Shown here in pieces: positions 1 to 64,000 of a stretch of 64,000 nucleotides of DNA. Each line of letters opens with the position of its first letter. The stretch's first letter is position 1. This stretch comes from Aquimarina sp. RZ0 (GTDB lineage Bacteria > Bacteroidota > Bacteroidia > Flavobacteriales > Flavobacteriaceae). Below the pieces are notes generated by a model. That model was not told the origin of the DNA, ran no database searches, and saw nothing but the letters and a program-made list of their open reading frames with translations. The stretch spans positions 1 to 64,000 of the forward strand of contig NZ_VTZU01000006.1 of NCBI RefSeq assembly GCF_008370685.1, read 5' to 3'. A program made the translations under genes and the position numbers.

Positions 1-1
1 G

Positions 2-172
2 TTAAATGGACAATGTTTAAACAGAAGAATTGATAAGATCCAGACAGTAAAACAAGAAGTTGAAGCTTGGCAAGAATATAGAAATAATCTTAATGCCAAA
101 ATAAATTGGCAATTCACAACGGAAAATTGCAGAATCAAACTCAAAAAACTTTATCCGTCAATTAATAATTGA
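2..172 (+). pseudogene. 3' end of an IS630-family transposase (cut by window edge)
   Basis: The frame is open from the first bases of the window to a TGA at 170-172 and gives the last 56 residues of a protein. The end resembles the C-terminus of IS630-type DDE transposases: a Trp-Gln/Glu-rich helix, then WQFTTENCRIKLKKLYP. This is recognition by eye. Whether the missing upstream part is intact cannot be seen. The next open frame follows in phase directly after this stop, so the right end of the element, or its insertion junction, must lie very close by. I could not define a terminal inverted repeat because the left end is outside the window. Confidence 0.6.
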
Positions 173-319
173 CTTGACACTAGTTATAAAGAGATTTCGT
201 GCGATTTAGAATTTCATCCAGATTCAGGTACAAAAACAGAGCCTTATGATCCAAAACGTTTCAAGAGTTTTAAAAAAGTTGAGGTCACGCAGAGTTATGA
301 CTTTTTTATAAATAACAAC

Positions 320-508
320 ATGAAGAAACCTAGAGTTTGGTATTACAAGAACAAAAAAGATGAAATTGAATATTTTACTTCGTCTGGAATACATCCGGTA
401 AACGGAGAAACCTTAAAGAAGATTACACCATATATTATAGAAACGTACGTTCCCAAACATACTTTCAAACCAAATTCTTTTATTGATAGGGATTCAGGAA
501 ATAAATAA
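320..508 (+). CDS. Hypothetical protein, probably the 3' remnant of a longer gene
   Basis: The ATG at 320 gives a 62-residue basic, Tyr-rich protein (MKKPRVWYYKNKKDEI...). The same frame is open without a stop from 173, directly after the transposase stop, but has no ATG before 320. That pattern suits a gene whose 5' part was removed when the neighbouring IS630-type element inserted. I recognise no domain: the C-terminal half contains a GIHPVNGETLKKITPYII stretch and ends with a charged tail. There is no strong ribosome-binding site, which is normal in this phylum and does not settle the start. It could also be a genuine small gene. Comparing it with a full-length homologue would decide. Confidence 0.4.
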   Translation: MKKPRVWYYKNKKDEIEYFTSSGIHPVNGETLKKITPYIIETYVPKHTFKPNSFIDRDSGNK

Positions 509-569
509 TAATCCTTGAAATACTATGTGAAAATAAAGTTTTCCATATGCAAATTGTATGCAAATAGAA

Positions 570-602
570 AGGGCTCTAAAAGATAAAACCCTTCAAAGCC
601 CT
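570..602 (-). terminator. Probable terminator of the tRNA-Ala gene
   Basis: AGGGCT (570-575) pairs with AGCCCT (597-602), and the loop contains a second GGG/CCC pairing option. On the minus strand the stem is followed by a short T-rich stretch (TTTCTATTT). It lies just downstream of the tRNA gene. Confidence 0.5.
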
Positions 603-613
603 ATTATTAATAG

Positions 614-687
614 TGGAGAAGATGGGACTCGAACCCACGACCTCTTGACTGCCAGTCAAGCGCTCTAGCCAACTGAGCTACATCCCC
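614..687 (-). tRNA. tRNA-Ala (anticodon GGC)
   Basis: A full 74-nt cloverleaf can be folded on the minus strand. The acceptor stem starts GGGGATG. The D arm is GCTC/GAGC, the anticodon stem CTTGA/TCAAG encloses the loop CTGGCAG (anticodon GGC, reading GCC), and the T arm is GTGGG-TTCGAGT-CCCAT. The acceptor has G3:U70, the alanine identity pair, which supports the amino-acid call. One U-U mismatch lies in the acceptor stem. The discriminator base is A and CCA is not encoded. Confidence 0.93.
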
Positions 688-696
688 ATACTAATG

Positions 697-1497
697 TTAT
701 TTAATAGATCCTTTGAGGATCAATAAAGGTATTCTACTTTCAAAATCTTTTTTTAAGACCGTATTTTGCTCCCATAATTTAGCAAAAAAACCTCTCCTTC
801 GTCTAAAAACACATAATAAATCCGGTTTATTCTCATTCAGGTGCTCTAATACTCCCTGGAACAAGGTACCATTTTCTGAGGATTTATAGGATGTAATAAC
901 CTCAGCCAACTCTTTTTGAAACTCTGCATCTTCGGGTAAAAATTCTTTTGTCTTTACCTGAAGTAATTTTATTTCAGAATCAAAAGTATTTACAATTTCT
1001 TTGATAGGATTTAGTGCATTTTTCTTTTTAATAATTCCTGATTTAATAGCCATTAATACCTTTTTTATTGATTTAAAGGTATAATTTTCAGGAACAATTA
1101 ATATTGGTATTTCAGTTTTTTTCACCAAACTTCCAGAGGTCTCTCCAAGAAAATAAGGATTCTTAATATCTTCATCTTCTGGTCTCAAAATGATTAAATC
1201 AATCGAATGTTTTAGATTAAAATCAGGAATTGCTTCTAACAAGTCTCCTTCTAGAGGAAGTGCTATCAGATCAACTCCCTTTTTATCTACTGTAGCAAAC
1301 ACTTCTTCGATAGAAGATACAGTAATTTCTTTAAGAGTTTTATTTACAAAAGGAAGGCTTCCTGATCTGGGAAGCTCCTTAAAAACCTGAACAACATAAA
1401 CGGTTCCTCCCAGTTCTTTTGCAAAGTCTATGGCATATTGTAACTGGGTACTAATCGAATTTTTAGATAACTCCAACGGAACCAATATATTCTTCAT
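697..1497 (-). CDS. Universal stress protein, two tandem Usp domains
   Basis: This 266-residue cytoplasmic protein has the tandem UspA layout common in Bacteroidota. Domain 1 covers about residues 1-135 and starts MKNILVPLELSKNS, the usual first strand. A GET-SGS stretch near residue 120 resembles the G-x2-G-x9-G(S/T) nucleotide-binding loop. Domain 2 (about 136-266) is more divergent and lacks an obvious loop of that kind. Usp proteins bind nucleotides and help cells survive starvation or stress, but no specific partner is indicated here. The gene stands alone between tRNA-Ala and a divergent GNAT gene. A -7 promoter element on the minus strand is at 1526-1533. A second tandem Usp gene is at 55348-56199. 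Confidence 0.85.
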   Translation of the reverse strand: MKNILVPLELSKNSISTQLQYAIDFAKELGGTVYVVQVFKELPRSGSLPFVNKTLKEITVSSIEEVFATVDKKGVDLIALPLEGDLLEAIPDFNLKHSIDLIILRPEDEDIKNPYFLGETSGSLVKKTEIPILIVPENYTFKSIKKVLMAIKSGIIKKKNALNPIKEIVNTFDSEIKLLQVKTKEFLPEDAEFQKELAEVITSYKSSENGTLFQGVLEHLNENKPDLLCVFRRRRGFFAKLWEQNTVLKKDFESRIPLLILKGSIK

Positions 1498-1525
1498 CTA
1501 TACATATGATTTGTAATTCAGGTCG

Positions 1526-1533
1526 CAAAATTA
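1526..1533 (-). promoter_or_regulatory. TAnnTTTG -7 promoter element for the Usp gene
   Basis: The minus strand reads TAATTTTG, an exact match to the Bacteroidota -7 consensus TAnnTTTG, about 29 bases before the ATG at 1497. A possible TTG (-33 type) lies some 15 bases further upstream. Confidence 0.5.
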
Positions 1534-1663
1534 CAATTTTTAGATGTACAAAAATACTTTTTATGCCATTGAACTACTACCAAATATTAATTTTCTTTTC
1601 TTAAAGTTTCTATAAAAAAGTAACAGAATATATTTTACAATAAGATCTACTGAAGAAAGTTAG

Positions 1664-1671
1664 TATTTTTG
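1664..1671 (+). promoter_or_regulatory. TAnnTTTG -7 promoter element for the GNAT/MATE pair
   Basis: TATTTTTG, an exact consensus match, ends 17 bases before the ATG at 1689, implying a very short leader. I saw no convincing TTG element at the usual distance. Confidence 0.5.
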
Positions 1672-1688
1672 GTTTTTGTAAAAAGAAT

Positions 1689-2189
1689 ATGATTCGCAAA
1701 GCAATACCTACAGACTTAGATGCTATTTATCAAATAACACAATCTTGCGCCAAGGCTATGATTGCAAAGGGGATTTATCAATGGAACGAGCACTATCCTA
1801 CTAGAGCACGTTTTGAGAAAGACATAAAATTACAAGAGTTATATGTGTTGGATGAAGGACAACAGATCAAAGGGATTGTAGTCCTTACTGAAATTATGGA
1901 TGATGAGTATATCCCTATCCATTGGTTCACAGAAAATAAGCACAATATATATGTCCATCGACTGGCTATTCATCCGGATTATTGGGGTCAAGGTTATGCG
2001 CAACAACTAATGAATTGGGCAGAATCCTATGCCAGAGAACAACAATATATATCCATACGATTGGATACCTTTAGCCAAAACAAGAGAAATCATACTTTTT
2101 ATGAGACTCGAGGATATAAAAGACTAGGGGATATTTTTTTTCCGAAACAAAGTGAACATCCTTTTCATTGTTATGAACTAGTATTGTGA
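1689..2189 (+). CDS. GNAT-family N-acetyltransferase
   Basis: This 166-residue protein starts MIRKAIPTDLDAIYQI, a typical GNAT first strand and helix. The acetyl-CoA site is visible at about residues 100-118: strand VHRLAIHP, then the pyrophosphate-binding loop WGQGYAQQL (Q-x-G-x-A type). The C-terminal strand YETRGYKRLG is also standard. The family moves an acetyl group from acetyl-CoA to an amine, but the substrate cannot be told from sequence. Its stop overlaps the GTG start of the MATE exporter by 4 bases (GTGA), so the two are translationally coupled. Coupling to a drug-type exporter could mean a detoxification pair, which is inference. Confidence 0.85.
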   Translation: MIRKAIPTDLDAIYQITQSCAKAMIAKGIYQWNEHYPTRARFEKDIKLQELYVLDEGQQIKGIVVLTEIMDDEYIPIHWFTENKHNIYVHRLAIHPDYWGQGYAQQLMNWAESYAREQQYISIRLDTFSQNKRNHTFYETRGYKRLGDIFFPKQSEHPFHCYELVL

Positions 2190-3514
2190 GTATTATAAGT
2201 TTTAGAAATATAAATAAGCTCGCAGTTCCTGCAATTATATCAGGTATTGCAGAACCAATTCTATCTGCTACAGATACAGCGATTGTAGGTAATATTTCTA
2301 TACATGGCACAGAATCTCTTGCTGCCGTTGGTATCGTAGGAACATTTTTATCTATGTTAATCTGGATATTAGCACAAACAAGAAGTGCAATTTCTGCAAT
2401 TATATCTCAATATCTCGGAGCAGGAAAGTTAGAAGAAGTAAAAACACTCCCTGCTCAGGCAATCGTTTTTAATGTAGGACTAAGCATCGTTATTCTTCTT
2501 ACTACAGTTCCTTTTATTCGGGAAATTTTTATAGTATTAAAGGCAAAAGGAGTCGTATTAGACTATTGTATATCCTATTATAGCATCCGTGTTTGGGGGT
2601 TTCCGTTAACACTTTTTACATTTGCTATTTTCGGAATTTTCAGAGGATTGCAGAATACATTTTGGCCGATGGTAGTTGCCTTGATTGGTGTGGCTTCTAA
2701 TATTATACTGGATATCCTATTGGTATATGGTATCGAGGGGCTCATACATCCAATGAACTTGGAGGGAGCTGCTTGGGCAAGTCTTATTTCGCAAGCATTC
2801 ATGGCTGTTATTTCTTTTATTTTACTACTGAAAAAAACAACGGTATCACTACGCCTGAAAAGACCCTGGCATCCAGAGATGAATCGCTTTTTGATCATGA
2901 GTGGAAATCTCTTTATTAGATCATTAGCCTTGAATGCCACACTAATCCTAGCTGTCAGAGAAGCCACTTCTCTAGGTACTAATTATGTAGCTGCCCATAC
3001 AATTGCTATGCAGTTATGGTTATTTTTTGCATTTTTTATCGATGGTTATGGTAGTGCAGGTAATATTTTGGGTGGAAAATTGTTGGGAGCAAAAGACTAC
3101 AAAAATCTGGTAGTAATGGCAAAAAAAGTCAATCTCTATGGAATCATTGTTGCTTGTATCCTGGGAGGATTCTCTTTAATGTTTCCTGAACAACTAGGTC
3201 TTATTTTTACCAAAGACCCGGATGTGTTATTAATTTTTAAAAGCTTCTTTTTTCTGGTAGTTATTGTTTTACCCATAAACGCATTAGCATTTGTAGGAGA
3301 CGGGATTTTCAAAGGACTTGGAGAAACTGGATTCTTAAGAAATGTACTCGTTGGATCTACACTTTTTGGTTTTATTCCTGCATTATTTCTTTCTGTAGAA
3401 TATGATTTGAAAATTCATGGCATTTGGATCGCTATCACGGTATGGATGCTCATAAGAGGATTAGCTTTGGTCGCTAAGTTCAGGAATAAGTATTTTAGAT
3501 TAGCAAAGACCTAA
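2186..3514 (+). CDS. MATE-family efflux transporter
   Basis: This 442-residue polytopic membrane protein has about 12 hydrophobic segments. It begins at a GTG inside the GTGA overlap with the acetyltransferase stop. Early motifs such as AVPAIISGIAEPILSATDTAIVG and a matching second-half region (about residues 230-250, with IAMQLWLFF later) fit the two-bundle MATE fold, DinF-like subgroup. The first of these is split here only by its position at residues 13-35. Such transporters expel cationic drugs or metabolites in exchange for Na+ or H+. The substrate is unknown. The gene is followed by about 200 bases of AT-rich DNA with no recognisable gene. Confidence 0.85.
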   Translation: MSIISFRNINKLAVPAIISGIAEPILSATDTAIVGNISIHGTESLAAVGIVGTFLSMLIWILAQTRSAISAIISQYLGAGKLEEVKTLPAQAIVFNVGLSIVILLTTVPFIREIFIVLKAKGVVLDYCISYYSIRVWGFPLTLFTFAIFGIFRGLQNTFWPMVVALIGVASNIILDILLVYGIEGLIHPMNLEGAAWASLISQAFMAVISFILLLKKTTVSLRLKRPWHPEMNRFLIMSGNLFIRSLALNATLILAVREATSLGTNYVAAHTIAMQLWLFFAFFIDGYGSAGNILGGKLLGAKDYKNLVVMAKKVNLYGIIVACILGGFSLMFPEQLGLIFTKDPDVLLIFKSFFFLVVIVLPINALAFVGDGIFKGLGETGFLRNVLVGSTLFGFIPALFLSVEYDLKIHGIWIAITVWMLIRGLALVAKFRNKYFRLAKT

Positions 3515-3695
3515 AATATAAGTTTAAGGAATATGAGTCCGATAAAAAAGTATAAACAAATTAATAAAAAGGTAAGTCTGAATTTTTCGACATATTTTTT
3601 GTACATATATTTTATAATAATAAGTGAGTTTGGTTAGTTTAGTATCAAACGACAATAAATAAATATACGTATTAAAAATACGAATTAATATTACC

Positions 3696-3703
3696 TATTT
3701 TTG
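3696..3703 (+). promoter_or_regulatory. TAnnTTTG -7 promoter element for the crotonase operon
   Basis: TATTTTTG ends 14 bases before the ATG at 3718. The surrounding 3515-3717 gap is AT-rich and otherwise shows nothing I can name. Confidence 0.5.
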
Positions 3704-3717
3704 TACAAAATATTATA

Positions 3718-4485
3718 ATGATCACCACGCGACCAAACGGAAGTTTATATAGCAATATCGAGAATAATATTGCCACAATAGAATTTGGACATCCAGCCAG
3801 TAATTCATTCCCTTTGGCATTGTTAGATCGATTAGCCAAAACCATTGATAAAGTATCTAATGATGAATCTGTACACATCGTTATTTTAAAATCGGAAGGA
3901 GAAAAAGCATTTTGTGCCGGAGCTTCTTTTGATGAATTAAAAGCCATTACAAATCTTGAAGAAGGCAAGAAATTCTTTTCGGGATTTGCCAATGTTATCA
4001 ACGCTATGCGAAGCTGCAAGCAACCAATTATCGGAAGAATACAAGGCAAAGCAGTAGGAGGTGGTGTAGGATTAGCTGCTGCCTGTGATTATTGTATGGC
4101 CACAGAAACTGCCGCTATCAAATTAAGTGAACTTACTATCGGTATAGGTCCTTTTGTTATTGAACCTGCTGTATCTAGAAAAATCGGGCTAGCCGCTTTT
4201 GAGTCTCTAGCCTGGGAAGCATCACAATGGAAAAATGCATATTGGGCAAAAGAAAAAGGCTTGTATTCCAGAGTTTTTGATACTATTACTGAATTGGATA
4301 AAGAAGTTCAGTTACTTGCAGAAAAAATTGCTAAATACAACCCTCAAGCAATAAGAAAAATGAAAGTAACAACCTGGAGAAATACAGAGCACTGGGAAGA
4401 ACTTTTAGTAGAAAGAGCTACTATCTCCGGAGAATTAGTACTCTCAGAATTTACAAAAGAGGCATTAACAAAATTTGAAAAATAA
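3718..4485 (+). CDS. Enoyl-CoA hydratase/isomerase (crotonase) family protein
   Basis: This 255-residue protein has the normal crotonase length. The oxyanion-hole segments are visible: FCAGASFDELKAI at about residues 63-75 and GKAVGGGVGLAAACD at about 110-124. One of the two usual catalytic glutamates is present in LSELTIGIGP. The second position falls in a divergent stretch (PFVIEPAVSRKIG), so the exact reaction (hydratase, methylglutaconyl-CoA hydratase or isomerase) is open. It is cytoplasmic and would act in fatty-acid or branched-chain amino-acid breakdown. A microprotein gene and queD follow on the same strand with tight spacing, so co-transcription is likely although the functions are not obviously linked. 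Confidence 0.85.
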   Translation: MITTRPNGSLYSNIENNIATIEFGHPASNSFPLALLDRLAKTIDKVSNDESVHIVILKSEGEKAFCAGASFDELKAITNLEEGKKFFSGFANVINAMRSCKQPIIGRIQGKAVGGGVGLAAACDYCMATETAAIKLSELTIGIGPFVIEPAVSRKIGLAAFESLAWEASQWKNAYWAKEKGLYSRVFDTITELDKEVQLLAEKIAKYNPQAIRKMKVTTWRNTEHWEELLVERATISGELVLSEFTKEALTKFEK

Positions 4486-4492
4486 TTGATCG

Positions 4493-4591
4493 ATGGATAT
4501 ACTTAACTTTTTGGGAGGTAATGGGCTATTTCTGATTTTAGGAATCGTGTTAGTTATCGTTTACTTTTATAATAAACGAAAGAGAAGATAA
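4493..4591 (+). CDS. 32-residue single-span membrane microprotein
   Basis: The ATG at 4493 opens a 32-codon frame ending in TAA at 4589-4591. It starts 7 bases after the crotonase stop and ends 36 bases before the queD ATG. The product begins MDILNFLGGNG, continues with one hydrophobic segment of about 16 residues (LFLILGIVLVIVYF) and ends in a very basic tail (YNKRKRR). That is a textbook N-out/C-in single transmembrane peptide by the positive-inside rule. I know no function. The composition and tight spacing make chance less likely, but conservation among relatives needs testing. Confidence 0.55.
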   Translation: MDILNFLGGNGLFLILGIVLVIVYFYNKRKRR

Positions 4592-4627
4592 TGTTTGCTA
4601 ACTTTGCAGAAAATTTACGAGCACGTA

Positions 4628-5080
4628 ATGAGTAAAATCAGAATCACCAAACAATTTTCTTTTGAGACAGGTCATGCATTATATGGGTATGATGGAAAGT
4701 GTAAAAATGTTCATGGACATAGCTATAAATTGAGTGTAACAGTTATTGGTACGCCAATTACAGATACTTCTCATGTCAAGTTGGGTATGGTCATTGATTT
4801 TGGTGATCTAAAAAAGATTGTCAAAGAAGATATTGAAGATATTTTTGACCACGCCACCGTTTTTAATAAAAATACACCACATTTAGAGTTAGCCAAAGAA
4901 CTCGAGCAAAGAGGTCACAACATCATTTTAGTAGATTATCAACCTACCAGTGAAAACATGGTAATCGATTTTTCTAATAAAATAAAAGCAAGACTTCCAG
5001 AAAATATTGCATTACATTCTTTAAAACTTCAGGAAACAGAAACTTCTTTTGCAGAGTGGTATGCCAGTGATAATACATAA
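4628..5080 (+). CDS. queD: 6-carboxy-5,6,7,8-tetrahydropterin synthase / 6-pyruvoyltetrahydropterin synthase homologue
   Basis: I start this at the ATG at 4628 (MSKIRITKQF, 150 residues) rather than an upstream in-phase TTG, because the family's first strand begins there. The zinc ligands are visible: His in FETGHAL and the pair in VHGHSY. The catalytic Cys lies in GKCKNVHGH. FDHATVFN supplies the further His/Asp region, and the C-terminal LQETETSFAEW carries the conserved glutamate. In bacteria this cytoplasmic enzyme usually makes 6-carboxytetrahydropterin, the second step to queuosine. The other queuosine genes are not in the window. A terminator-like hairpin follows at once. Confidence 0.88.
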   Translation: MSKIRITKQFSFETGHALYGYDGKCKNVHGHSYKLSVTVIGTPITDTSHVKLGMVIDFGDLKKIVKEDIEDIFDHATVFNKNTPHLELAKELEQRGHNIILVDYQPTSENMVIDFSNKIKARLPENIALHSLKLQETETSFAEWYASDNT

Positions 5081-5082
5081 CA

Positions 5083-5114
5083 AAAAAGGCTATCTTAAAA
5101 AAAATAGCCTTTTC
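5083..5114 (+). terminator. Rho-independent terminator after queD
   Basis: AAAAGGCTAT and ATAGCCTTTT form a stem around an A-rich loop immediately after the queD stop. The run of T closing the stem serves as the U-tract. Confidence 0.75.
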
Positions 5115-5233
5115 CTAACAATAATAATAACTAGTAGTTTTACCGATCAAGTATAACCATTTGTTTTCGATTGATATCTTTTGTAACTAATTTTAAACAA
5201 TCAAATATACTTTATTTATCTTACCGTCTTCCC

Positions 5234-5246
5234 ACCCGAAACGGGT
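5234..5246. promoter_or_regulatory. ACCC-N5-GGGT dyad upstream of the propeller histidine kinase
   Basis: ACCCGAAACGGGT is a perfect inverted repeat centred about 44 bases before the transcription start implied by the -7 element at 5270-5277. That is the usual position for an activator site. A T-rich run follows it, so a small hairpin terminator is the alternative reading. The same ACCC-N5-GGGT pattern recurs before the response regulator (8314-8326). Confidence 0.45.
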
Positions 5247-5269
5247 AGTTTTTTATAGATATTAATGTT

Positions 5270-5277
5270 TATTTTTG
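5270..5277 (+). promoter_or_regulatory. TAnnTTTG -7 promoter element upstream of the histidine kinase
   Basis: TATTTTTG, an exact match to the consensus, about 120 bases before the ATG at 5398. It would give a leader of roughly 110 nt containing the 13-bp inverted repeat at 5301-5344. Confidence 0.4.
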
Positions 5278-5300
5278 TAAATACACTATCTCTTATACCA

Positions 5301-5344
5301 TTTATTGTTTGAACCTTACTGTAAAAATAAATTCAAACAATAAA
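5301..5344 (+). repeat. 13-bp perfect inverted repeat in the kinase leader
   Basis: TTTATTGTTTGAA (5301-5313) and TTCAAACAATAAA (5332-5344) are exact inverted copies separated by 18 bases. If transcribed they form a stem-loop about 50 bases before the start codon. Without transcription they could serve as an operator. Confidence 0.6.
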
Positions 5345-5397
5345 TAGTAGTAGTATTAATCTAATCAATATTGGTTGCTCCTATTTAATATATTGTA

Positions 5398-8307
5398 ATG
5401 ATTCGATATTGTCTAATCATATTTTTTTGTACTTCATTTTTAGTACGCGCGCAGGTAAAATTCACGCATTATACGACTGACAATGGGTTGCCCCATGATT
5501 TTACATTTCAGCTATTTCAGGATGATGATGGTTATTTATGGATTGGAACAGATGATGGTTTAGCCAAGTTTAATGGCACTAATTTTAAAGTATTTAACCG
5601 TTCTAATGGTTTCAGGTCTAATTTTATTATTGATTTAAAAAAATATAATAAAGATACTACCGCTCTCGCTGTATGGAAAGGTGGACTTCACTTTATGAAA
5701 GACGAAACTGTCTTTACTCCCAAAATAACTAAGGATAGTATTGAATCGGAAAGTACTGAAATTAAAGAGACTATAAATACACTTTACGTTTTAGATAAAG
5801 ATATATATGCATCTAGTTTTAATCGTCATATCCTATATGAACGACAAAAAAACGGTTTTGAATTCAAAAAAATTGAACTAGGTGTCCATATTGATCAAAA
5901 TGGTTTGGCACAATTAGAAAAACATCGCAGGGACAAAAAATCAACCTATAATGTGAGCACTACAGTAGATGATCAATTATACTTTTACAGAGGAATATAT
6001 TTTAAAAAAAGTGAAAAATTACTAAAAGGAATATATAAGTATATATCAAAGCATAAAATAACATTGGTTTTCCCATTTCTGAAGAATCTCTATATTAATG
6101 ATTTTGGGAAATATGATGCTATAAATTATTATGCTACTGTAAAAGATCAGTTATACATATTCAATAAAGACAGTATTATTGAAAAAAGAAAGTATCATTT
6201 TAAAGAAAACATAATTCAACGGTATACAAGAACCTCGTATTGTGATGTTTTTGTAGTTAATGATAATAAGACAGGAAAAGATCGTATTCATATATATGAC
6301 AAGCATACCGATACCTGGCAAAATATTGAGGGAAGGCACAAATACGAGGTAAATATTAGTGATGTTTTTGTGGATAAAGATGAAAATATATGGATTACTT
6401 CTAAGTCTGATGGCTTGTATAAGATATCCAGAGAAAGTAGTATCATATCAGAAGTTTTGATAGATGACAATGATATCGTAGATATTGCTTTGAATAATAA
6501 GGAAAAAGAAATTTTCTTTTTAGGGCTTAGAAGTATCTATGGATATGATAAAAACAATCAAATACTAGCTTCTGAAAGATTAGGTACTATGACATTCGGT
6601 TTTGCAAAAGAAAAACTTAAAAAAAAAGAAATCCTGATTCATATAAGTACGGATGAACTTTTAGAAAATAATCTTTTAGGAAATAAAATCATAAATAAAC
6701 ACACAACTATAAAAGAAAAAAACAAAACGTTATTTGAATTTGATGGAAGAAATATTAGTTTCTCTAAAGCTGACGATCTTACGATAAAAATTGATATAAC
6801 AAAGGAGAACAAAAATGCAAGGCTTAATAACTTAGAACTAGTCAATGATGAAATATGGTTAGCCACCAGCATAGGTATTATGACATATGATTTTAATACC
6901 GGAGAATATATAAAAACGTTATCAGGGTCAGAAAATAATTCTGAACAAACTTTACTAGATGTTCAGGAAATTAATTATTGCAAAAAAAATGGGGTTTGGG
7001 CTTTTACCAGAGATGAATTACTGCTGATAAAAGAAGGAGGAGAAATTATCTCCTTTGATGAAACCTATGGATCAGAGAACGGTAAAATAAACGATATTAC
7101 AGTAGACCACAAGGGAATTTTATGGATAGCTACTCAAAAAGGTTTCTCTATCTATAAAGATACCATGTTTTACAATTTTGGAAAAAAAGAAGGGTTACAA
7201 TCCTCTTATATTTCTAAAATTGTAGAAGATGATGATAAACAGATTTGGATTGCTGGTAATGTAGGGGTAGAAAGAATCGATAATACAAAATCCTTTAAAC
7301 CTTTTATACCGCCAAAGATGTTTATTCTTAAAACAAAAGATAAATTTATAATTAAAGATATAATTGATTACTCTGGCAAAAGAGTTACTGTACACTATAG
7401 AACAAATAAAACAGAACCCTGGAAATCTTATGAAAACAAAGTGCTGGATATAAAAAACTACGCTTTAGGTGATTACACTGTTCAGTTTAGGTCCAGAAAT
7501 CCCAATAGCAATTGGGTATATTCTAAAGAATTCCCGTTTTCTATAGAACAGCTTTGGTATAAGAAATTATGGTTTATTATCTCTATATCGATCTTATCTA
7601 CAATAATTATTTCTTCGTTAGTCTTTTTTCAGCTTCGATTGGTTAAGGAACGAAATAAACTATTGCAGGATACCATTGCACAATCAATAAAACTAGAGAA
7701 AGAACTAAGTACAGTTAGAGAAAATGTCGCACAAGATTTTCATGATGAATTAGGCAATAAACTGGCGGGGATTACTGTGATGTCTGAGTTAATGATGAAA
7801 GATGAAGAGCTAAAAAACTCTAAATCCATTGCTATGATATCTCAGGTTAGAAAAGATGCTAAAGATCTTTATTTTGGGATCAAAGATTTTGTCTGGTCTA
7901 TCGATGCCAAAAGTGATGATCTGGAAGAATTAATGATCTATTTGACAGATTTTGGAGAAGAACTGTTTCAGAATAAGGGTATTATTTTCAAAGCCGAAAA
8001 GCAGCTAAATAAAGAAAATATAAATCTTCCGTATTATTGGAGCAGACAATTATTATTACTCTTTAAGGAAGCCATGACCAATAGTTTAAAACATGCCGAA
8101 GCTACCGAAGTAATTTTAGAATTTTGTGTTTACAAAAACACATTGAAAATTAGCTTCTCCGACAATGGTACAGGCTTTAAAATAAAGAAACTAAAGCGAA
8201 AAAATGGTCTGACAAATATGAAGGAAAGAGCTTTAAAAATTGGAGGAAAGCTCAAAGTAGATACCAAAAAAGGGACTACTATATTGTTTACAGGTACGTT
8301 TAGATAA
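5398..8307 (+). CDS. Sensor histidine kinase with periplasmic two-component-regulator propeller
   Basis: The protein has 969 residues. It has a signal peptide (about 1-18), then Reg_prop propeller repeats over about 20-630 (for example NGLPHDFTFQLFQDDDGYLW, ending IGTDDGL). A Y_Y_Y-type Ig-like domain follows at about 640-715 and a transmembrane helix at about 722-745. A short coiled coil leads to a HisKA_3 segment VAQDFHDELGNKLAG, with His782 as the likely phospho-acceptor. The HATPase domain shows its N box at EAMTNSLKHA near 892 and its G box SDNGTGF near 924. It should sense an extracellular or periplasmic ligand and phosphorylate the LuxR-type regulator encoded 73 bases downstream. Propeller kinases often control polysaccharide or nutrient use, but no such substrate locus is adjacent. 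Confidence 0.9.
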   Translation: MIRYCLIIFFCTSFLVRAQVKFTHYTTDNGLPHDFTFQLFQDDDGYLWIGTDDGLAKFNGTNFKVFNRSNGFRSNFIIDLKKYNKDTTALAVWKGGLHFMKDETVFTPKITKDSIESESTEIKETINTLYVLDKDIYASSFNRHILYERQKNGFEFKKIELGVHIDQNGLAQLEKHRRDKKSTYNVSTTVDDQLYFYRGIYFKKSEKLLKGIYKYISKHKITLVFPFLKNLYINDFGKYDAINYYATVKDQLYIFNKDSIIEKRKYHFKENIIQRYTRTSYCDVFVVNDNKTGKDRIHIYDKHTDTWQNIEGRHKYEVNISDVFVDKDENIWITSKSDGLYKISRESSIISEVLIDDNDIVDIALNNKEKEIFFLGLRSIYGYDKNNQILASERLGTMTFGFAKEKLKKKEILIHISTDELLENNLLGNKIINKHTTIKEKNKTLFEFDGRNISFSKADDLTIKIDITKENKNARLNNLELVNDEIWLATSIGIMTYDFNTGEYIKTLSGSENNSEQTLLDVQEINYCKKNGVWAFTRDELLLIKEGGEIISFDETYGSENGKINDITVDHKGILWIATQKGFSIYKDTMFYNFGKKEGLQSSYISKIVEDDDKQIWIAGNVGVERIDNTKSFKPFIPPKMFILKTKDKFIIKDIIDYSGKRVTVHYRTNKTEPWKSYENKVLDIKNYALGDYTVQFRSRNPNSNWVYSKEFPFSIEQLWYKKLWFIISISILSTIIISSLVFFQLRLVKERNKLLQDTIAQSIKLEKELSTVRENVAQDFHDELGNKLAGITVMSELMMKDEELKNSKSIAMISQVRKDAKDLYFGIKDFVWSIDAKSDDLEELMIYLTDFGEELFQNKGIIFKAEKQLNKENINLPYYWSRQLLLLFKEAMTNSLKHAEATEVILEFCVYKNTLKISFSDNGTGFKIKKLKRKNGLTNMKERALKIGGKLKVDTKKGTTILFTGTFR

Positions 8308-8313
8308 AATACT

Positions 8314-8326
8314 ACCCTTTTAGGGT
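8314..8326. promoter_or_regulatory. Second ACCC-N5-GGGT dyad, between kinase and response regulator
   Basis: ACCCTTTTAGGGT has the same arms and 5-base spacing as the site at 5234-5246. It lies 6 bases after the kinase stop and 55 bases before the regulator start. It could be an autoregulatory binding site or a processing/terminator hairpin. Confidence 0.45.
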
Positions 8327-8380
8327 GAGAGAAATTTAAAAATAATTATAGATCTTTACGTTATAGAAAACACAAAAGAA

Positions 8381-8989
8381 TTGAGGAGCGTTGTTCTTAT
8401 AGAAGATTATGAGATTGTATTACAATCGTATACTCAAATCATAAATGATTCTGAGGATTTTATAGTAATTGGCGCATTTACTAATTGCGAAGATGCTCTT
8501 AAGAATATTGAGAATCTATCTCCTGATTTTGTTCTTATAGATATTACCCTTCCAGGAATTAATGGCATAGAAGGAATAAAAAGAATCAAAGCAATATTTC
8601 CTAAAATCACAATTATTGTAGTCACAGTACACGAGAATTCTAAATATGTATTTGATGCATTGTGTGCTGGAGCCGTTGGTTATCTGACCAAAAGTAGCGG
8701 ACATAAAAAATTAATCCAGGCATTATATCAAGCAAAAGATGGTGGAGCTCCTATGAGTATTAATATTGCGCGAATGGTGGTTGAATCTTTTCAGGAAAAA
8801 AAATTTGACGAATTAACTGATAGAGAGAATAGAGTTTTAACCTTATTATCAGAGGGTAAAAGTTATGCAGGTATAGGAGAAGTGCTTAATGTAAGTCTTA
8901 ATACCATAAAGTACCACGTGCGAAATATCTATGAAAAACTGCACGTAAGAAATAAGGAAGAGGCAATAAAATTATTAAAAAAGAAATAG
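8381..8989 (+). CDS. LuxR/NarL-type response regulator
   Basis: The start is a TTG at 8381 (read as MRSVVLIEDYE). No ATG gives a complete receiver, so I keep it. The receiver domain covers residues 1-120, with acidic residues in LIEDYE, phospho-acceptor Asp54 in LIDITLPG and the Lys in YLTKSSG. The C-terminal LuxR helix-turn-helix covers about 140-200 (LTDRENRVLTLLSEGKSY, then LNVSLNTIKYHVRNIYEKL). The protein has 202 residues, normal for the family. It is the obvious partner of the propeller kinase just upstream. Its targets are unknown, but the two ACCC-N5-GGGT dyads flanking the kinase gene are candidate sites. Confidence 0.9.
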   Translation: MRSVVLIEDYEIVLQSYTQIINDSEDFIVIGAFTNCEDALKNIENLSPDFVLIDITLPGINGIEGIKRIKAIFPKITIIVVTVHENSKYVFDALCAGAVGYLTKSSGHKKLIQALYQAKDGGAPMSINIARMVVESFQEKKFDELTDRENRVLTLLSEGKSYAGIGEVLNVSLNTIKYHVRNIYEKLHVRNKEEAIKLLKKK

Positions 8990-9031
8990 CAATCGTCCAT
9001 TTTATTTCTGAGGTATCCTAAGAGAAACTAC

Positions 9032-9039
9032 TATATTTG
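9032..9039 (+). promoter_or_regulatory. TAnnTTTG -7 promoter element for the lpxH-like gene
   Basis: TATATTTG ends only 8 bases before the ATG at 9048, so the transcript would be nearly leaderless. Confidence 0.5.
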
Positions 9040-9047
9040 TTCCAGAA

Positions 9048-9827
9048 ATGGAACACATAAAAGCTCACCACATAGAATTTACAGAAGGTAAAAAGATATA
9101 TTTTGCATCTGATAATCATCTCGGAGCGCCAACTCAGGAAAAGAGTTTTCCCAGAGAACAAAAATTTGTACAATGGCTGGATGAGATTAAAAAAGATGCG
9201 GCAGCTATTTTTTTATTGGGAGACCTTTTTGATTTCTGGTTCGAATATAAAACAGTAGTTCCCAGAGGGTTTACCAGAACACTGGGTAAATTGGCAGAGA
9301 TCACTGATGCAGGAATACCAGTATACTATTTTGTTGGTAATCACGATCTATGGATGAATGGTTATTTTGAAGAAGAATTAAATATCCCTGTATTTCATAA
9401 ACCACAAGAATTTTTATTTAATAATACTTCTTTTTTTATAGGTCATGGAGATGGATTAGGTCCTGGAGATAAAGGATATAAACGAATGAAAAAAGTCTTT
9501 ACCAATCCTATTGCCAAATGGTTTTTTAGATGGCTTCATCCGGACTTAGGTGTAAAACTAGCACAATATCTCTCTGTAAAGAATAAATTGATATCTGGTG
9601 ATGATGATGTTACTTTCCTTGGTGAAGAAAATGAATGGCTTGTTCAGTATTGTAAGCGAAAACTACAAACTGCTCATAGAGATCATTTTATTTTTGGGCA
9701 TAGACATCTTCCTATGGAAATTGATTTGTCAGAAAATGCGAGATATACCAATCTGGGGGATTGGATCATACACTATACCTATGGGGTTTTTGATGGAAAC
9801 AAGATGATGTTACAGAAATATGAATGA
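9048..9827 (+). CDS. lpxH: UDP-2,3-diacylglucosamine diphosphatase-like metallophosphoesterase
   Basis: This 259-residue calcineurin-like phosphoesterase shows all five metal-site blocks: SDNHLG (Asp22 and His24), GDLFDFW, GNHDLW, the HGDGLGPGD loop and GHRHLP. The GDLFDFWFEY and GDKGYK segments are those seen in LpxH, which removes UMP from UDP-2,3-diacylglucosamine to give lipid X in lipid A synthesis at the inner membrane. The family is broad, so the gene symbol rests on the overall LpxH-like motif set. It is a monocistronic gene: it has its own -7 element at 9032-9039 and is followed by a two-way terminator. Confidence 0.82.
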   Translation: MEHIKAHHIEFTEGKKIYFASDNHLGAPTQEKSFPREQKFVQWLDEIKKDAAAIFLLGDLFDFWFEYKTVVPRGFTRTLGKLAEITDAGIPVYYFVGNHDLWMNGYFEEELNIPVFHKPQEFLFNNTSFFIGHGDGLGPGDKGYKRMKKVFTNPIAKWFFRWLHPDLGVKLAQYLSVKNKLISGDDDVTFLGEENEWLVQYCKRKLQTAHRDHFIFGHRHLPMEIDLSENARYTNLGDWIIHYTYGVFDGNKMMLQKYE

Positions 9828-9849
9828 TACTTCACTCCATAAAAAACAA

Positions 9850-9887
9850 AAAAGAAAGTGTCTGAAAAGTCAGACACCCTCTTTTTA
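9850..9887. terminator. Bidirectional terminator between lpxH and the fascin-like gene
   Basis: The stem GTGTCTGA (9858-9865) / TCAGACAC (9870-9877) has loop AAAG. It is flanked by A-rich DNA on the left and CTCTTTTT on the right, so it can end transcripts arriving from both converging genes. Confidence 0.85.
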
Positions 9888-9923
9888 TACTATAAATATT
9901 TAAAAAAATATTCGAAAATGGTA

Positions 9924-11054
9924 TTATTTTACCGATATTCTTTTCACATTACTCTTGTTATCAAGATTGATTTTTACTAAATAAAGCCCACTGGTTATAG
10001 AATTTTTTATCTGATCCAATGAAACTGGAGTGACTCCACTATCTAAGGATCCCAGATCTTTGCTTAAAACTATTTTTCCAGAGATATCCAAAATTTGTAT
10101 AGTTGCAGAATTAACTTTTTTAGAACTATTTATTGTTATATTAAATTGACCTTGTGGTGCAGGATTTGGATAAATGCTAATTCCTTCTTGAATTTTTGCA
10201 GTACCTTCTATTCCTGAAGATCTGTTAGTATTTAATCCATTAATAATAAATTTCTCCCAAACTCCAATGCTATTTCTTTTGCACGTAATTCCATTAGCGC
10301 CTCCATTTTCATGACTCACATATTTACCATTACTACCTTTAATAGCATATACATTACCTCCTTGTGATACCAACGTGAATTTTTCCCATGCACCTGCTCC
10401 ATTTCTATCACATTTCATAGCTTTGGTCCCATTTTCATGGCTTACATATTTACCATTGCTTCCTTTTATACTTACCATTCCATTACCAGCACTCTGAACC
10501 GTAAATTTTTCCATAGCTCCTGCACTGTTCCTATTTCCTGTCATGGATCTTCCTCCATTTTCTGAACTGATAAATTTATTAATGGATTGCCCTTTAAAAG
10601 TGACAACTCCTCCGGTGTTGTTCCCTCCATTATTACCACCATTGTTACCTCCAAATCGAACTCTGGTTTTTAACCAATTCATATCCCAACGAGGTCCCTT
10701 TTGCTGACATCCTGATGAGCCGAGATCTGTACGACCCGGGCATCCTGCTTCATCAGGAGCGTCATTTGCCGGTCCATTTCCGCATTGAATATCATTATAT
10801 GGAGCATCACCATTTCTATACGCCCTGTATTGAGGATGTTTTTTTAATTCATTACATATTTCTCTTACCCCATAGGCAGTTCCATTAATAGTCACTTTTT
10901 TACTAGCAAGATTGTGATCAAATGTGGTATCACACCAACAAAAGCCATTTGCTTTATAACTGTCAGTCCAACCTGGGTGTCTAGGGTTCCATTGTGCAGA
11001 TAGGCTAGTACCACAAAAAAGTGCTACCATAATCATTAAAAGTAAATTTTTCAT
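9924..11054 (-). CDS. Secreted fascin-like beta-trefoil protein with T9SS sorting domain
   Basis: The protein has 376 residues. It has a signal peptide (about 1-20, ending SLSAQ), then a Cys-rich region of unknown fold (about 21-135; NGFCWCDTTFDHN, later CGNGPANDAPDEAGCPG), then a GGNN-rich linker. A three-repeat trefoil follows at about 150-275, with repeats of the GSNGKYVSHENG...WEKF type, as in fascin-like actin-crosslinking or carbohydrate-binding modules. The T9SS type A sorting domain (about 290-376) contains ISIYPNPAPQG. Outer-membrane export and surface attachment follow from the sorting domain. No catalytic residues are recognised, so it is probably a binding or adhesion protein. A frameshifted paralogue lies just upstream on the same strand. 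Confidence 0.85.
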   Translation of the reverse strand: MKNLLLMIMVALFCGTSLSAQWNPRHPGWTDSYKANGFCWCDTTFDHNLASKKVTINGTAYGVREICNELKKHPQYRAYRNGDAPYNDIQCGNGPANDAPDEAGCPGRTDLGSSGCQQKGPRWDMNWLKTRVRFGGNNGGNNGGNNTGGVVTFKGQSINKFISSENGGRSMTGNRNSAGAMEKFTVQSAGNGMVSIKGSNGKYVSHENGTKAMKCDRNGAGAWEKFTLVSQGGNVYAIKGSNGKYVSHENGGANGITCKRNSIGVWEKFIINGLNTNRSSGIEGTAKIQEGISIYPNPAPQGQFNITINSSKKVNSATIQILDISGKIVLSKDLGSLDSGVTPVSLDQIKNSITSGLYLVKINLDNKSNVKRISVK

Positions 11055-11081
11055 AATTGTTTTGAGTGTTTGTTAGTTTCC

Positions 11082-11089
11082 CAAAACTA
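11082..11089 (-). promoter_or_regulatory. TAnnTTTG -7 promoter element for the intact fascin-like gene
   Basis: The minus strand reads TAGTTTTG about 28 bases before the ATG at 11054. The 24 bases next to the start codon are nearly identical in the paralogue (12665-12688), but this -7 element is not found there. Confidence 0.4.
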
Positions 11090-11476
11090 TTCATTAGTAA
11101 TTGTTTTTTGTCGTAGCTATTTATTTTATTTTGTGAGAATTCATTTTCCAGTAATTACTCCCAAAAAAACTATATTACATATATTAAATTATTAAGAGTC
11201 TTTATTTTATCATGACATGAAAGAAAAAAGAAAGAAAAAGGAAAGCATGCTTTTACAAAAAAAAATGTATTTCATCTATTTTAAAAAAGTAAATAATCTC
11301 ATTTTTATAGGGAAAATTGATAAAAAATTAAGGGAATATTCTATTCTCGAAAAGTATCTATTCATTCACATAATTCATCTATAAAAATCTGATTTTTAAA
11401 TATATAAAAATAATTTTCAACAAAAAAGTTTATTTGTTGAGATCGTAAGTGTTTTCAACAAAAAAAGAATAAAAGA
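11090..11476. other. Gene-free AT-rich interval between the two fascin-like genes
   Basis: No open frame of note is present. A small dyad (CAACAAA/TTTGTTG, 11418-11439) and a direct repeat of TTTTCAACAAAAAA (11413-11426 and 11452-11465) are the only structures seen. Confidence 0.5.
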
Positions 11477-11525
11477 AAAGCCATATAAAACTCAATTTAC
11501 ACAAAATCGAGAAATACATGGCTTT
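11477..11525 (-). terminator. Terminator-like stem after the frameshifted fascin-like gene
   Basis: AAAGCCAT (11477-11484) pairs with ATGGCTTT (11518-11525). On the minus strand the stem is followed by a T-rich tract. It begins 20 bases past the sorting-domain stop at 11545. Confidence 0.6.
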
Positions 11526-11544
11526 ATCTATACAAATAATTAAC

Positions 11545-12664
11545 CTACATTACCAATAATTGTTTTACTATTGAACTCTTACCAAGATTCACTTTAATAA
11601 GATACAAGCCGGTATTTGTTAAAGCACTACTATATTTTACCAAAGATATATCGGTAGCACCAATATCTAAAACTCCCAAATTTTCTGCTGCGACAATTTT
11701 TCCGGAAATATCTATGATTTCCAGGTAAGATTGTACTTTTTCTGTTAATTGGATCGTTAGATTCACATCAGAAGGGGTAGTTACTGGATTAGGATATAAA
11801 ACAGCAGAAAACTACCAATTCTTCTTGATCTTGATACTGTCTGGTCTGATTTGACAATCCATTAATAATAAATTTCTCCCAAACACCAATATCATTTCTA
11901 TTGCAGGTAATTCCATTAGCGCCTCCATTTTCGTGGCTCACATATTTACCATTACTACCTCTAATAGCATACACATTACCTCCTTGTGATACTAAAGTGA
12001 ATTTTTCCCATATACCAACTCCATTTCTATTGCAGTTCATTGCTTTGTTTCCATTTTCGGAGCTTACATATTTACCATGGCTTCCTTTTATACTTACCGT
12101 TCCGTTACCAGCATTCTGAACAGTAAATTTTTCCCAGATTCCAGATCCATTTCTAGTTGCTGTCATGGATCTTCCTCCATTTTCTGAACTGATAAATTTA
12201 TTAATGGATTGCCCTTTAAAAGTGACAACTCCTCCGGTGTTGTTCCCTCCATTATTAGCTCCAAACCGAGCTCTGTTTTTTAACCAGTTCATATCCCATC
12301 CTGGTCCTTTTTCCTGACACCCAGATGAACCAAGATCAGTACGACCCGGACATCCCGCTTCATCAGGAGCATCATTTGCAGGCCCGTTTCCACATTGAAT
12401 ATCATTATATGGGGCATCACCATTTCTATACCTTCTATATTGAGGATGCTTTTTTAATTCATCACATATTTCCCTTACGCCATAGGCGGTTCCATTAATG
12501 GTTACTTTTTTACTATCAAGATTATGATCGAATGTGGTATCACACCAACAAAAGCCATTTGCTTTATAACTGTCTGTCCAGCTTGGATGTTGGGGATTCC
12601 ATTGTGCAGATAGATTCGTACCATAAACGAATACTATCATCATTGTTAAGAATACGTTTTTCAT
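11545..12664 (-). pseudogene. Frameshifted paralogue of the secreted fascin-like T9SS protein
   Basis: The upstream part (12664-11789, 291 codons) matches the intact neighbour from the signal peptide through the three trefoil repeats. It then runs into an unrelated tail (QDQEELVVFCCFIS) and a stop. The T9SS sorting domain continues in the next frame: VLYPNP, then a region from about 11766 to the stop at 11545 containing LEIIDISGKI. Removing one T from the four-T run near 11810 restores a single frame through SAVLYPNP. As it stands the product has no sorting signal and would stay in the periplasm. A sequencing error in that short T run is the main alternative. The gene also lacks the -7 element seen before the intact copy. 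Confidence 0.8.
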
Positions 12665-13036
12665 AATTGTTTTGAGTATTTGTTATTTTACCTTAGGAAA
12701 TAACATGTGTTTTTTTAGTTAAGAGATAAAGATTTTTCTTTTTCAAAAATTCGCTTTTCTAATATTATAGTACGTATTAAATCAAAGAAACAAATCTTTA
12801 TAAGAATGCAAAAGTAAATAATAGATTCTGCTAAATAAATATTGATTGACAAAGAAGTGGAATATGTTATGTTTTAAAAATCGTAAAATTTTGATAAAAA
12901 GATAATTACAATATTCTACTATTGATTTATAGTGGATTGTATATAGATTTCTCTTGCGATTTTTTATAAAAAAATGTCACCTCCTGATTTTTATTTGAAT
13001 AATTTTAAATCAGAAATGATATAGGAAAGCAAAAAA
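12665..13036. other. AT-rich intergenic stretch upstream of the fascin-like pseudogene
   Basis: It holds the leader of the pseudogene (the first 24 bases resemble the intact copy's leader) and nothing else recognisable. No consensus TAnnTTTG element was found close to the start codon. Confidence 0.4.
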
Positions 13037-13133
13037 TTACTCGATAATCGAGATTGAAATGCTCCGAGGCTTGCCTCGAAATCAAAAATGTTTTTTTTCA
13101 ATAAATACCTCGTGGGATTACCCCGTAGTTTAC
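13037..13133 (+). repeat. Dispersed intergenic repeat family B, copy 1
   Basis: This ~97-bp element begins TTACTCGATAATCGAG, contains the palindrome CGAGGCTTGCCTCG, a T8 run with TTTCAATAAAT, and ends GTAGTTTAC. A diverged copy in the opposite orientation occupies 24265-24360. Both sit about 60 bases past the stop of a minus-strand gene. Confidence 0.75.
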
Positions 13134-13191
13134 TTTTATACAAATAGACGTATTTCATTCAGCATACAATACATATCTGCCGTGAAATTAT

Positions 13192-14163
13192 TTATTTTTT
13201 CCTGGAAAATATGAGTTCTTCGGATACTTGAATACCTATTTCCTTATTCTCGCTCAGATAAGAATCATGTTCTAAAAAGACAATCTTTTTATTAAAAACA
13301 GCTTCAATCAGATAATGGTTTCCCTTAAAATAAGACTTTTTAACCTTTACTTTTATCTGAGAACTAGCATGTACTTTTAACTCGTGTGGATATACAAGAA
13401 TAGTATCTTCGGACTCATTATTAGGTAGAAAATCTTTTATTCTTACTTCATTTACCTCTCCAAAAAGTGATGCTATATAGTAACTAGCTGGGTTTTGATA
13501 TATCTCATACGTATCTCCTTTGATCAAAATCTCACCTTGATGGATAACAATCGTTTCATCCGCAAAAGACAGGATATCTGTTTTATCGTGGGTCGCAGTA
13601 ATACTTGTAATTTTATTTCTTTTAAGGTAATTAAACAAATTTCTGCGTAAAGAACTACGTCTGAAATTATCAATATTCCCAAAAGGTTCATCCAATAGTA
13701 GCAATTCTGGTCTTTTTGCCAATACTTTTGCAAGTGCCACTCTTTGTTTCTGACCTCCACTAAGATACTCTACTTTGGTATTAGCAAACTGGGTCATCTC
13801 TACAATTTCTAATAATTCACGAATCCTACCTAATTTTAATACTGGTTCAAAATTAGATAAATATTGACCTATATTTTCTGAAACGGTTCTATAAGGCTGC
13901 AATTCGAAACCCTGAGAGAGATATTTCATATTTTCTTCTCCAGGAACTAAATTATAGGCAGGACCAAGGATTTTTTGATGATCCCAAAATAGTTCTCCCT
14001 GATCTACATCTAAAAGACCATAGATAATTTTGAGCAAAGTACTCTTACCACAACCACTAGCTCCGATAAGGGCAATGTGCTGTCCTTTTTCTATAGTGAA
14101 ATTTATATTTTTTAATACCGGTGTGGTGTTATAAGCAAAAGAAATATTCTGGACTGTAAGCAT
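13192..14163 (-). CDS. ABC transporter ATP-binding protein (PotA/FbpC type)
   Basis: I start at the ATG at 14163 (MLTVQNISFAY, 323 residues); an in-phase TTG nine bases upstream is less likely. Walker A is GASGCGKST (residues 34-42), the signature is LSGGQKQRVALA, Walker B is LLLLDEPFGNID and the switch His is in TATHD. After residue about 230 there is an extra beta-rich domain like the TOBE-type regulatory end of spermidine or iron ABC ATPases. No permease or binding-protein gene is next to it, so the substrate and even a transport role remain open. It is followed on its 3' side by repeat family B. Confidence 0.85.
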   Translation of the reverse strand: MLTVQNISFAYNTTPVLKNINFTIEKGQHIALIGASGCGKSTLLKIIYGLLDVDQGELFWDHQKILGPAYNLVPGEENMKYLSQGFELQPYRTVSENIGQYLSNFEPVLKLGRIRELLEIVEMTQFANTKVEYLSGGQKQRVALAKVLAKRPELLLLDEPFGNIDNFRRSSLRRNLFNYLKRNKITSITATHDKTDILSFADETIVIHQGEILIKGDTYEIYQNPASYYIASLFGEVNEVRIKDFLPNNESEDTILVYPHELKVHASSQIKVKVKKSYFKGNHYLIEAVFNKKIVFLEHDSYLSENKEIGIQVSEELIFSRKK

Positions 14164-14333
14164 ATCCAACAAATATAAATAACTTCAATAAAAATCTACT
14201 TCTTTTCAGAAAACAGATTTTTCAAAATTTTTGAGCATCTTAATTTCATAAATGACAGCAGTAATTGCCTGATTCATAACAATATTTTATTAAAAAAAAG
14301 GTTGTCAATAGTAACCACTAAAATCAAAAACCA

Positions 14334-14912
14334 ATGAAAAACCATTTACTTTTTGTTGTTATCAGTTTTTTTTATGTTTCTTCTTTTGGACAATCACATA
14401 TCAAGGAATTTCCTGTAGAAAAAATATTAGATGAGATACAGTTAGGATTAGTTCAGATCCAAACACAATTGACCAGCGAAAATCTACCTCCGTTAGACTC
14501 TGTAGAACTTACGCTTGAGACATATCATAAGAAATCAAAAGGAGGAAAGATTAGATTATTGATTTTTTCTATCGGAAAACTTTGGGAAAAAGAAACTTCG
14601 CAGAAGTTGAAACTAACACTTAAACCTCCAGCTCCGGCAGGAATAGGTCAGGTTTCCCGAAAAGCTTCCTTAAGTGAGGGACTTGTGGATATGGTAGTAA
14701 GTGCTGCCAGAGGAGTTCAGAAAGCTAGGAATAATAAAGATTTCCCATTAGAAACAGTAGCATTAGAAGCGCAGCTAAAATTTGTAATCGTTACTGTGAC
14801 CAAAACTGGTCTTGAATGGCAAATAGTACCTGTTTCCAGTGCTATTTCTGGTAAAAGAGATGTAAAAAGAACTGCCATCCACGAGATCAAAGTAATTTTT
14901 GCTAAGAGATAA
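14334..14912 (+). CDS. Secreted protein of unknown function, weakly like trypsin-co-occurring domain 2
   Basis: The protein has 192 residues with a signal peptide (about 1-20, ending SFGQ). The mature part starts with a helix (EKILDEIQLGLVQIQTQL), followed by alternating strands (SVELTLETYHKKSKGGKIRL, then LKLTLKPPAP near residue 100). A Gly-Lys-rich middle and a second beta region near 140-190 follow. The helix-then-strands pattern with a terminal LTLKP strand reminds me of the trypco2 domain found next to trypsin-like and conflict-system genes, but here it is periplasmic and stands alone. That resemblance is by eye and weak. It stands divergent from the ABC ATPase gene. Confidence 0.55.
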   Translation: MKNHLLFVVISFFYVSSFGQSHIKEFPVEKILDEIQLGLVQIQTQLTSENLPPLDSVELTLETYHKKSKGGKIRLLIFSIGKLWEKETSQKLKLTLKPPAPAGIGQVSRKASLSEGLVDMVVSAARGVQKARNNKDFPLETVALEAQLKFVIVTVTKTGLEWQIVPVSSAISGKRDVKRTAIHEIKVIFAKR

Positions 14913-15185
14913 ATTGAAAATATCAGCTCCTTTTAACCTGAATTGGATTATTAATGTAGAAGATCAAAACAAACTATCGATGATAGTGCTTTGACGAAGG
15001 AAAAGTGTGCAGAGAATAAGTTTTTAAACCCAAAAAACTTGTTTGTAATACAAAATTCTTATCAGAATTTCACTCAAACTGATGTGTCTGAGGGTAATTG
15101 AAGCTCAATTTTTAAACTTCAATAATTAACTTATACAAGCAATGACACGTATTACATGATCTATTTACTTATGGCACATACCAAA
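14913..15185. other. Gene-free interval before the convergent hairpin
   Basis: I see no gene. A small dyad (AAGTTTTT, loop, AAAAAACTT, about 15018-15040) is present. Neither strand carries a consensus promoter element that points at a gene. Confidence 0.4.
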
Positions 15186-15261
15186 GTTGTGTATTTAAGT
15201 CATAACTTCATCTTTTAGTAATTTGTCTTTTACCAAAAGCTACTGGACTTAAATACACAAC
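15186..15261. terminator. Long convergent hairpin with 16-bp perfect arms
   Basis: GTTGTGTATTTAAGTC (15186-15201) and its exact inverted copy (15246-15261) enclose an inner stem (CTTTTAGTAA / TTACCAAAAG, one mismatch). It lies 10 bases past the prolyl oligopeptidase stop and faces the gene on the other side, so a two-way terminator is likely. It is longer than ordinary ones. Confidence 0.65.
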
Positions 15262-15271
15262 TAATTAAATA

Positions 15272-17440
15272 TTATCCTTTTACCTCCTCTTGTAGCTGTT
15301 CTGGCAATACCTCGAATCCCATATTGTAAAATGTAAAGCTAAAAATGTCTGCATATTGCTCTATTGTTTTAGCTACAGGCGTTCCCGCTCCATGACCTGC
15401 ATTGGTTTCTATTCTAATCAATGTAGGGTTTGCTCCAGTTTGTTTTGCTTGTAATTCTGCTGCAAACTTAAATGAATGAGCTGGCACTACACGATCATCA
15501 TGATCACCTGTAGTTACAAGAGTAGCGGGATATTGTATCCCTTCTTTTACATTATGTACAGGAGAATATGTTTTTAGATATTCAAACATTTGTTGATTAT
15601 CCTCTGCTGTACCATAATCGTATGCCCAGCCTGCTCCTGCAGTAAATGTATGGTAACGTAGCATATCTAATACTCCCACAGCTGGCAGGGCTACCTTCAT
15701 CAAATCCGGACGTTGGGTCATTGTAGCTCCAACGAGTAACCCTCCATTAGAACCTCCTCGAATCGCAAGATAGTCACTGGATGTATATTTATTTTGTATT
15801 AGATATTCTGCCGCTGCAATAAAATCATCAAATACATTCTGTTTTTGCATTTTGGTTCCTGCATCGTGCCATTTTTTACCATATTCGCCACCACCTCTCA
15901 GGTTGGGTACTGCATAAATTCCTCCTTGCTCCATCCATACTGCATTCGCAATATTAAATGATGGAGTAAGACTAATATTAAATCCTCCATAAGCATATAA
16001 TATGGTTGGGTTTTTACCTGTTAATTCCAGTCCTTTTTTATGGGTAATAATCATCGGTATTTTTGTTCCATCAGCAGAACTATAAAATACTTGATTACTC
16101 ACATAGTCATCTGAATTAAAATCAATGTTAGGTTTACGGTATAATTCTGATGCACCCGAAGCAATAGTATACTTATAAATACTCCCTGGGGTTTTATAAT
16201 TAGCAAATGAATAATAGAGTTCTGTTTCTTCTTTTTTGGAACCGAAACCATTGGTACTTCCTACACCAGGCAGTGCTACTTCTCTAATTAATTTGCCATC
16301 ATAATCATATTGTAGTACTTTAGAAACGGCATCCACCATATATTCTGCAAAGAAGTAACCGCCTCCAGTATTTGGACTCAGTACATGCTCAGTTTCCGGA
16401 ATAAAATCTTTCCAGTTTTCTGGAGTTGGATTTTTGGCATCAACAGTGACAATCTTTTGATTAGGAGCATTAAGATTCGTTACAAGATATAATGTAGACC
16501 CTACATTATCAATAATATACGTATCACTGTCAGTCGTATCTAATATAGTAACCAGTTTGCTATCAGGCACTGTGAGATCCTTAATAAACAGTTTATTCCC
16601 TGAGGTAGATATACTTGCAGAGATAATTAAATAGGTGTCATCTTCTGTTACACTGCCACCAATGTATCTGTGTTTTTCTTCTGGAATTCCACCAAAAATA
16701 AGGGCATCTTCTTTTTGAGAAGTTCCTAATTTATGATAATAAACCTTGTGTTGATCGGTTTTTGCTGAAAGCTCACTACCTTTTGGCTTATCATAACTTG
16801 AATAATAAAAACCTTCATTACCTTTCCAGGACATTCCAGAAAACTTAATATCAACTAATGTATCTTCAATAATTTCTTTTGTCTCTGCATTCTTTATAAT
16901 AACCTTGCGCCAGTCACTGCCTCCTTCAGAAATCGAATATGCCAATAGTTTCCCGTTTTTAGAAAAACTTATTCCCCCAAGAGAAGTGGTACCATCTTTA
17001 CTAAAAGTATTTGGATCTAAGAAGACTTCAGGTTTATCTCCTTCTTTTTTGAACCTATAGATTACATATTGATTTTGTAAACCATCATTTTTATAGAAAT
17101 ATGTATAGTCACCTTCTTTAAAAGGGGAACCTACCTTTTCATAATTCCATAAACCAGACAATCGTTTTTTTAACTGATCTCGATAAGGAATGCTATCCAG
17201 ATATCCAAAAGTTACCTTATTTTGTGCAGTAACCCAACCTTCGGTTTCTTTGCTTCTGTCATCTTCGAGCCATCTGTATGGATCTCTTACTTCGGTTCCA
17301 AAATATGTATTAATGGTATCTACCTTTTTGGTTTCTGGATAGTTCAATGGAATAATAGTTTTAGCAGTTTCTATTTTTGTTTCGTTTTTACATCCTAGTA
17401 AAGACGTAATCAAAAATAGTGTAAAAAAGATTTTTTTCAT
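15272..17440 (-). CDS. Prolyl oligopeptidase (S9A family), lipoprotein
   Basis: The protein has 722 residues. The N-terminus is a lipoprotein signal ([13 protein letters not shown], Cys at about 17), placing it in the periplasm or outer membrane. The N-terminal region starts [18 protein letters not shown], then DPYRWLEDD, the classic S9A start, and is followed by the beta-propeller. The catalytic triad is visible in the C-terminal hydrolase domain: Ser in RGGSNGGLL, Asp in GDHDDRV and His in NAGHGAGT. It cleaves short peptides after proline. The length is normal for the family. It has its own -7 element (17465-17472) and is probably transcribed alone. Confidence 0.93.
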
Positions 17441-17464
17441 GATGAATTAGTTTGATGTAACTCA

Positions 17465-17472
17465 CAAATCTA
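17465..17472 (-). promoter_or_regulatory. TAnnTTTG -7 promoter element for the prolyl oligopeptidase gene
   Basis: The minus strand reads TAGATTTG about 25 bases before the ATG at 17440, downstream of the structured element at 17515-17610. Confidence 0.5.
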
Positions 17473-17514
17473 TTAAAAGTCCTACGGCAAAATGCTAAAG
17501 AAAGTATAAAAAAA

Positions 17515-17610
17515 GACTGCTCTATCAATAAAATAGCTATAAATTACACATTTACCATGATGCTTTGGGGTTTAGCAACATATTGCTATCTCATTGTCAT
17601 AAGAGCAGTC
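17515..17610 (-). ncRNA. Structured 96-nt element ending in a T7 tract (candidate small RNA or long terminator)
   Basis: On the minus strand GACTGCTCT and AGAGCAGTC close a 96-nt element followed at once by seven T. Inside are further pairings (AGCA/TGCT around ATATGT, and ATAGC/GCTAT). It lies between the DoxX gene stop (17666) and the oligopeptidase promoter. It is larger than a simple terminator, and I do not recognise it as a known riboswitch class. Confidence 0.4.
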
Positions 17611-17665
17611 AAAATATTTTATATTCGAAAAAACGAAAAAAGTCAAAATTTTATTGCAATCTATA

Positions 17666-18037
17666 CTAAAACAGTGGCTTATATACATTCCAGTTGACGT
17701 ATATCAAAAAAGAATTTACTAAGAATACAAATGCTCCTGGTCCAATATTTGCTGGATCCAGTGTGGCATGAAACAAAATTATATTTACAGAAATAGGGGC
17801 CATTAATATCAGTGCAAATGGTACGGCTTTATTGCTTACTAATAGAAGCCCGACAATCACTTCAATCAGTCCTACAGTTTTGAGAATATAACTAGTAGCC
17901 AATGCGCCAAAAAGAGTTCCAGCATCTGGATTGGCAAACTCAAAATCAGGCAAAAACCCAATAAATTTATTACTGCCAAAAATGATTAATAGTATTCCCA
18001 ATAATATTCTTACTATCAAAATTATCTTAGTGCTCAT
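17666..18037 (-). CDS. DoxX-like four-helix membrane protein
   Basis: I start at the ATG at 18037 (MSTKIILIVRILLG, 123 residues) because an 11-residue polar extension from 18070 would precede the first membrane helix. Four hydrophobic segments are seen, with the family-like GSNKFIGFLPDFEF after helix 1 and LKTVGLIEVIVGLLLV in helix 2-3. DoxX-type proteins are small inner-membrane proteins whose role is mostly unsettled (quinone or redox-stress links in some species). The gene is isolated. A related but distinct member is at 22712-23059. Confidence 0.72.
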   Translation of the reverse strand: MSTKIILIVRILLGILLIIFGSNKFIGFLPDFEFANPDAGTLFGALATSYILKTVGLIEVIVGLLLVSNKAVPFALILMAPISVNIILFHATLDPANIGPGAFVFLVNSFLIYVNWNVYKPLF

Positions 18038-18130
18038 TGCTTTGTCATTTTTAATTATTCTATAAAACATTAGAAGACAGAATCTTAAAAACCTTACACT
18101 CCTAAATAAAAAAACAAAACAGTCTAAAAA

Positions 18131-18168
18131 TTATGATCCCTTGCTATTGACATAGCAAGGGATCATAA
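18131..18168 (-). terminator. Strong Rho-independent terminator after asd
   Basis: A 16-bp perfect stem (arms 18131-18146 and 18153-18168) has loop TTGACA. On the minus strand TTTTT follows immediately. It starts 17 bases past the asd stop. Confidence 0.9.
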
Positions 18169-18184
18169 AATATTGTAAAAATTC

Positions 18185-19177
18185 TTACCCAATGAGCTTA
18201 TTTTCAATCAGATACTCTCCTATCTGAACTGCATTGGTTGCTGCTCCTTTACGTAAATTATCTGCCACAATCCACATATTCAAAGCATTTTCTCTAGAAT
18301 GATCTCTTCGAATTCTTCCGACAAAGACATCGTTTTTTCCTTCTGCATAAATTGGCATCGGATAGGTATTCGTTTCTGGGTTATCCTGTACAGTCACTCC
18401 AGAAGTTTCATTAAGAATTTTACGGATATCATTTTCATCAAAATCATTCTCAAACTCCAGATTTACACTTTCACTATGCCCTCCAACTACCGGGATTCTT
18501 ATGGCCGTTGCTGTTACAGCAATGGTGCGATCATCAAGGATTTTCTGAGTTTCATTCACCAATTTCATTTCTTCCTTGGTATATCCATTTTCCTGAAATA
18601 CATCACAGTGTGGTATTGCATTACGGTGGATAGGATAAGGATATGCCATTTCTCCTTTTTCTCCGGCATACTCATTCTCTAACTGCTGTACAGCTTTTAC
18701 ACCGGTTCCTGTTATAGATTGGTAGGTAGAGATTATAGCACGCTTAATTTTAAAAGAAGTATGCAGTGGTCCCAGCGCCATCACTAATTGTATTGTCGAA
18801 CAATTGGGATTAGCGATAATCTTGTCATCTTTTGTTAGCTCTTTAGCATTAATCTCGGGTACTACTAATTTTTTTGTAGGATCCATTCTCCAGGCAGAAG
18901 AATTATCAATAACAGTAATTCCTGCCTCAGCAAATTTTGGAGCCCACTCCAGAGAAATATCACCTCCAGCAGAAAATAATGCAACATCTGGTTTCATTTC
19001 TATGGCAGTAGCCAATCCTACAACAGAAAACTCCTGATCCTTATAAGATATTTTTTTGCCTACAGATCTTTCTGAAGCTACAGGAATTAACTCTGTTACG
19101 GGAAAATTACGTTCTTCTAATACTTTTAACATTACGGTTCCTACCAATCCAGTGGCACCTACGACAGCTACTTTCAT
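18185..19177 (-). CDS. asd: Aspartate-semialdehyde dehydrogenase
   Basis: I start at the ATG at 19177 (MKVAVVGATGLVG, 330 residues) since the Rossmann fold begins there. An upstream in-phase start would add nine unconserved residues. The NADP-binding GATGLVG is at about 7-13, the catalytic Cys lies in IIANPNCSTIQL and the conserved His in VVGGHSESV. The enzyme reduces aspartyl phosphate to aspartate semialdehyde, the branch point to lysine/diaminopimelate, threonine and methionine. It is cytoplasmic. mscL lies upstream on the same strand but is separated by its own terminator, so asd is probably transcribed alone. Confidence 0.95.
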   Translation of the reverse strand: MKVAVVGATGLVGTVMLKVLEERNFPVTELIPVASERSVGKKISYKDQEFSVVGLATAIEMKPDVALFSAGGDISLEWAPKFAEAGITVIDNSSAWRMDPTKKLVVPEINAKELTKDDKIIANPNCSTIQLVMALGPLHTSFKIKRAIISTYQSITGTGVKAVQQLENEYAGEKGEMAYPYPIHRNAIPHCDVFQENGYTKEEMKLVNETQKILDDRTIAVTATAIRIPVVGGHSESVNLEFENDFDENDIRKILNETSGVTVQDNPETNTYPMPIYAEGKNDVFVGRIRRDHSRENALNMWIVADNLRKGAATNAVQIGEYLIENKLIG

Positions 19178-19339
19178 CTGCTTTATATAATTATTTATTA
19201 GCAACTTTTATATAAATACAAAAGTCGATCTTTTTTTAAAATCAAGCAAATGTGAGAATTTTTTATAATAGTTGGGTTGTTTATTTTGAAATTGTATCAA
19301 TTTAAACTTTTTGTTAAATATATAACATTTAACAAAAAG

Positions 19340-19361
19340 AACCGCCTTACATAAGGCGGTT
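19340..19361 (-). terminator. Terminator after mscL
   Basis: AACCGCCTTA and TAAGGCGGTT form a GC-rich stem with a tiny loop. The minus strand continues CTTTTTG. It lies about 50 bases past the mscL stop. Confidence 0.85.
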
Positions 19362-19409
19362 TAGTTAGAATATGTAGTATAGCGGTAACTATATATAATT
19401 TGACATTTT

Positions 19410-19829
19410 TTATTTTTTAAGTAGATCTCTGATTTCTGTCAGCAATTCTTCCTGGCTTGGACCAGCAGGTGGCGGCGGAGCAGCAGCTTCTTCTTTTTTC
19501 TTAGATTTTTCATAGGCTTTAAGCACCATAAAAATAAACAAGCCAACAATAATAAAATTAATAATTGCCTGAATTAAATTACCATATGTCATAACCGCAG
19601 CTTTTGCTTCTTTTGCAGCTGCAAGGCTTTCATAAGTACCTCCATCAAGTGCAATAAACTTTTGTGTAAAGTCTGTTCCTCCTGTAATTACTCCAATAAT
19701 TGGCATAATAATATCTGCTACTGCAGAACCGACAATTTTGTTAAATGCACCACCTATAACAACAGCCGTAGCTAAGGCAATAATATCTCCTTTCAACAAG
19801 AAAGACTTAAAATCTTTAAAAAATCCCAT
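19410..19829 (-). CDS. mscL: Large-conductance mechanosensitive channel
   Basis: The protein has 139 residues, typical MscL size. It begins [20 protein letters not shown] and continues through the pore helix [20 protein letters not shown], the most conserved region of the family. TM2 is at about 75-100 ([18 protein letters not shown]). The C-terminus has a charged KKKEEAAAP linker and a short bundle helix ([13 protein letters not shown]). The channel opens under membrane tension to release solutes during hypo-osmotic shock. It is monocistronic with a terminator 50 bases downstream. Confidence 0.96.
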
Positions 19830-19931
19830 ACTTTATTAAATTTTAGATGATTAGTATTTTACTAATTTAACAAAAAAGGAGTATTTATTAACAATTTATT
19901 TGTTTTTAAGTAATTGTTTTTTCGATAAAGA

Positions 19932-21044
19932 TCATTCATTATCGATAATCACTCGTTTTATTCGTGGTGAGATTGCTGTAAGTAATTCATAAGAAATTGT
20001 TCCCGCACTTTCGGCGATAACACTTGCTGATGAGTTATCATCAAAAAGAACAACCTCATCTCCTTCTTTGCATTCAATATCAGTGATATCTACCATGATC
20101 ATATCCATACAGACATTACCTATAATATAGGCTCTTTTATTGTGAATAGTTACAAATCCCTTTTTATTGCCATATTGCCTGCTAATACCATCTGCATGAC
20201 CTATAGGTACTGTAGCGGTCTTAGTAAAATGCGATGCAGTAAAAGCTCTATTATACCCTAATGTTTCTCCCGGTTCCAGTGTATGAATCTGAGAAATAAT
20301 AGATTTTAAAAATGCTACCGGTTTCAACTCACTATCATATTTAGCCTCATTACCATATCCATACAAACCGATTCCTGCACGTACCATATCCAAATGAGCT
20401 TCAGGATAGTTTAATATTCCAGAAGTGTTACATTGATGTAGTATGGGTACATATCCTAACCTATCAATCATTTCTAAAGTTATTTTTTTAAAAGAATTAA
20501 TCTGCCCAAGGGTAAAGTCTTTCTCGTTGTGATCTTCACTGGCAGCCAAATGAGAAAAGATAGAAGTCACTCTAATTGCATTAGTTTCTTGTATCCTATT
20601 AATAATATAGTCTATGTCATTTTCCCAAAAGCCTAATCTATTTAGCCCAGTATTAAATTTAATATGCAAAGGGTATTCTTTTTGATTTTTTTCTTCTGCT
20701 ATCGTTATAAATTCTCTTAAAATCCGTGTGCTATATATACTGGGCTCCAAATGGTATTTGATCAAGGTAGAAAAATTAACAACTTGCGGATGCAATACTA
20801 GTATTGGGGTTTTTATGCCAGCTTCTCTAAGTGCAATACCTTCTGAAACATATGCTACAGCAAAATAATCTACACCGATTTTTTGAAGATGGGTTGCCAT
20901 GGCTATAGCATCGCTGCCATATCCTCTGGCTTTTACTACAGCTAACAATTTAACATCTGGATGAAGCTTACTTTTTAGATATATATAATTATGAGTAAGA
21001 TGAGCCAGATTGATCTCCAGGATCGTTTCTTTTGTGTCACTCAT
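19932..21044 (-). CDS. alr: Alanine racemase
   Basis: The protein has 370 residues. The PLP-binding lysine is Lys38 in [12 protein letters not shown]. The usual motif is VVKANAYGHG, so this is a variant version. The second catalytic residue Tyr is in ETLGYNRAF, and MDMIMVDIT and ISRQYGN fit the C-terminal domain. It interconverts L- and D-alanine for peptidoglycan. The reading frame overlaps the end of tdk by 8 bases, so the two genes form one transcript with translational coupling, with tdk first. This arrangement is common in Flavobacteriaceae to my knowledge. Confidence 0.93.
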
Positions 21045-21684
21045 CAGACGTATCAGGTTTTTCAGATAGTTCTTCGGGATCTTGAACTTCTATTTTCTTT
21101 AGCTTTTCTTTTAATGTTGCCTTATAATAAGCTGCGCGACTTAATGGTTCGTATTCATCGGTTTCTCCTAATAATACCAAATCATCTTTTTTGGATTTCC
21201 TAAAACTATACTGTGCCAGATTTCCTGTTCTGGTGCAGACTGCATGTACCTTGGTCACATATTCTGCTGTAGCCATAAGCGCTGGCATAGGTCCAAAAGG
21301 GTTTCCCTTAAAATCCATATCCAACCCAGCAACAATGACCCTAATACCCTGGTTAGCGAGATCATTACATACACTGACAATCTCATCATCAAAAAATTGT
21401 GCTTCATCAATCCCAATAACATCACAGGTATTTGCAAGAATTCTGATATTTGCAGCTGCGGGAACAGGCGTGGAACGAATCTCATTTGCATCGTGAGAAA
21501 CTACCATTTCGTCATCGTAGCGCACATCTACTGCAGGTTTAAAAATTTCTACTTTTTGTTTGGCAAATTGTGCTCGTTTCAGTCTGCGAATCAGTTCTTC
21601 CGTCTTACCAGAAAACATAGAACCACAAATAACTTCTATCCAACCAAATTGCTCTTTATGATTTACTGTATTTTCGAGAAACAT
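21037..21684 (-). CDS. tdk: Thymidine kinase
   Basis: The protein has 215 residues. The P-loop is [14 protein letters not shown] at about 21-34. The Mg-site DEAQFF is near residue 100, and the lasso region (about 150-165) follows. The zinc-ribbon position reads AVCTRTGNL: only one Cys of the first CxxC pair remains and the second pair is not visible. Type II kinases usually bind zinc, so this one probably does not, or uses other ligands. The reaction is ATP-dependent phosphorylation of thymidine (salvage). It is the first gene of the tdk-alr unit, and the last 8 bases overlap alr. Confidence 0.92.
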
Positions 21685-21841
21685 TTTGTATTTTTCAGCA
21701 TCAATTAAAAGAAACCCCTAGGTATTCGCATACCAAATAGATCTGAGAATATTACTAATCGTTTATTTATTTGGTATAACTCTAAAGATGAGGTAAATTT
21801 ATTAAAAAACAAAAAGCACAGCCCAAAGGTATAAGAAAGTT

Positions 21842-22630
21842 ATGAAGAAGAAAGCGGAAGCAGAACTTATTAGTATTGCACATAGGATTTTACAACTCAA
21901 AGATGGAGCCACACTTTCTAAATTACAGGAAGAGGCAAGGCAACTATATGAAAAACTGACCATTCTTAATTTTGCTGAGTCTCATTTTTCTGATCCACAA
22001 CCTACTATTGGTCAAATAAGAAGTATTCTGGAAGCACCAATTGCAGCGGAAAAAAAAGTGATAAAACCAACACCAGTTGTACGCCTAGATCCTGCTCCAG
22101 AAGTTGAAAAAGAACCTGAACCATTACAAGAAACTAAAAAATCAGAATATGCTGTTTCTGAAATAGTTAAAGAACCTTCTAAACCAGAAATTATCATCGA
22201 GAAAATCAATGAGAAGGTTAGTGAAGATCTTTTTGTACCAGCAACTAAAGTTACCGAAGAAGACATTATAATTTCTGAATCTGTTTATGAAAAAAATGAT
22301 AGAGAAGAAACTACCGGATCGGTTCCACAAAGTATGCCGATTCTCGATAAGATTAATACGATAGAAGAAAAACCTAAATCACTAAATGATCAGTTAAAAA
22401 AAGGAATTAATATCGGGCTTAATGATCGCCTGGCGTTTATAAAACATCTTTTTGATGGAAGTTCTACGGATTATAATCGTGTACTCTCGCAATTAAATAC
22501 CCTAAATAGTAAAAGTGGAGCACGACAATTTGTGAAAAATATGGTGAAACCTGACTACAATAACTGGGAAGGCAAAGAAGAATATGAAGAACGTTTTATG
22601 CAAATTGTGAGTAGTAAGTATGAATTTTAA
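21842..22630 (+). CDS. Conserved-looking flavobacterial protein of unknown function
   Basis: The protein has 262 residues and no signal peptide. An N-terminal helical domain covers about 1-65 (ELISIAHRILQLKDGA...LYEKLTILNFAE). A long acidic, Pro/Glu/Lys-rich linker (about 70-180) is probably disordered. A C-terminal helical domain covers about 190-262 (LNDRLAFIKHLFDGSSTDY, then NWEGKEEYEERFM). I recognise no known domain. The two-domain-plus-linker layout suggests an adaptor. It lies divergent from tdk and ahead of a DoxX-type gene and rsmI. A GCCCTAAGGG-like dyad lies in the gap before the next gene. Confidence 0.6.
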   Translation: MKKKAEAELISIAHRILQLKDGATLSKLQEEARQLYEKLTILNFAESHFSDPQPTIGQIRSILEAPIAAEKKVIKPTPVVRLDPAPEVEKEPEPLQETKKSEYAVSEIVKEPSKPEIIIEKINEKVSEDLFVPATKVTEEDIIISESVYEKNDREETTGSVPQSMPILDKINTIEEKPKSLNDQLKKGINIGLNDRLAFIKHLFDGSSTDYNRVLSQLNTLNSKSGARQFVKNMVKPDYNNWEGKEEYEERFMQIVSSKYEF

Positions 22631-22711
22631 TTCTTCGCAGAGGATTAAAATCTTCTTGGGATGCCCTAAGGGTATTGATTTTTTTTCGACAAAAGTGATA
22701 AAATAAAGAAT

Positions 22712-23059
22712 ATGAAGATTGTATACTGGATTGCTACTGTTGCAATGTGTGGAATTATGTTATTTTCTGCACAGATGTATTTTAGGAACACAGAAATGGT
22801 AAAAGGTTTTTTTGAAAACCTGGATTATCCAACTTATATTGTAATTCCTCTTGCTATCGCAAAAATTTTAGGAATTATTGCGATTCTTTCTAACAAGGTG
22901 AATTGGATCAAAGAATGGGCCTATGCCGGGTTCTTTTTTGATATGGCATTAGCCTTTACAGCACATCAGGTAAAAGATGATGGACAGGGACTATTTGCAA
23001 CACTGGGATTAATCTTTTTGATCATATCCTATGCTTCAGGAAAAAAAATAAGACCTTAA
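22712..23059 (+). CDS. DoxX-like membrane protein
   Basis: The protein has 115 residues with four hydrophobic helices. It begins MKIVYWIATVAMCGIMLFSA and carries the family-like LDYPTYIVIPLAIAKILG around residues 39-56. That sequence and length fit the DoxX_2 subgroup. Its function is unknown. The gene ends 8 bases before rsmI, so they are probably co-transcribed. Confidence 0.72.
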   Translation: MKIVYWIATVAMCGIMLFSAQMYFRNTEMVKGFFENLDYPTYIVIPLAIAKILGIIAILSNKVNWIKEWAYAGFFFDMALAFTAHQVKDDGQGLFATLGLIFLIISYASGKKIRP

Positions 23060-23067
23060 AATACTAC

Positions 23068-23745
23068 ATGTCTAAATTATACCTTGTTCCCACACCTATT
23101 GGTAATCTGGAAGATATGACTTTTCGTGCTATCAAAGTACTTAAAAAAGTTGATCTGATTCTGGCAGAAGATACACGCACCAGTGGAAAATTATTAAAAC
23201 ACTATGAAATTACAACGCATATGCACAGCCACCATATGCATAATGAACACAAAACAACCGATGCTATCATTGGGAGGCTGAAGAGTGGAGAAACTATTGC
23301 CTTAATCAGTGATGCCGGAACTCCTGCTATTAGTGATCCTGGGTTTTTATTAACCAGAGCTTGTATAGAAAATAAAATCGATGTAGAGTGCCTTCCCGGA
23401 GCTACTGCATTTGTGCCAGCACTTGTAAATAGCGGATTGCCAAATGATAAATTTATTTTTGAAGGTTTTCTCCCTATAAAGAAAGGAAGGCAAACTCGAT
23501 TAAAATTATTGGCAGAAGAAACCAGAACTATCATCTTTTATGAATCACCTCACAAATTACTAAAAACACTTGGGAATTTTGGGGAAAATTTTGGGAAAAA
23601 TCGATTAATTTCTGTTTCCAGAGAACTAAGTAAACTCCATGAAGAAACTATCAGAGGTACCGTAGCAGAAGTGCAATCACATTTTGAGAATAAACCCCCA
23701 AAAGGAGAAATTGTTATTATAGTAAGTGGTAAAACAAAAAAATAA
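23068..23745 (+). CDS. rsmI: 16S rRNA (cytidine-2'-O)-methyltransferase
   Basis: The protein has 225 residues. It begins MSKLYLVPTPIGNLEDMTFRA, the family's fingerprint. The SAM-binding elements AEDTRTSGKLLKHY (about 33-46), ISDAGTPAISDPGF (about 78-91) and LPGATAFVPAL (about 108-118) are all in place. It methylates C1402 of 16S rRNA in the decoding centre. At 225 residues it is at the short end and lacks the extra C-terminal domain of E. coli RsmI, as usual in this phylum. It lies 8 bases after the DoxX-like gene. Confidence 0.93.
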   Translation: MSKLYLVPTPIGNLEDMTFRAIKVLKKVDLILAEDTRTSGKLLKHYEITTHMHSHHMHNEHKTTDAIIGRLKSGETIALISDAGTPAISDPGFLLTRACIENKIDVECLPGATAFVPALVNSGLPNDKFIFEGFLPIKKGRQTRLKLLAEETRTIIFYESPHKLLKTLGNFGENFGKNRLISVSRELSKLHEETIRGTVAEVQSHFENKPPKGEIVIIVSGKTKK

Positions 23746-24264
23746 TATGCTGTTATAATTCAGAAAATCAAAAAGAAAAAATTAGACGACAGTTGTTGAA
23801 AAAACATGAATTCCTGTCCACACCAAAATGATGATAAGAGCTTGTTTAAAAACCTTACTTCTTGAAAACAAATATTTTAAGAACCGTGAGGTTACTTCAA
23901 ATTAATGTAAATATCTCGATATACTCATCATTTGAAGTATATTCAGAACCTCAAACTATTGATTTTCAATTTGTATTCTTTTTAAACATACTCTAAAAAG
24001 CATCAGTAGCGACTTATAATTCATTTTGTTAGACTTTGTTTAGTCTGTGATACCACATTTGCCATCTAAAATTACTTATTCTCAAATAGGAAGAAGTATA
24101 CCTTGTGATTCACCTACTACTCTATTATACTATAAAATAATGTAACTACTCTTTTGGCATACCCTATAGTACAACATTTCAAGTAATCTTTAAGACCATC
24201 AAAGAATAAAATTCTTATCCTTATAGCTTTATATATCGCCTTTCTAAGCAAAATAGTTTATATA
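23746..24264. other. 520-bp gene-free interval with an imperfect stem
   Basis: No gene is visible. A long stem can be drawn: TGAGGTT and ACTTCAAAT (23887-23902) pair with ATTTGAAGT (23930-23938) and AACCTCA (23947-23953), with an 8-base bulge. The interval may hold a decayed element, but I cannot identify one. Confidence 0.4.
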
Positions 24265-24360
24265 GTAAACTACCTCGGAGCAAGCCAATGAGGCATTTAT
24301 TGAAAAAAAAATCAATTTCAAGACAAGCCTCAGCGTATTTAAATCTCGATTATCGGGTAA
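24265..24360 (-). repeat. Dispersed intergenic repeat family B, copy 2
   Basis: Read on the minus strand this ~96-bp element matches 13037-13133 block by block: TTACCCGATAATCGAG, GAGGCTTG, TTTTTTTTCAATAAAT, CCTC, GTAGTTTAC. The copies are diverged with small indels. It begins 57 bases past the sufD stop. Confidence 0.75.
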
Positions 24361-24416
24361 CAATCAATAAAAGAACATGCATATATACTTAGGTAAATAC
24401 TACCTGCTCTTATTTA

Positions 24417-25730
24417 TTATAAGTCAAATCCAATATTAACTCCAAGTTTATTAGCAATCAGTTTATTGATTCGGTTTTTTAATTGCGGTATTTTTACACT
24501 TTCTAGTACATTATTGGCAAAAGCGTACATTAATAACGCTCTGGCTTCTTTTTCTCCAATCCCTCTGGATCTCATATAGAATAGTGCCTGCTCATCTAAT
24601 TGACCAATAGTACAACCGTGCGAGCATTTTACATCATCAGCAAAAATCTCTAATTGTGGTTTAGAATTGATAGAAGCTTTATCGCTTAGCAAAATATTAT
24701 TATTAGATTGAAAGGCGTTGGTTTTCTGAGCTTTTTTATTTACTATTATTTTACCATTAAATACACCTGTTGATTTTTCATCAAAAATACCTTTGTAATC
24801 CTGATGACTTTCACAATTTGGTTCTGTATGATGCACTAATGTATTATGATCTACATGCTGTTTGCCTTCCAGAATTGTAACGCCGTTTAGTATAGAATCA
24901 ATTCCTTCTCCTTTTTGGTAAAAATTAAGGTTATTCCTCGTAATATTACCACCAAATGCAAAAGTATGTACTGAGGCTACACTTTGTGCGTGTTGCTCAA
25001 TAAATGTATTATCTATTAGAGAGGCATTCTCATGATCATTCTGGATTTTATAATAATCTACAATAGCTCTCTTGTCTACAAAAATTTCTGTAACAGAATT
25101 TGTCAATACCGCATTATCGGTTAGATTCTGATGACGTTCTATAATCTGTACATGTGAGTTTTCTTCTACTACAATAAGATTACGAGGTTGTAGCAGCTGT
25201 GCGGATTCACTACCAGTAGATAAATGTATAATCTGTATGGGTTTGTCTGCTAATTTATTTTTAGGAATGTATATATACGCGCCCTCATTAGAAAAAGCTG
25301 TATTCAAAGATGTAATTCCATCTTCTGGAGCAATTTTATTAAAATAATTATCTATAATAGGTTTATACTTATCCTGCGCTAATGCAGAAGACATTAAACA
25401 TACATCAATCTTATCATGGGTAGTTTCGGATAAATGAGAAGAATACTTACCATCGATAAATACTATTTTATATGTATCAAGATCATACAGAAAGTATTTT
25501 TTTACATCTTTAAACTCTAGCGCATTTTCTTCTTTGGGAAAAATACTATAATCATGTTTCAATACTGTATTTAATGATGTATATTTCCAGGCTTCCTCTT
25601 TTTTGGTAGGAAATCCCTTTTCTTCAAAAACCTTAATGGCATTACTTCTAATGTCATGAACAGCTGTATCAACATCAACAGTATTCTCAAAAGCTAAAAA
25701 AGAGGATACTAATTTTTCTTTCAATTCCAT
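24417..25730 (-). CDS. sufD: Fe-S cluster assembly protein SufD
   Basis: The protein has 437 residues. It begins MELKEKLVSSF and contains KEEAWKYTSL (about 44-53), the conserved entry motif of SufD. The C-terminal beta-helix end shows KCSHGCTIGQLDEQALFYMR, where the conserved Cys and His are in place (about 371-376). SufD joins SufB and SufC as the SufBC2D scaffold where Fe-S clusters form. It is the last gene of the operon in this window. Cysteine desulfurase sufS and sufE, often next in this phylum, do not follow. Confidence 0.94.
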   Translation of the reverse strand: MELKEKLVSSFLAFENTVDVDTAVHDIRSNAIKVFEEKGFPTKKEEAWKYTSLNTVLKHDYSIFPKEENALEFKDVKKYFLYDLDTYKIVFIDGKYSSHLSETTHDKIDVCLMSSALAQDKYKPIIDNYFNKIAPEDGITSLNTAFSNEGAYIYIPKNKLADKPIQIIHLSTGSESAQLLQPRNLIVVEENSHVQIIERHQNLTDNAVLTNSVTEIFVDKRAIVDYYKIQNDHENASLIDNTFIEQHAQSVASVHTFAFGGNITRNNLNFYQKGEGIDSILNGVTILEGKQHVDHNTLVHHTEPNCESHQDYKGIFDEKSTGVFNGKIIVNKKAQKTNAFQSNNNILLSDKASINSKPQLEIFADDVKCSHGCTIGQLDEQALFYMRSRGIGEKEARALLMYAFANNVLESVKIPQLKNRINKLIANKLGVNIGFDL

Positions 25731-25761
25731 TTTCTTATTTCAAGTTTTTTTGTTTCAAGAT

Positions 25762-26163
25762 TTAAGTTTTCGATTCTCTATGTTTACTATCCTTAAAATC
25801 TTTTTTATCTAAATAATTAATAAATGATGAAATTCTTTTGCTTAAGGTTTCATAATCATTAATCAATATTTTTAATGTTTTTTCATCGATATATTTTGCA
25901 TCAAAAACTCTATACAATTGAGATCTGGTTGCGCCTGCCGATTCTTTGGCAAGAGAAAGAAACTGTCTGAATTCATTACTTACGTCTCTTTCAAAACCCT
26001 GAGCTATATAATCCATAACAGAACCAGATGATCCTTTTATCTGATCGCTAAGCTTATAATCGCTTCTCAGCTCTGTTGTGCTAGAAATTACAATAATCTC
26101 TGTAGCTAGTCTTCTGGATTCCTGCCAGATTTCGAGGTCTTCAAATCTTTTTATTGTTGCCAT
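25762..26163 (-). CDS. Four-helix-bundle protein (23S rRNA intervening-sequence type)
   Basis: The protein has 133 residues and begins MATIKRFEDLEIWQESRRLA, the hallmark start of the four-helix-bundle family. That family is often found encoded inside 23S rRNA intervening sequences and also free in Bacteroidota genomes. The four helices are at about 10-40, 45-65, 70-100 and 105-130. Conserved blocks LSDQIKGSSGSVMDYIAQG and EFRQFLSLAKESAGATRSQL are clear. Its function is unknown, and it forms homopentamers in solved structures. Here it is inserted between sufC and sufD, with gaps of 50 and 31 bases, which is an odd location. Confidence 0.85.
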   Translation of the reverse strand: MATIKRFEDLEIWQESRRLATEIIVISSTTELRSDYKLSDQIKGSSGSVMDYIAQGFERDVSNEFRQFLSLAKESAGATRSQLYRVFDAKYIDEKTLKILINDYETLSKRISSFINYLDKKDFKDSKHRESKT

Positions 26164-26213
26164 TATATAGTATATATATTATGAAACCCTAAGAATAGAA
26201 AACTTTTGATCAA

Positions 26214-26966
26214 TTAAGCATTTATTTCTTCTTTGATCCAGTCGTATCCCTTTTCTTCTAATTCTAATGCCAATTCTTTAGTTCCGGATTTTACAATTTT
26301 ACCATCGTATAATACGTGTACATAATCCGGAATGATATAATCCAATAAGCGCTGATAATGCGTAATTACTATAACTGCGTTATCTTTACTTTTCAGTTTA
26401 TTAACTCCATTAGCAACAATTCTAAGCGCATCAATGTCTAATCCGGAGTCTGTCTCATCTAATATGGCCAGCTTAGGTTCCATCATAGCCATCTGAAATA
26501 TTTCGTTACGCTTTTTTTCTCCACCAGAGAAACCTTGATTAAGAGAACGTGATAAAAACTTACGATCGATATCCAGCAATTCTGATTTTTCGCGAATTTT
26601 CTTTAGCATATCTTTCGCAGGCATTTCTTCCAAACCTTGTGCTTTTCTGGTTTCATTGATTGCCGTTTTCATAAAATTGGTAACCGTTACTCCTGGTATT
26701 TCTACCGGATATTGAAACGAAAGAAAAATACCTTTATGTGCACGCTCTTCTGCTGCTAATTCTTCTATATCTTCTTCTTCAAGTAAAATAGTACCTTTTG
26801 TTACTTCATATTCTTCTTTTCCTGCAACAATACCTGCCAGGGTACTTTTACCGGCACCATTGGGACCCATAATTGCATGGACTTCTCCGGCTTTTACATT
26901 TAGGCTAAGACCTTTTAGAATTTCTTTGTCTTCAATACTTGCATGTAAATTTTTTATTTTCAGCAT
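26214..26966 (-). CDS. sufC: Fe-S cluster assembly ATPase SufC
   Basis: I begin at the second of two adjacent ATG codons (26966; MLKIKNLHASIEDKEIL, 250 residues). Walker A is GPNGAGKST near 35, the signature is FSGGEKKRNEIFQMA, Walker B is AILDETDSGLDIDAL and the switch His is in ITHYQRLL. All are typical SufC features. It is the soluble ATPase that drives conformational change in the SufBCD complex. It begins six bases after the stop of the upstream MBL-fold lipoprotein gene, so it is clearly co-transcribed with it. Confidence 0.95.
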   Translation of the reverse strand: MLKIKNLHASIEDKEILKGLSLNVKAGEVHAIMGPNGAGKSTLAGIVAGKEEYEVTKGTILLEEEDIEELAAEERAHKGIFLSFQYPVEIPGVTVTNFMKTAINETRKAQGLEEMPAKDMLKKIREKSELLDIDRKFLSRSLNQGFSGGEKKRNEIFQMAMMEPKLAILDETDSGLDIDALRIVANGVNKLKSKDNAVIVITHYQRLLDYIIPDYVHVLYDGKIVKSGTKELALELEEKGYDWIKEEINA

Positions 26967-26972
26967 CATCTC

Positions 26973-27875
26973 TTAATTTAAATATTTAGGTGCTTTCGGC
27001 AGTTTATTAAAATCTTCTTTTTGGTGTTGCAAGTAAACTTTTGCATTCTTTGCTTTTGCAAATTCTTCAAATGTATCCATGCTTTTTAGGGTTTGAGCTA
27101 CATCAAAATTGAATATCGGTACCCTTTTGTGTATTCTATTTTCGTATAAATGATATAAGTCTCCTGACAATAATAGTGGTCCGTGCTCTATTAAGTCAAG
27201 ATATAATACCTGATGACCAGGAGTATGCCCCGGCATAGATTTAACCACTACTGATCCATCACCAAATACATCAAAATCACCAGTAAGCTTTTTAATCTTC
27301 GTTAATTCTTTTATTGCGTTATAGTTGTCAGTATTTGTTTTTTGACTCGTTGGACTGGTAATAGAATCATATTCTACTTCTTGTACCAGCCATGTGGCAT
27401 CCCTAAAAGTATTGGCATGCCCGGTATGATCAAAATGAGAGTGAGATAATGCGATATATTGGATATCTTTTATACTCATCCCGATTGATTGTAATTGATT
27501 TACTACGGAGTCTTTTCTAGATACTGTAAAAGATCCTGTAGGATCTGTAAAAGGTTCTGGTAAACCTATTAAATTTTCTGGAAGACCTGCATCCCACATT
27601 AAATTACCTTTTGGGTGACTTATTACATAAAAAGCATCCGAAAATTCTTTTGATTGACCTTGATATGTAGTGTCTTGTGAAAAAAGTTCTAATTTATTTG
27701 CTATCACTTTACCTCCGTCAAAGGTGTAAAGTTTTATGTTAGGTTTCTCAATTTCTACAGGAGCAATCGTCGTGGTATCCGGATTTTCTTTTTTCGTCTC
27801 ATTGCACCCTATAATAATCAGAAAAAGAACTAATAAAGAAATATACTTTTTTACTTTTATTTTATAAGTCACCAT
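26973..27875 (-). CDS. MBL-fold metallo-hydrolase lipoprotein (N-acyl homoserine lactonase-like family)
   Basis: I start at the ATG at 27875 (MVTYKIKVKKYISLL, 300 residues), which places a lipobox IIIGCNE at about residue 23. An earlier start would overlap the preceding gene. The metal motif is SHSHFDHTGH, with further ligands in GHTPGHQVL and SGDLYHLY (Asp) and a final His in YLQHQKED. This order resembles the AHL-lactonase branch of metallo-beta-lactamase-fold enzymes. The lipoprotein signal and outer-membrane or periplasmic place make cytoplasmic lactone hydrolysis unlikely, and the substrate is unknown. Lying inside the suf operon suggests co-expression under iron or redox stress, which is inference. 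Confidence 0.8.
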   Translation of the reverse strand: MVTYKIKVKKYISLLVLFLIIIGCNETKKENPDTTTIAPVEIEKPNIKLYTFDGGKVIANKLELFSQDTTYQGQSKEFSDAFYVISHPKGNLMWDAGLPENLIGLPEPFTDPTGSFTVSRKDSVVNQLQSIGMSIKDIQYIALSHSHFDHTGHANTFRDATWLVQEVEYDSITSPTSQKTNTDNYNAIKELTKIKKLTGDFDVFGDGSVVVKSMPGHTPGHQVLYLDLIEHGPLLLSGDLYHLYENRIHKRVPIFNFDVAQTLKSMDTFEEFAKAKNAKVYLQHQKEDFNKLPKAPKYLN

Positions 27876-27897
27876 ATGAAACGTTCGGGTCTTTTTA

Positions 27898-28311
27898 CTA
27901 ATTTTCTTTTTGTTCGGTAGCCGCAGTATCACTTTCTACTGATCCTGATTCGGACGAGTTTATTTTAGTCGGTAATTCTGAGGTTGGAGCACTTACACCT
28001 ACGATTTCTTTTATCTCTACTACTTCTGGCCAGCCGTCTTTAGGGTTTGGTTTTATGATCCCGTTAATTACGACAGGTACCATATCATATTCTTCTCTTT
28101 GTAAAGGTTTTATTTTTTTATTTAATTCTTTGGCCATATCATCCAGAACTACTCCATAAATAAAGTCTTTTCCTTTTATCACACCAGCATCATCTATTAA
28201 TATAAATTCTCCACGAATTATGGAAGGCTCTACATCTGAAGATTGGTTTTTCTCGTTTTTACAGGAAAAAACTAAAAAGCTTAATACGATTAGAAGGGTC
28301 AATTTTTTCAT
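27898..28311 (-). CDS. Small lipoprotein of unknown function within the suf operon
   Basis: The protein has 137 residues. A lipobox LVFSCKNE puts the lipid-carrying Cys at about residue 17. The body (about 30-105) is predicted to be beta-rich (EFILIDDAGVIKGKDFIYGV, then EYDMVPVVINGIIKPNP), and a Ser/Glu-rich tail follows. I recognise no domain. It lies 28 bases after sufB and 22 before the MBL-fold lipoprotein gene, so it shares the transcript. Two lipoproteins in a cytoplasmic cluster-assembly operon are notable. Confidence 0.6.
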   Translation of the reverse strand: MKKLTLLIVLSFLVFSCKNEKNQSSDVEPSIIRGEFILIDDAGVIKGKDFIYGVVLDDMAKELNKKIKPLQREEYDMVPVVINGIIKPNPKDGWPEVVEIKEIVGVSAPTSELPTKINSSESGSVESDTAATEQKEN

Positions 28312-28339
28312 TAATATGATTATTAGTTAGTTATAAAGT

Positions 28340-29785
28340 TTACCCTACAGAACCTTCCAGAGAGATCTCTAAAAGTTTTTGAGCCTCTACCGCAAATTCC
28401 ATAGGAAGTTTGTTTAATACTTCTTTGCTAAAACCATTCACAATCAGAGCGATTGCTTTTTCTGTATCAATACCTCTTTGATTACAATAAAAGATCTGAT
28501 CTTCTCCGATCTTACTGGTTGTCGCTTCGTGCTCTATTTGAGCTGTTTTATTCTTTGCTTCAATATAGGGAAACGTATGAGCACCACATTCATTGCCCAT
28601 CAATAAAGAATCACACTGAGAAAAGTTACGTGCATTGGTCGCTCTACTATTGATTTGTACCAGTCCTCGATAACTATTTTGAGATTTTCCTGCAGAAATA
28701 CCTTTAGAAATAATTGTACTTTTGGTATTCTTACCCAGATGAATCATTTTAGTTCCTGTATCTGCTTGTTGGTAATTATTTGTAACGGCTATAGAATAAA
28801 ATTCACCTACAGAATTATCTCCTTTTAGAATGCAGGAAGGGTATTTCCAGGTCACTGCAGATCCTGTTTCTACCTGAGTCCAGGAAATCTTGGCATTGTT
28901 CTCACAAATTCCTCTTTTGGTAACAAAATTATACACGCCTCCTTTTCCTGCTGCATTACCGGGATACCAGTTCTGAACTGTAGAATATTTTATTTCTGCA
29001 TCATCTAGTGCAATAAGTTCTACTACAGCTGCGTGTAGTTGGTTTTCATCACGTGATGGCGCTGTACAACCTTCCAGATAACTAACATAGCTCCCTTCAT
29101 CTGCAATAACCAAGGTGCGCTCGAATTGACCAGTACCTGCCTGATTAATTCTAAAATACGTTGACAACTCCATCGGGCATCTAACACCTTTGGGAATGTA
29201 ACAAAATGAACCATCACTAAATACTGCAGAGTTTAAAGCTGCATAAAAATTATCTTTTTGTGGCACTACAGAACCAAGGTATTTTTTAACTAGTTCCGGA
29301 TGTTCCTGAATAGCTTCAGAGATTGGGCAAAATATAATTCCTTTTTCTCCTAATGTTTCTTTGAATGTAGTTGCTACCGAAACAGAATCCATAACAATAT
29401 CAACAGCGACGCCTGTTAGCTTTTTCTGTTCATCAATAGATATCCCTAATTTCTTAAAGGTATCCAGTAACTCAGGATCTACCTCATCAAGGCTATCATA
29501 TTTTGGTTTATTACTAGGAGCAGAATAATATGAAATGTCCTGAAAACTAGGCTTTTCATAGTTTACATTAGCCCATGCTGGTTCTTCCATCTCTTTCCAC
29601 ACCCTAAATGCTTCTAATCTCCATTGTGTCATCCACTCTGGTTCTTCCTTTTTCTTAGAAATTGCACGAACAATATCTTCATTAAGACCAACAGGAAATG
29701 TATCAGATTCTATATCTGTATAAAACCCATACTCGTATTCTTTAGTTTCTAATTCTTTCTTTAAGTCGTCTTCAGTATATGCCAT
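28340..29785 (-). CDS. sufB: Fe-S cluster assembly protein SufB
   Basis: The protein has 481 residues, normal for SufB. The N-terminal part has [19 protein letters not shown], and the conserved [16 protein letters not shown] and [19 protein letters not shown] blocks are intact. The C-terminal region has [20 protein letters not shown], then TFPYIEAKN, holding the family's conserved cysteines. SufB is the scaffold subunit that receives sulfur and hosts the nascent cluster. It follows the A-type carrier gene by 39 bases on the minus strand. Confidence 0.96.
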
Positions 29786-29824
29786 CTTACAGTTACTTGG
29801 GTATTCCAGAATATTTATTAATTT

Positions 29825-30154
29825 TTAAAGGGAAAAGCTTTCTCCGCAACCGCAAGTTCTGTTAGCGTTTGGGTTATTAAATACAAAGCCGGTTCCATTA
29901 AGTCCCCCGGAATATTCTAAAGTGGTACCGATTAGATATAGAAAACTTTTCTTGTCTACAATAATTTTTACACCATTGTCTTCAAATACTTTATCCCCGT
30001 CTTCCTGGTTTTTATCAAATTTTAAATCGTAAGATAAACCTGAACAACCTCCACTTTTAACTCCTACACGTACATAATCTAAAGAAGCGTCATAACCATC
30101 ATCGGTCATGAGCTCTACGACTTTCTTTCTAGCTGTATCTGATACTTTAATCAT
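29825..30154 (-). CDS. A-type iron-sulfur cluster carrier (HesB/IscA family)
   Basis: The protein has 109 residues. The three ligand cysteines are visible: one in KSGGCSGLSYDL (about residue 37) and two in NRTCGCGESF at the C-terminus. It carries Fe-S clusters to target proteins. SufA, ErpA and IscA cannot be told apart by motif, so I give no symbol, although leading a suf operon favours SufA. It is the first gene of the leftward operon and has a promoter with unusual nested dyads at 30192-30227. Confidence 0.93.
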   Translation of the reverse strand: MIKVSDTARKKVVELMTDDGYDASLDYVRVGVKSGGCSGLSYDLKFDKNQEDGDKVFEDNGVKIIVDKKSFLYLIGTTLEYSGGLNGTGFVFNNPNANRTCGCGESFSL

Positions 30155-30191
30155 ATTATTTTATTTCTAAAATAGATTAATTCTAAATTGA

Positions 30192-30227
30192 ATGCAAATA
30201 TACTACATATGTAGGTTTTATTTGCAT
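30192..30227 (-). promoter_or_regulatory. Nested dyads at the suf promoter
   Basis: Two inverted repeats are nested: outer arms ATGCAAATA (30192-30200) and TATTTGCAT (30219-30227), inner palindrome CTACATATGTAG (30203-30214). The outer and inner centres differ by one base. The -7 element lies over the left arm, so a protein bound here would block or control transcription. An Fe-S or iron regulator is a natural guess but is not shown. Confidence 0.55.
30195..30202 (-). promoter_or_regulatory. TAnnTTTG -7 promoter element of the suf operon
   Basis: The minus strand reads TATATTTG, an exact match. It lies about 41 bases before the ATG at 30154. Confidence 0.55.
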
Positions 30228-30444
30228 AACCTAACATTTATCTAACATATACTAAAATAGTAAAAAGCTATCGGTATTTTATAAAACTAAGTTATATAGT
30301 TCTCAACAATTAAAAACTTCACAAAATCATAATATTATTATAACATTTTATTAGGTAAATTATCAGAAGTTTTGCGTTAAGCATACAGACAAAGAGGAAA
30401 GGACAAGATAAATTGGTTTTTTGGATGTAAAAGATCATTTAAAA

Positions 30445-31149
30445 ATGAGTTTAATTAAGTCAATTTTGATAGATGATGAGGAAGATGCAATTCAATCACT
30501 GGAATGGAAAATTTGCAGATATTGCCCAGGTATTGAGATTGTTGCTTCTGTTTCGGATCCTCTGCATGCCATAGAGACTATCGAAAATATAAATCCGGAT
30601 TGTATTTTTATAGATATAAAGATGCCTTTACTCTCGGGATTTGATATTTTAGAGTCTTTACATCAAAAAAAGATTACTGTTATTATTACTTCAGCCTTTG
30701 AAGATTATGCCTTAAAAGCTATAAAATTTTCTGTGTTTGAATACTTGCTTAAACCCATCGATAAAGATGATCTGGTAAGGGTTTATAATAAGCTTTGTAA
30801 ACGTATTAAATTAGCAACCAATAATAAACAATCAAGAATTCAACTTTGTGTAAATGGAGTAATCTATTTTTTTAAAAAGAATGAGATTGTTCTGCTAAAG
30901 GCCGAGGGAAATTATACTACCATATTTTTAACTGATAATCGTAAACTTTTTTTATCCAAAACATTGAAAGAAGTTATAAAGCCACTTCCAACATCCTGTT
31001 TTTTTAGAATTCATAAATCTTATTGTATTAATCTGGAACACGTACAGGAATATAAAAAAAGCCAGGGAGGGGTCATACGAATGAGTAATGGAGAATATGT
31101 AAGTATTAGTAGAGACCGCAAAATTACATTTCTTGCTAAAATGGATTAA
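30445..31149 (+). CDS. LytTR-family response regulator
   Basis: I start at the ATG at 30445 (MSLIKSILIDDEEDAIQ, 234 residues). An in-phase TTG at 30421 would add eight residues before the receiver's first strand. The receiver has acidic residues in LIDDEED, phospho-acceptor Asp57 in FIDIKMPLLSG and Lys in YLLKPID. The LytTR DNA-binding domain is at about 135-234 with the expected LLKAEGNYTTIFL and FRIHKSYCINLEHV blocks. It is paired with the 5TMR/DISM-like sensor kinase encoded 11 bases downstream. Targets are unknown, and the Cys-rich lipoprotein gene that follows is a candidate. Confidence 0.92.
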   Translation: MSLIKSILIDDEEDAIQSLEWKICRYCPGIEIVASVSDPLHAIETIENINPDCIFIDIKMPLLSGFDILESLHQKKITVIITSAFEDYALKAIKFSVFEYLLKPIDKDDLVRVYNKLCKRIKLATNNKQSRIQLCVNGVIYFFKKNEIVLLKAEGNYTTIFLTDNRKLFLSKTLKEVIKPLPTSCFFRIHKSYCINLEHVQEYKKSQGGVIRMSNGEYVSISRDRKITFLAKMD

Positions 31150-31160
31150 TTTTTTCTTTT

Positions 31161-32465
31161 TTGAAATTTATATACTTTAATATTTGGATACAGGGAGTGT
31201 TATTTGTTATTTCTCTTTACCCCCTATTATTGTATTTCCTGAGCAGGAATAAAATTTTTCTTTTTTATAGCTTGTATGTAATTTGCCTTCTTATTTATTT
31301 TTCTTACTATGGCTCTATTATTTTTTATGATGAATTCTTTTCTAATCGAACCCCTGTCATTTTTTATGGCATCCAGTTTTTAGCGTATTCATTTTATATA
31401 TCTTTTATCAGAGAATTATTGGAAACAAAAAAGTGTATACCTTATTGGGATAGCGTTTTTTGGGTAACCAGATGGGTTTTTATCAGTTTTATTTTTTTAG
31501 TAGGTATCCTTAATTTTATGATATCTCCAAAAGAACTTTTTACAATCGTAACAATTTTATTGATTGTAATGACTTTTTTTGCTTTTATAAGCTATTTTAT
31601 AGTGTACAAGATAGAAGCTTCGCAAGTCAAATTACTGATTTTGGGATCACTTATTTATGTCATTTTGGCTAATATCAGTCTTTATTTTTCTTTTTTCAGG
31701 AATGGATTACCGTATGATCCTATACTATTTATGGAAATAGGAGCTATTATAGAAATTCTAATTTTTGCTTTGGCAATTGGCAATAAAATCAAATTGATTT
31801 CAGAAGAAAAGAAAGAAGCTCAATTGAAATTAATGAGAAGCTATACAGAAGTTTCAGAACTTAAGATTATTGCTCTTAAATCACAAATGAACCCTCATTT
31901 TATCTTTAATGTACTTAATTCTATAAATAATTATATTCTCAAAAACGATATTGAGAAAGCTTCAGATTACTTGACGAAGTTTTCTAAATTAATTCGAAAA
32001 GTTCTGAAAAACTCGACAGAAAAAATGATCCCATTATCCGAAGAAGTAGCTATGATAGAAAGCTATATTAACTTAGAAAGGCTAAGAATTAAGGGAGGCT
32101 TCTTTTTTGCCTGTGATATAACAACAAATCTCATGACAATTGAGATACCTCCTCTTTGTCTTCAACCTTTTATAGAAAATGCAATTTGGCATGGGCTTTA
32201 TCACAAAAAAGGAACAAAACGACTACTAATTGCGATTAAAAGACTGAATAGAAAAATGGTAAAAATAGAAATAATAGATAATGGTATTGGTAGGAAAAAT
32301 GCGTCTAAGTTACAATACAGTAATGAAAACTCCTCGTTTGGATCAAAAGCAACTCGAGAAAGAATTCTTTCTACTCACCCAGAAAACAGATTATTTATTG
32401 AAAATTTTGATGTGGATAATACTCTTGAACCAGGTACCAGAGTTACCATCTATATACACCAATAA
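31161..32465 (+). CDS. LytS-like sensor histidine kinase with multi-span membrane domain
   Basis: The start is a TTG at 31161 (read MKFIYFNIWIQGVLF), directly in the first membrane helix. The protein has 434 residues. About seven hydrophobic segments fill residues 1-205, as in 7TM-DISM-type sensors. A coiled-coil linker follows, then the His_kinase motif SQMNPHFIFNVLNSI with His246 as the likely phospho-acceptor. The ATPase part has PLCLQPFIENAIWHGL and the G box IDNGIGRKNA near 372. It should sense a membrane or extracellular signal and phosphorylate the LytTR regulator. The gap between the two genes is 11 bases. Confidence 0.9.
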   Translation: MKFIYFNIWIQGVLFVISLYPLLLYFLSRNKIFLFYSLYVICLLIYFSYYGSIIFYDEFFSNRTPVIFYGIQFLAYSFYISFIRELLETKKCIPYWDSVFWVTRWVFISFIFLVGILNFMISPKELFTIVTILLIVMTFFAFISYFIVYKIEASQVKLLILGSLIYVILANISLYFSFFRNGLPYDPILFMEIGAIIEILIFALAIGNKIKLISEEKKEAQLKLMRSYTEVSELKIIALKSQMNPHFIFNVLNSINNYILKNDIEKASDYLTKFSKLIRKVLKNSTEKMIPLSEEVAMIESYINLERLRIKGGFFFACDITTNLMTIEIPPLCLQPFIENAIWHGLYHKKGTKRLLIAIKRLNRKMVKIEIIDNGIGRKNASKLQYSNENSSFGSKATRERILSTHPENRLFIENFDVDNTLEPGTRVTIYIHQ

Positions 32466-32608
32466 CTTGTATCAATAAACATCAGGTCATCACCTTTTTC
32501 TTACCGTTCAATAAATATTTTAAACTACCTGCGAATAAGTAGTATATACCGGAGCAATACTTTTATAACTTTAACAAGGTGTTTTTCTTGAGAATAAGCA
32601 TATAAAAT

Positions 32609-32624
32609 TGATTTGCGCAAATCA
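32609..32624. promoter_or_regulatory. 16-bp perfect palindrome before the Cys-rich lipoprotein gene
   Basis: TGATTTGCGCAAATCA is an exact palindrome ending 29 bases before the ATG at 32654, in a 188-bp gap after the LytS gene. It is a good operator candidate. LytTR proteins usually bind direct repeats rather than palindromes, so the factor could be different. Confidence 0.5.
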
Positions 32625-32653
32625 TAATTATTTAAACATAAATCTATACTATT

Positions 32654-33268
32654 ATGAAAAAATTTAAATCAATTATTGTTTTTAGTTTATTAGCTTTTTC
32701 CTTCTCTTGCAGTGAGGATATTACAGAAGACGCAGTAGAAAACACATCAGAAGTAACTATTGAAAAAAGGTTTATGGAGATGCAAGCTGATCCTGAATTT
32801 TTGAAATTTGAAAAGCTGCAAGACGAGCTAATACAAGAAATGTTTGCTATTTTAGAAGAGAACAATATTGCCCCGAATGCGCTATATGATTTCTATAAAA
32901 GTGGTAATTCTAAAAAGATTAATGAGCTTTTTAAAGATCAAAAAATTATCAGGATCAAGGATGAATTAGCACTCGTTACTTCGTATATGCAACGCAATTA
33001 CAATGATATCATAGAAGTTCCTACTCAGGAATTTACTGATAGAACTATCGAGATCGGGCTTCAGAATCTAAAAGACATTGAGAATTATGCTTACATCAAA
33101 AGAAGAGGTTGTAGTTGGAGATATACTCTTTGTGCAGCAGCAGCTACCACAGCATATACGGCTTGTATGGCTACGGTAGGAACGGCAACCGGCGGACTGG
33201 CTGCTCTTGCATGTACCGCTGCATATGCTTATACAATGACGGAGTGTCATCGTAAACACTGTGATTAA
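32654..33268 (+). CDS. Lipoprotein with Cys-rich, bacteriocin-like C-terminal peptide
   Basis: The protein has 204 residues. The lipobox SFSCSED puts a lipid Cys at about residue 19. A helical, charged region (about 30-145) follows, then a dibasic site IKRRG at about 148-152. The last ~53 residues hold six Cys with long Ala/Thr/Gly-rich hydrophobic stretches (CSWRYTLCAAAATTAYTACM, later ALACTAAYAY and ECHRKHCD). The Cys spacing and hydrophobicity resemble the halocin C8-type bacteriocin core, with a leader-like part before it. This is visual likeness, not proof. An alternative is a structural lipoprotein with disulfides. No immunity or exporter gene is adjacent. The stop codon TAA is the first bases of repeat family A. 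Confidence 0.6.
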   Translation: MKKFKSIIVFSLLAFSFSCSEDITEDAVENTSEVTIEKRFMEMQADPEFLKFEKLQDELIQEMFAILEENNIAPNALYDFYKSGNSKKINELFKDQKIIRIKDELALVTSYMQRNYNDIIEVPTQEFTDRTIEIGLQNLKDIENYAYIKRRGCSWRYTLCAAAATTAYTACMATVGTATGGLAALACTAAYAYTMTECHRKHCD

Positions 33269-33433
33269 TACGATTTATAACTAAAAATTTCGCATATTCA
33301 TCGTTTCTTTTTCCTTTCTACTTCGTTTAAAAAATAAACCGTAGCTATAGCTATGCTTGATTTTTTTGCCTTGCATAAAGAAAAAATAATTCAATGAATT
33401 TATACGAATTTTTTAATCACAAATCGTATAAGA
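33266..33433. repeat. Dispersed palindromic repeat family A, copy 1
   Basis: This 168-bp element has outer arms that are imperfect inverted repeats (ATACGATTTATAAC at the left against an inverted version at the right). The left flank 33266-33334 and the right flank (33381-33433) are identical to those of copy 2 (45212-45380). The 26-bp centre 33335-33360 is the exact reverse complement of copy 2's centre, and 33361-33380 differs from copy 2. It starts in the stop codon of the lipoprotein gene. Confidence 0.9.
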
Positions 33434-33461
33434 CCGTTTTTACCTTAAAATTCTCTAACAT

Positions 33462-33493
33462 AAAAGCTATTAGACAAATTCTAATAGCTTTTT
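33462..33493 (+). terminator. Terminator downstream of the Cys-rich lipoprotein gene
   Basis: AAAAGCTATTAG (33462-33473) pairs with CTAATAGCTTTT (33481-33492), with a further T after the stem. It follows the palindromic repeat and faces the MbnH-like gene on the opposite strand. Confidence 0.75.
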
Positions 33494-33603
33494 AATGTGT
33501 CTATTATTCAATACGGTATAATACCTAAAAATAAATATACTGGAGTGGTTCTCAAGGAGTGAAGCAGTAAGTATTTTATATACAATAACTTATGAGGAGC
33601 TAC

Positions 33604-34659
33604 TTAAAACTCAGAAAAACGACTGTCGTTTACGAAGTTATCATCGGTAAGTGTTTTTAAAAATGTAATGATATATTGTTTCTCTTCTTCTGTCAAAGGG
33701 ATTCCAGAAATAGTGTTATCATCATTCCTGAAAAGAGGATCTAGTGTTTCAGAATCTGTAACTCCATCACTATAATGATCCAGAACATCTTTTAATGTTT
33801 TTAGTCTGCCATCGTGCATATATGGAAAACTAAGTTCTATATTTCTCAGTGTAGGAACTTTAAACTTATAGATATCAGAGGCTAATCCTGTAACTCTTTT
33901 TCTTCCGATATCATTATATAAGGTATCAACGGGTAATCCATTATTACGATAAGATTGATCTGTAAATAGCGTACCAGAATGGCAGGAAGCACATTTTGAT
34001 TTAAAAAGTTCGAAGCCTGCTGTTTCATCAGCTGTAAAAACAGAACCTTCATTTCTTTCAATCTTGTCATATTTAGAATTAGATGAAATCATCATAATCA
34101 TAAATTGTGATAAAGATTTGAGTATATTATCAGAGTTTATTTTTTTATCTTCAAATGCTTCTGCGAACATTTCTACATATTCTGGTCGTTCTTCCAGTTT
34201 TTTAATAATGCTTCCAAACGTTTCATTCATCTCTACCTCTGCAGTAATCGGTATTATCGGCTGAAGATCCAGGTGAATAGCAGCTCCGTCCCAGGTAAAC
34301 TCTTTCATAAATGCTAAATTATGAAGTGGTTGTGCATTTCTGGTTCCCAAAGCACCATCTACTCCATGGCTTACGATATGGGTATGGTGTGTAAAGGCAA
34401 AATCCTGTATATGGCAGAATCCACAAGACACCACACCATCAGATGCTAGCCTGCCATCATAAAAAAGTTTTTTACCCAACTCAAAGCCCTTTTCTGTTGG
34501 GGGATTCATTTTTACATTATATGTAGGTTCCGGAAAATTGGAAGGAACTATAAATTCTAATTCTTTATTCTCAGAAATTGGCACATATGCTTCTTTATCA
34601 GAACTGCAACTACACGCAACACCAACAACAATAAGAAGTATATATGCCAAATATTTCAT
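33604..34659 (-). CDS. MauG/cytochrome-c-peroxidase-family dihaem protein (MbnH-like), lipoprotein
   Basis: The protein has 351 residues. Its signal has GVACSCSSD, with a lipid Cys near residue 16. Two c-type haem motifs are visible, CGFCH at about 79-83 and CASCH at about 222-226. The first part matches the dihaem peroxidase fold (KKLFYDGRLASDG near 48-60). Such enzymes reduce hydrogen peroxide or, as MbnH and MauG, oxidise Trp on a partner protein. The gene follows the MbnP-like gene by 27 bases, which favours the MbnH role. Its action on that partner is inferred from known families. Confidence 0.85.
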   Translation of the reverse strand: MKYLAYILLIVVGVACSCSSDKEAYVPISENKELEFIVPSNFPEPTYNVKMNPPTEKGFELGKKLFYDGRLASDGVVSCGFCHIQDFAFTHHTHIVSHGVDGALGTRNAQPLHNLAFMKEFTWDGAAIHLDLQPIIPITAEVEMNETFGSIIKKLEERPEYVEMFAEAFEDKKINSDNILKSLSQFMIMMISSNSKYDKIERNEGSVFTADETAGFELFKSKCASCHSGTLFTDQSYRNNGLPVDTLYNDIGRKRVTGLASDIYKFKVPTLRNIELSFPYMHDGRLKTLKDVLDHYSDGVTDSETLDPLFRNDDNTISGIPLTEEEKQYIITFLKTLTDDNFVNDSRFSEF

Positions 34660-34686
34660 TCGAATAAATTTATTTCTTTATACTCT

Positions 34687-35460
34687 TTAATTAGATACAG
34701 TAGCAACACTAAACATGGTGCTTACATTTTCTGCCAATTTTGGAGCATTCTCTGGATCTACCTGAATATCACTTTTAACTTCTAATGAATGTGTGTTTGT
34801 ACTATCAAATATTTTTGCAACATCTGCGGTGATAGCAACGTTGGAAGTGGTTCCGTCTCCTATGGTTAGCTCACCGGGTAAATCTAATAAAACTTCTTTA
34901 TAATTATCCAAGGTAGTTCCATGACTTCCTATATGTAATATAAAATCAGCCATTGTACCTCCTGATGGGGTAAAGGCGCCCTCAAATTTAATAAATTTAT
35001 ATCCTGCGGACCAAGACCATAACATTTCGCTCTCTTCTGCCGTAGGTATAAAATTATTTACACCATTAAGAGGATACTTGGATTGATCAACTCCAATCCC
35101 GAATTTAATCTTGGTAAATGTCCCAGATGGAATGTCAACAAGATTCACTTTTTTGCTTTCGGCAACTTCCTCATTAATCAAAAAATAACTATCAGCAACG
35201 GGATATGTAAATTCATCCCCATTATCTTTGATCAAAACAATATTACTGACTATATATTTTAGTTCTGAGATAGTATACGTTTCGTTACTTTGATTGGTAT
35301 ATGAGCCTGTATTTAAGTCGATAAGATCATTACCTACATTGTTTTTAAATTCAAAATTCACTGTTCCTATAGTATCTGTGTCTGTTCCTACGGTGTTATC
35401 ATCATCTTTACAAGAAATGATTGTTAAAAATATTAGGATGAGTGTGCTTAATTTTTTCAT
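34687..35460 (-). CDS. MbnP-like lipoprotein, probable substrate of the adjacent MbnH-like enzyme
   Basis: The protein has 257 residues. A lipobox TIISCKDDD is near residue 17. The body is beta-rich with FEFKNNVGNDLIDLNTGSYT at about 36-55 and ELKYIVSNIVLIKDNGDEF, typical of MbnP domains. A Trp-rich stretch, MLWSWSAGYKFIKFEG (about 148-163), holds candidate Trp residues for oxidation to kynurenine, as known for MbnP in methanotrophs, where it binds copper. The start lies two bases after the propeller lipoprotein stop. Copper binding is inference from the family. Confidence 0.78.
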   Translation of the reverse strand: MKKLSTLILIFLTIISCKDDDNTVGTDTDTIGTVNFEFKNNVGNDLIDLNTGSYTNQSNETYTISELKYIVSNIVLIKDNGDEFTYPVADSYFLINEEVAESKKVNLVDIPSGTFTKIKFGIGVDQSKYPLNGVNNFIPTAEESEMLWSWSAGYKFIKFEGAFTPSGGTMADFILHIGSHGTTLDNYKEVLLDLPGELTIGDGTTSNVAITADVAKIFDSTNTHSLEVKSDIQVDPENAPKLAENVSTMFSVATVSN

Positions 35461-35462
35461 TT

Positions 35463-36845
35463 TTAGTTATATTTTACAATTATTGCGTCTTTAGATCCTT
35501 TATTATTTTGGACATCTAAGTCACTACTTTCAGAACTACCAACTACTACAATTTTTTTATCAGCTGTTTCTATACAGCCTGTAGCAAATTCTGCTTCTGT
35601 TCCTCCGGTAGTAGATCTCCATAAAACATCTCCATTGGATTTTATCAAAATATTAAGTATATCGCTTTGACCTTTATTTTGATCAATATCTCCATCATTA
35701 CTTCTGGAGTTTCCTGTTATGATAAAATTACCATTTTGGGTTTTATTAATGTCTCTTCCTGTATCAAATTGGGTACCTCCCAGCGATTTTTCCCAGATCA
35801 GGTTTCCATTGGTATCGATTTGTATTATCCATAAATCTGCATTTCCATTCGCATTAGAAATGTCCCCGTCATTGCTTCTGGAGTCACCTACAATTATATA
35901 TTTACCATTTCCTGCGGCAGCAATACCATAACTTACATCAATTTCTGAACCTCCGAAAGATTTTTCCCAGATTTTGTCACCAGCAGCATTTACTTTTACG
36001 ACCCAGAAGTCGTAACTTCCTTTACTGGCTGTTATATCAAAATCAACACTTTCTGAGGAGCCTATCATTAAAAAATTATTGTCTTCTGTCTCGATAACAT
36101 CATAACTACGATCATTATCGGTACCTCCAAAATAACGTCTCCATTCTTTATTGCCGGCAGCATCGAGTTTAATACCCCAGAATTCTCCAACACCGTGTTT
36201 TTGTGGAGTATTTTTTCTGTCATTATCATCATTGCCATCACCTCCACTTGCAGTTACGTCCAGAAATCCAGTAATAAAATACCCTCCATCATTTGTTTGG
36301 ATTACCGAAAAAGCGCGATCAATTCCTGAGAAACCAAAACTTTTTTCCCATTGTATATCGCCAGTAGCATTTAATTTAACGATCCAGTAATCTTGTAATC
36401 CTTCATTCTCACTCACATCATTATCATTGCTTCTGCTATACCCTACTAATGCATATCCGCCATCTGTAGTCTTAATAATTTTTTCGGCTCTGTCGTCTCC
36501 GGTTCCACCATAGGTTTTGCTCCATACAATTTCTCCTTTCTGGGTGAGTTTTAATACCCAATAATCGCTATCAGTAGTAGTTTTGCTTGTGATATCTCCA
36601 TCATTACTCTGAGTATATCCTGCAAGGATATATTCTCCACTATCAGTCTCCACCAGTGATAAGGCATTATCTTCGTTACTACCTCCAAATGTTTTTATCC
36701 ATTCTACAGTTCCGGTAAAGTCGATATCAGGATCTGTAACAGTAACTGGGTTTGTTCTCGGGGTATCGTCACTACTGCAAGAAATCACGCTACAGCTACC
36801 AATCAAAAAAATGAGTTTGTATGCGAAGAGTTTAGAAATATTCAT
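35463..36845 (-). CDS. Lipoprotein with seven propeller-like repeats
   Basis: The protein has 460 residues. A lipobox SVISCSSDD is near residue 22. The rest is seven copies of a ~58-residue unit, each like W-x-K-x-FGG-x2-xD-A-x8-G-x-Y-x2-GYTxSNDGD and DYWVxKL (for example WIKTFGGSNEDNALSLVET, then SRSNDNDVSENEGLQDYWIV). Seven such units indicate a seven-bladed beta-propeller on the outer surface or in the periplasm. I know no named family for it. It sits between the 845-residue choice-of-anchor-B gene (20-base gap) and the MbnP-like gene (two-base gap), so it belongs to the same transcript. Confidence 0.75.
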   Translation of the reverse strand: MNISKLFAYKLIFLIGSCSVISCSSDDTPRTNPVTVTDPDIDFTGTVEWIKTFGGSNEDNALSLVETDSGEYILAGYTQSNDGDITSKTTTDSDYWVLKLTQKGEIVWSKTYGGTGDDRAEKIIKTTDGGYALVGYSRSNDNDVSENEGLQDYWIVKLNATGDIQWEKSFGFSGIDRAFSVIQTNDGGYFITGFLDVTASGGDGNDDNDRKNTPQKHGVGEFWGIKLDAAGNKEWRRYFGGTDNDRSYDVIETEDNNFLMIGSSESVDFDITASKGSYDFWVVKVNAAGDKIWEKSFGGSEIDVSYGIAAAGNGKYIIVGDSRSNDGDISNANGNADLWIIQIDTNGNLIWEKSLGGTQFDTGRDINKTQNGNFIITGNSRSNDGDIDQNKGQSDILNILIKSNGDVLWRSTTGGTEAEFATGCIETADKKIVVVGSSESSDLDVQNNKGSKDAIIVKYN

Positions 36846-36865
36846 AATCCTCTCTATTTTTTTAA

Positions 36866-39403
36866 TTAGTTTCTTATAAAAGGCTTATTATAAAGCTGAT
36901 TACCTAAAGTAATCTGTAAAAAGTAAGCTCCCTTTGTTAAGTTTGAAACATCTATATTATCTCTAACGATTCCTTTTCGTACTAATTGTCCTAAAGCGTT
37001 TCTAATTTCGAAATTAGAGATTCGTATTATATTTCTTTTTTCCTTTGTTATTAATACATTAAGGGTCGATCCGCCGACAGGATTCGGAAAAACAGAAACA
37101 ATCATATCATTTCTTTTATCTAAAGAATCGTTTCTTGACGTATCATCTGTGAGTGAGATATTATCTATAGCTATATCTGCCCGCCAGGTGCCACCGGTGA
37201 CTCTATTGAATCTCAGTTGGGCACTTTGTCCTGAAAATGCAGAAAGATCGATATTGATAGTATTCCACGAGTTTCCCTGGTTTCCTGTTTGATTCCATAA
37301 ATTCGCCCATGTAATGCCATTGTCTACACTTATTTCGAGATCAATACTACCCATATCAGCAGCGCCAAACATGTGATAGTCAAACGAGAAAACAGGGTTT
37401 GATATTCCATTTAGATTAAAACATGGAGAATTTATGATCGCTCTTTTATTAGGAAATCCAGTACCATTCCCGGATGCTTCTACATATATATATGATGTCC
37501 CTTGAGCTGCACCTGATGGTCCTGTGTTTTGTGATGGGGTTCCATTTGCATCTATTGTCCAGTTAAGATCATCCGATGTAGATTGTGACCAGCTTCCTAG
37601 TGTATTTTCAAAACCTTGGCTATAAGGAAAAGAGGTAATTCCCGAGATGCAACCACCAGGACCGGGATCAGAACCTCCATTCTGTATGCTCACTGCATCG
37701 ATAGCGATATCACTTTGCCACCCACTATTCCCTGCACCAGTGACTACATTGAATCGTAATTGTACACTTATTTCTCCAGCATAGGCAGCGAGGTCTACAT
37801 CTGCTTCGTTCCAATTTGCTCCCTGAGATCCTGTCCTGCTAAACACACTTGTCCAATTCCCAGTATTATTTGTTCTGGCTTCTACCGTTAAAGACGCTAC
37901 GGCACTCCCTAACATATGGTATTGGAATGTTAGTTTGGGAGCAGATACTCCATCAAAATTAAGGCAAGGAGAATTAAGTATTGCTCTTTTATTAGGAAAC
38001 CCAGTACCATTTCCGGATGCTTCTACGTAAATATAAGTACTGCCATCCGAAGCAGCACTAGGACCTGTTCCATTAGAAGGAGTGTTTCCTGAGTTTCTAG
38101 TCCAGTTTAGGTCATCTCCTGTGGTCTCATCTTTCCATTCTCCAAGATTGGTTTCAAAACTTTCTGTAAACGGAAAAGAGGATACTGTGCTAGAACAATC
38201 ATTTGATGGTGGATTACTACTTTTACGCACCAGAAAAAATCCACCTTCTATATCACTGATAACAATATTACCACTATTAAAATAAGGGTATACATTCCAA
38301 ACGCCATTAAAAGACGCGCTATTACTTGATGTAAAAGTATCAAAAAAACCTATTTCAGTCATCGTATTATTTCCAATATTAGAAATATCAATGACTCTAA
38401 TTCCTGCTCGATAATTAGCTAGATAAAAAAGATCCCCTTTTACATACCCATTATGATCACTAGCTGGTGTTGGTCCATTATAAATCATCTGCTGTTGAGG
38501 GTTGTCTAAATCCTGAAAATCAAAAACAACCGTTCTTGTATTAAAACCAACTCTCTGTTCATCAGTTTCGTCTCCTAATATAAAATATCTTTGATTTTCT
38601 GTAAACCATCCCTGATGCGTATATCCTATATCACTATATCGTATAGTTGCTATAGTAGTAGGATTGGATTTATCAGTAATATCAGCAATTACTACCTCGA
38701 TCTCATTGCTACCGATAAGGATTTCTCTACCAGTGTAATCTGTATCAGGCCCGCTATAGGTAACTACTTGGGCATCATGTGTATAAGCACGTTGTCCTCC
38801 TGATAAAAATCCACCTGCATTTCTAGGATTTTTAGGATCCTGAATATCAATAAAAAGAGGCCCTCCTCTATAGATGCCAGAATTTCTCTGAGCTCCTACT
38901 ACATAGGCATATCCAGAATCTTCATTAATGACTATATTATGTGCATTACCAAACTCGGTATATCGGGCATCCGCAGTAAAATTTTGCGGAGGATTTGCTA
39001 CGTTTCTCAGCCTTGTAAGATCAAAAACCTGCATTCCATGACCAGATGCCTCACTCACAATAAACGCGTGATTTTTATATACTTTGACATCTCTCCACGA
39101 ACTATTGCTAGTTGCTGTCGGTAATTTCCCCAAATATACTGGGTTTGTAGGATTAGAAATGTCTATAAAGGCTGTACCATTATTAAGGCCAATAATGGCA
39201 TATTCATCTCCATTCTGTGGATCTGTCCATCCCCAGCTATCGTTTCCTGCACCCGCATTCATGGTAGAAAGCGAAATTCTGGACATAAGATCATAATCTT
39301 TGCAGGGATAAGAACCAGCAAATCCATTTACACATGGCGAAATCTGGCTATAAGAAAATAATGTTGTAAATGTAGATAAGAGTGTAATGACTAGTTTTTT
39401 CAT
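36866..39403 (-). CDS. Large choice-of-anchor-B (LVIVD) protein with two jelly-roll domains and T9SS signal
   Basis: The protein has 845 residues. It has a signal peptide (1-19, ending LFSYSQ), then an LVIVD/choice-of-anchor-B domain over about 20-395 (LNNGTAFIDISNPTNPVYLG, then HGMQVFDLTRLRN). Two ~160-residue jelly-roll domains with YIYVEASGNGTGFPNKRA follow at about 405-570 and 590-745. The T9SS type A sorting domain (about 765-845) has VFPNPVGG. It is secreted and surface-anchored. No catalysis is recognised and it probably binds a ligand. It is the first of four genes read as one transcript into the MbnP/MbnH genes. Two shorter paralogues lie upstream. Confidence 0.82.
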   Translation of the reverse strand: MKKLVITLLSTFTTLFSYSQISPCVNGFAGSYPCKDYDLMSRISLSTMNAGAGNDSWGWTDPQNGDEYAIIGLNNGTAFIDISNPTNPVYLGKLPTATSNSSWRDVKVYKNHAFIVSEASGHGMQVFDLTRLRNVANPPQNFTADARYTEFGNAHNIVINEDSGYAYVVGAQRNSGIYRGGPLFIDIQDPKNPRNAGGFLSGGQRAYTHDAQVVTYSGPDTDYTGREILIGSNEIEVVIADITDKSNPTTIATIRYSDIGYTHQGWFTENQRYFILGDETDEQRVGFNTRTVVFDFQDLDNPQQQMIYNGPTPASDHNGYVKGDLFYLANYRAGIRVIDISNIGNNTMTEIGFFDTFTSSNSASFNGVWNVYPYFNSGNIVISDIEGGFFLVRKSSNPPSNDCSSTVSSFPFTESFETNLGEWKDETTGDDLNWTRNSGNTPSNGTGPSAASDGSTYIYVEASGNGTGFPNKRAILNSPCLNFDGVSAPKLTFQYHMLGSAVASLTVEARTNNTGNWTSVFSRTGSQGANWNEADVDLAAYAGEISVQLRFNVVTGAGNSGWQSDIAIDAVSIQNGGSDPGPGGCISGITSFPYSQGFENTLGSWSQSTSDDLNWTIDANGTPSQNTGPSGAAQGTSYIYVEASGNGTGFPNKRAIINSPCFNLNGISNPVFSFDYHMFGAADMGSIDLEISVDNGITWANLWNQTGNQGNSWNTINIDLSAFSGQSAQLRFNRVTGGTWRADIAIDNISLTDDTSRNDSLDKRNDMIVSVFPNPVGGSTLNVLITKEKRNIIRISNFEIRNALGQLVRKGIVRDNIDVSNLTKGAYFLQITLGNQLYNKPFIRN

Positions 39404-39687
39404 TAGTTAATAAGATTTAAAGAGTTAGTTTTAATTTTACTTCGTACGTATTTTTTACACAACTCTCTAATATACGAGGTAAGTTCATAAAACTGATTAC
39501 AGAATTATTTTATCATACCTTGTTTAACACTTTTTAACAAAATATCACAACAAAACAGCCTCTTTTATCTTCTTAAACCTTCACTATGTATTGATTTAAT
39601 AGAAAAAATGAAATTGCACTACATCTTTATTTTGATCTTATCATTTTCTGAAGATTATAACCAGTAAAGACTAATTATAAACTCAAT

Positions 39688-39714
39688 AAAAAGCTATTCT
39701 ATAACCAGCTTTTT
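39688..39714 (-). terminator. Stem overlapping the stop codon of the short LVIVD gene
   Basis: AAAAAGCT (39688-39695) pairs with AGCTTTTT (39707-39714), and the minus strand ends in a short T run. The stem includes the stop codon at 39694-39696, so it may act as a weak terminator. Confidence 0.4.
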
Positions 39715-41118
39715 TGTGGCAGTATCATTTACTCTTACCATATAGATCCCTGTTGCATAACCAAGATTAATACTCGTACTACCAGGAGTATCAAAATTGA
39801 TAACCTCTTCTACTTTTTCTCCCAGAATGCTATATATTTCTATTTTTTTTAATTGAAAATTATTTCCTCCATCAATAACAAGTTTTGATTGGGCGGGATT
39901 GGGATACATAACAAAATCTGGCTTAGTACCAAAATCACTTAATGTATTACTTTGTCTAACTAGTAAAAAGCCTGATGATTGATCACTGATCACAATATTG
40001 CCGCTATCAAAAAATGGATATACGTTCCATGCACCACCAAAAGAAGCACTGTCATTTGAAGGAAAACTATCAAAAAAACCTATTTCTGAGATATTCTTAT
40101 TGGCTATATCCGAAATATCTACCACGCGTAATCCAGCTTGATAATTGGCTAAGTAGAATTTATCTCCTTTTACATATCCATTGTGATCAGTAGCTGACGT
40201 AAGACCTGTGTAGTTCATATGAAATTTAGGGTTGTCCAGATCTTCAAAATCAAAAATAATTGTTCTAGTATTAAAACCAATTGCTAGTTCATCAAGTTCA
40301 TCACCCAAAAGAAAATAACGATGATCTTCTGTAAACCATCCCTGGTGTGTATATCCTACATCTCGATACCTCATCGTTGATAAGGTAACAGGATTATTTT
40401 TATCACTAACATCTGCAATCACAATTTCTATCTGATTACTACCGATCAGGATTTCTTTTCCTATATGTTCTGTATCAGGACCACTATACGTAATTACCTG
40501 TGCATCGTGAGAATAAGAATCTCCTCTATCAGAAACAAAACCGCCAGCTTCAACAGGGTTTTTAGGATCTTGTATATTTATAAAATGAGCACCTCCATTA
40601 AAGGTTGTTGTTCCTACTGCATAAGCAAACCCTGAATCTTCATTAATCACAATGTTATGTGCTCCGTCAAAACCAGTATACTTGGCATCTGATCTAAAGG
40701 TTACTGGAGGGTTTGTTACATTTCTTAGTTTAGTTAGATCAAAAACTTGCATCCCATGATCTCCAGCGAAATCTGCAACAACAAAAGCATGATCCTTATA
40801 TACCTTTATATCTCTCCAATCGTTTTCCTTATCAGCTGTAGGCAATTTCCCTAAGTAAACAGGATTAATAGCATCAGAAATATCAATAAAAGCTGTTCCG
40901 TTATTGAGTCCCACAATGGCATATTCTTTTCCTGTAGTAGCATCCGTCCATCCCCAACTATCGTTTGCTAAAGAAGCGTCCATTGTTGCTAAACTAATTT
41001 GAGACATCAGATTATAATCATTACAGGGAAAAGATCCTGCTGTTCCATTTTTGCATAACGTTTGTGAATTAACCTGCAATACTGACACTATTACAATTAA
41101 AAAAAGTAATTTTTTCAT
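39694..41118 (-). CDS. Choice-of-anchor-B (LVIVD) T9SS protein, short paralogue
   Basis: The protein has 474 residues. It has a signal peptide (1-18, ending VNSQ), the same LVIVD domain (about 19-400) as its neighbours and then directly a T9SS type A domain (about 405-474; DFVMYPNPAQSK, KKIEIYSILGEKV). It lacks the two jelly-roll domains of the 845-residue version. Secretion and surface attachment follow from the sorting domain; the ligand is unknown. A 290-bp gap separates it from the larger gene. A small stem covers its stop codon (39688-39714). Confidence 0.82.
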   Translation of the reverse strand: MKKLLFLIVIVSVLQVNSQTLCKNGTAGSFPCNDYNLMSQISLATMDASLANDSWGWTDATTGKEYAIVGLNNGTAFIDISDAINPVYLGKLPTADKENDWRDIKVYKDHAFVVADFAGDHGMQVFDLTKLRNVTNPPVTFRSDAKYTGFDGAHNIVINEDSGFAYAVGTTTFNGGAHFINIQDPKNPVEAGGFVSDRGDSYSHDAQVITYSGPDTEHIGKEILIGSNQIEIVIADVSDKNNPVTLSTMRYRDVGYTHQGWFTEDHRYFLLGDELDELAIGFNTRTIIFDFEDLDNPKFHMNYTGLTSATDHNGYVKGDKFYLANYQAGLRVVDISDIANKNISEIGFFDSFPSNDSASFGGAWNVYPFFDSGNIVISDQSSGFLLVRQSNTLSDFGTKPDFVMYPNPAQSKLVIDGGNNFQLKKIEIYSILGEKVEEVINFDTPGSTSINLGYATGIYMVRVNDTATKKLVIE

Positions 41119-41297
41119 GAGTTGGTGAGGTTTTAAAATTTATATTTTCCCTGAAAAACATTCGTCTTATCACCCAGGAGTTATATATATAACAGATTAA
41201 AGCCTAAATACCCTCATATTGATCTTAATTTAATCATACTCCAAAAACAGCTATTTTTTAGTCTATGCTATTTTGAGGTTTTCTATAATATAAAAAA

Positions 41298-41354
41298 AAC
41301 TGTTTTTAAAGAATATTCTGAATTCTAAAAAACAGATACTATTTAAAAACAGTT
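41298..41354 (-). terminator. Terminator after the LVIVD gene at 41400
   Basis: A perfect 13-bp stem (41298-41310 with 41342-41354) encloses a 31-base loop. On the minus strand TTTTTTTT follows at once, a classical U-tract. It ends transcription 46 bases past the stop of the gene at 41400-42839. Confidence 0.75.
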
Positions 41355-41399
41355 CTATATACTGCGTATACTACCGAAAAAAGGTATTCTATACTGTAC

Positions 41400-42839
41400 T
41401 TACTTTACAACGAGTTTTTTTGTGGTAGCATTATTGACTCTTACCATATATATTCCTGAGGCATAGTTGAGATTGATACTTGTATTATTAGGAGTATCAA
41501 AGTTCTCAATTTCTACCATTTTTTCTCCAAGGATACTATATATTTCTACTTTTTTTAATTGAAAACTATTTCCTCCATCAATAACAAGGTTTGATTGGGC
41601 AGGATTAGGATACATAGCAAAATCTGAATTAGTAGTAATATCAATATCGTCTACACTTAATGTATTACTTTGTCTAACCAGTAAAAAACCAGATTGGATA
41701 TCACTGATCACAATATTGCCACTATCAAAAAATGGATACACATTCCAGGCACCATCAAAAGAAGCACTATTGCTTCCTGAGAAGCTATCAAAAAATCCTA
41801 TTTCTGAGATATTTTTATTTGCGATATCAGAAATATCTATCACGCGCATTCCCGCTCTGTAATTAGCCAGATAGAATTTATTCCCTTTTATATATCCATT
41901 ATGATCAATAGAAGGTGTCGGCCCTGTATAATTCATATGAAATTTAGGATTGTCCAGATCTTCAAAATCAAAAATAACCGTTCTGGTATCAAACCCTATT
42001 TTTTGTTCATCTAATTCGTCACCCAAAAGAAAATAGCGTTGATCTTCTGTAAACCATCCCTGATGCGTATATTCTACATCGCTATAACCGATCGTTGATA
42101 TAGTAACAGGATTATCTTTATCACTAATATCTGCAATTACAATTTCTAACTGATTACTGCCGATCAGGATTTCTTTTCCTCTATAATCGGCATCTGGTCC
42201 GCTATACGTAATTACTTGTGCATCGTGTGTGTATGGATCACCACCATCAGACAAAAAACCGCCTGCTCCTATTGGGTTTTTAGGATCTCGTATATCCACA
42301 AATAAAGGCCCTCCCGCATAAGGCCCTCCTCGTTGCGCTCCAACTGCAAAAGCAAATCCAGAGTCTTCATTGATCACAATATTATGTGCATTCCCAAAAC
42401 CAGTGTATCTGGCATCAGCAGTAAAGGTCTGTGGGCTGTTTACAGCACGCAATCTGGTTAGGTCAAATACCTGCATCCCGTGTCCTCGAGCCTCACTTAC
42501 TATAAATGCATGATCTTCATAAACTTTGATATCTCGCCAGGAACTATTAGTTGTTGCTGTGGGGAGTTTTCCTAAGTAAACAGGATTTAAAGCCTCAGAG
42601 ATGTCAATAAAAGCTGTTCCATTATTGAGTCCCACAATGGCATATTCTTTTCCTGTAGAAGGATCCGTCCACCCCCAACTATCATTCGCCATAGAAGCGT
42701 TCATTGTTGCTAAGGATACGCGAGACATCAGATCATAATCATTACAGGGAAAAGACCCTGCTGTTCCATTTTCACATAACGTTTGGGAGTTAAGTTGTAA
42801 TACAGATAGTATTACTATTGATAAAAATAGTTTTTTCAT
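41400..42839 (-). CDS. Choice-of-anchor-B (LVIVD) T9SS protein, second short paralogue
   Basis: The protein has 479 residues. The layout is that of the 474-residue neighbour: a signal peptide (1-18, ending LNSQ), the LVIVD domain at about 19-400 and the T9SS sorting domain at about 410-479 (DFAMYPNPAQSN). By eye it is more like the short paralogue at 39694 in the sorting domain but closer to the 845-residue one in parts of the LVIVD domain (SSWRDIKVYEDHAFIVSEAR). The three genes are a tandem family. It is the most upstream and ends at a terminator (41298-41354), so each copy may be separately controlled. Confidence 0.82.
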   Translation of the reverse strand: MKKLFLSIVILSVLQLNSQTLCENGTAGSFPCNDYDLMSRVSLATMNASMANDSWGWTDPSTGKEYAIVGLNNGTAFIDISEALNPVYLGKLPTATTNSSWRDIKVYEDHAFIVSEARGHGMQVFDLTRLRAVNSPQTFTADARYTGFGNAHNIVINEDSGFAFAVGAQRGGPYAGGPLFVDIRDPKNPIGAGGFLSDGGDPYTHDAQVITYSGPDADYRGKEILIGSNQLEIVIADISDKDNPVTISTIGYSDVEYTHQGWFTEDQRYFLLGDELDEQKIGFDTRTVIFDFEDLDNPKFHMNYTGPTPSIDHNGYIKGNKFYLANYRAGMRVIDISDIANKNISEIGFFDSFSGSNSASFDGAWNVYPFFDSGNIVISDIQSGFLLVRQSNTLSVDDIDITTNSDFAMYPNPAQSNLVIDGGNSFQLKKVEIYSILGEKMVEIENFDTPNNTSINLNYASGIYMVRVNNATTKKLVVK

Positions 42840-43151
42840 GATTGGTACGTTTTAGTGTATATGTTGAGTTTAAATAATACCAATTAAAATTTATCAAATA
42901 AACTAGATTTTCCACCTAAGGGAAAATAGTTTATTCTCTTTTGAAAAAATTAAAATTAGTATGAAATTTGTGTTTTTTTTGATAAATGAATATCAATTAT
43001 ATAGAGAAAGTTTTTACTATACTTTAAAATCTACATTATTCTAAAGGCAGAAAAATCCTACGCTATACTAAGTTAATGATAATCAAATAATTATTTTATA
43101 ACGAATTAATACAAGAAAAATTTCATCCAGCTACAAAAACTCTCCTATGTC
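42840..43151. other. 311-bp gap with a hairpin between Ctp and the LVIVD family
   Basis: TTTTCC (42908-42913) pairs with GGAAAA (42921-42926), and AACTA/TAGTT (42901-42905 and 42927-42931) extends it with a two-base bulge. No gene or consensus promoter was found. It may be the terminator of the Ctp protease transcript, which ends about 220 bases before it. Confidence 0.45.
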
Positions 43152-44795
43152 TTATTTTAAAATACCTTCGTACTTACTTTTATTACCTAGTATTTCCTGA
43201 CTTTTAGTAATTTCGGGATTATGGGTTACATAGTATTCATATAAGCCCTCTCTGTATACATAGCGTTTTATGATCTCGTCTGTAAGTAAGTTTTTTATTT
43301 CTTTTTTGTGGGTTTCTAGTCCTTTTTCTTTAGAAGTTTTTATAGAAGAAAGCAATGCAGTGTATGCATCAAAAATATCCTCGTCTAATTTATCTCTTTT
43401 TGCAATTTCTAAGGATTTTTTAAAGGATTTTTCAGTAGCTGTTTGATAGTTAAAATCACTTTGTTTTACGAAGTTTTTGAAATCTTCATAATCTTTTTCG
43501 GTAAGCTTAAAATTATCAATATTAGTCTCTTGTTGATGTGTATAATAATACTTAGTAGCATAGTCAAATATAGCATCAGAAGCTAAAAGAGATGTAGTAA
43601 TTGTACTAAATTTAGAGGTTTCTATTTCTATATCAGGCTGAATTCCACCACCATCATATACGGTTCTTCCGTTTTTTGTTTTGAAAGCTTTAAAGTCTTT
43701 TTTGTCAATTCTAACGGCTTTATTATTTTTATCTCTATTCCAATAATCCAACGCCTGGATACATCTTCCGCTAGGGGTATAATATCTCGAAATTGTAATT
43801 TTTACTTGTGTTCCATAAGTTAATTTTTTAGGTCGCTGTACGAGTCCTTTTCCAAAACTTCTGGCACCAATGACTATGCCTCTATCAAGATCCTGAATAC
43901 TTCCAGAAACTATTTCGCTGGCAGAAGCACTTCTACCATTTACCAAAACAACCAGAGGAATTTCTGTATCTATTGGTGTTTTTTTTGTAAAGTACTCTTT
44001 ATTATATTTCTTAATGGCAGACTTGGTCGTAGTAATAAGTTCTCCTTTTGGAACAAAAATATTAGTAACATTGATTGCCTCACTTAGTAAACCTCCAGGG
44101 TTCCCTCTTAAATCTAAAATAATTTTATCTGCTCCTTTGGCTTTTAGATCTTTTAATGCTCCAACAGTTTCTGAAGAAGCTTTATTATTAAATTTGGACA
44201 ATACAATATAGCCCGTATTATCTTTTAATAGTGTATAAAATGGAACTGCTTTTACTTCTATTTCTTCACGTGTAAGTACTGTTTTTTTCGCTTCTCCTTG
44301 CCTTCTATATGTGATATTAACTGCGGTTCCACTAGCTCCTTTAAGAAGTTCTCCTGCATCTTCTTCAAAATCAGAAACAACAATATCACCAATCTGTATA
44401 ATTTCATCGCCCGCTTTAAGACCTGCTTTGTCAGCAGGGTAATCTTTATAAGGTTCTATGATGATAATTTTATCCTTAACCGTTTTGACAGTAGCACCAA
44501 TACCTGTATATTCTCCGGCATTTCTAATTTTAGAAGCCTCTACATCCTGCTCGTTCCAATATTTTGTGTATGGATCCAAGTCATCTAACATTGCTTTAAT
44601 AGCTGTATCCATAAGTTCTGCAGGATTGGTTTCATCTACATAGTTCATGTTTACTTCTTTAAACATAGTAGTAAAGATTTCAATCTGTTTAGCAATTTCA
44701 AAAAAATCAGATTTGAAACTTACTGTAGATACTAGAATGATGATTGCTACTACTGGATAAAGGGTTTTCTTTTTCATCTTTTTCATTTTTATCAA
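43152..44795 (-). CDS. S41 family C-terminal processing peptidase
   Basis: The protein has 547 residues. An N-terminal membrane anchor or signal covers about 8-28. A PDZ domain covers about 85-165 (GEYTGIGATVKTVKDKIII, then GLKAGDEIIQIGDI). The S41 catalytic domain covers about 170-390, with nucleophile Ser in NGRSASASEIVSGS and Lys in GARSFGKGLVQ. A C-terminal helical extension of about 130 residues follows. Such proteases trim C-termini of periplasmic proteins and control peptidoglycan hydrolases. It starts 18 bases after rnpA, the rnpA-ctp order seen in other Flavobacteria. Any of the first three Met codons (1, 4, 7) could be the start. Confidence 0.9.
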   Translation of the reverse strand: MIKMKKMKKKTLYPVVAIIILVSTVSFKSDFFEIAKQIEIFTTMFKEVNMNYVDETNPAELMDTAIKAMLDDLDPYTKYWNEQDVEASKIRNAGEYTGIGATVKTVKDKIIIIEPYKDYPADKAGLKAGDEIIQIGDIVVSDFEEDAGELLKGASGTAVNITYRRQGEAKKTVLTREEIEVKAVPFYTLLKDNTGYIVLSKFNNKASSETVGALKDLKAKGADKIILDLRGNPGGLLSEAINVTNIFVPKGELITTTKSAIKKYNKEYFTKKTPIDTEIPLVVLVNGRSASASEIVSGSIQDLDRGIVIGARSFGKGLVQRPKKLTYGTQVKITISRYYTPSGRCIQALDYWNRDKNNKAVRIDKKDFKAFKTKNGRTVYDGGGIQPDIEIETSKFSTITTSLLASDAIFDYATKYYYTHQQETNIDNFKLTEKDYEDFKNFVKQSDFNYQTATEKSFKKSLEIAKRDKLDEDIFDAYTALLSSIKTSKEKGLETHKKEIKNLLTDEIIKRYVYREGLYEYYVTHNPEITKSQEILGNKSKYEGILK

Positions 44796-44813
44796 CTAAC
44801 AAGGTACTTAAAA

Positions 44814-45191
44814 CTATGATATTTTAATTTCCTGTTTAACAAACTTTTGTAATATTCTTTTCATTTTTGATGCTACTAATATATAATCAGGTATTTCTTT
44901 ACCTGTATACAAAAACATAAAAGAGAATTGATGGGTAGTGTGCGGGACAATATACTTATTTTTTCTATAACTCTCTCTTAGCAATCGCTTTATATGATTA
45001 CGATCAACCGCTTTCTTAAAATTTCGTTTGCTGACAGATACTGCTGTCTTAATATCAACTTCTGTATCTGATGTAATTTTTCTATAGATAAGTCGTATAG
45101 GGTATTGAGCAATCGTTTTTCCTTCAGAAAAAAGAAGGTCTATTTCTTTTTTTGATTTGAGCTTTTCTTTTTTTGTAAATGTTGTTATCAT
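44814..45191 (-). CDS. rnpA: Ribonuclease P protein component
   Basis: The protein has 125 residues and is basic. The signature KKAVDRNHIKRLLRESYRKNK is present at about 60-80, holding the RNR-like motif, and the N-terminal LKSKKEIDLLFSEG is typical. It binds RNase P RNA for tRNA 5' maturation. Upstream lies repeat family A copy 2 (within 21 bases), and the Ctp gene is downstream. Confidence 0.93.
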   Translation of the reverse strand: MITTFTKKEKLKSKKEIDLLFSEGKTIAQYPIRLIYRKITSDTEVDIKTAVSVSKRNFKKAVDRNHIKRLLRESYRKNKYIVPHTTHQFSFMFLYTGKEIPDYILVASKMKRILQKFVKQEIKIS

Positions 45192-45211
45192 ATTTCTTGT
45201 AAAAATACAAA

Positions 45212-45380
45212 TAATACGATTTATAACTAAAAATTTCGCATATTCATCGTTTCTTTTTCCTTTCTACTTCGTTTAAAAAATCAAGCATAGCTATAGCTAC
45301 GGTTTATTTTTTAAACGAAGTAGAAAGGAAAAATAATTCAATGAATTTATACGAATTTTTTAATCACAAATCGTATAAGA
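45212..45380. repeat. Dispersed palindromic repeat family A, copy 2 (perfect central hairpin)
   Basis: This 169-bp element has flanks 45212-45280 and 45329-45380 identical to copy 1. The 26-bp centre (45281-45306) is the exact reverse complement of copy 1's. A right inner arm (45307-45328) is the exact inverted copy of the left one (45259-45280), giving a 22-bp perfect stem. It lies 20 bases before the rnpA start codon. Confidence 0.9.
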
Positions 45381-45406
45381 TTTCGTATCGCTTTTTGGTA
45401 AATATA

Positions 45407-45443
45407 AAAACCCTGTATTGATAACCAATCAACACAGGGTTTT
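45407..45443 (-). terminator. Terminator after the BNR-repeat T9SS gene
   Basis: AAAACCCTGT (45407-45416) pairs with ACAGGGTTTT (45434-45443), and an inner TTGAT/ATCAA extends it around the loop AACC. On the minus strand the stem ends in TTTTTA. Confidence 0.85.
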
Positions 45444-45467
45444 AGTATTATAAACGTATTCTTATTT

Positions 45468-48209
45468 CTAGTTTTTAGTAAATATGATCGCTTTATTTTT
45501 ATTTGCAGAACTCAATTGTAAAATATAAGAACCTTTTGCTAAGTCATTAACTGCAATTTGTTTTTGATCGTTTAATACTTCACTCTTTATTTGTCGTCCA
45601 TTGATACCAAAAATAGTATACTCCAGATCTCCAGAGGTAAAAGAATCTTCTAAAACAATATTGATTACATCTGAAGTAGGAATCGGGTAAGCTACAAATC
45701 CTGTGTCCGTACTATTAGATTCATCCACAGAAAGAGTAGTAGGGGTAATAGTAGCTTCATACATTCCGTTACCGTGGGTTCCTACCAGAAGCTTATCATT
45801 AGAAGGTTTATAAGCTAATGCACTAACTAAAGCAAAACCAACCTGATTAGGAGCTTCTATAACCCAATCTTCATTTACCGGATCTATACTACTATATAAA
45901 CCTCTGGCAGTACCTACAAAATATCTTGTTTCTCCATCTACTTCTGTAATAGCAGCAGATCGTATAGAGAATGTATCAAGATTTCTCTCTGCTACTGTCC
46001 AACTAGGTGTAGCCGCAGTAGCATTTGTTGTAACATAAATATTGGTAATTCCATAATTAGAATAGGTAACCATGGCAATATCATTATTGGTAGGATGAAC
46101 GGCTATCCCACTAACAGTTCCCGTGGCTCCGGGAGGTGTTATATTTGTCGCAAAAAAGAAACGAATAGCATTTTGAGGATCGTTCAATCGTAATAATGAC
46201 CCTTGATTACCACCAATTAAAAGATAACTGGAGGATGCATCATAAGTACCCCAGGTTGCTGCCATTTGTCGGATCGTTTCTCCTGCATTTCCACTGATAC
46301 CTCCAAAATCTCCAAGATTAGTCCAGGTAGTTGTAGTAACAGTGCTCGATTCTGTAGTGCGGTATAAATCTGCCTGACCTGCATAATACAGTGCGTTATT
46401 ATTACTAGGATCCAGATAAAAATAAGTTACAAATTGACTACTTGATCCATCAGGAGTAATCTCAGCTCCAACAGGACAATCTCTAAAAATTACTCCATTT
46501 TGAACTCCTAAAAAGAATGGAACACAGGCATCATCTCTGGAGACAGCCACTGCTACTCCATCACCACCAGCTACAGTACCCATGGTTGTAAGATCTGGAC
46601 TATCAGGAAATCCTCCAGCAGTGGTACCATTATCTTGTGCGCCACCTATGACAATATTAGAACTAGCATCTGGATCTGTCGCTACATGATAATATTGATA
46701 CGTCTGATAATTATTATTAAGATTTGTCCAACTTACCGTAGTAGCTCCTATATCATTTGTTCTATGAATACCTCCATCAGTACCGCTAATAAGAATGTCG
46801 GTATTATCTGAATCAAATACCAATGCATGAATATCAGGATGATGTGTATCTCCACCTCCTAGATTATATAGTCCATAGCTTTGGTTATTAATATACCCCC
46901 CGATTCTTACAAAAGTTGGATCTGTTGTTATATCTTCAATTTTATATGCATTTGTACCACCAATTACCACAAAATTTTCATCATCAGGTTTTACACTTAC
47001 AACAAGATCATATCCTCCTTGAACTGCAATAGGATCATTTCCTGGTAAATCTGCTACAGCGTCGGGGTTGCTTGGGTCTGGATTAGGCTCATCAGGCATT
47101 TTAGCAGTATAATCTGTCCAAACATCTGTACTATCATTCCATTGCCATATACCCGCCTGAACAGCTAATTGATCATTAGAACTAACATATAATGCATATA
47201 CAATATCTTCATTTGAGGGTGCTACTGCTAATACAATTCTTCCTATAGCACTAAATCCAGGTGTAGTACTGGATCCAATTCTTGTAAAAGGAGCAACTCC
47301 TGTAGATGATTGCCATACACCACCAAAATCAGCTGAAGAGCCAGAGAATGCAGCATAAACAGTTCCATTACTTGTTATTATCATATCAGAAAATAAATTA
47401 GCCCCGGCATCTAATTCTACAGTCCAATCAGTACCGTCAAATCTTCTTATAACACCCAGCGTTGCCGCATATAGGTCTCCTGTTATGGGATGTACAGCTA
47501 TTTTGGAAACTATATCAAATGGAGAGTCAAATTCTTCCTGTGTAGAAGCAGTACTGGGAACCTGTGTCCAGCTCAATCCGCTATCTGTAGATTGCCATAT
47601 TCCTTGACCAAGAAAGAAAGCACCAGTAGCGGAGGCAGAATTACCCTGAGCCTCACCTGTTCCATAGTACCAAATATTTTCTGAACCTGCTCTCTGATCT
47701 TGTGCAATTGTTGTTACGTTGTGAATTTGATTATTAGGAGAAACTTTTGCCCAGCTTGAACCTCCATCAGTAGTTCTAAAAACTCCACTACTAACACCAC
47801 CAGAAATCATTGTATTGCCAGTTGCGTCAGATCTATCAATTACTAAAGAACGTGTTCTACCTCCCAGATTAGAAGGACCTCTAGAAATGTAAGAAGTATT
47901 ACTCACATTTTTAGCAAATGTTTTTAACATAATATTTTTAGAAGAAATAATTTCCTGTTGTTTTTCTTCTAAAGGAATTTTTCCGGTACTTGGATTTCTC
48001 TGTAGATTTAGCTCATGTAAAAGACGCTCTTCTGTGAAACGTCTGCGCTCTTCTGGAGTCTTTTTTTTCTTTTTACCTTCTAATTTAATAGGAATAAGTT
48101 CTTTCTTAGCTTGATCAATATTGTTTTCGGTTTTACTAAAATAAGTAACCAAAACAATAAGAGAGACCAATGCAATCGAAAGAGGTAGTAGTAATTTTAC
48201 CTTTTTCAT
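45468..48209 (-). CDS. Large secreted BNR/sialidase-like repeat protein with T9SS signal
   Basis: I start at the ATG at 48209 (MKKVKLLLPLSIALV, 913 residues), the first start giving a clean signal helix. After a Lys-rich segment (about 40-60, KKKKTPEERRR) comes a BNR-type beta-propeller: GGVSSGVFRTTDGGSSWAKV (about 135-154) and IWQSTDSGLSWTQV, both with the S-x-D-x-G-x-x-W box. More repeats follow to about 800. The C-terminal T9SS type A domain has FVAYPIPTSDVINIVL (about 830) and GINGRQIKSEVL. Exported and surface-attached. BNR repeats occur in sialidases and in non-enzymatic adhesins; catalytic residues are not recognised, so the role is open. Confidence 0.8.
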   Translation of the reverse strand: MKKVKLLLPLSIALVSLIVLVTYFSKTENNIDQAKKELIPIKLEGKKKKKTPEERRRFTEERLLHELNLQRNPSTGKIPLEEKQQEIISSKNIMLKTFAKNVSNTSYISRGPSNLGGRTRSLVIDRSDATGNTMISGGVSSGVFRTTDGGSSWAKVSPNNQIHNVTTIAQDQRAGSENIWYYGTGEAQGNSASATGAFFLGQGIWQSTDSGLSWTQVPSTASTQEEFDSPFDIVSKIAVHPITGDLYAATLGVIRRFDGTDWTVELDAGANLFSDMIITSNGTVYAAFSGSSADFGGVWQSSTGVAPFTRIGSSTTPGFSAIGRIVLAVAPSNEDIVYALYVSSNDQLAVQAGIWQWNDSTDVWTDYTAKMPDEPNPDPSNPDAVADLPGNDPIAVQGGYDLVVSVKPDDENFVVIGGTNAYKIEDITTDPTFVRIGGYINNQSYGLYNLGGGDTHHPDIHALVFDSDNTDILISGTDGGIHRTNDIGATTVSWTNLNNNYQTYQYYHVATDPDASSNIVIGGAQDNGTTAGGFPDSPDLTTMGTVAGGDGVAVAVSRDDACVPFFLGVQNGVIFRDCPVGAEITPDGSSSQFVTYFYLDPSNNNALYYAGQADLYRTTESSTVTTTTWTNLGDFGGISGNAGETIRQMAATWGTYDASSSYLLIGGNQGSLLRLNDPQNAIRFFFATNITPPGATGTVSGIAVHPTNNDIAMVTYSNYGITNIYVTTNATAATPSWTVAERNLDTFSIRSAAITEVDGETRYFVGTARGLYSSIDPVNEDWVIEAPNQVGFALVSALAYKPSNDKLLVGTHGNGMYEATITPTTLSVDESNSTDTGFVAYPIPTSDVINIVLEDSFTSGDLEYTIFGINGRQIKSEVLNDQKQIAVNDLAKGSYILQLSSANKNKAIIFTKN

Positions 48210-48514
48210 AATGTACAATCTTAACTGAGTTTACAATTTTTGTCTTTAAAAACAATGATTTATTACATTCCCCATGTAAAAAATTTAACGGATATCAAAA
48301 ATGCTTTTCTAATCTATTGATAGAAATACACTTTTTGCATTAAAAACTTTAAATTATTCGTAATAAAGCATTTTGGGGGCAAAAATAAAGATTTTTTTAT
48401 CAAAAAAGCAAAGGTCTTGTTGTTTAATATTGAGTGCGTTAGGGTAGTTATAATGAAAATTCCCATATTTAGGATGTGCTCTAAATAGGGGTAAAAAGGT
48501 AAGTTTGCCTGATT

Positions 48515-50344
48515 TTATTGAGAAAATCTATTATTAGCACTATTAATATCTGCCATTTTGTAATGAGGATCAATAGTAATAGATTTTATTTTGGATTTTG
48601 GATTGATTATATCCATTGTATACGTTGGACTTGTCCAGGTCCAATCAGATAGAATGGTTCTTTTAATAGAGGGAAATGGATTATTCTTTTCTGCGCGCAT
48701 TATTCTAAGTGGAATATAGAATGATTCTTGTGTACCATCTGTATATTCGATATACACATCAATAGGCATTGGCATTATTCCTATTCGTTCTAAAGTTACA
48801 GTAGTTTTATCACCATTTTCTAAAACCTCCTTTATGCTATAATCTATAGTATTTGTTGTTTGTGTCCAATCAGTCAAATACCAATCTAACTGCATACCGG
48901 ATATTTTTTCTGCTATGCGCTTAAAATCATTAGGAGTTGGGTGCTTAAATTTCCAGCTATCAAAATATTGTTTAATTGTTTTGGATAAATTCTCTTCTCC
49001 AATAATATAACCTAGTTGCGCCATAAATACAGCTCCTTTTGCATATGCAGAAGCGCCATAAATGCCATTTCTTGTGTACCGATCAGCATGAGTAGACTGA
49101 GGTTGTTCTAATCCAGAATTTGCTAATTGAAAATAGCCTTGATACATTCCATCCAGAGGATTTTTTTTATTTTCTTGCATGATCTCATTCATCGCGAGAG
49201 TAGAAATATAACTGGTAAACCCTTCATCCATCCACTCATGTTTTGATTCATTTGTCGCTAATATATGCTGAAACCAGGCGTGTGCCATCTCATGAGCAGT
49301 AACTCCAACCAGACTTCCATAACTTCGTTCTCCTGTAATTAAAGTACACATTGCATATTCCATACCACCATCTCCACCTTGAATAATAGAATATTGATCG
49401 TATGGATATTTGCCTATATTTTGGCTAAAATAATTCATTAAATCTACAGACTTGGGTTGAAGTTTCTTCCAGTTTTCTATATTTTCCTTTTTATTTTTAT
49501 ACAAAAAGTGTAGCGTAGGTCCATCCGTCATTTTTACAACATCATGAATATATTCCGGATCCGCAGCCCAGGTAAAATCATGAACATTAGGAGCTATAAA
49601 ATGCCAGGAAAGCTTTTTTCCTTTACGTTTTATTTCTGTTCCTGGTTTTTCATACCCATATCCAATTTCCTGAGGGTTTTGCAAATATCCTGAACCACCA
49701 ATAATATAGTCTTTTTCAATAGTTATGGTGACATCAAAATTTCCCCAAACACCATGAAACTCTCTTGCGATATATGGATCTGCATGCCAGCCCTCAAAAT
49801 CATATTCTGCCATTTTGGGATACCATTGTGTCATTGATAGTGCGACACCTTCTTTATTATTTCTCCCTGAACGTCTGATTTGATTAGGCACCTGTCCATC
49901 AAATTCCATTGAGAACGTTACCTTTTCTCCAGGAGCAATGGGTGTATGTAGATTTACTTCTAAAATAGTTCCCGCAACTTGATAGGTAACTTCTTGCTTA
50001 TTTTGTTTTAAAGAAGAAACACGTAAATATCCTATCTCTTTTGGAGAAAGCTGATTGATTCTATCTAATACTCTGGGATCAGGATCCACTATATTCCTGG
50101 AGCGAACATCCATCTCGCTACCCGGTTGGAATGCATTAAAGTATAGATGATAAAAAACCTGAGATAAAGAATCTGGAGAATTGTTTGTATATATGAGCTC
50201 CTGTTTTCCTTTATATTTAAAGTTTTTGACATTCATATCTACACTCATAGTATAATCGACATGCTGTTGCCAATATCCAGTATTATTTTGAGCTGAAATG
50301 TTTAATGTACTTAAAAAGAAACCAATCAAAATTATTCTAAACAT
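48515..50344 (-). CDS. M1 family metallopeptidase (aminopeptidase N-like)
   Basis: The protein has 609 residues. A signal peptide (1-18, ending NISAQ) exports it. The catalytic motif is HEMAHAWFQH, then the second zinc ligand Glu in WMDEGFTSYIS, both near residues 345-370. The GGMEYA exopeptidase box is also present (about 325). It removes N-terminal residues from peptides. The length is somewhat short compared with full aminopeptidases N, which is common in this family in Bacteroidota. It is 11 bases downstream of the S8 protease gene, so both belong to one transcript. Confidence 0.92.
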   Translation of the reverse strand: MFRIILIGFFLSTLNISAQNNTGYWQQHVDYTMSVDMNVKNFKYKGKQELIYTNNSPDSLSQVFYHLYFNAFQPGSEMDVRSRNIVDPDPRVLDRINQLSPKEIGYLRVSSLKQNKQEVTYQVAGTILEVNLHTPIAPGEKVTFSMEFDGQVPNQIRRSGRNNKEGVALSMTQWYPKMAEYDFEGWHADPYIAREFHGVWGNFDVTITIEKDYIIGGSGYLQNPQEIGYGYEKPGTEIKRKGKKLSWHFIAPNVHDFTWAADPEYIHDVVKMTDGPTLHFLYKNKKENIENWKKLQPKSVDLMNYFSQNIGKYPYDQYSIIQGGDGGMEYAMCTLITGERSYGSLVGVTAHEMAHAWFQHILATNESKHEWMDEGFTSYISTLAMNEIMQENKKNPLDGMYQGYFQLANSGLEQPQSTHADRYTRNGIYGASAYAKGAVFMAQLGYIIGEENLSKTIKQYFDSWKFKHPTPNDFKRIAEKISGMQLDWYLTDWTQTTNTIDYSIKEVLENGDKTTVTLERIGIMPMPIDVYIEYTDGTQESFYIPLRIMRAEKNNPFPSIKRTILSDWTWTSPTYTMDIINPKSKIKSITIDPHYKMADINSANNRFSQ

Positions 50345-50355
50345 AGTATGTTTTA

Positions 50356-52038
50356 TTATTTGGACATTTTATCTGCCAAAATTAATGCATTATAAAGGTT
50401 AATCATTTTACCGGATTTTGATAATTCGGTAAACGTATTAGTATCTGTTGGAGTTCCTCCTATAATTACAGAAGTACTGGTACTCACTCCACTATCCATT
50501 AATAATTGCTTTACCTGAGAAGCTTTTAGTTTAGGATAGTAAGATCGTATTAAAGCAGCAACTCCAGAAGCTGCAGGAGCTGCCATAGAGGTACCTCCAA
50601 GATATTCATAAGAATTAGATGGAGTTGTAGCCCAAATTTTTACTCCGGGAGCAAATGCATCTACGTTGTTCTTTCCATAATTAGAAAAATCTGCCACTAG
50701 ATTAGAACCATATTCATAGTTTAATGCTCCAATGGTTATAAAGTTATTAGAGACTTCATTTGTTCCGTTATAGTCCTGATCGTTTGGGAATACAGCTTTT
50801 TGATCTATATCTATACCTTCATTACCCGCGGCATTTACAATTAATACATCTTTTTCTCCAGCGTATTTTATAGCTTCTCTAACCCATTCTGGATGCGTAG
50901 CATAATATTTCCCAAAACTGGTATTTATTATTTTTGCTCCATTATCTACTGCATAACGTATTGCTAATGCAATATCTTTATCATATTCGTCACCATTGGG
51001 TACGGCTCTAATGGCCATTATTTGTACATTTTTTGCAATGCCGTTCACTCCTTTTCCATTATTTCTTTCTGCTGCAATAATTCCAGAAACATGAGTTCCA
51101 TGTTTAATTCCTTTTTTCTTAGGATCTGGACCCATTACATTATTGTTTCCATAGTTTTTATCAGTAATATCATCTATATTATCTCCAACAACCGCCCTGC
51201 CGTCAAACTCTAAATTCAGATTATAATTTAGCTGATCTGTAAAATGCTCAATACCTTCTTCTAGATTGCTTAATAAATCAGGTATTTTCTCATCATTCTC
51301 TAAAAACCCAAACATTTGCGAAAGAAATGCAATATGTTGTTGCATTTCGGGAGTATCAGCTTTTACAGTAAGTAATTCTTTTTTAGTATAGTCTTCTTTC
51401 CCAAGTGCTTTTACAATCTTATCATGTGATATTTTTGCTTGTTGTTGTATTTGTTCATATTGGCTTTTGTTGCCAATAGCTTTTTGATATTCTTCTTCAT
51501 ATTCTGCTTTAGCCTGGATATATATTTGGTATTCATCTCTATCTGATTCTGGAATGGAACCAATGGTTTTTCCCGAATATTTAGGCTTTAATTTTCTTAT
51601 GATTCTGGTATATTCCAGGTTTTCATGTTCTGCATCTCCAAGAAAATTCCACCCATAGATATCATCAATATATCCATTGTTATCATCATCCTTACCATTT
51701 CCCTTAATTTCTTTAGTATTTGTCCAGATCACTCCATCAAGATCTTCGTGCTCAATATCTACACCACTATCAATAACACCAACAATTACAGTCTGACCTT
51801 TTTTGTTTTTGATTAATTCTTTGTATGCTCTATCGACGCTCATTCCTGGTATTGTATCAATAGTTAAATCTGACGAATTCCAATTTTTTAATTGAGTCTC
51901 GGTTAAAGAAATATTTTTTAAAGGAATCGTATCAATATTTTCTATTGGAGTCGATATTATCGTAGGCGAACCACACCCTAATAGTAACAATGAAGATGTT
52001 ATGGTAGTAAGTAAAATTTGTTTTGATCTAACGGGCAT
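50356..52038 (-). CDS. Subtilisin-like S8 peptidase, lipoprotein
   Basis: I start at the ATG at 52038 (MPVRSKQILLT, 560 residues). It lies five bases past the MBL-gene stop and gives a lipobox LLLGCGSP near residue 21. Earlier starts would overlap the MBL gene. The catalytic triad is visible: Asp in VIDSGVDIEHED near 91, His in GTHVSGII near 315 and Ser in GGTSMAAPAASG near 508. A long insertion between Asp and His, with charged helices, is usual for this flavobacterial subtype. It would be anchored to the outer membrane or exported. It shares a transcript with the M1 peptidase gene. Confidence 0.93.
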   Translation of the reverse strand: MPVRSKQILLTTITSSLLLLGCGSPTIISTPIENIDTIPLKNISLTETQLKNWNSSDLTIDTIPGMSVDRAYKELIKNKKGQTVIVGVIDSGVDIEHEDLDGVIWTNTKEIKGNGKDDDNNGYIDDIYGWNFLGDAEHENLEYTRIIRKLKPKYSGKTIGSIPESDRDEYQIYIQAKAEYEEEYQKAIGNKSQYEQIQQQAKISHDKIVKALGKEDYTKKELLTVKADTPEMQQHIAFLSQMFGFLENDEKIPDLLSNLEEGIEHFTDQLNYNLNLEFDGRAVVGDNIDDITDKNYGNNNVMGPDPKKKGIKHGTHVSGIIAAERNNGKGVNGIAKNVQIMAIRAVPNGDEYDKDIALAIRYAVDNGAKIINTSFGKYYATHPEWVREAIKYAGEKDVLIVNAAGNEGIDIDQKAVFPNDQDYNGTNEVSNNFITIGALNYEYGSNLVADFSNYGKNNVDAFAPGVKIWATTPSNSYEYLGGTSMAAPAASGVAALIRSYYPKLKASQVKQLLMDSGVSTSTSVIIGGTPTDTNTFTELSKSGKMINLYNALILADKMSK

Positions 52039-52042
52039 AGTA

Positions 52043-52912
52043 TTATTTATTAAATATTTCATTACAAGTAAAAGTTTCTTTATAGCGTACACCTTTTTCG
52101 GTTTGTTGTACAGTTATGATTTCATTATGTGCATCATGCTCCATAAACAGATACCAATTATTTTTTGCAGCATTTTCCAGAAATAATTTTTTTTCTGGAA
52201 GCGTTAACAAAGGTCGGGTATCATAGCCCATTACATAAGGCAATGGTACATGACCTGCCGTAGGGAGTAAATCTGCCATAAAAACGATTGTTTTTCCATC
52301 ATACTCAATATGTGGAATCATTTGCTTTTCTGTATGACCATCAGCAAATAATACGCCAAACCCCAGTTCAGTGTTTTTCTGGAATGTGTTGCTTGCATCT
52401 ATTTTAGTAATAAAATGAAGATGACCACTTTCTTCTATAGGCAGGATATTTTCTTTTAAAAAAGAAGCTTTTTCTCTGGGATTGGGTTCTGTTGCCCATT
52501 CCCAATGATTTTTAGTACTCCATATTTTTGCATTTCTGAAAGCAAGTTCATATCCTGTTTTTTGCTGGTTCCACTGAATCGTTCCACCACAATGATCAAA
52601 ATGAAGATGCGTCATAAAAACATCAGTAATATCATCTTTGTGAAATCCTTTTTCTTTAAGAGATTTATCCAAACTATCATCTCCCCATAACGAATAATAG
52701 CCAAAAAACTTAGAAGATTGTTTATCGCCCATCCCGGTATCGATAAGTATGAGTCTATCACCATCTTCTATAAGGAGACATCTTGCAGCAATATCGATAA
52801 GGTTATTAGCATCTGCCGGGTTCGTTTTGTTCCAAATCACTTTGGGAACGACACCAAACATAGCTCCACCATCTAGCTTAAAGTTTCCTGCTTTTATAGG
52901 GTATAGGTTCAT
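52043..52912 (-). CDS. MBL-fold metallo-hydrolase
   Basis: The protein has 289 residues and is cytoplasmic, with no signal. The motif THLHFDHCGG (about 99-108) gives the His/Asp ligands. A second His is in ADGHTEKQM near 190, an Asp in FMADLLPTAGH near 213, and a final His in MEHDAHNEI near 262. It is unlike the lipoprotein MBL-fold enzyme at 26973. The family covers lactonases, quinol-type and other hydrolases, so the substrate is unknown. It is the first gene of a leftward MBL-S8-M1 transcript. Confidence 0.82.
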   Translation of the reverse strand: MNLYPIKAGNFKLDGGAMFGVVPKVIWNKTNPADANNLIDIAARCLLIEDGDRLILIDTGMGDKQSSKFFGYYSLWGDDSLDKSLKEKGFHKDDITDVFMTHLHFDHCGGTIQWNQQKTGYELAFRNAKIWSTKNHWEWATEPNPREKASFLKENILPIEESGHLHFITKIDASNTFQKNTELGFGVLFADGHTEKQMIPHIEYDGKTIVFMADLLPTAGHVPLPYVMGYDTRPLLTLPEKKLFLENAAKNNWYLFMEHDAHNEIITVQQTEKGVRYKETFTCNEIFNK

Positions 52913-52973
52913 CTATATAATACTATTTTTGTAAAGATTAGATGTAATTATTCTTTTCTTATTTATTATTTAT

Positions 52974-53048
52974 GAAGTAGTTTAAACTTTTTTGATTGAG
53001 CAAAAAATAACTATTTTTCGCCAGAATCAAAAAAGTTTAAATTACTTC
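52974..53048. terminator. Long AT-rich hairpin between the SulP and MBL genes
   Basis: Two 24-base arms (52974-52997 and 53025-53048) pair with one mismatch around a 27-base loop that itself holds AAAAAT/ATTTTT. The T-rich arms can end transcription either way. It ends about 40 bases past the SulP stop. Confidence 0.65.
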
Positions 53049-53088
53049 TATGTAAAAAATCTTCGCAAAATAGAAAAAATGAAAAGGA

Positions 53089-55347
53089 TCAAGATTTAAT
53101 TTGTGGACTTTTTAACAATATTTCATCATAATTAATGGTTGATATGATTTTTTCTAATCGAATGCCATAATCTAATAGTGCTTTAATCTCTTTAACACTA
53201 GCAATTCGTTCTTTTCCCATTAATAATAAAGTACGACCGTTTGATTCTATATGATAGTATGGATTACTTTCAAAAAACAATACTAATTCATTAGTAAAAA
53301 ACGATTGGATATTCTCAGTATGTTCCCCGAGAAGATAAAAACGTTTCGAAAAATCTGGATGTCCCTGAATAGAGATATCTTTAAATCCAGCAATTTTATA
53401 AACAAATTCTAAAAGTCCTTCCCGATCCAAAGTAAATTTAGGGATCTCTTTGTGTACATTAATTGTGAGTATAGTAGTCCTAATAACTTTTCTGGCAATA
53501 AATTCACCTTCAGAAAACTCTACATCCGAAATTTTAAAAGAACGATCAGTACTGGTTATTTTATTGAAGTGATATTTTATTTTTTTAGTTTTAAAAAAAA
53601 CAAAATCATTTAAATGAATTGTGTTTCCATCTTTTCTAGGATCATAATTCGATCCAAAATCTCGAGATACTTTTTTTAGGTCTTCTTGTCTTTTAGTAAG
53701 ATTAGCAACAATTTTTATTTTTCTGGAGAATGAGATAAGACTTCTTACTGCCAATGGGTGTTGTGATGAGGTTGCGTGTTTATCCAGTCCTGTAATCTCA
53801 AAAGACCCTCCTTTTCTGGTAAAAGCTTCCTGATACCCAAAAAGACTTTCCTGAACCGTATAGTCTACAAAATCACATAGAGAAAAATCGATCACAGCAT
53901 CTTTATTTTCTGGTATAGAATCCAGAGTTCTTTTTAATCGATAGTAATTAAGAAAACTCGAAAAATTTTTAACACTAACAAAATAGGTGTCGTTTAATTC
54001 TTCTTTAAACATCAATACATTGGGTTTAAAAAGATTTCTTGCGAATAATCGTATACTTTTGTTAAGGATAAAATGGATGAATAAGGTAGTTAGTATACCT
54101 ATTAAGATTCCACTAATTAGGTTTGTAGTAATTGTAGCGATAACTGTGGCAGAAAAAATTAATAATTGCTCCTTCCCAATTTTCGCAACATCTCTCAGGT
54201 TTCGTGGTGCAGCTAATTTATAACCGGTAAATACTAAAATAGCTGCTAGTGCTGTTAAAGGAATTCTACTAAGTTGATCCTGAAATAATACGATGAATAG
54301 AATAAGAAAGGTTGCGTGAAAAAAATTGGCAGATCGATTACTACCTCCATTATTTACATTTACAGAACTTCTGGCAATTACCGTTACTACATTAAGCCCT
54401 CCTAAAAAACCACTAATTATAGAAGCTATTCCTAATGCAGTCAGATCCTTGTTAGCATTAGACCTTCTTTTTTCTGGATCTAATTTGTCAACCGCCTTAA
54501 TACTTAGTAAAGATTCTATACTAGAAATTAACGTAATTGCCATCACCACCCCAATAAATTTTGGTTTCCATACTGATGAGAAATCTGGAGAAGGGAAATT
54601 AGAAAATACTTTATCAGGTATCTGAACAAGAAGCTTATCTGTTATTGGATACGTAGCCGCTGAAAAAAATTCGTAATAATAGCTTAATCCAATGACCAAA
54701 AGAACGATCCACATAGGCGCTGGAATGAGCTGTAGGTATTTATTCCTGATTTTACCATAAAAAATCATAATTAGAAAACTGAGTATTCCTACAACTGCAG
54801 CAACTACAAGATGTTCATATTCTGTTGAGAATAGGTTGGTAATACTATTTGGGATAGTAACCAAAAGAGACATAGTATCTCCTTTTTGACCTGTATTTGC
54901 CATCATTACATGAAATTGTTTCGCAAAAATACTAATGCCTATAGCCGCTAACATTCCTTGTATCGCAGAAGATGGAAAAAAATCACTAAGTATTCCCAGG
55001 CGTAATAATCCAATTAGAATCATTAATCCTCCAGAACATATAATTGCAGCGAGTGTAAAAAGATATCCCTGAAACAGGTCTCCATCTGCTAATGTTGTGA
55101 TTGCTCCTAATAGTACCACAACCAAGCCATTACCTGGCCCTGTGATAGTAACATTAGAACCTCCTATAACCGAAACCACAATTCCTCCAACTACTGCGGC
55201 AATAATTCCTGATATTGGTGGGGCTTCTGACGCTAATGCGAGACCTAGTCCCAGCGGCAAAGCAATTAAAGAAACGACAAAACCTGAAAAAATATTCTTG
55301 GGTAGTTTTGATACAAAACCAGATACATTATTTTTAAAATCTTCCAT
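53089..55347 (-). CDS. SulP-family inorganic anion transporter
   Basis: The protein has 752 residues. Membrane part (about 1-430) begins MEDFKNNVSGFVSKLPKNIF and shows the family pattern ALPLGLGLALASEAPP, SVIGGSNVTITGPGNGL and later FLGGLNVVTVIARSSVNVNN. A cytoplasmic STAS domain follows at about 440-560 (IDFSLCDFVDYTVQESLFG). The remaining ~190 residues have no clear family. It exchanges anions such as sulfate, bicarbonate or chloride. The start directly abuts the Usp-gene stop (no gap). A tie with the antiporter gene on the other side is suggested by context. Confidence 0.88.
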   Translation of the reverse strand: MEDFKNNVSGFVSKLPKNIFSGFVVSLIALPLGLGLALASEAPPISGIIAAVVGGIVVSVIGGSNVTITGPGNGLVVVLLGAITTLADGDLFQGYLFTLAAIICSGGLMILIGLLRLGILSDFFPSSAIQGMLAAIGISIFAKQFHVMMANTGQKGDTMSLLVTIPNSITNLFSTEYEHLVVAAVVGILSFLIMIFYGKIRNKYLQLIPAPMWIVLLVIGLSYYYEFFSAATYPITDKLLVQIPDKVFSNFPSPDFSSVWKPKFIGVVMAITLISSIESLLSIKAVDKLDPEKRRSNANKDLTALGIASIISGFLGGLNVVTVIARSSVNVNNGGSNRSANFFHATFLILFIVLFQDQLSRIPLTALAAILVFTGYKLAAPRNLRDVAKIGKEQLLIFSATVIATITTNLISGILIGILTTLFIHFILNKSIRLFARNLFKPNVLMFKEELNDTYFVSVKNFSSFLNYYRLKRTLDSIPENKDAVIDFSLCDFVDYTVQESLFGYQEAFTRKGGSFEITGLDKHATSSQHPLAVRSLISFSRKIKIVANLTKRQEDLKKVSRDFGSNYDPRKDGNTIHLNDFVFFKTKKIKYHFNKITSTDRSFKISDVEFSEGEFIARKVIRTTILTINVHKEIPKFTLDREGLLEFVYKIAGFKDISIQGHPDFSKRFYLLGEHTENIQSFFTNELVLFFESNPYYHIESNGRTLLLMGKERIASVKEIKALLDYGIRLEKIISTINYDEILLKSPQIKS

Positions 55348-56199
55348 TTATCGGATAATTAATACATCTGTTGGTAATTCTGCCAAGATGTGTTCCAAAT
55401 CCTGAGGGAAAATACGGCTCCAAAAGGTTGTTTTCCCCGGAGCATTCATGACCAGGAGATCCGCACCAATAACTCTGGCATAATGCCCAATGGAATATCC
55501 TCTTTTTCCAAAAATCGGTTGTGTTTTTATCCTGATACCATTCTTAAAATTTTCCGGCACTTCTTTTAGAATATCCTGAACTCTCAGATTTTCTTTTTCT
55601 GTTAATTGTTCTTTTCTTTTGGTAGCTTTCAAGAGAGATTTATCATCTTCTACGACCACTTGTACTTCTTGTTGCGAGATTTCTTCTACAATAGTTAGTT
55701 GTTGCGCACCAAGATTTTGCGCGACCTCAAAAGAAGATACAATCGTTTGCTTTGTTTTTTCATCTTTTAAACCATTTACTACAATGTGATGGCAGGGTCT
55801 GAGGTCTTCTGAGGGTTTTATCAGTAATAAGACCGAGCAATGAGCATTTCTTGTAATTTTTCTGGCAATAGATCCGATATAAAATTTTAAAAAATCTTCT
55901 CTTGGCGTTGCTCCAAGCATAATTAGATCTGCCTTATGCTCTGTAGCAGTATTGATAATTACTTGTACCGGATCTCCTTCTCTCCATACAATCTTTACCT
56001 TTTCATTATCTTCAGAAAATCCAGAAATCAATTTTTTAATAGTCGCCTCTTTTTCGTTTGTTTTTTTACCGACATGAACGATAACCATTTTAGAATCAAA
56101 GAAATCTACCATTCGCATCGCTTCATATACATTATTCTTTAGGTTAGGGGAGAATGCTACTCCAATCAAAATTGTTTTAAATTTGTTTTCTAAAAACAC
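55348..56199 (-). CDS. Universal stress protein, two tandem Usp domains
   Basis: The protein has 283 residues. Domain 1 (about 1-140) begins KTILIGVAFSPNLKNN and ends with ATP-loop-like LGATPREDFLKFYIGSIARK. Domain 2 is at about 145-283, with DLLVMNAPGKTTFWSRIFPQ near the end. It is the first gene of a two-gene transcript with the SulP transporter, whose start touches its stop. That arrangement suggests it regulates or senses for the transporter, as Usp proteins do for some ion carriers. It is divergent from the antiporter gene, with a 135-bp gap. Confidence 0.85.
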   Translation of the reverse strand: MFLENKFKTILIGVAFSPNLKNNVYEAMRMVDFFDSKMVIVHVGKKTNEKEATIKKLISGFSEDNEKVKIVWREGDPVQVIINTATEHKADLIMLGATPREDFLKFYIGSIARKITRNAHCSVLLLIKPSEDLRPCHHIVVNGLKDEKTKQTIVSSFEVAQNLGAQQLTIVEEISQQEVQVVVEDDKSLLKATKRKEQLTEKENLRVQDILKEVPENFKNGIRIKTQPIFGKRGYSIGHYARVIGADLLVMNAPGKTTFWSRIFPQDLEHILAELPTDVLIIR

Positions 56200-56334
56200 G
56201 ATCAGGTTGTGAGTGTTAAATTTATAAGGGCAGAATATACTCTTAATTTTTCTAAGTAGAAAATAGATAAAAACCTAATCCATTAATAATTTTTTTTTCG
56301 ATATTTTGAACTCAGGATTTATAAACACAAAATT

Positions 56335-58170
56335 ATGTTAGAACTAGCGGGAATAATCATACTTGGTATTTTAGCACAATGGGTTGCTTGGAAATTTAAA
56401 ATTCCGGCAATTTTACCGTTAATTTTAATAGGGCTTTTAGTAGGTCCGATAGCCACTTTATATACTGCAGATGGAACTAAACTGATACAACCTATTTGGA
56501 ATGGAGAAGAAGGTTTGTTCCCGGGAGAAAGCTTGTTTTATTTTGTTTCTCTGGCGATTAGTATCATATTATTCGAAGGAGGATTGACATTGAGAAAGAA
56601 TGAAATATTAAATGTTGGCCCTGTAATTCTTAAACTAATTACGGTTGCTGTTATAATAACTTTTTTGGGAGCAGGATTAGCAGCACATTTTATTTTTAAT
56701 CTAAGTTGGCCCATATCATTTTTGTTTTCTTCTTTAATCATTGTTACGGGTCCCACTGTGATCACACCAATCTTAAGAAACGTCCCTTTAAAGAAAGATA
56801 TTTCTGCAATTTTGAAATGGGAAGGCATTTTGATTGATCCAATTGGAGCTTTGGTAGCCGTTCTTGTTTTTGAATTTATTAGTGTGGGAGAAGAGCAGGC
56901 ATTTACAAAAACCGCTTTACTAGAGTTTGGTAAGATTATTTTATTTGGTTTTACTTTTGGTTTCACCTTTGCGCATGGGCTTACCTTCGCTATCAAGAAA
57001 AAAATAATCCCACATTATCTATTAAATGTCTTTACCCTGGCATCTGTCTTAGGGGTTTTTGTATTATCAGACACCTTTGCTCATGAATCCGGATTATTAT
57101 CAGTAGTTGTTATGGGGATGGTTCTGGGTAATATAAATTTACCTAATATTGATGAAATATTATATTTTAAAGAGTCTTTAAGTGTTCTGCTAATCTCTAT
57201 TTTATTTATTCTTTTGGCGGCAAATATTAATATAGAAGACCTGCAATTAATCTTTAATTGGGAAGCGGTTCTTCTTTTTGCTGTGGTGGTTTTTATTGTC
57301 AGGCCATTAGGTGTATTTCTGAGTTCCAGAAAGTCCGGGTTAAAAATAACCGAGAAATTATTCATTAGTTGGGTGGGACCAAGAGGAATTGTTGCAGCTG
57401 GAATTGCTTCACTTTTTGGTTTGAAACTCGCTAAGCTTGGAGAACCCGGAGCAGAATATATTACACCTTTGGTATTTATGATTGTTTTGGGAACGGTATT
57501 GCTAAACGCTACAACTGCAAGGTTATTTGCCAAAATGGTTGGAGTATTCCTGACAAAATCTGAAGGAATACTTATCATTGGCGCCTCAAAGGTAACCAGA
57601 TTGATAGCAGCGTATCTAAAAAAGAATAATCGTCACGTAGTTCTGGTAGATAGCAATCGGGAGAATATAAAAAAAGCTCAAAGCTTAGGGTTAGAAGCAA
57701 TTGAAGGTAGTATATATAATGATCAGTTAAAAGATAATATAGAATTAAACGATATTGGTTTTTTGATGGCAATCACAGGAAACACAGATATTAATAAGTT
57801 TGCTATTGACAAATTCAAAGATCAATTTGGAGAAAATGGATCTTTTAGATTAATAAGTTCTGAAGAAATGAATGATCCTCAGAATAATCCCGATGAAGGC
57901 TTATTTTCTCATACGGATGACTATCATAAACTCATTGATTTAGCCGAAAAATATCCTGCGATCCAGGAAATAAAAATTAATGATGAATCCCATTATAAAT
58001 CCCTTATTGGTATTACAAAACAGGATGAACAGATCATTCCTCTTTTTATAAAAGATCCTGATAGTAACATCAGAATTATATCCGCATATAGCGAAAAAAT
58101 GGATCAGATTAACGAAGATAGTTACTTGGTATACATTGGAAAACCAATTGATGTAGAACAGATGAATTAG
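56335..58170 (+). CDS. Cation:proton antiporter with C-terminal TrkA-N domain
   Basis: The protein has 611 residues. Twelve or so membrane helices lie in 1-400, with family blocks LILIGLLVGPIATLY (about 31-45), LFEGGLTLRKNEI (about 80-92), TGPTVITPILRNVPLKKD (about 139-156) and WVGPRGIVAAG (about 345). An Asp in the core is in LIDPIGALVAVLV near 167. The C-terminus has a Rossmann TrkA-N domain (about 415-540; GILIIGASKVTRLIAAYL). CPA1-type Na+(K+)/H+ exchange is likely, controlled by a nucleotide. Its divergent neighbour is the Usp-SulP pair, so the cluster looks like ion or pH balance. Confidence 0.9.
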   Translation: MLELAGIIILGILAQWVAWKFKIPAILPLILIGLLVGPIATLYTADGTKLIQPIWNGEEGLFPGESLFYFVSLAISIILFEGGLTLRKNEILNVGPVILKLITVAVIITFLGAGLAAHFIFNLSWPISFLFSSLIIVTGPTVITPILRNVPLKKDISAILKWEGILIDPIGALVAVLVFEFISVGEEQAFTKTALLEFGKIILFGFTFGFTFAHGLTFAIKKKIIPHYLLNVFTLASVLGVFVLSDTFAHESGLLSVVVMGMVLGNINLPNIDEILYFKESLSVLLISILFILLAANINIEDLQLIFNWEAVLLFAVVVFIVRPLGVFLSSRKSGLKITEKLFISWVGPRGIVAAGIASLFGLKLAKLGEPGAEYITPLVFMIVLGTVLLNATTARLFAKMVGVFLTKSEGILIIGASKVTRLIAAYLKKNNRHVVLVDSNRENIKKAQSLGLEAIEGSIYNDQLKDNIELNDIGFLMAITGNTDINKFAIDKFKDQFGENGSFRLISSEEMNDPQNNPDEGLFSHTDDYHKLIDLAEKYPAIQEIKINDESHYKSLIGITKQDEQIIPLFIKDPDSNIRIISAYSEKMDQINEDSYLVYIGKPIDVEQMN

Positions 58171-58267
58171 CAGTATTGGATACTCCGTGGTTTTGATTTT
58201 TTTTGTGGATTTAGTATTATTACTATATATTCACCCCTCTAAAAACTTAACTTTTTGTACCCAAATT

Positions 58268-58531
58268 ATGAAAAAACTTGCGCTTTTTAATCTTTTTTTG
58301 ATAAGCATCACCTCCTCTTGTGGAGGCGATGATGTCATCGATGCACTGGGGCTTTCCTGCATTAATTTAGTCTCAGATATAGTAACAGCAGAAGAGAATT
58401 ATGATAATGATCCCTCTGTAGTAAATTGTAGAGCTTTTAAATCAGCAATCGAAGCTTTTATGGCAGAAGGATGTTCAGAATCAGAAGATTATAGTGATGA
58501 ACTAGCTATGCTGGAAGATTGCTCATCTTAA
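58268..58531 (+). CDS. Small Cys-containing lipoprotein, copy 1
   Basis: I start at the ATG at 58268 (MKKLALFNLFLISITSS, 87 residues), the first with a good signal. The lipobox is SSCGGD, with Cys at 18. The mature peptide holds four further Cys (in LSCINLV, NCRAFKS, GCSESED and EDCSS). It is related to the next gene: both are 87-90 residues with the same order of signal, GxDDVxD after the Cys, spaced Cys and an Asp-Cys-Ser end. The function is unknown. Confidence 0.6.
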   Translation: MKKLALFNLFLISITSSCGGDDVIDALGLSCINLVSDIVTAEENYDNDPSVVNCRAFKSAIEAFMAEGCSESEDYSDELAMLEDCSS

Positions 58532-58811
58532 GAAAACACAGAAACTTTAAATCACGCCTCTAACTAAATTCTTTTTACATACGGTATTTTAATATGTTCT
58601 TAAGATTGAGAACTCTCTTAAATATATAAACTACAAGTCTTTTTATATTATAAACATCAATACTTTTTAATTATCGCTTTATTTTAAAAAAAAGGACGAA
58701 ACATATGTTTTTATCGTTAAAAAACACATTTTAACAAAATAAAGTGTTAATAACTAAATAAATATTATATATTCGCCTTCTTGAAAAATTAATTTTTTAA
58801 AAAACCAAATT
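58532..58811. other. 280-bp AT-rich gap between the two small lipoprotein genes
   Basis: No gene is seen. Only a near-consensus -7 (TATATTCG at 58768-58775) stands ahead of the second gene. Confidence 0.35.
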
Positions 58812-59084
58812 ATGAAAAAACTTATGTATGCAGCTGTTTTTGGAATGGCGTTAGGATTAACTTCGTGCGGATCAGATGATGTTGTAGATTTTGCTTGTGA
58901 TACCGTGAGAGATGGTTTAAAAGTTCCTGTACAGACTTCTATAGACGCATATAATGAAGATACTACATCCCAATCATTGTGTGAAGCTGCCAGAACAGCA
59001 ATAGAAACATATAAAAGCAATGAATGTGGAGACGGTTCTTTTGACGCTGTTTTAGAGAATCTACCAGATTGCTCTACATTATAA
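58812..59084 (+). CDS. Small Cys-containing lipoprotein, copy 2
   Basis: The protein has 90 residues. A lipobox LTSCGSDD puts the lipid Cys near residue 18. The mature part has four Cys (DFACDTV, SLCEAAR, NECGDG and PDCSTL) in the same order as the neighbour at 58268, so they are a diverged tandem pair. The pattern could make two disulfides. The short leader before each ATG is alike (CCAAATTATGAAAAAACTT or similar). Function unknown. Confidence 0.6.
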   Translation: MKKLMYAAVFGMALGLTSCGSDDVVDFACDTVRDGLKVPVQTSIDAYNEDTTSQSLCEAARTAIETYKSNECGDGSFDAVLENLPDCSTL

Positions 59085-59114
59085 TAATGATTTATTAGCT
59101 AAGTCTAAAGTAAG

Positions 59115-59142
59115 AAAAGGTACTCATTTTTGAGTACCTTTT
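59115..59142. terminator. Bidirectional terminator between small lipoprotein and nuclease genes
   Basis: AAAAGGTACTCA (59115-59126) pairs perfectly with TGAGTACCTTTT (59131-59142) around TTTT. It touches the stop codon of the nuclease gene at 59143 and is able to work in both directions. Confidence 0.88.
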
Positions 59143-60204
59143 TTACTTTTTCTTTATCTCTTTAATCACATATACATATACAGGGAAGTGGTCACTATAT
59201 CCTCCAGTATAAGCTCCATTAGCAAAACTACGATAAGGGTATCCTTTATATCTACCTCTCGGGTTTGCTAGATAATTTTTATTAAAAACACCAGCTTTAT
59301 AGTATTGATATGAAGAGTAATCTTTATTCAACAAACCTTTTGAGACGATAATTTGATCAAACAAATTCCAGCTATCTCTCCAGGCAAGCGAACCTATTCC
59401 TTTTTTGGCCATAGTATACATAGGATTGTATAGGCCTTTAAGCGGTACATCTTCTTTTTTGGATTTTGCCGCTAATATCTTTTTCACACTAGCATTATCA
59501 GGGTCATCATTAAGATCTCCCATGGTAATAATTTTTGCATAAGGATCAATATCAAAAAGAGAATCAATAATCTTTTTATTTAATTCTGCAGCTTTTTCTC
59601 TTTTATGTCTACTACGAGCTTCTCCGCCACTTCTTGATGGCCAGTGATTCACAATGATATGAATTAAATCTCCATCCAGATAACCGCTTACTAATAGCTG
59701 ATCCCTTGTATAAACACGTTTTGTAATATCATTTCCATTATAAATTAATAACTCATGAGTACTGGTATTAACAGGTCTAAAAAGTGCTTTTTGATATAAT
59801 AATGCTACGTCAATTCCTCTTCTATCAGGAGAATCAAACTGCACAATTCCATAGTCCTTAGGTAACAAAACAGCTTCGTTTGCTAAATCTTCTAATACTT
59901 TTCTGTTTTCGATTTCGGCAACTCCAATAATTGCAGGAGTATTTTTTGTAACGTCAGATCCAATTTCAGAAATGACTTTTGCCATATTTTTTAGCTTATC
60001 TTTATAAATATCCTCAGTCCAGTGATCTTTACCATCAGGAGTCCTGTCATCATCAAATGTAATTGGATCATCCTCAGTATCAAACAGGTTTTCTACATTA
60101 TAAAAAGCAATTGTATTGATTTTATATGTTTTTTTTTCCTGCGAAAAAAGAATAAAAATCGGGCTTATTACAAAAGTTGTTATTAATAAATAGATAGATT
60201 TCAT
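59143..60204 (-). CDS. Secreted endonuclease/exonuclease/phosphatase family protein
   Basis: The protein has 353 residues. A signal peptide ends near 21 (FILFSQ). The EEP fold is clear: FYNVENLFDTEDDP near 32-45, IGVAEIENRKVLEDL (metal Glu), IIVNHWPSRSGG (catalytic His), GDLNDDPDN (Asp and Asn) and the final SDHFPVYVY. These are the DNase-I-like metal and catalytic residues, all present. The family acts on nucleic acids or phosphodiesters. Because it is secreted and divergent from a TonB receptor with a DUF5689 partner, a role in using external nucleic acid is plausible but not shown. Confidence 0.88.
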   Translation of the reverse strand: MKSIYLLITTFVISPIFILFSQEKKTYKINTIAFYNVENLFDTEDDPITFDDDRTPDGKDHWTEDIYKDKLKNMAKVISEIGSDVTKNTPAIIGVAEIENRKVLEDLANEAVLLPKDYGIVQFDSPDRRGIDVALLYQKALFRPVNTSTHELLIYNGNDITKRVYTRDQLLVSGYLDGDLIHIIVNHWPSRSGGEARSRHKREKAAELNKKIIDSLFDIDPYAKIITMGDLNDDPDNASVKKILAAKSKKEDVPLKGLYNPMYTMAKKGIGSLAWRDSWNLFDQIIVSKGLLNKDYSSYQYYKAGVFNKNYLANPRGRYKGYPYRSFANGAYTGGYSDHFPVYVYVIKEIKKK

Positions 60205-60281
60205 TAGGTTATTGAGTATTAACTTATTGTAAAATATAATTCAAAGCTTATACCAAAATTAGCTTTTCTATTTAAAAGATG

Positions 60282-60289
60282 TAATTTTG
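60282..60289 (+). promoter_or_regulatory. TAnnTTTG -7 promoter element for the TonB receptor gene
   Basis: TAATTTTG is an exact match, 42 bases before the ATG at 60331, in the 126-bp divergent region shared with the nuclease gene. Confidence 0.5.
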
Positions 60290-60330
60290 AATAGCATAAA
60301 TATAAATTTCTTAATTAAAACCATTATTTG

Positions 60331-63249
60331 ATGAAGGTGTCACTACTCAAAAAGAGGATTCTCTTTTTAATGACTTTTTTAATATCTGTTACTATATCTT
60401 ATGCACAGCAAACAGGATTAAAAGGTAAAATCGTTGACGCATCCACGAATGAAAATTTATCTGATGTAGTAATTATGATCAAAGAAACTTCTGTTTCTAC
60501 GACATCTAATACTTCTGGAGAATTTGATTTTGGAAATGCGAAACTTCCGTTGGGGGAACATATTCTTTTAATATCCAAAATGGGATATATTACAAAACGT
60601 TATCCTGTTATTATTAATGAAGGAACTATTTTAGATCTAAAAACGATAGACCTCAAGTATGATCTTACTCAGGAACAAATACAAATTGGTACCATAAGTC
60701 TTTCTGATAATGAATTAGATGAAGGAGATGATAATACATCTTTTAATGTATCGGGGCTTTTGCAAGCATCAAGAGATGTTTTTCTCAGTGCCGCAGCCTT
60801 TGATTTTAGTGCTACTTTTTTTAGACCCAGAGGGCTTGGTAATGAAAACGGAAAAGTACTGATCAATGGTATCGAGATGAATAAACTTAATGATGGAAGA
60901 CCGCAGTGGAGTAATTGGGGAGGACTCAATGATGTACAGCGTAATCAGGAATTCTCATTAGGTATCGCAGCAAATGAGTATACATTTGGAGACCTTGCCG
61001 GAACAACGAACATTATTATGAGAGCTTCTCAATATAGAAAAGGAGGAAGAGTATCATATGCCGCTTCTAATAGAAGTTATACAGGAAGAATCATGGCTAG
61101 CTATAATTCCGGACTCATGGGTAATGGTTGGGCATATAGCATATCATTAGCACGTAGAATGGGAAAAGAAGGTTTTATCGATGGAACTGTATATGATGCT
61201 AATTCTATTTTTACCTCTATAGAGAAAAAAATTAATAATAAACACAGTTTAAATCTAACAAGTTTTTATACTCCTAATCGCAGAGGCAGGTCTACCGCGA
61301 TAACAGAAGAAGTTTTTAATCTAAAAGGAAGAACATACAACCCTAATTGGGGATACTTTGATGCGCAAAAGAAAAATTCCAGAATACGAGAAGTAGAAGA
61401 ACCTGTATTTATGCTCAATCATTACTGGGATGTTACGAATAAAACGAGTTTAAACACTAATATTGCGTACCAGACTGGTAAAATAGGAAATAGCCGTTTA
61501 GACAATAATGGAACCGATCTAGTTACCTTCAATGGACAAGAAACCTATATTGGAGGAGGAGCCAGTAGAGATACAAACCCAATACATCAAAGCTATCTAC
61601 CAAGTTCTTTTTTACAAGATCCTACTCCTACACCATTAGATTTTCAGAATGCTTTTTTAGCACAACAAGAGTTTATTAGAGATGGTCAGATAAACTGGAA
61701 TCGATTAATAGAGGCTAATCAATTAAACAGACAACAAGGAAATAACGCTACCTATATATGGTATGAAGACAGAAATGATGATACGCAATGGAGTTTTAAT
61801 ACACTGATGAATACTCAGTTAACAGATCATATAAGTCTTAATGGTGCTATTAATTATAAAACTTTAAAGAGTGAAAATTTTGCAGAGGTACTAGATCTTC
61901 TCGGAGGAACAGGCTTTCTGGATGTAGATTCTTTTGCTACTTCTGTGACCAATGCGAGTGACTCAAACCTAAGTCCGCAGCAGTTAGCAGATAGAGCACA
62001 GAGTGATCTCAGGAATCGCAATCGAATAGTAGAAGTAGGTGATCGCTATGACTATAATTATGAAATCAACGCTGATGTTATTAGCGGATTCGCGCAAGCA
62101 CAATTTAAATATAATAAAATTGATTTTTTCTTAGGAGCAAATGTATCGCAAACCTCTTACCAGAGAAACGGCTTGTTTGAGAACGGATATTTCCCGGGAG
62201 CAGAATCTTTTGGCAAAGGTTCAAAATTAGACTTTACTAACTATGGTGCAAAAGGTGGTTTTACCTATAAAATTAATGGTCGTAACTTAATAGATATTCA
62301 CGGTGCTTTTTTTACTAAAGCACCAACAATCAGGAATGCTTTTGCCAACGCGAGACAGAATAACAGAACTATAGCTCAACTATTGGGAGGAGATCAGGAG
62401 AGCGAAAAAGTTCAATCTGTCGATGCCAGTTATATTCTTAGAACTCCAAAAGTAAAAGCCCGAATAACTGGTTATTATACAAAAATGGAAGATGCTACCG
62501 ATATCTCGTTCTTTTTTACCCAGGCAATCTCTGGTGCAGATGCTGGATTTGTACAAGAAATATTAACTGACGTAGACAGGTTACATATAGGAGGCGAGCT
62601 GGGTATAGAATATCAGATTACCCCTACCATAAAACTAAAAGGAGCAGCTGCCATAGGTCAATTTACATATGATAATAATCCAAATTTATATCTCGCAAGT
62701 ACCAATGATATTTTTTTGGATGAAAGTGTTGAAGGGTTTATCGGAGTTAAAGATTTTGGGGCAGCAACATTAGAAAATTACCGCATTGCCGGAGGACCAC
62801 AAAATGCTGCTCAATTAGGTTTTGAATATCGAGACCCCAATTTCTGGTGGTTTGGAACCACAGCTAATTATTTCTCTAATGCTTATATTGATATTAGCCC
62901 TTTTGCCAGAACTTCTAATTTTAATCAAGATATAGATGGATTGCCGTTTAATGACTTTGATGAAAATATAGCCAGAGAATTACTAAGACAAGAACAGTTT
63001 GATGATTATATTTTAGTAAATGTCGTGGGAGGCAAATCCTGGAGAGTAAAAGATTATTTTGTTGGATTTTTTGCAACAATAAATAATGTTTTTGATAAAC
63101 AATATAGAACAGGTGGTTTTGAGCAAGCCAGAACAGGTAATTATAGATTAGCTCTAGAAGAGTTTCAAAGGGATACACCTGTTTTTGGTCCCAGGTACTT
63201 TTATGGATTCGGAGCTTCATATTATCTGAATGTATATGTAAGATTTTAA
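60331..63249 (+). CDS. TonB-dependent receptor with carboxypeptidase-like regulatory domain
   Basis: I start at the ATG at 60331 (MKVSLLKKRILFLM, 972 residues) since a TTG just before adds one residue only. A signal peptide (about 1-26, ending SYAQQ) is followed by a CarboxypepD_reg-like domain (about 28-105; LKGKIVDASTNENLSDVVIM), then the plug (about 125-240; GNENGKVLINGIEMNKLND) and a beta-barrel to the end. The C-terminus ends with the aromatic YYLNVYVRF, as usual for barrels. It should take up a ligand through the outer membrane using TonB energy. The next gene, a DUF5689 lipoprotein, starts 49 bases later and is probably its partner. Confidence 0.92.
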   Translation: MKVSLLKKRILFLMTFLISVTISYAQQTGLKGKIVDASTNENLSDVVIMIKETSVSTTSNTSGEFDFGNAKLPLGEHILLISKMGYITKRYPVIINEGTILDLKTIDLKYDLTQEQIQIGTISLSDNELDEGDDNTSFNVSGLLQASRDVFLSAAAFDFSATFFRPRGLGNENGKVLINGIEMNKLNDGRPQWSNWGGLNDVQRNQEFSLGIAANEYTFGDLAGTTNIIMRASQYRKGGRVSYAASNRSYTGRIMASYNSGLMGNGWAYSISLARRMGKEGFIDGTVYDANSIFTSIEKKINNKHSLNLTSFYTPNRRGRSTAITEEVFNLKGRTYNPNWGYFDAQKKNSRIREVEEPVFMLNHYWDVTNKTSLNTNIAYQTGKIGNSRLDNNGTDLVTFNGQETYIGGGASRDTNPIHQSYLPSSFLQDPTPTPLDFQNAFLAQQEFIRDGQINWNRLIEANQLNRQQGNNATYIWYEDRNDDTQWSFNTLMNTQLTDHISLNGAINYKTLKSENFAEVLDLLGGTGFLDVDSFATSVTNASDSNLSPQQLADRAQSDLRNRNRIVEVGDRYDYNYEINADVISGFAQAQFKYNKIDFFLGANVSQTSYQRNGLFENGYFPGAESFGKGSKLDFTNYGAKGGFTYKINGRNLIDIHGAFFTKAPTIRNAFANARQNNRTIAQLLGGDQESEKVQSVDASYILRTPKVKARITGYYTKMEDATDISFFFTQAISGADAGFVQEILTDVDRLHIGGELGIEYQITPTIKLKGAAAIGQFTYDNNPNLYLASTNDIFLDESVEGFIGVKDFGAATLENYRIAGGPQNAAQLGFEYRDPNFWWFGTTANYFSNAYIDISPFARTSNFNQDIDGLPFNDFDENIARELLRQEQFDDYILVNVVGGKSWRVKDYFVGFFATINNVFDKQYRTGGFEQARTGNYRLALEEFQRDTPVFGPRYFYGFGASYYLNVYVRF

Positions 63250-63298
63250 ATAAAAAATTAAAGAAATTCTTAAATAAAGAACAAAAAATAGTGTAAAA

Positions 63299-64000
63299 AT
63301 GAATTTAGTTACTACAAAAAAGATTCTTAGTATTTTGGTTTTGGTAGTATTAGTTGCTGCTTGTGTACAAGATGACGATTTTAAGACACCGCCCTTAACA
63401 AATGTAGAACCAGCGATAGATAACAATTTGATTATGGATGTTGGGGCAGTTTTGGGGCAAATTGCTCAAGCCAATGGGGAAGCCGTTATTTTTGAGGATT
63501 CTGAGAATTTTATGAAAGGATATGTAGTATCCAGTGATAGATCAGGCAATTTTTTTGAAGAATTGATAGTACAGGATAAACCAGAAAATCCAACAGCAGG
63601 GATACGAATTTTGGTAGATGTTAATCCATTATTTACCAGCTATGAATTTGGACGTAAAGTGTTTATAAGATTACAAGGGTTATCTGCAGGGGTAGAAAAT
63701 GGAGTGGCCACCTTAGGAGTTTTGGTGGGTAATGAAATTGATCAGATACCATCCTTTTCTCAGGAAGAGGTAATCAAGAGATCTGCAGAGGTAGCTACGA
63801 TTGTTCCTTTAGAAATAAATATTGAAGATTTTTCTGATGCTATTTCTAATCTATACGTAACGATTAACAATGTGCAGTTTAACAGGAATGATGTACTAGG
63901 TGATAACCCTCTTACTTTTGCCTCTGAAGCGAGTGACAATTTTGATGGAGAAAGAAAGCTCGAAAGCTGTAATACAAGAGCGACGGCTATTTTGAGCACC
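63299..64000 (+). CDS. DUF5689 lipoprotein (3' end beyond the window)
   Basis: The ATG at 63299 opens a frame with no stop to the window's last base (234 codons). A lipobox VAACVQDDD puts the Cys near residue 22. The visible body (GYVVSSDRSGNFFEELIVQD near 81-100, FGRKVFIRLQGL near 125) is the OB-like DUF5689 pattern. Such lipoproteins often accompany TonB receptors in Flavobacteria, serving as surface ligand binders. Its stop, total length and any later domains cannot be seen. Confidence 0.8.
   Translation, partial: MNLVTTKKILSILVLVVLVAACVQDDDFKTPPLTNVEPAIDNNLIMDVGAVLGQIAQANGEAVIFEDSENFMKGYVVSSDRSGNFFEELIVQDKPENPTAGIRILVDVNPLFTSYEFGRKVFIRLQGLSAGVENGVATLGVLVGNEIDQIPSFSQEEVIKRSAEVATIVPLEINIEDFSDAISNLYVTINNVQFNRNDVLGDNPLTFASEASDNFDGERKLESCNTRATAILST

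What the first reader, a model, noticed from the sequence alone, without database searches (positions are those of the whole stretch)
33266..33433. Repeat family A copy 1: centre exactly inverted relative to copy 2
The 168-bp element here and the 169-bp element at 45212-45380 share identical flanks: left 33266-33334 = 45212-45280, right from about 33382 = from about 45329. The 26-bp centre (33335-33360) is the exact reverse complement of 45281-45306. The 20 bases after it (33361-33380) differ from the 22 at 45307-45328, which are instead the inverted copy of the shared left arm. All differences are explained by one event: replication copied the left arm, jumped to the opposite strand, copied centre and left arm backwards, then returned. 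Copy 1 would be ancestral, as its right inner arm cannot be regained from copy 2. Such a visible template-switch scar in a palindromic repeat is rare to see directly.
Basis: partly seen in the sequence, partly recalled or inferred. Interest (0 to 1): 0.72.

Follow-up and report, generated by a model that had tools for sequence, protein, structure and literature searches.

The report
Template-switch scar in hairpin transposon
One of about 316 near-identical copies of a 160-base hairpin-shaped jumping DNA in a marine bacterium (Aquimarina) carries an exact inverted patch, the mark left when DNA copying briefly hopped to the opposite strand; the mutation is of a known kind, but the many copies let the before-and-after be read directly.

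Summary
Copy 1 (33266-33433) is the intact form of a 160-bp non-autonomous transposon (MITE) with TACGATTT ends, 3-bp TNA target duplications and about 316 copies in this Aquimarina genome. Of 183 full copies read, 106 are identical to it. Copy 2 (45212-45380) is unique: a 70-bp prefix, a 59-bp reverse-complement block and a 52-bp suffix, all exact, joined at AAAAAAT and AAAAA. A double template switch explains every difference; because the centre is inverted, a single event must be between strands. Copy 1 is ancestral: 179 of 183 copies keep its centre. The signature, spacer inversion plus arm homogenisation, is already described in yeast. Four smaller patches making one arm match the other were found (three in family A, one in sister family B). 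Raw reads were not available, so assembly or library error is unlikely but not excluded; a two-step route is possible. Beyond the finding, related ~160-bp hairpins match in 39 of 52 genus genomes sampled and patchily in the order. Their arms covary and G-U pairs lie mainly on one strand, suggesting selection on a single-stranded form. No mobilising transposase was found.

The parts
33269..33428 (+). copy 1: intact consensus unit of MITE family A (160 bp, imperfect full-length palindrome, ends TACGATTT..AAATCGTA)
   Evidence: 106 of 183 full copies read are identical to this unit
33266..33268 (.). left target-site duplication TAA of copy 1; also the stop codon of the 204-aa ORF 32654-33268
33429..33431 (.). 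right target-site duplication TAA of copy 1
45215..45375 (+). copy 2: family A unit (161 bp) altered by a template-switch patch
45212..45214 (.). left target-site duplication TAA of copy 2
45376..45378 (.). right target-site duplication TAA of copy 2
45275..45333 (-). inverted patch in copy 2: exact reverse complement of consensus 33308-33366 (centre inverted; right inner arm replaced by the inverse of the left inner arm)
45275..45281 (.). microhomology at first switch, AAAAAAT (7 bp)
45329..45333 (.). microhomology at return switch, AAAAA (5 bp)
33335..33360 (+). 26-bp centre, ancestral orientation
   Evidence: 179 of 183 copies keep it within 2 substitutions (exceptions: copy 2 inverted, C182 half rewritten, C124 deleted, L245 with a 3-base insertion)
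44820..45191 (-). rnpA (ribonuclease P protein); copy 2 lies just upstream of its start
   Evidence: (PF00825, E 5.4e-19)

Best explanation
Both loci are insertions of one non-autonomous transposon (MITE family A) that spread to about 316 copies by staggered cutting at TNA sites. Copy 2 was later, or on its last move, changed by a short-range template switch. The growing strand copied the left arm up to the A-tract, re-paired by 7 bp with the opposite strand of the same quasi-palindrome, copied the centre and left inner arm backwards for up to 59 bases, then returned by 5 bp of homology. This inverted the centre and turned the imperfect inner stem into a perfect one. Shown: the three exact pieces, both microhomologies, ancestry of copy 1, uniqueness of copy 2. 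Inferred: that it was one event, that it was replication, and that the donor was the element's own other strand rather than one of the other copies.
For: Copy 2 = prefix 70 + inverted block 59 + suffix 52 with overlaps 7 and 5 and no leftover difference. Copy 1 form: 106 of 183 full copies read are identical; the second junction is found once in the whole genome. 171 of 183 copies have a perfect TNA duplication. In copy 2, 14 of 14 substituted positions become complementary to the partner arm; ordinary substitutions in copies with 1-2 changes do so in 8 of 50 distinct cases, 14% expected from their spectrum. Smaller patches elsewhere: C182:43673, 3 of 3; C173 copy (L161), 3 of 3; C68 copy (L140), 6 of 7, five of them clustered in the right outer arm; one in sister family B (L219), whose patched end is the exact inverse of its own left 24 bp, including that copy's own variant G13A, and not of the B consensus: a donor in cis, or another copy with G13A. 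Inter-strand: switch point 2 (33366) lies ahead of point 1 (33335), and the mirrored reading also puts it ahead, whereas intra-strand switching needs point 2 behind point 1 (criterion in a passage of PMC8794818). Precedent for spacer inversion plus arm homogenisation: PMC8604942 (passages).
Against: No reads, so a chimeric library molecule cannot be excluded; several contigs end inside the element. The two related genomes examined at the copy 2 site (G041, G050) have no element there, so the in-place change cannot be seen at one locus. Two B copies carry an A-family end, so sequence can also be donated by another copy. A homogenised-then-inverted two-step route is possible, though no intermediate was found. 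No multi-base patch was seen in the family A copies read from G041, another assembly.
Confidence: 0.82

Rival explanations
1. Two steps: first an intra-strand fold-back made the right inner arm the exact inverse of the left; later the centre flipped between the now perfect arms by a second switch or by recombination.
For: In yeast 9 of 10 reported spacer inversions happened in already perfect repeats (PMC8604942, passages).
Against: No copy with a homogenised right inner arm and uninverted centre was found in the genome (second junction pattern, up to 3 mismatches: copy 2 only). It needs two rare events in one copy.
Confidence: 0.12
2. Non-allelic exchange: the inverted block came from another family A copy (gene conversion or ectopic template switch), not from the element's own other strand.
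For: About 316 possible donors (174 hits forward, 142 reverse on the contigs); copies are too alike to name a donor for copy 2; two B elements carry an A-family end.
Against: Joints rest on 7 and 5 bp only, little for homologous recombination (general knowledge); all points lie within 75 bp of one hairpin; in the B copy L219 the patch carries that copy's own variant.
Confidence: 0.15
3. Assembly or library artefact: a chimeric read or misjoined hairpin.
For: Draft assembly of 259 contigs, several of which end within the element; chimeric by-products of strand-displacement amplification are reported (PMC9484634, title and abstract start in the listing only).
Against: Copy 2 lies inside a 150,096-base contig, not at an end; its joints overlap by only 7 and 5 bp, shorter than assembly k-mers as a rule (general knowledge); other patches with different joints occur at other loci.
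Confidence: 0.07

Closest known systems
Inter-strand (intermolecular) template switch with arm homogenisation and spacer inversion, e.g. yeast REG2 (Abraham & Hazkani-Covo 2021, PMC8604942; passages seen)
   Same: One arm becomes the inverse of the other and the spacer is inverted, explained by two switches
   Different: Here it is in a bacterial transposon, with a 26-bp centre and a 59-bp block, and some 315 sister copies give the ancestral state
Quasipalindrome correction in E. coli (PMC7202029; passages seen; Rosche 1997 seen only as a reference there)
   Same: Imperfect inverted repeat becomes more perfect by templated synthesis
   Different: The reporters in that paper were checked to be specific for intramolecular events; copy 2, with its inverted centre, needs an inter-strand step
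Correia element (CREE) of Neisseria, a high-copy MITE (PMC2649163 and PMC10969869, passages seen)
   Same: About 120 to over 250 copies of a short element with terminal inverted repeats and an mRNA stem-loop
   Different: TNA rather than TA duplication (TA recalled); near-constant ~160-bp full-length hairpin here; sequence relation not tested
IS5-group transposons with short TNA-type duplications (recalled, not from a call)
   Same: 3-bp duplication with a variable middle base
   Different: The transposase loci examined (20 of 26 PF01609 matches, 4 of 4 PF13359 matches, in G000 and G041) are not bounded by TACGATTT ends

Membership tests
MITE (miniature inverted-repeat transposable element) | Terminal inverted repeats | tested here: met
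   TACGATTT..AAATCGTA ends; near full-length palindrome
MITE (miniature inverted-repeat transposable element) | Target-site duplication | tested here: met
   171 of 183 copies with identical TNA on both sides
MITE (miniature inverted-repeat transposable element) | Short, no transposase gene | tested here: met
   160 bp; the two ORFs of 25 aa or more that overlap it are 37 and 33 aa
MITE (miniature inverted-repeat transposable element) | Many dispersed copies | tested here: met
   316 left-arm and 317 right-arm hits, reversed control 0
MITE (miniature inverted-repeat transposable element) | Autonomous parent with the same ends | tested here: inconclusive
   The longest unit bounded by such ends in 3.7 Mb of held sequence (own and related genomes, with overlaps) is 491 bp; only part of the 7.04-Mb genome was held
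Short-range template-switch mutation (four-point model) | Derived sequence equals forward, reverse-complement and forward fragments of the ancestor | tested here: met
   70 + 59 + 52 bp exact
Short-range template-switch mutation (four-point model) | Known ancestral state | tested here: met
   106 of 183 copies identical to copy 1, 179 of 183 with its centre; relatives agree
Short-range template-switch mutation (four-point model) | Confirmed in raw reads | not testable with these tools
   no reads held
REP/RAYT element | 20-40 bp palindrome, no target-site duplication (latter recalled) | tested here: not met
   160-bp length and TNA duplication; REP size from the abstract start of PMC3733652 in a listing

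The most novel reading that the evidence does not exclude
The element is a mobile ~160-nt hairpin of nearly fixed length, spread through Flavobacteriales, whose single strand (RNA or single-stranded DNA) must fold for mobility. Selection acts on source copies, keeping Watson-Crick or G-U pairs on one strand, while dispersed copies decay neutrally; template switching within copies re-perfects the arms.
Probability: 0.35. Interest if true: 0.8.

Novelty: new member of a known kind. Interest (0 to 1): 0.5.

Why it matters
About 316 nearly identical quasi-palindromes in one genome are a natural reporter for templated mutation: the ancestor is known, each patch can be read base by base, and inter-strand switches can be recognised by the inverted centre. 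It also shows a way by which hairpin arms in mobile elements may stay complementary while their sequence drifts. The ~160-bp hairpin family itself, with strand-biased G-U pairs and no known transposase, seems undescribed: the search for Aquimarina with miniature inverted-repeat returned 0 papers, and no title or abstract start listed mentions such a family.

Tried and rejected
Tried without result: (1) autonomous partner. Of 26 PF01609 matches in G000 and G041 the 20 with a locus were examined, and the 4 PF13359 matches found when G000, G041 and G007 were searched; units bounded by such ends and of 60-3500 bp in all loci held at that time reach 491 bp at most. The pair search had an off-by-one error and was redone. 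(2) Orthologous copy 2 site in G041 and G050: no element there. (3) Rfam at gathering threshold: no match at either copy, only a tRNA at 614-687. (4) Orientation against same-direction neighbours: 37 with, 33 against; no background expectation was computed for the gene context. (5) Multi-base templated patches in the G041 copies read: none seen.

Rejected: REP/RAYT (length, TNA duplication); mutation bias as cause of the G-U strand asymmetry (distinct recent substitutions at paired positions fall 11 to 11); the C182 copy as an intermediate of copy 2 (it has lost the left half of the centre, which copy 2 keeps).

Dropped or corrected rows: one element with two left-like ends was counted twice (184 became 183) and another (17 became 16). 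One search dropped one genuine copy by mistake (182, 105 identical); the right numbers are 183 and 106, and the 50 distinct substitutions are unchanged. One search did not orient some loci; one search replaces it and leaves out L365, a duplicate of a training unit. Of 18 relatives' loci, five (L096, L098, L099, L101, L106) were not used because no good ends were found there, and L100 was re-framed by hand. Alignment A1 holds 14 of the 15 units (L104, near-identical to L103, left out). The regions asked for were not obtained, so about 133 of about 316 copies were not read in full.

Full report
OBSERVATION. The two elements are as described. Copy 2 equals a 70-bp prefix of copy 1, a 59-bp exact reverse complement of 33308-33366, and a 52-bp suffix, overlapping by AAAAAAT and AAAAA.

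WHAT THE REPEAT IS. In one search all 40 candidates scored (of 475) match copy 1 at 100% over 166-168 bases. Patterns for each arm with up to 3 mismatches give 316 and 317 hits in the 7.04-Mb genome, with no hit of the reversed control. I read 183 distinct full copies: 106 are identical over the 160-bp unit and 171 have the same TNA on both sides. By sequence, of 184 rows with one element counted twice: TAA 91, TTA 64, TGA 12, TCA 5, one TAC/TAC and 11 unequal pairs. The unit is therefore a transposed element with ends TACGATTT..AAATCGTA. It lies mostly between genes: of 157 sites with callable neighbours, 48 are between convergent genes, 70 between same-direction genes (37 and 33 by orientation), 17 between divergent genes and 22 inside an ORF. 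The nearest named genomes by a neighbouring protease are Aquimarina; the window's own record is not named. A sister family B of 161 bp shares the ends; 16 distinct copies with both ends were seen in the held part of the genome.

ANCESTRY. The left junction of an inverted centre occurs exactly at two places in the genome. The second is not like copy 2: at C182:43673 only the left half of the centre was rewritten from the right half. A hit in G041 with 2 mismatches is not in an element. The second junction occurs only in copy 2. Of the 183 copies, 179 keep the centre in copy 1's orientation within 2 substitutions; the other four are copy 2, the C182 copy, a deletion and a copy with a 3-base insertion. 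The 13 G041 core matches have copy 1's orientation, as do the closest relatives' units printed (L092-L095). Copy 1 is ancestral.

OTHER PATCHES. Besides copy 2 and the C182 copy, the C173 copy (L161) has A12G A14G C16T, which turns its left outer arm into the inverse of the right. The C68 copy (L140) has five changes that turn its right outer arm into the inverse of the left, plus C104T and C109T, which other copies also have. One B copy (L219) has three changes of this kind; its patched right end is the exact inverse of its own left 24 bp, own variant included. Substitutions match the partner in 14 of 14 (copy 2), 3 of 3, 3 of 3 and 6 of 7 cases; the other copies with three or four substitutions match in at most 1. 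Among 50 distinct substitutions in copies with one or two changes, 8 match, where 14% is expected from their spectrum. One copy (C124, L153) has a 52-bp deletion between AAAAAATAA repeats. Against a purely local mechanism: two B copies bear an A-family end, so donors in trans exist.

MECHANISM. For copy 2 the second template point lies ahead of the first in either reading direction, so a single event cannot be an intra-strand fold-back; it must be a switch to the other strand (criterion from a passage of PMC8794818). The signature is described for yeast REG2 (PMC8604942, passages). The single event is favoured because no intermediate was found in the genome, but it is not proven. The smaller patches can be intra-strand. 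Assembly error is unlikely: copy 2 is inside a 150,096-base contig and its joints have 5-7 bp overlaps. It is not excluded without reads.

BEYOND THE FINDING. Fifteen units from this and other Aquimarina genomes are 159-164 bp long while whole units are often only 60-80% identical. On 14 of them, 56 pairs are predicted; 95.8% of cells are paired and 35 pairs have changes on both sides. None of 500 shuffles reaches these values, and sliding the partners by 1-3 columns gives at most 19 such pairs. Two cautions: the structure was derived from these sequences, and they are related to each other.

STRAND ASYMMETRY. The minus strand (relative to copy 1) folds better as RNA in 15 of 15 units. In a strand-neutral pairing of these 15, G-T pairs number 90 on the minus and 31 on the plus strand, with 14 units in favour and 1 tie. 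In 15 further units not used for the model, five of them outside the genus, the model strand has more G-T pairs in 14 and fewer in 1 (L362), 82 against 30, and folds better in 15; 10 of the 15 have a perfect TNA duplication. Caution: these were picked as top model matches, which favours good folding on the model strand, and L376 is close to family B. Distinct recent substitutions at paired sites fall 11 to 11, so I see no mutation bias that would cause it. In copies with one or two changes, 35 of 50 distinct substitutions break a Watson-Crick pair, about what random hits would do (118 of 156 partnered positions are matched), so single copies seem unconstrained. I infer selection on source copies for folding of one strand.

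RANGE. A covariance model of the family matches 39 of 52 genus genomes, the own one included (E up to 0.01; at most 56 places scored per genome), and 10 of 148 genomes drawn from the order, the own one included; the other nine are outside the genus, two of them (G184, G063) with a single weak match. Several family A units in G041 are identical to the consensus here, others differ by one or two bases, while the protease-rnpA region is 77% identical, so the element probably moved between species recently.

LITERATURE. Searches; listings only unless named here. PMC8794818: abstract and passages; PMC8604942, PMC7202029, PMC7954356, PMC10969869, PMC2649163: passages; PMC9769881: abstract. The search for Aquimarina with miniature inverted-repeat returned 0 papers.

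Noticed in passing
33266-33268: Copy 1 sits exactly at the TAA stop codon of a 204-aa ORF (32654-33268), so the target duplication restores the stop; 5 insertions have a called gene ending exactly at the duplication.
   Followed up: partly
L048:1252, L154:7768, L116:9615 (G000): Sister MITE family B, 161 bp, same ends and TNA sites; one copy has a family A element nested in it, two are shortened to 119 and 69 bp.
   Followed up: partly
L185:15001, L250:18827 (G000): Two B elements whose right end is the family A end, evidence of exchange between families.
   Followed up: partly
L349 near 1420 (G041): A family A copy interrupted by another short palindromic element with CCCGCTTTATG..CATAAAGCGGG ends.
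   Followed up: no
L158:683 (G000): 288-bp chimera with a family A left part and a different right half ending in TTCACAAATCGTA, TNA duplicated: perhaps a third family.
   Followed up: no
L179:287 and L169:9120 (G000): Units of 322 and 491 bp with TACCATTT ends and TNA duplications, the end type seen in other species.
   Followed up: no
G189, G052, G067, G130: Genomes outside the genus with 11 or more matches to the hairpin model; patchy spread suggests horizontal movement.
   Followed up: partly
G000 contig ends, e.g. C18:80-121, C53:81, C56:80, C175:82: Contigs start or stop inside the element, so it probably causes part of the 259-contig fragmentation.
   Followed up: no
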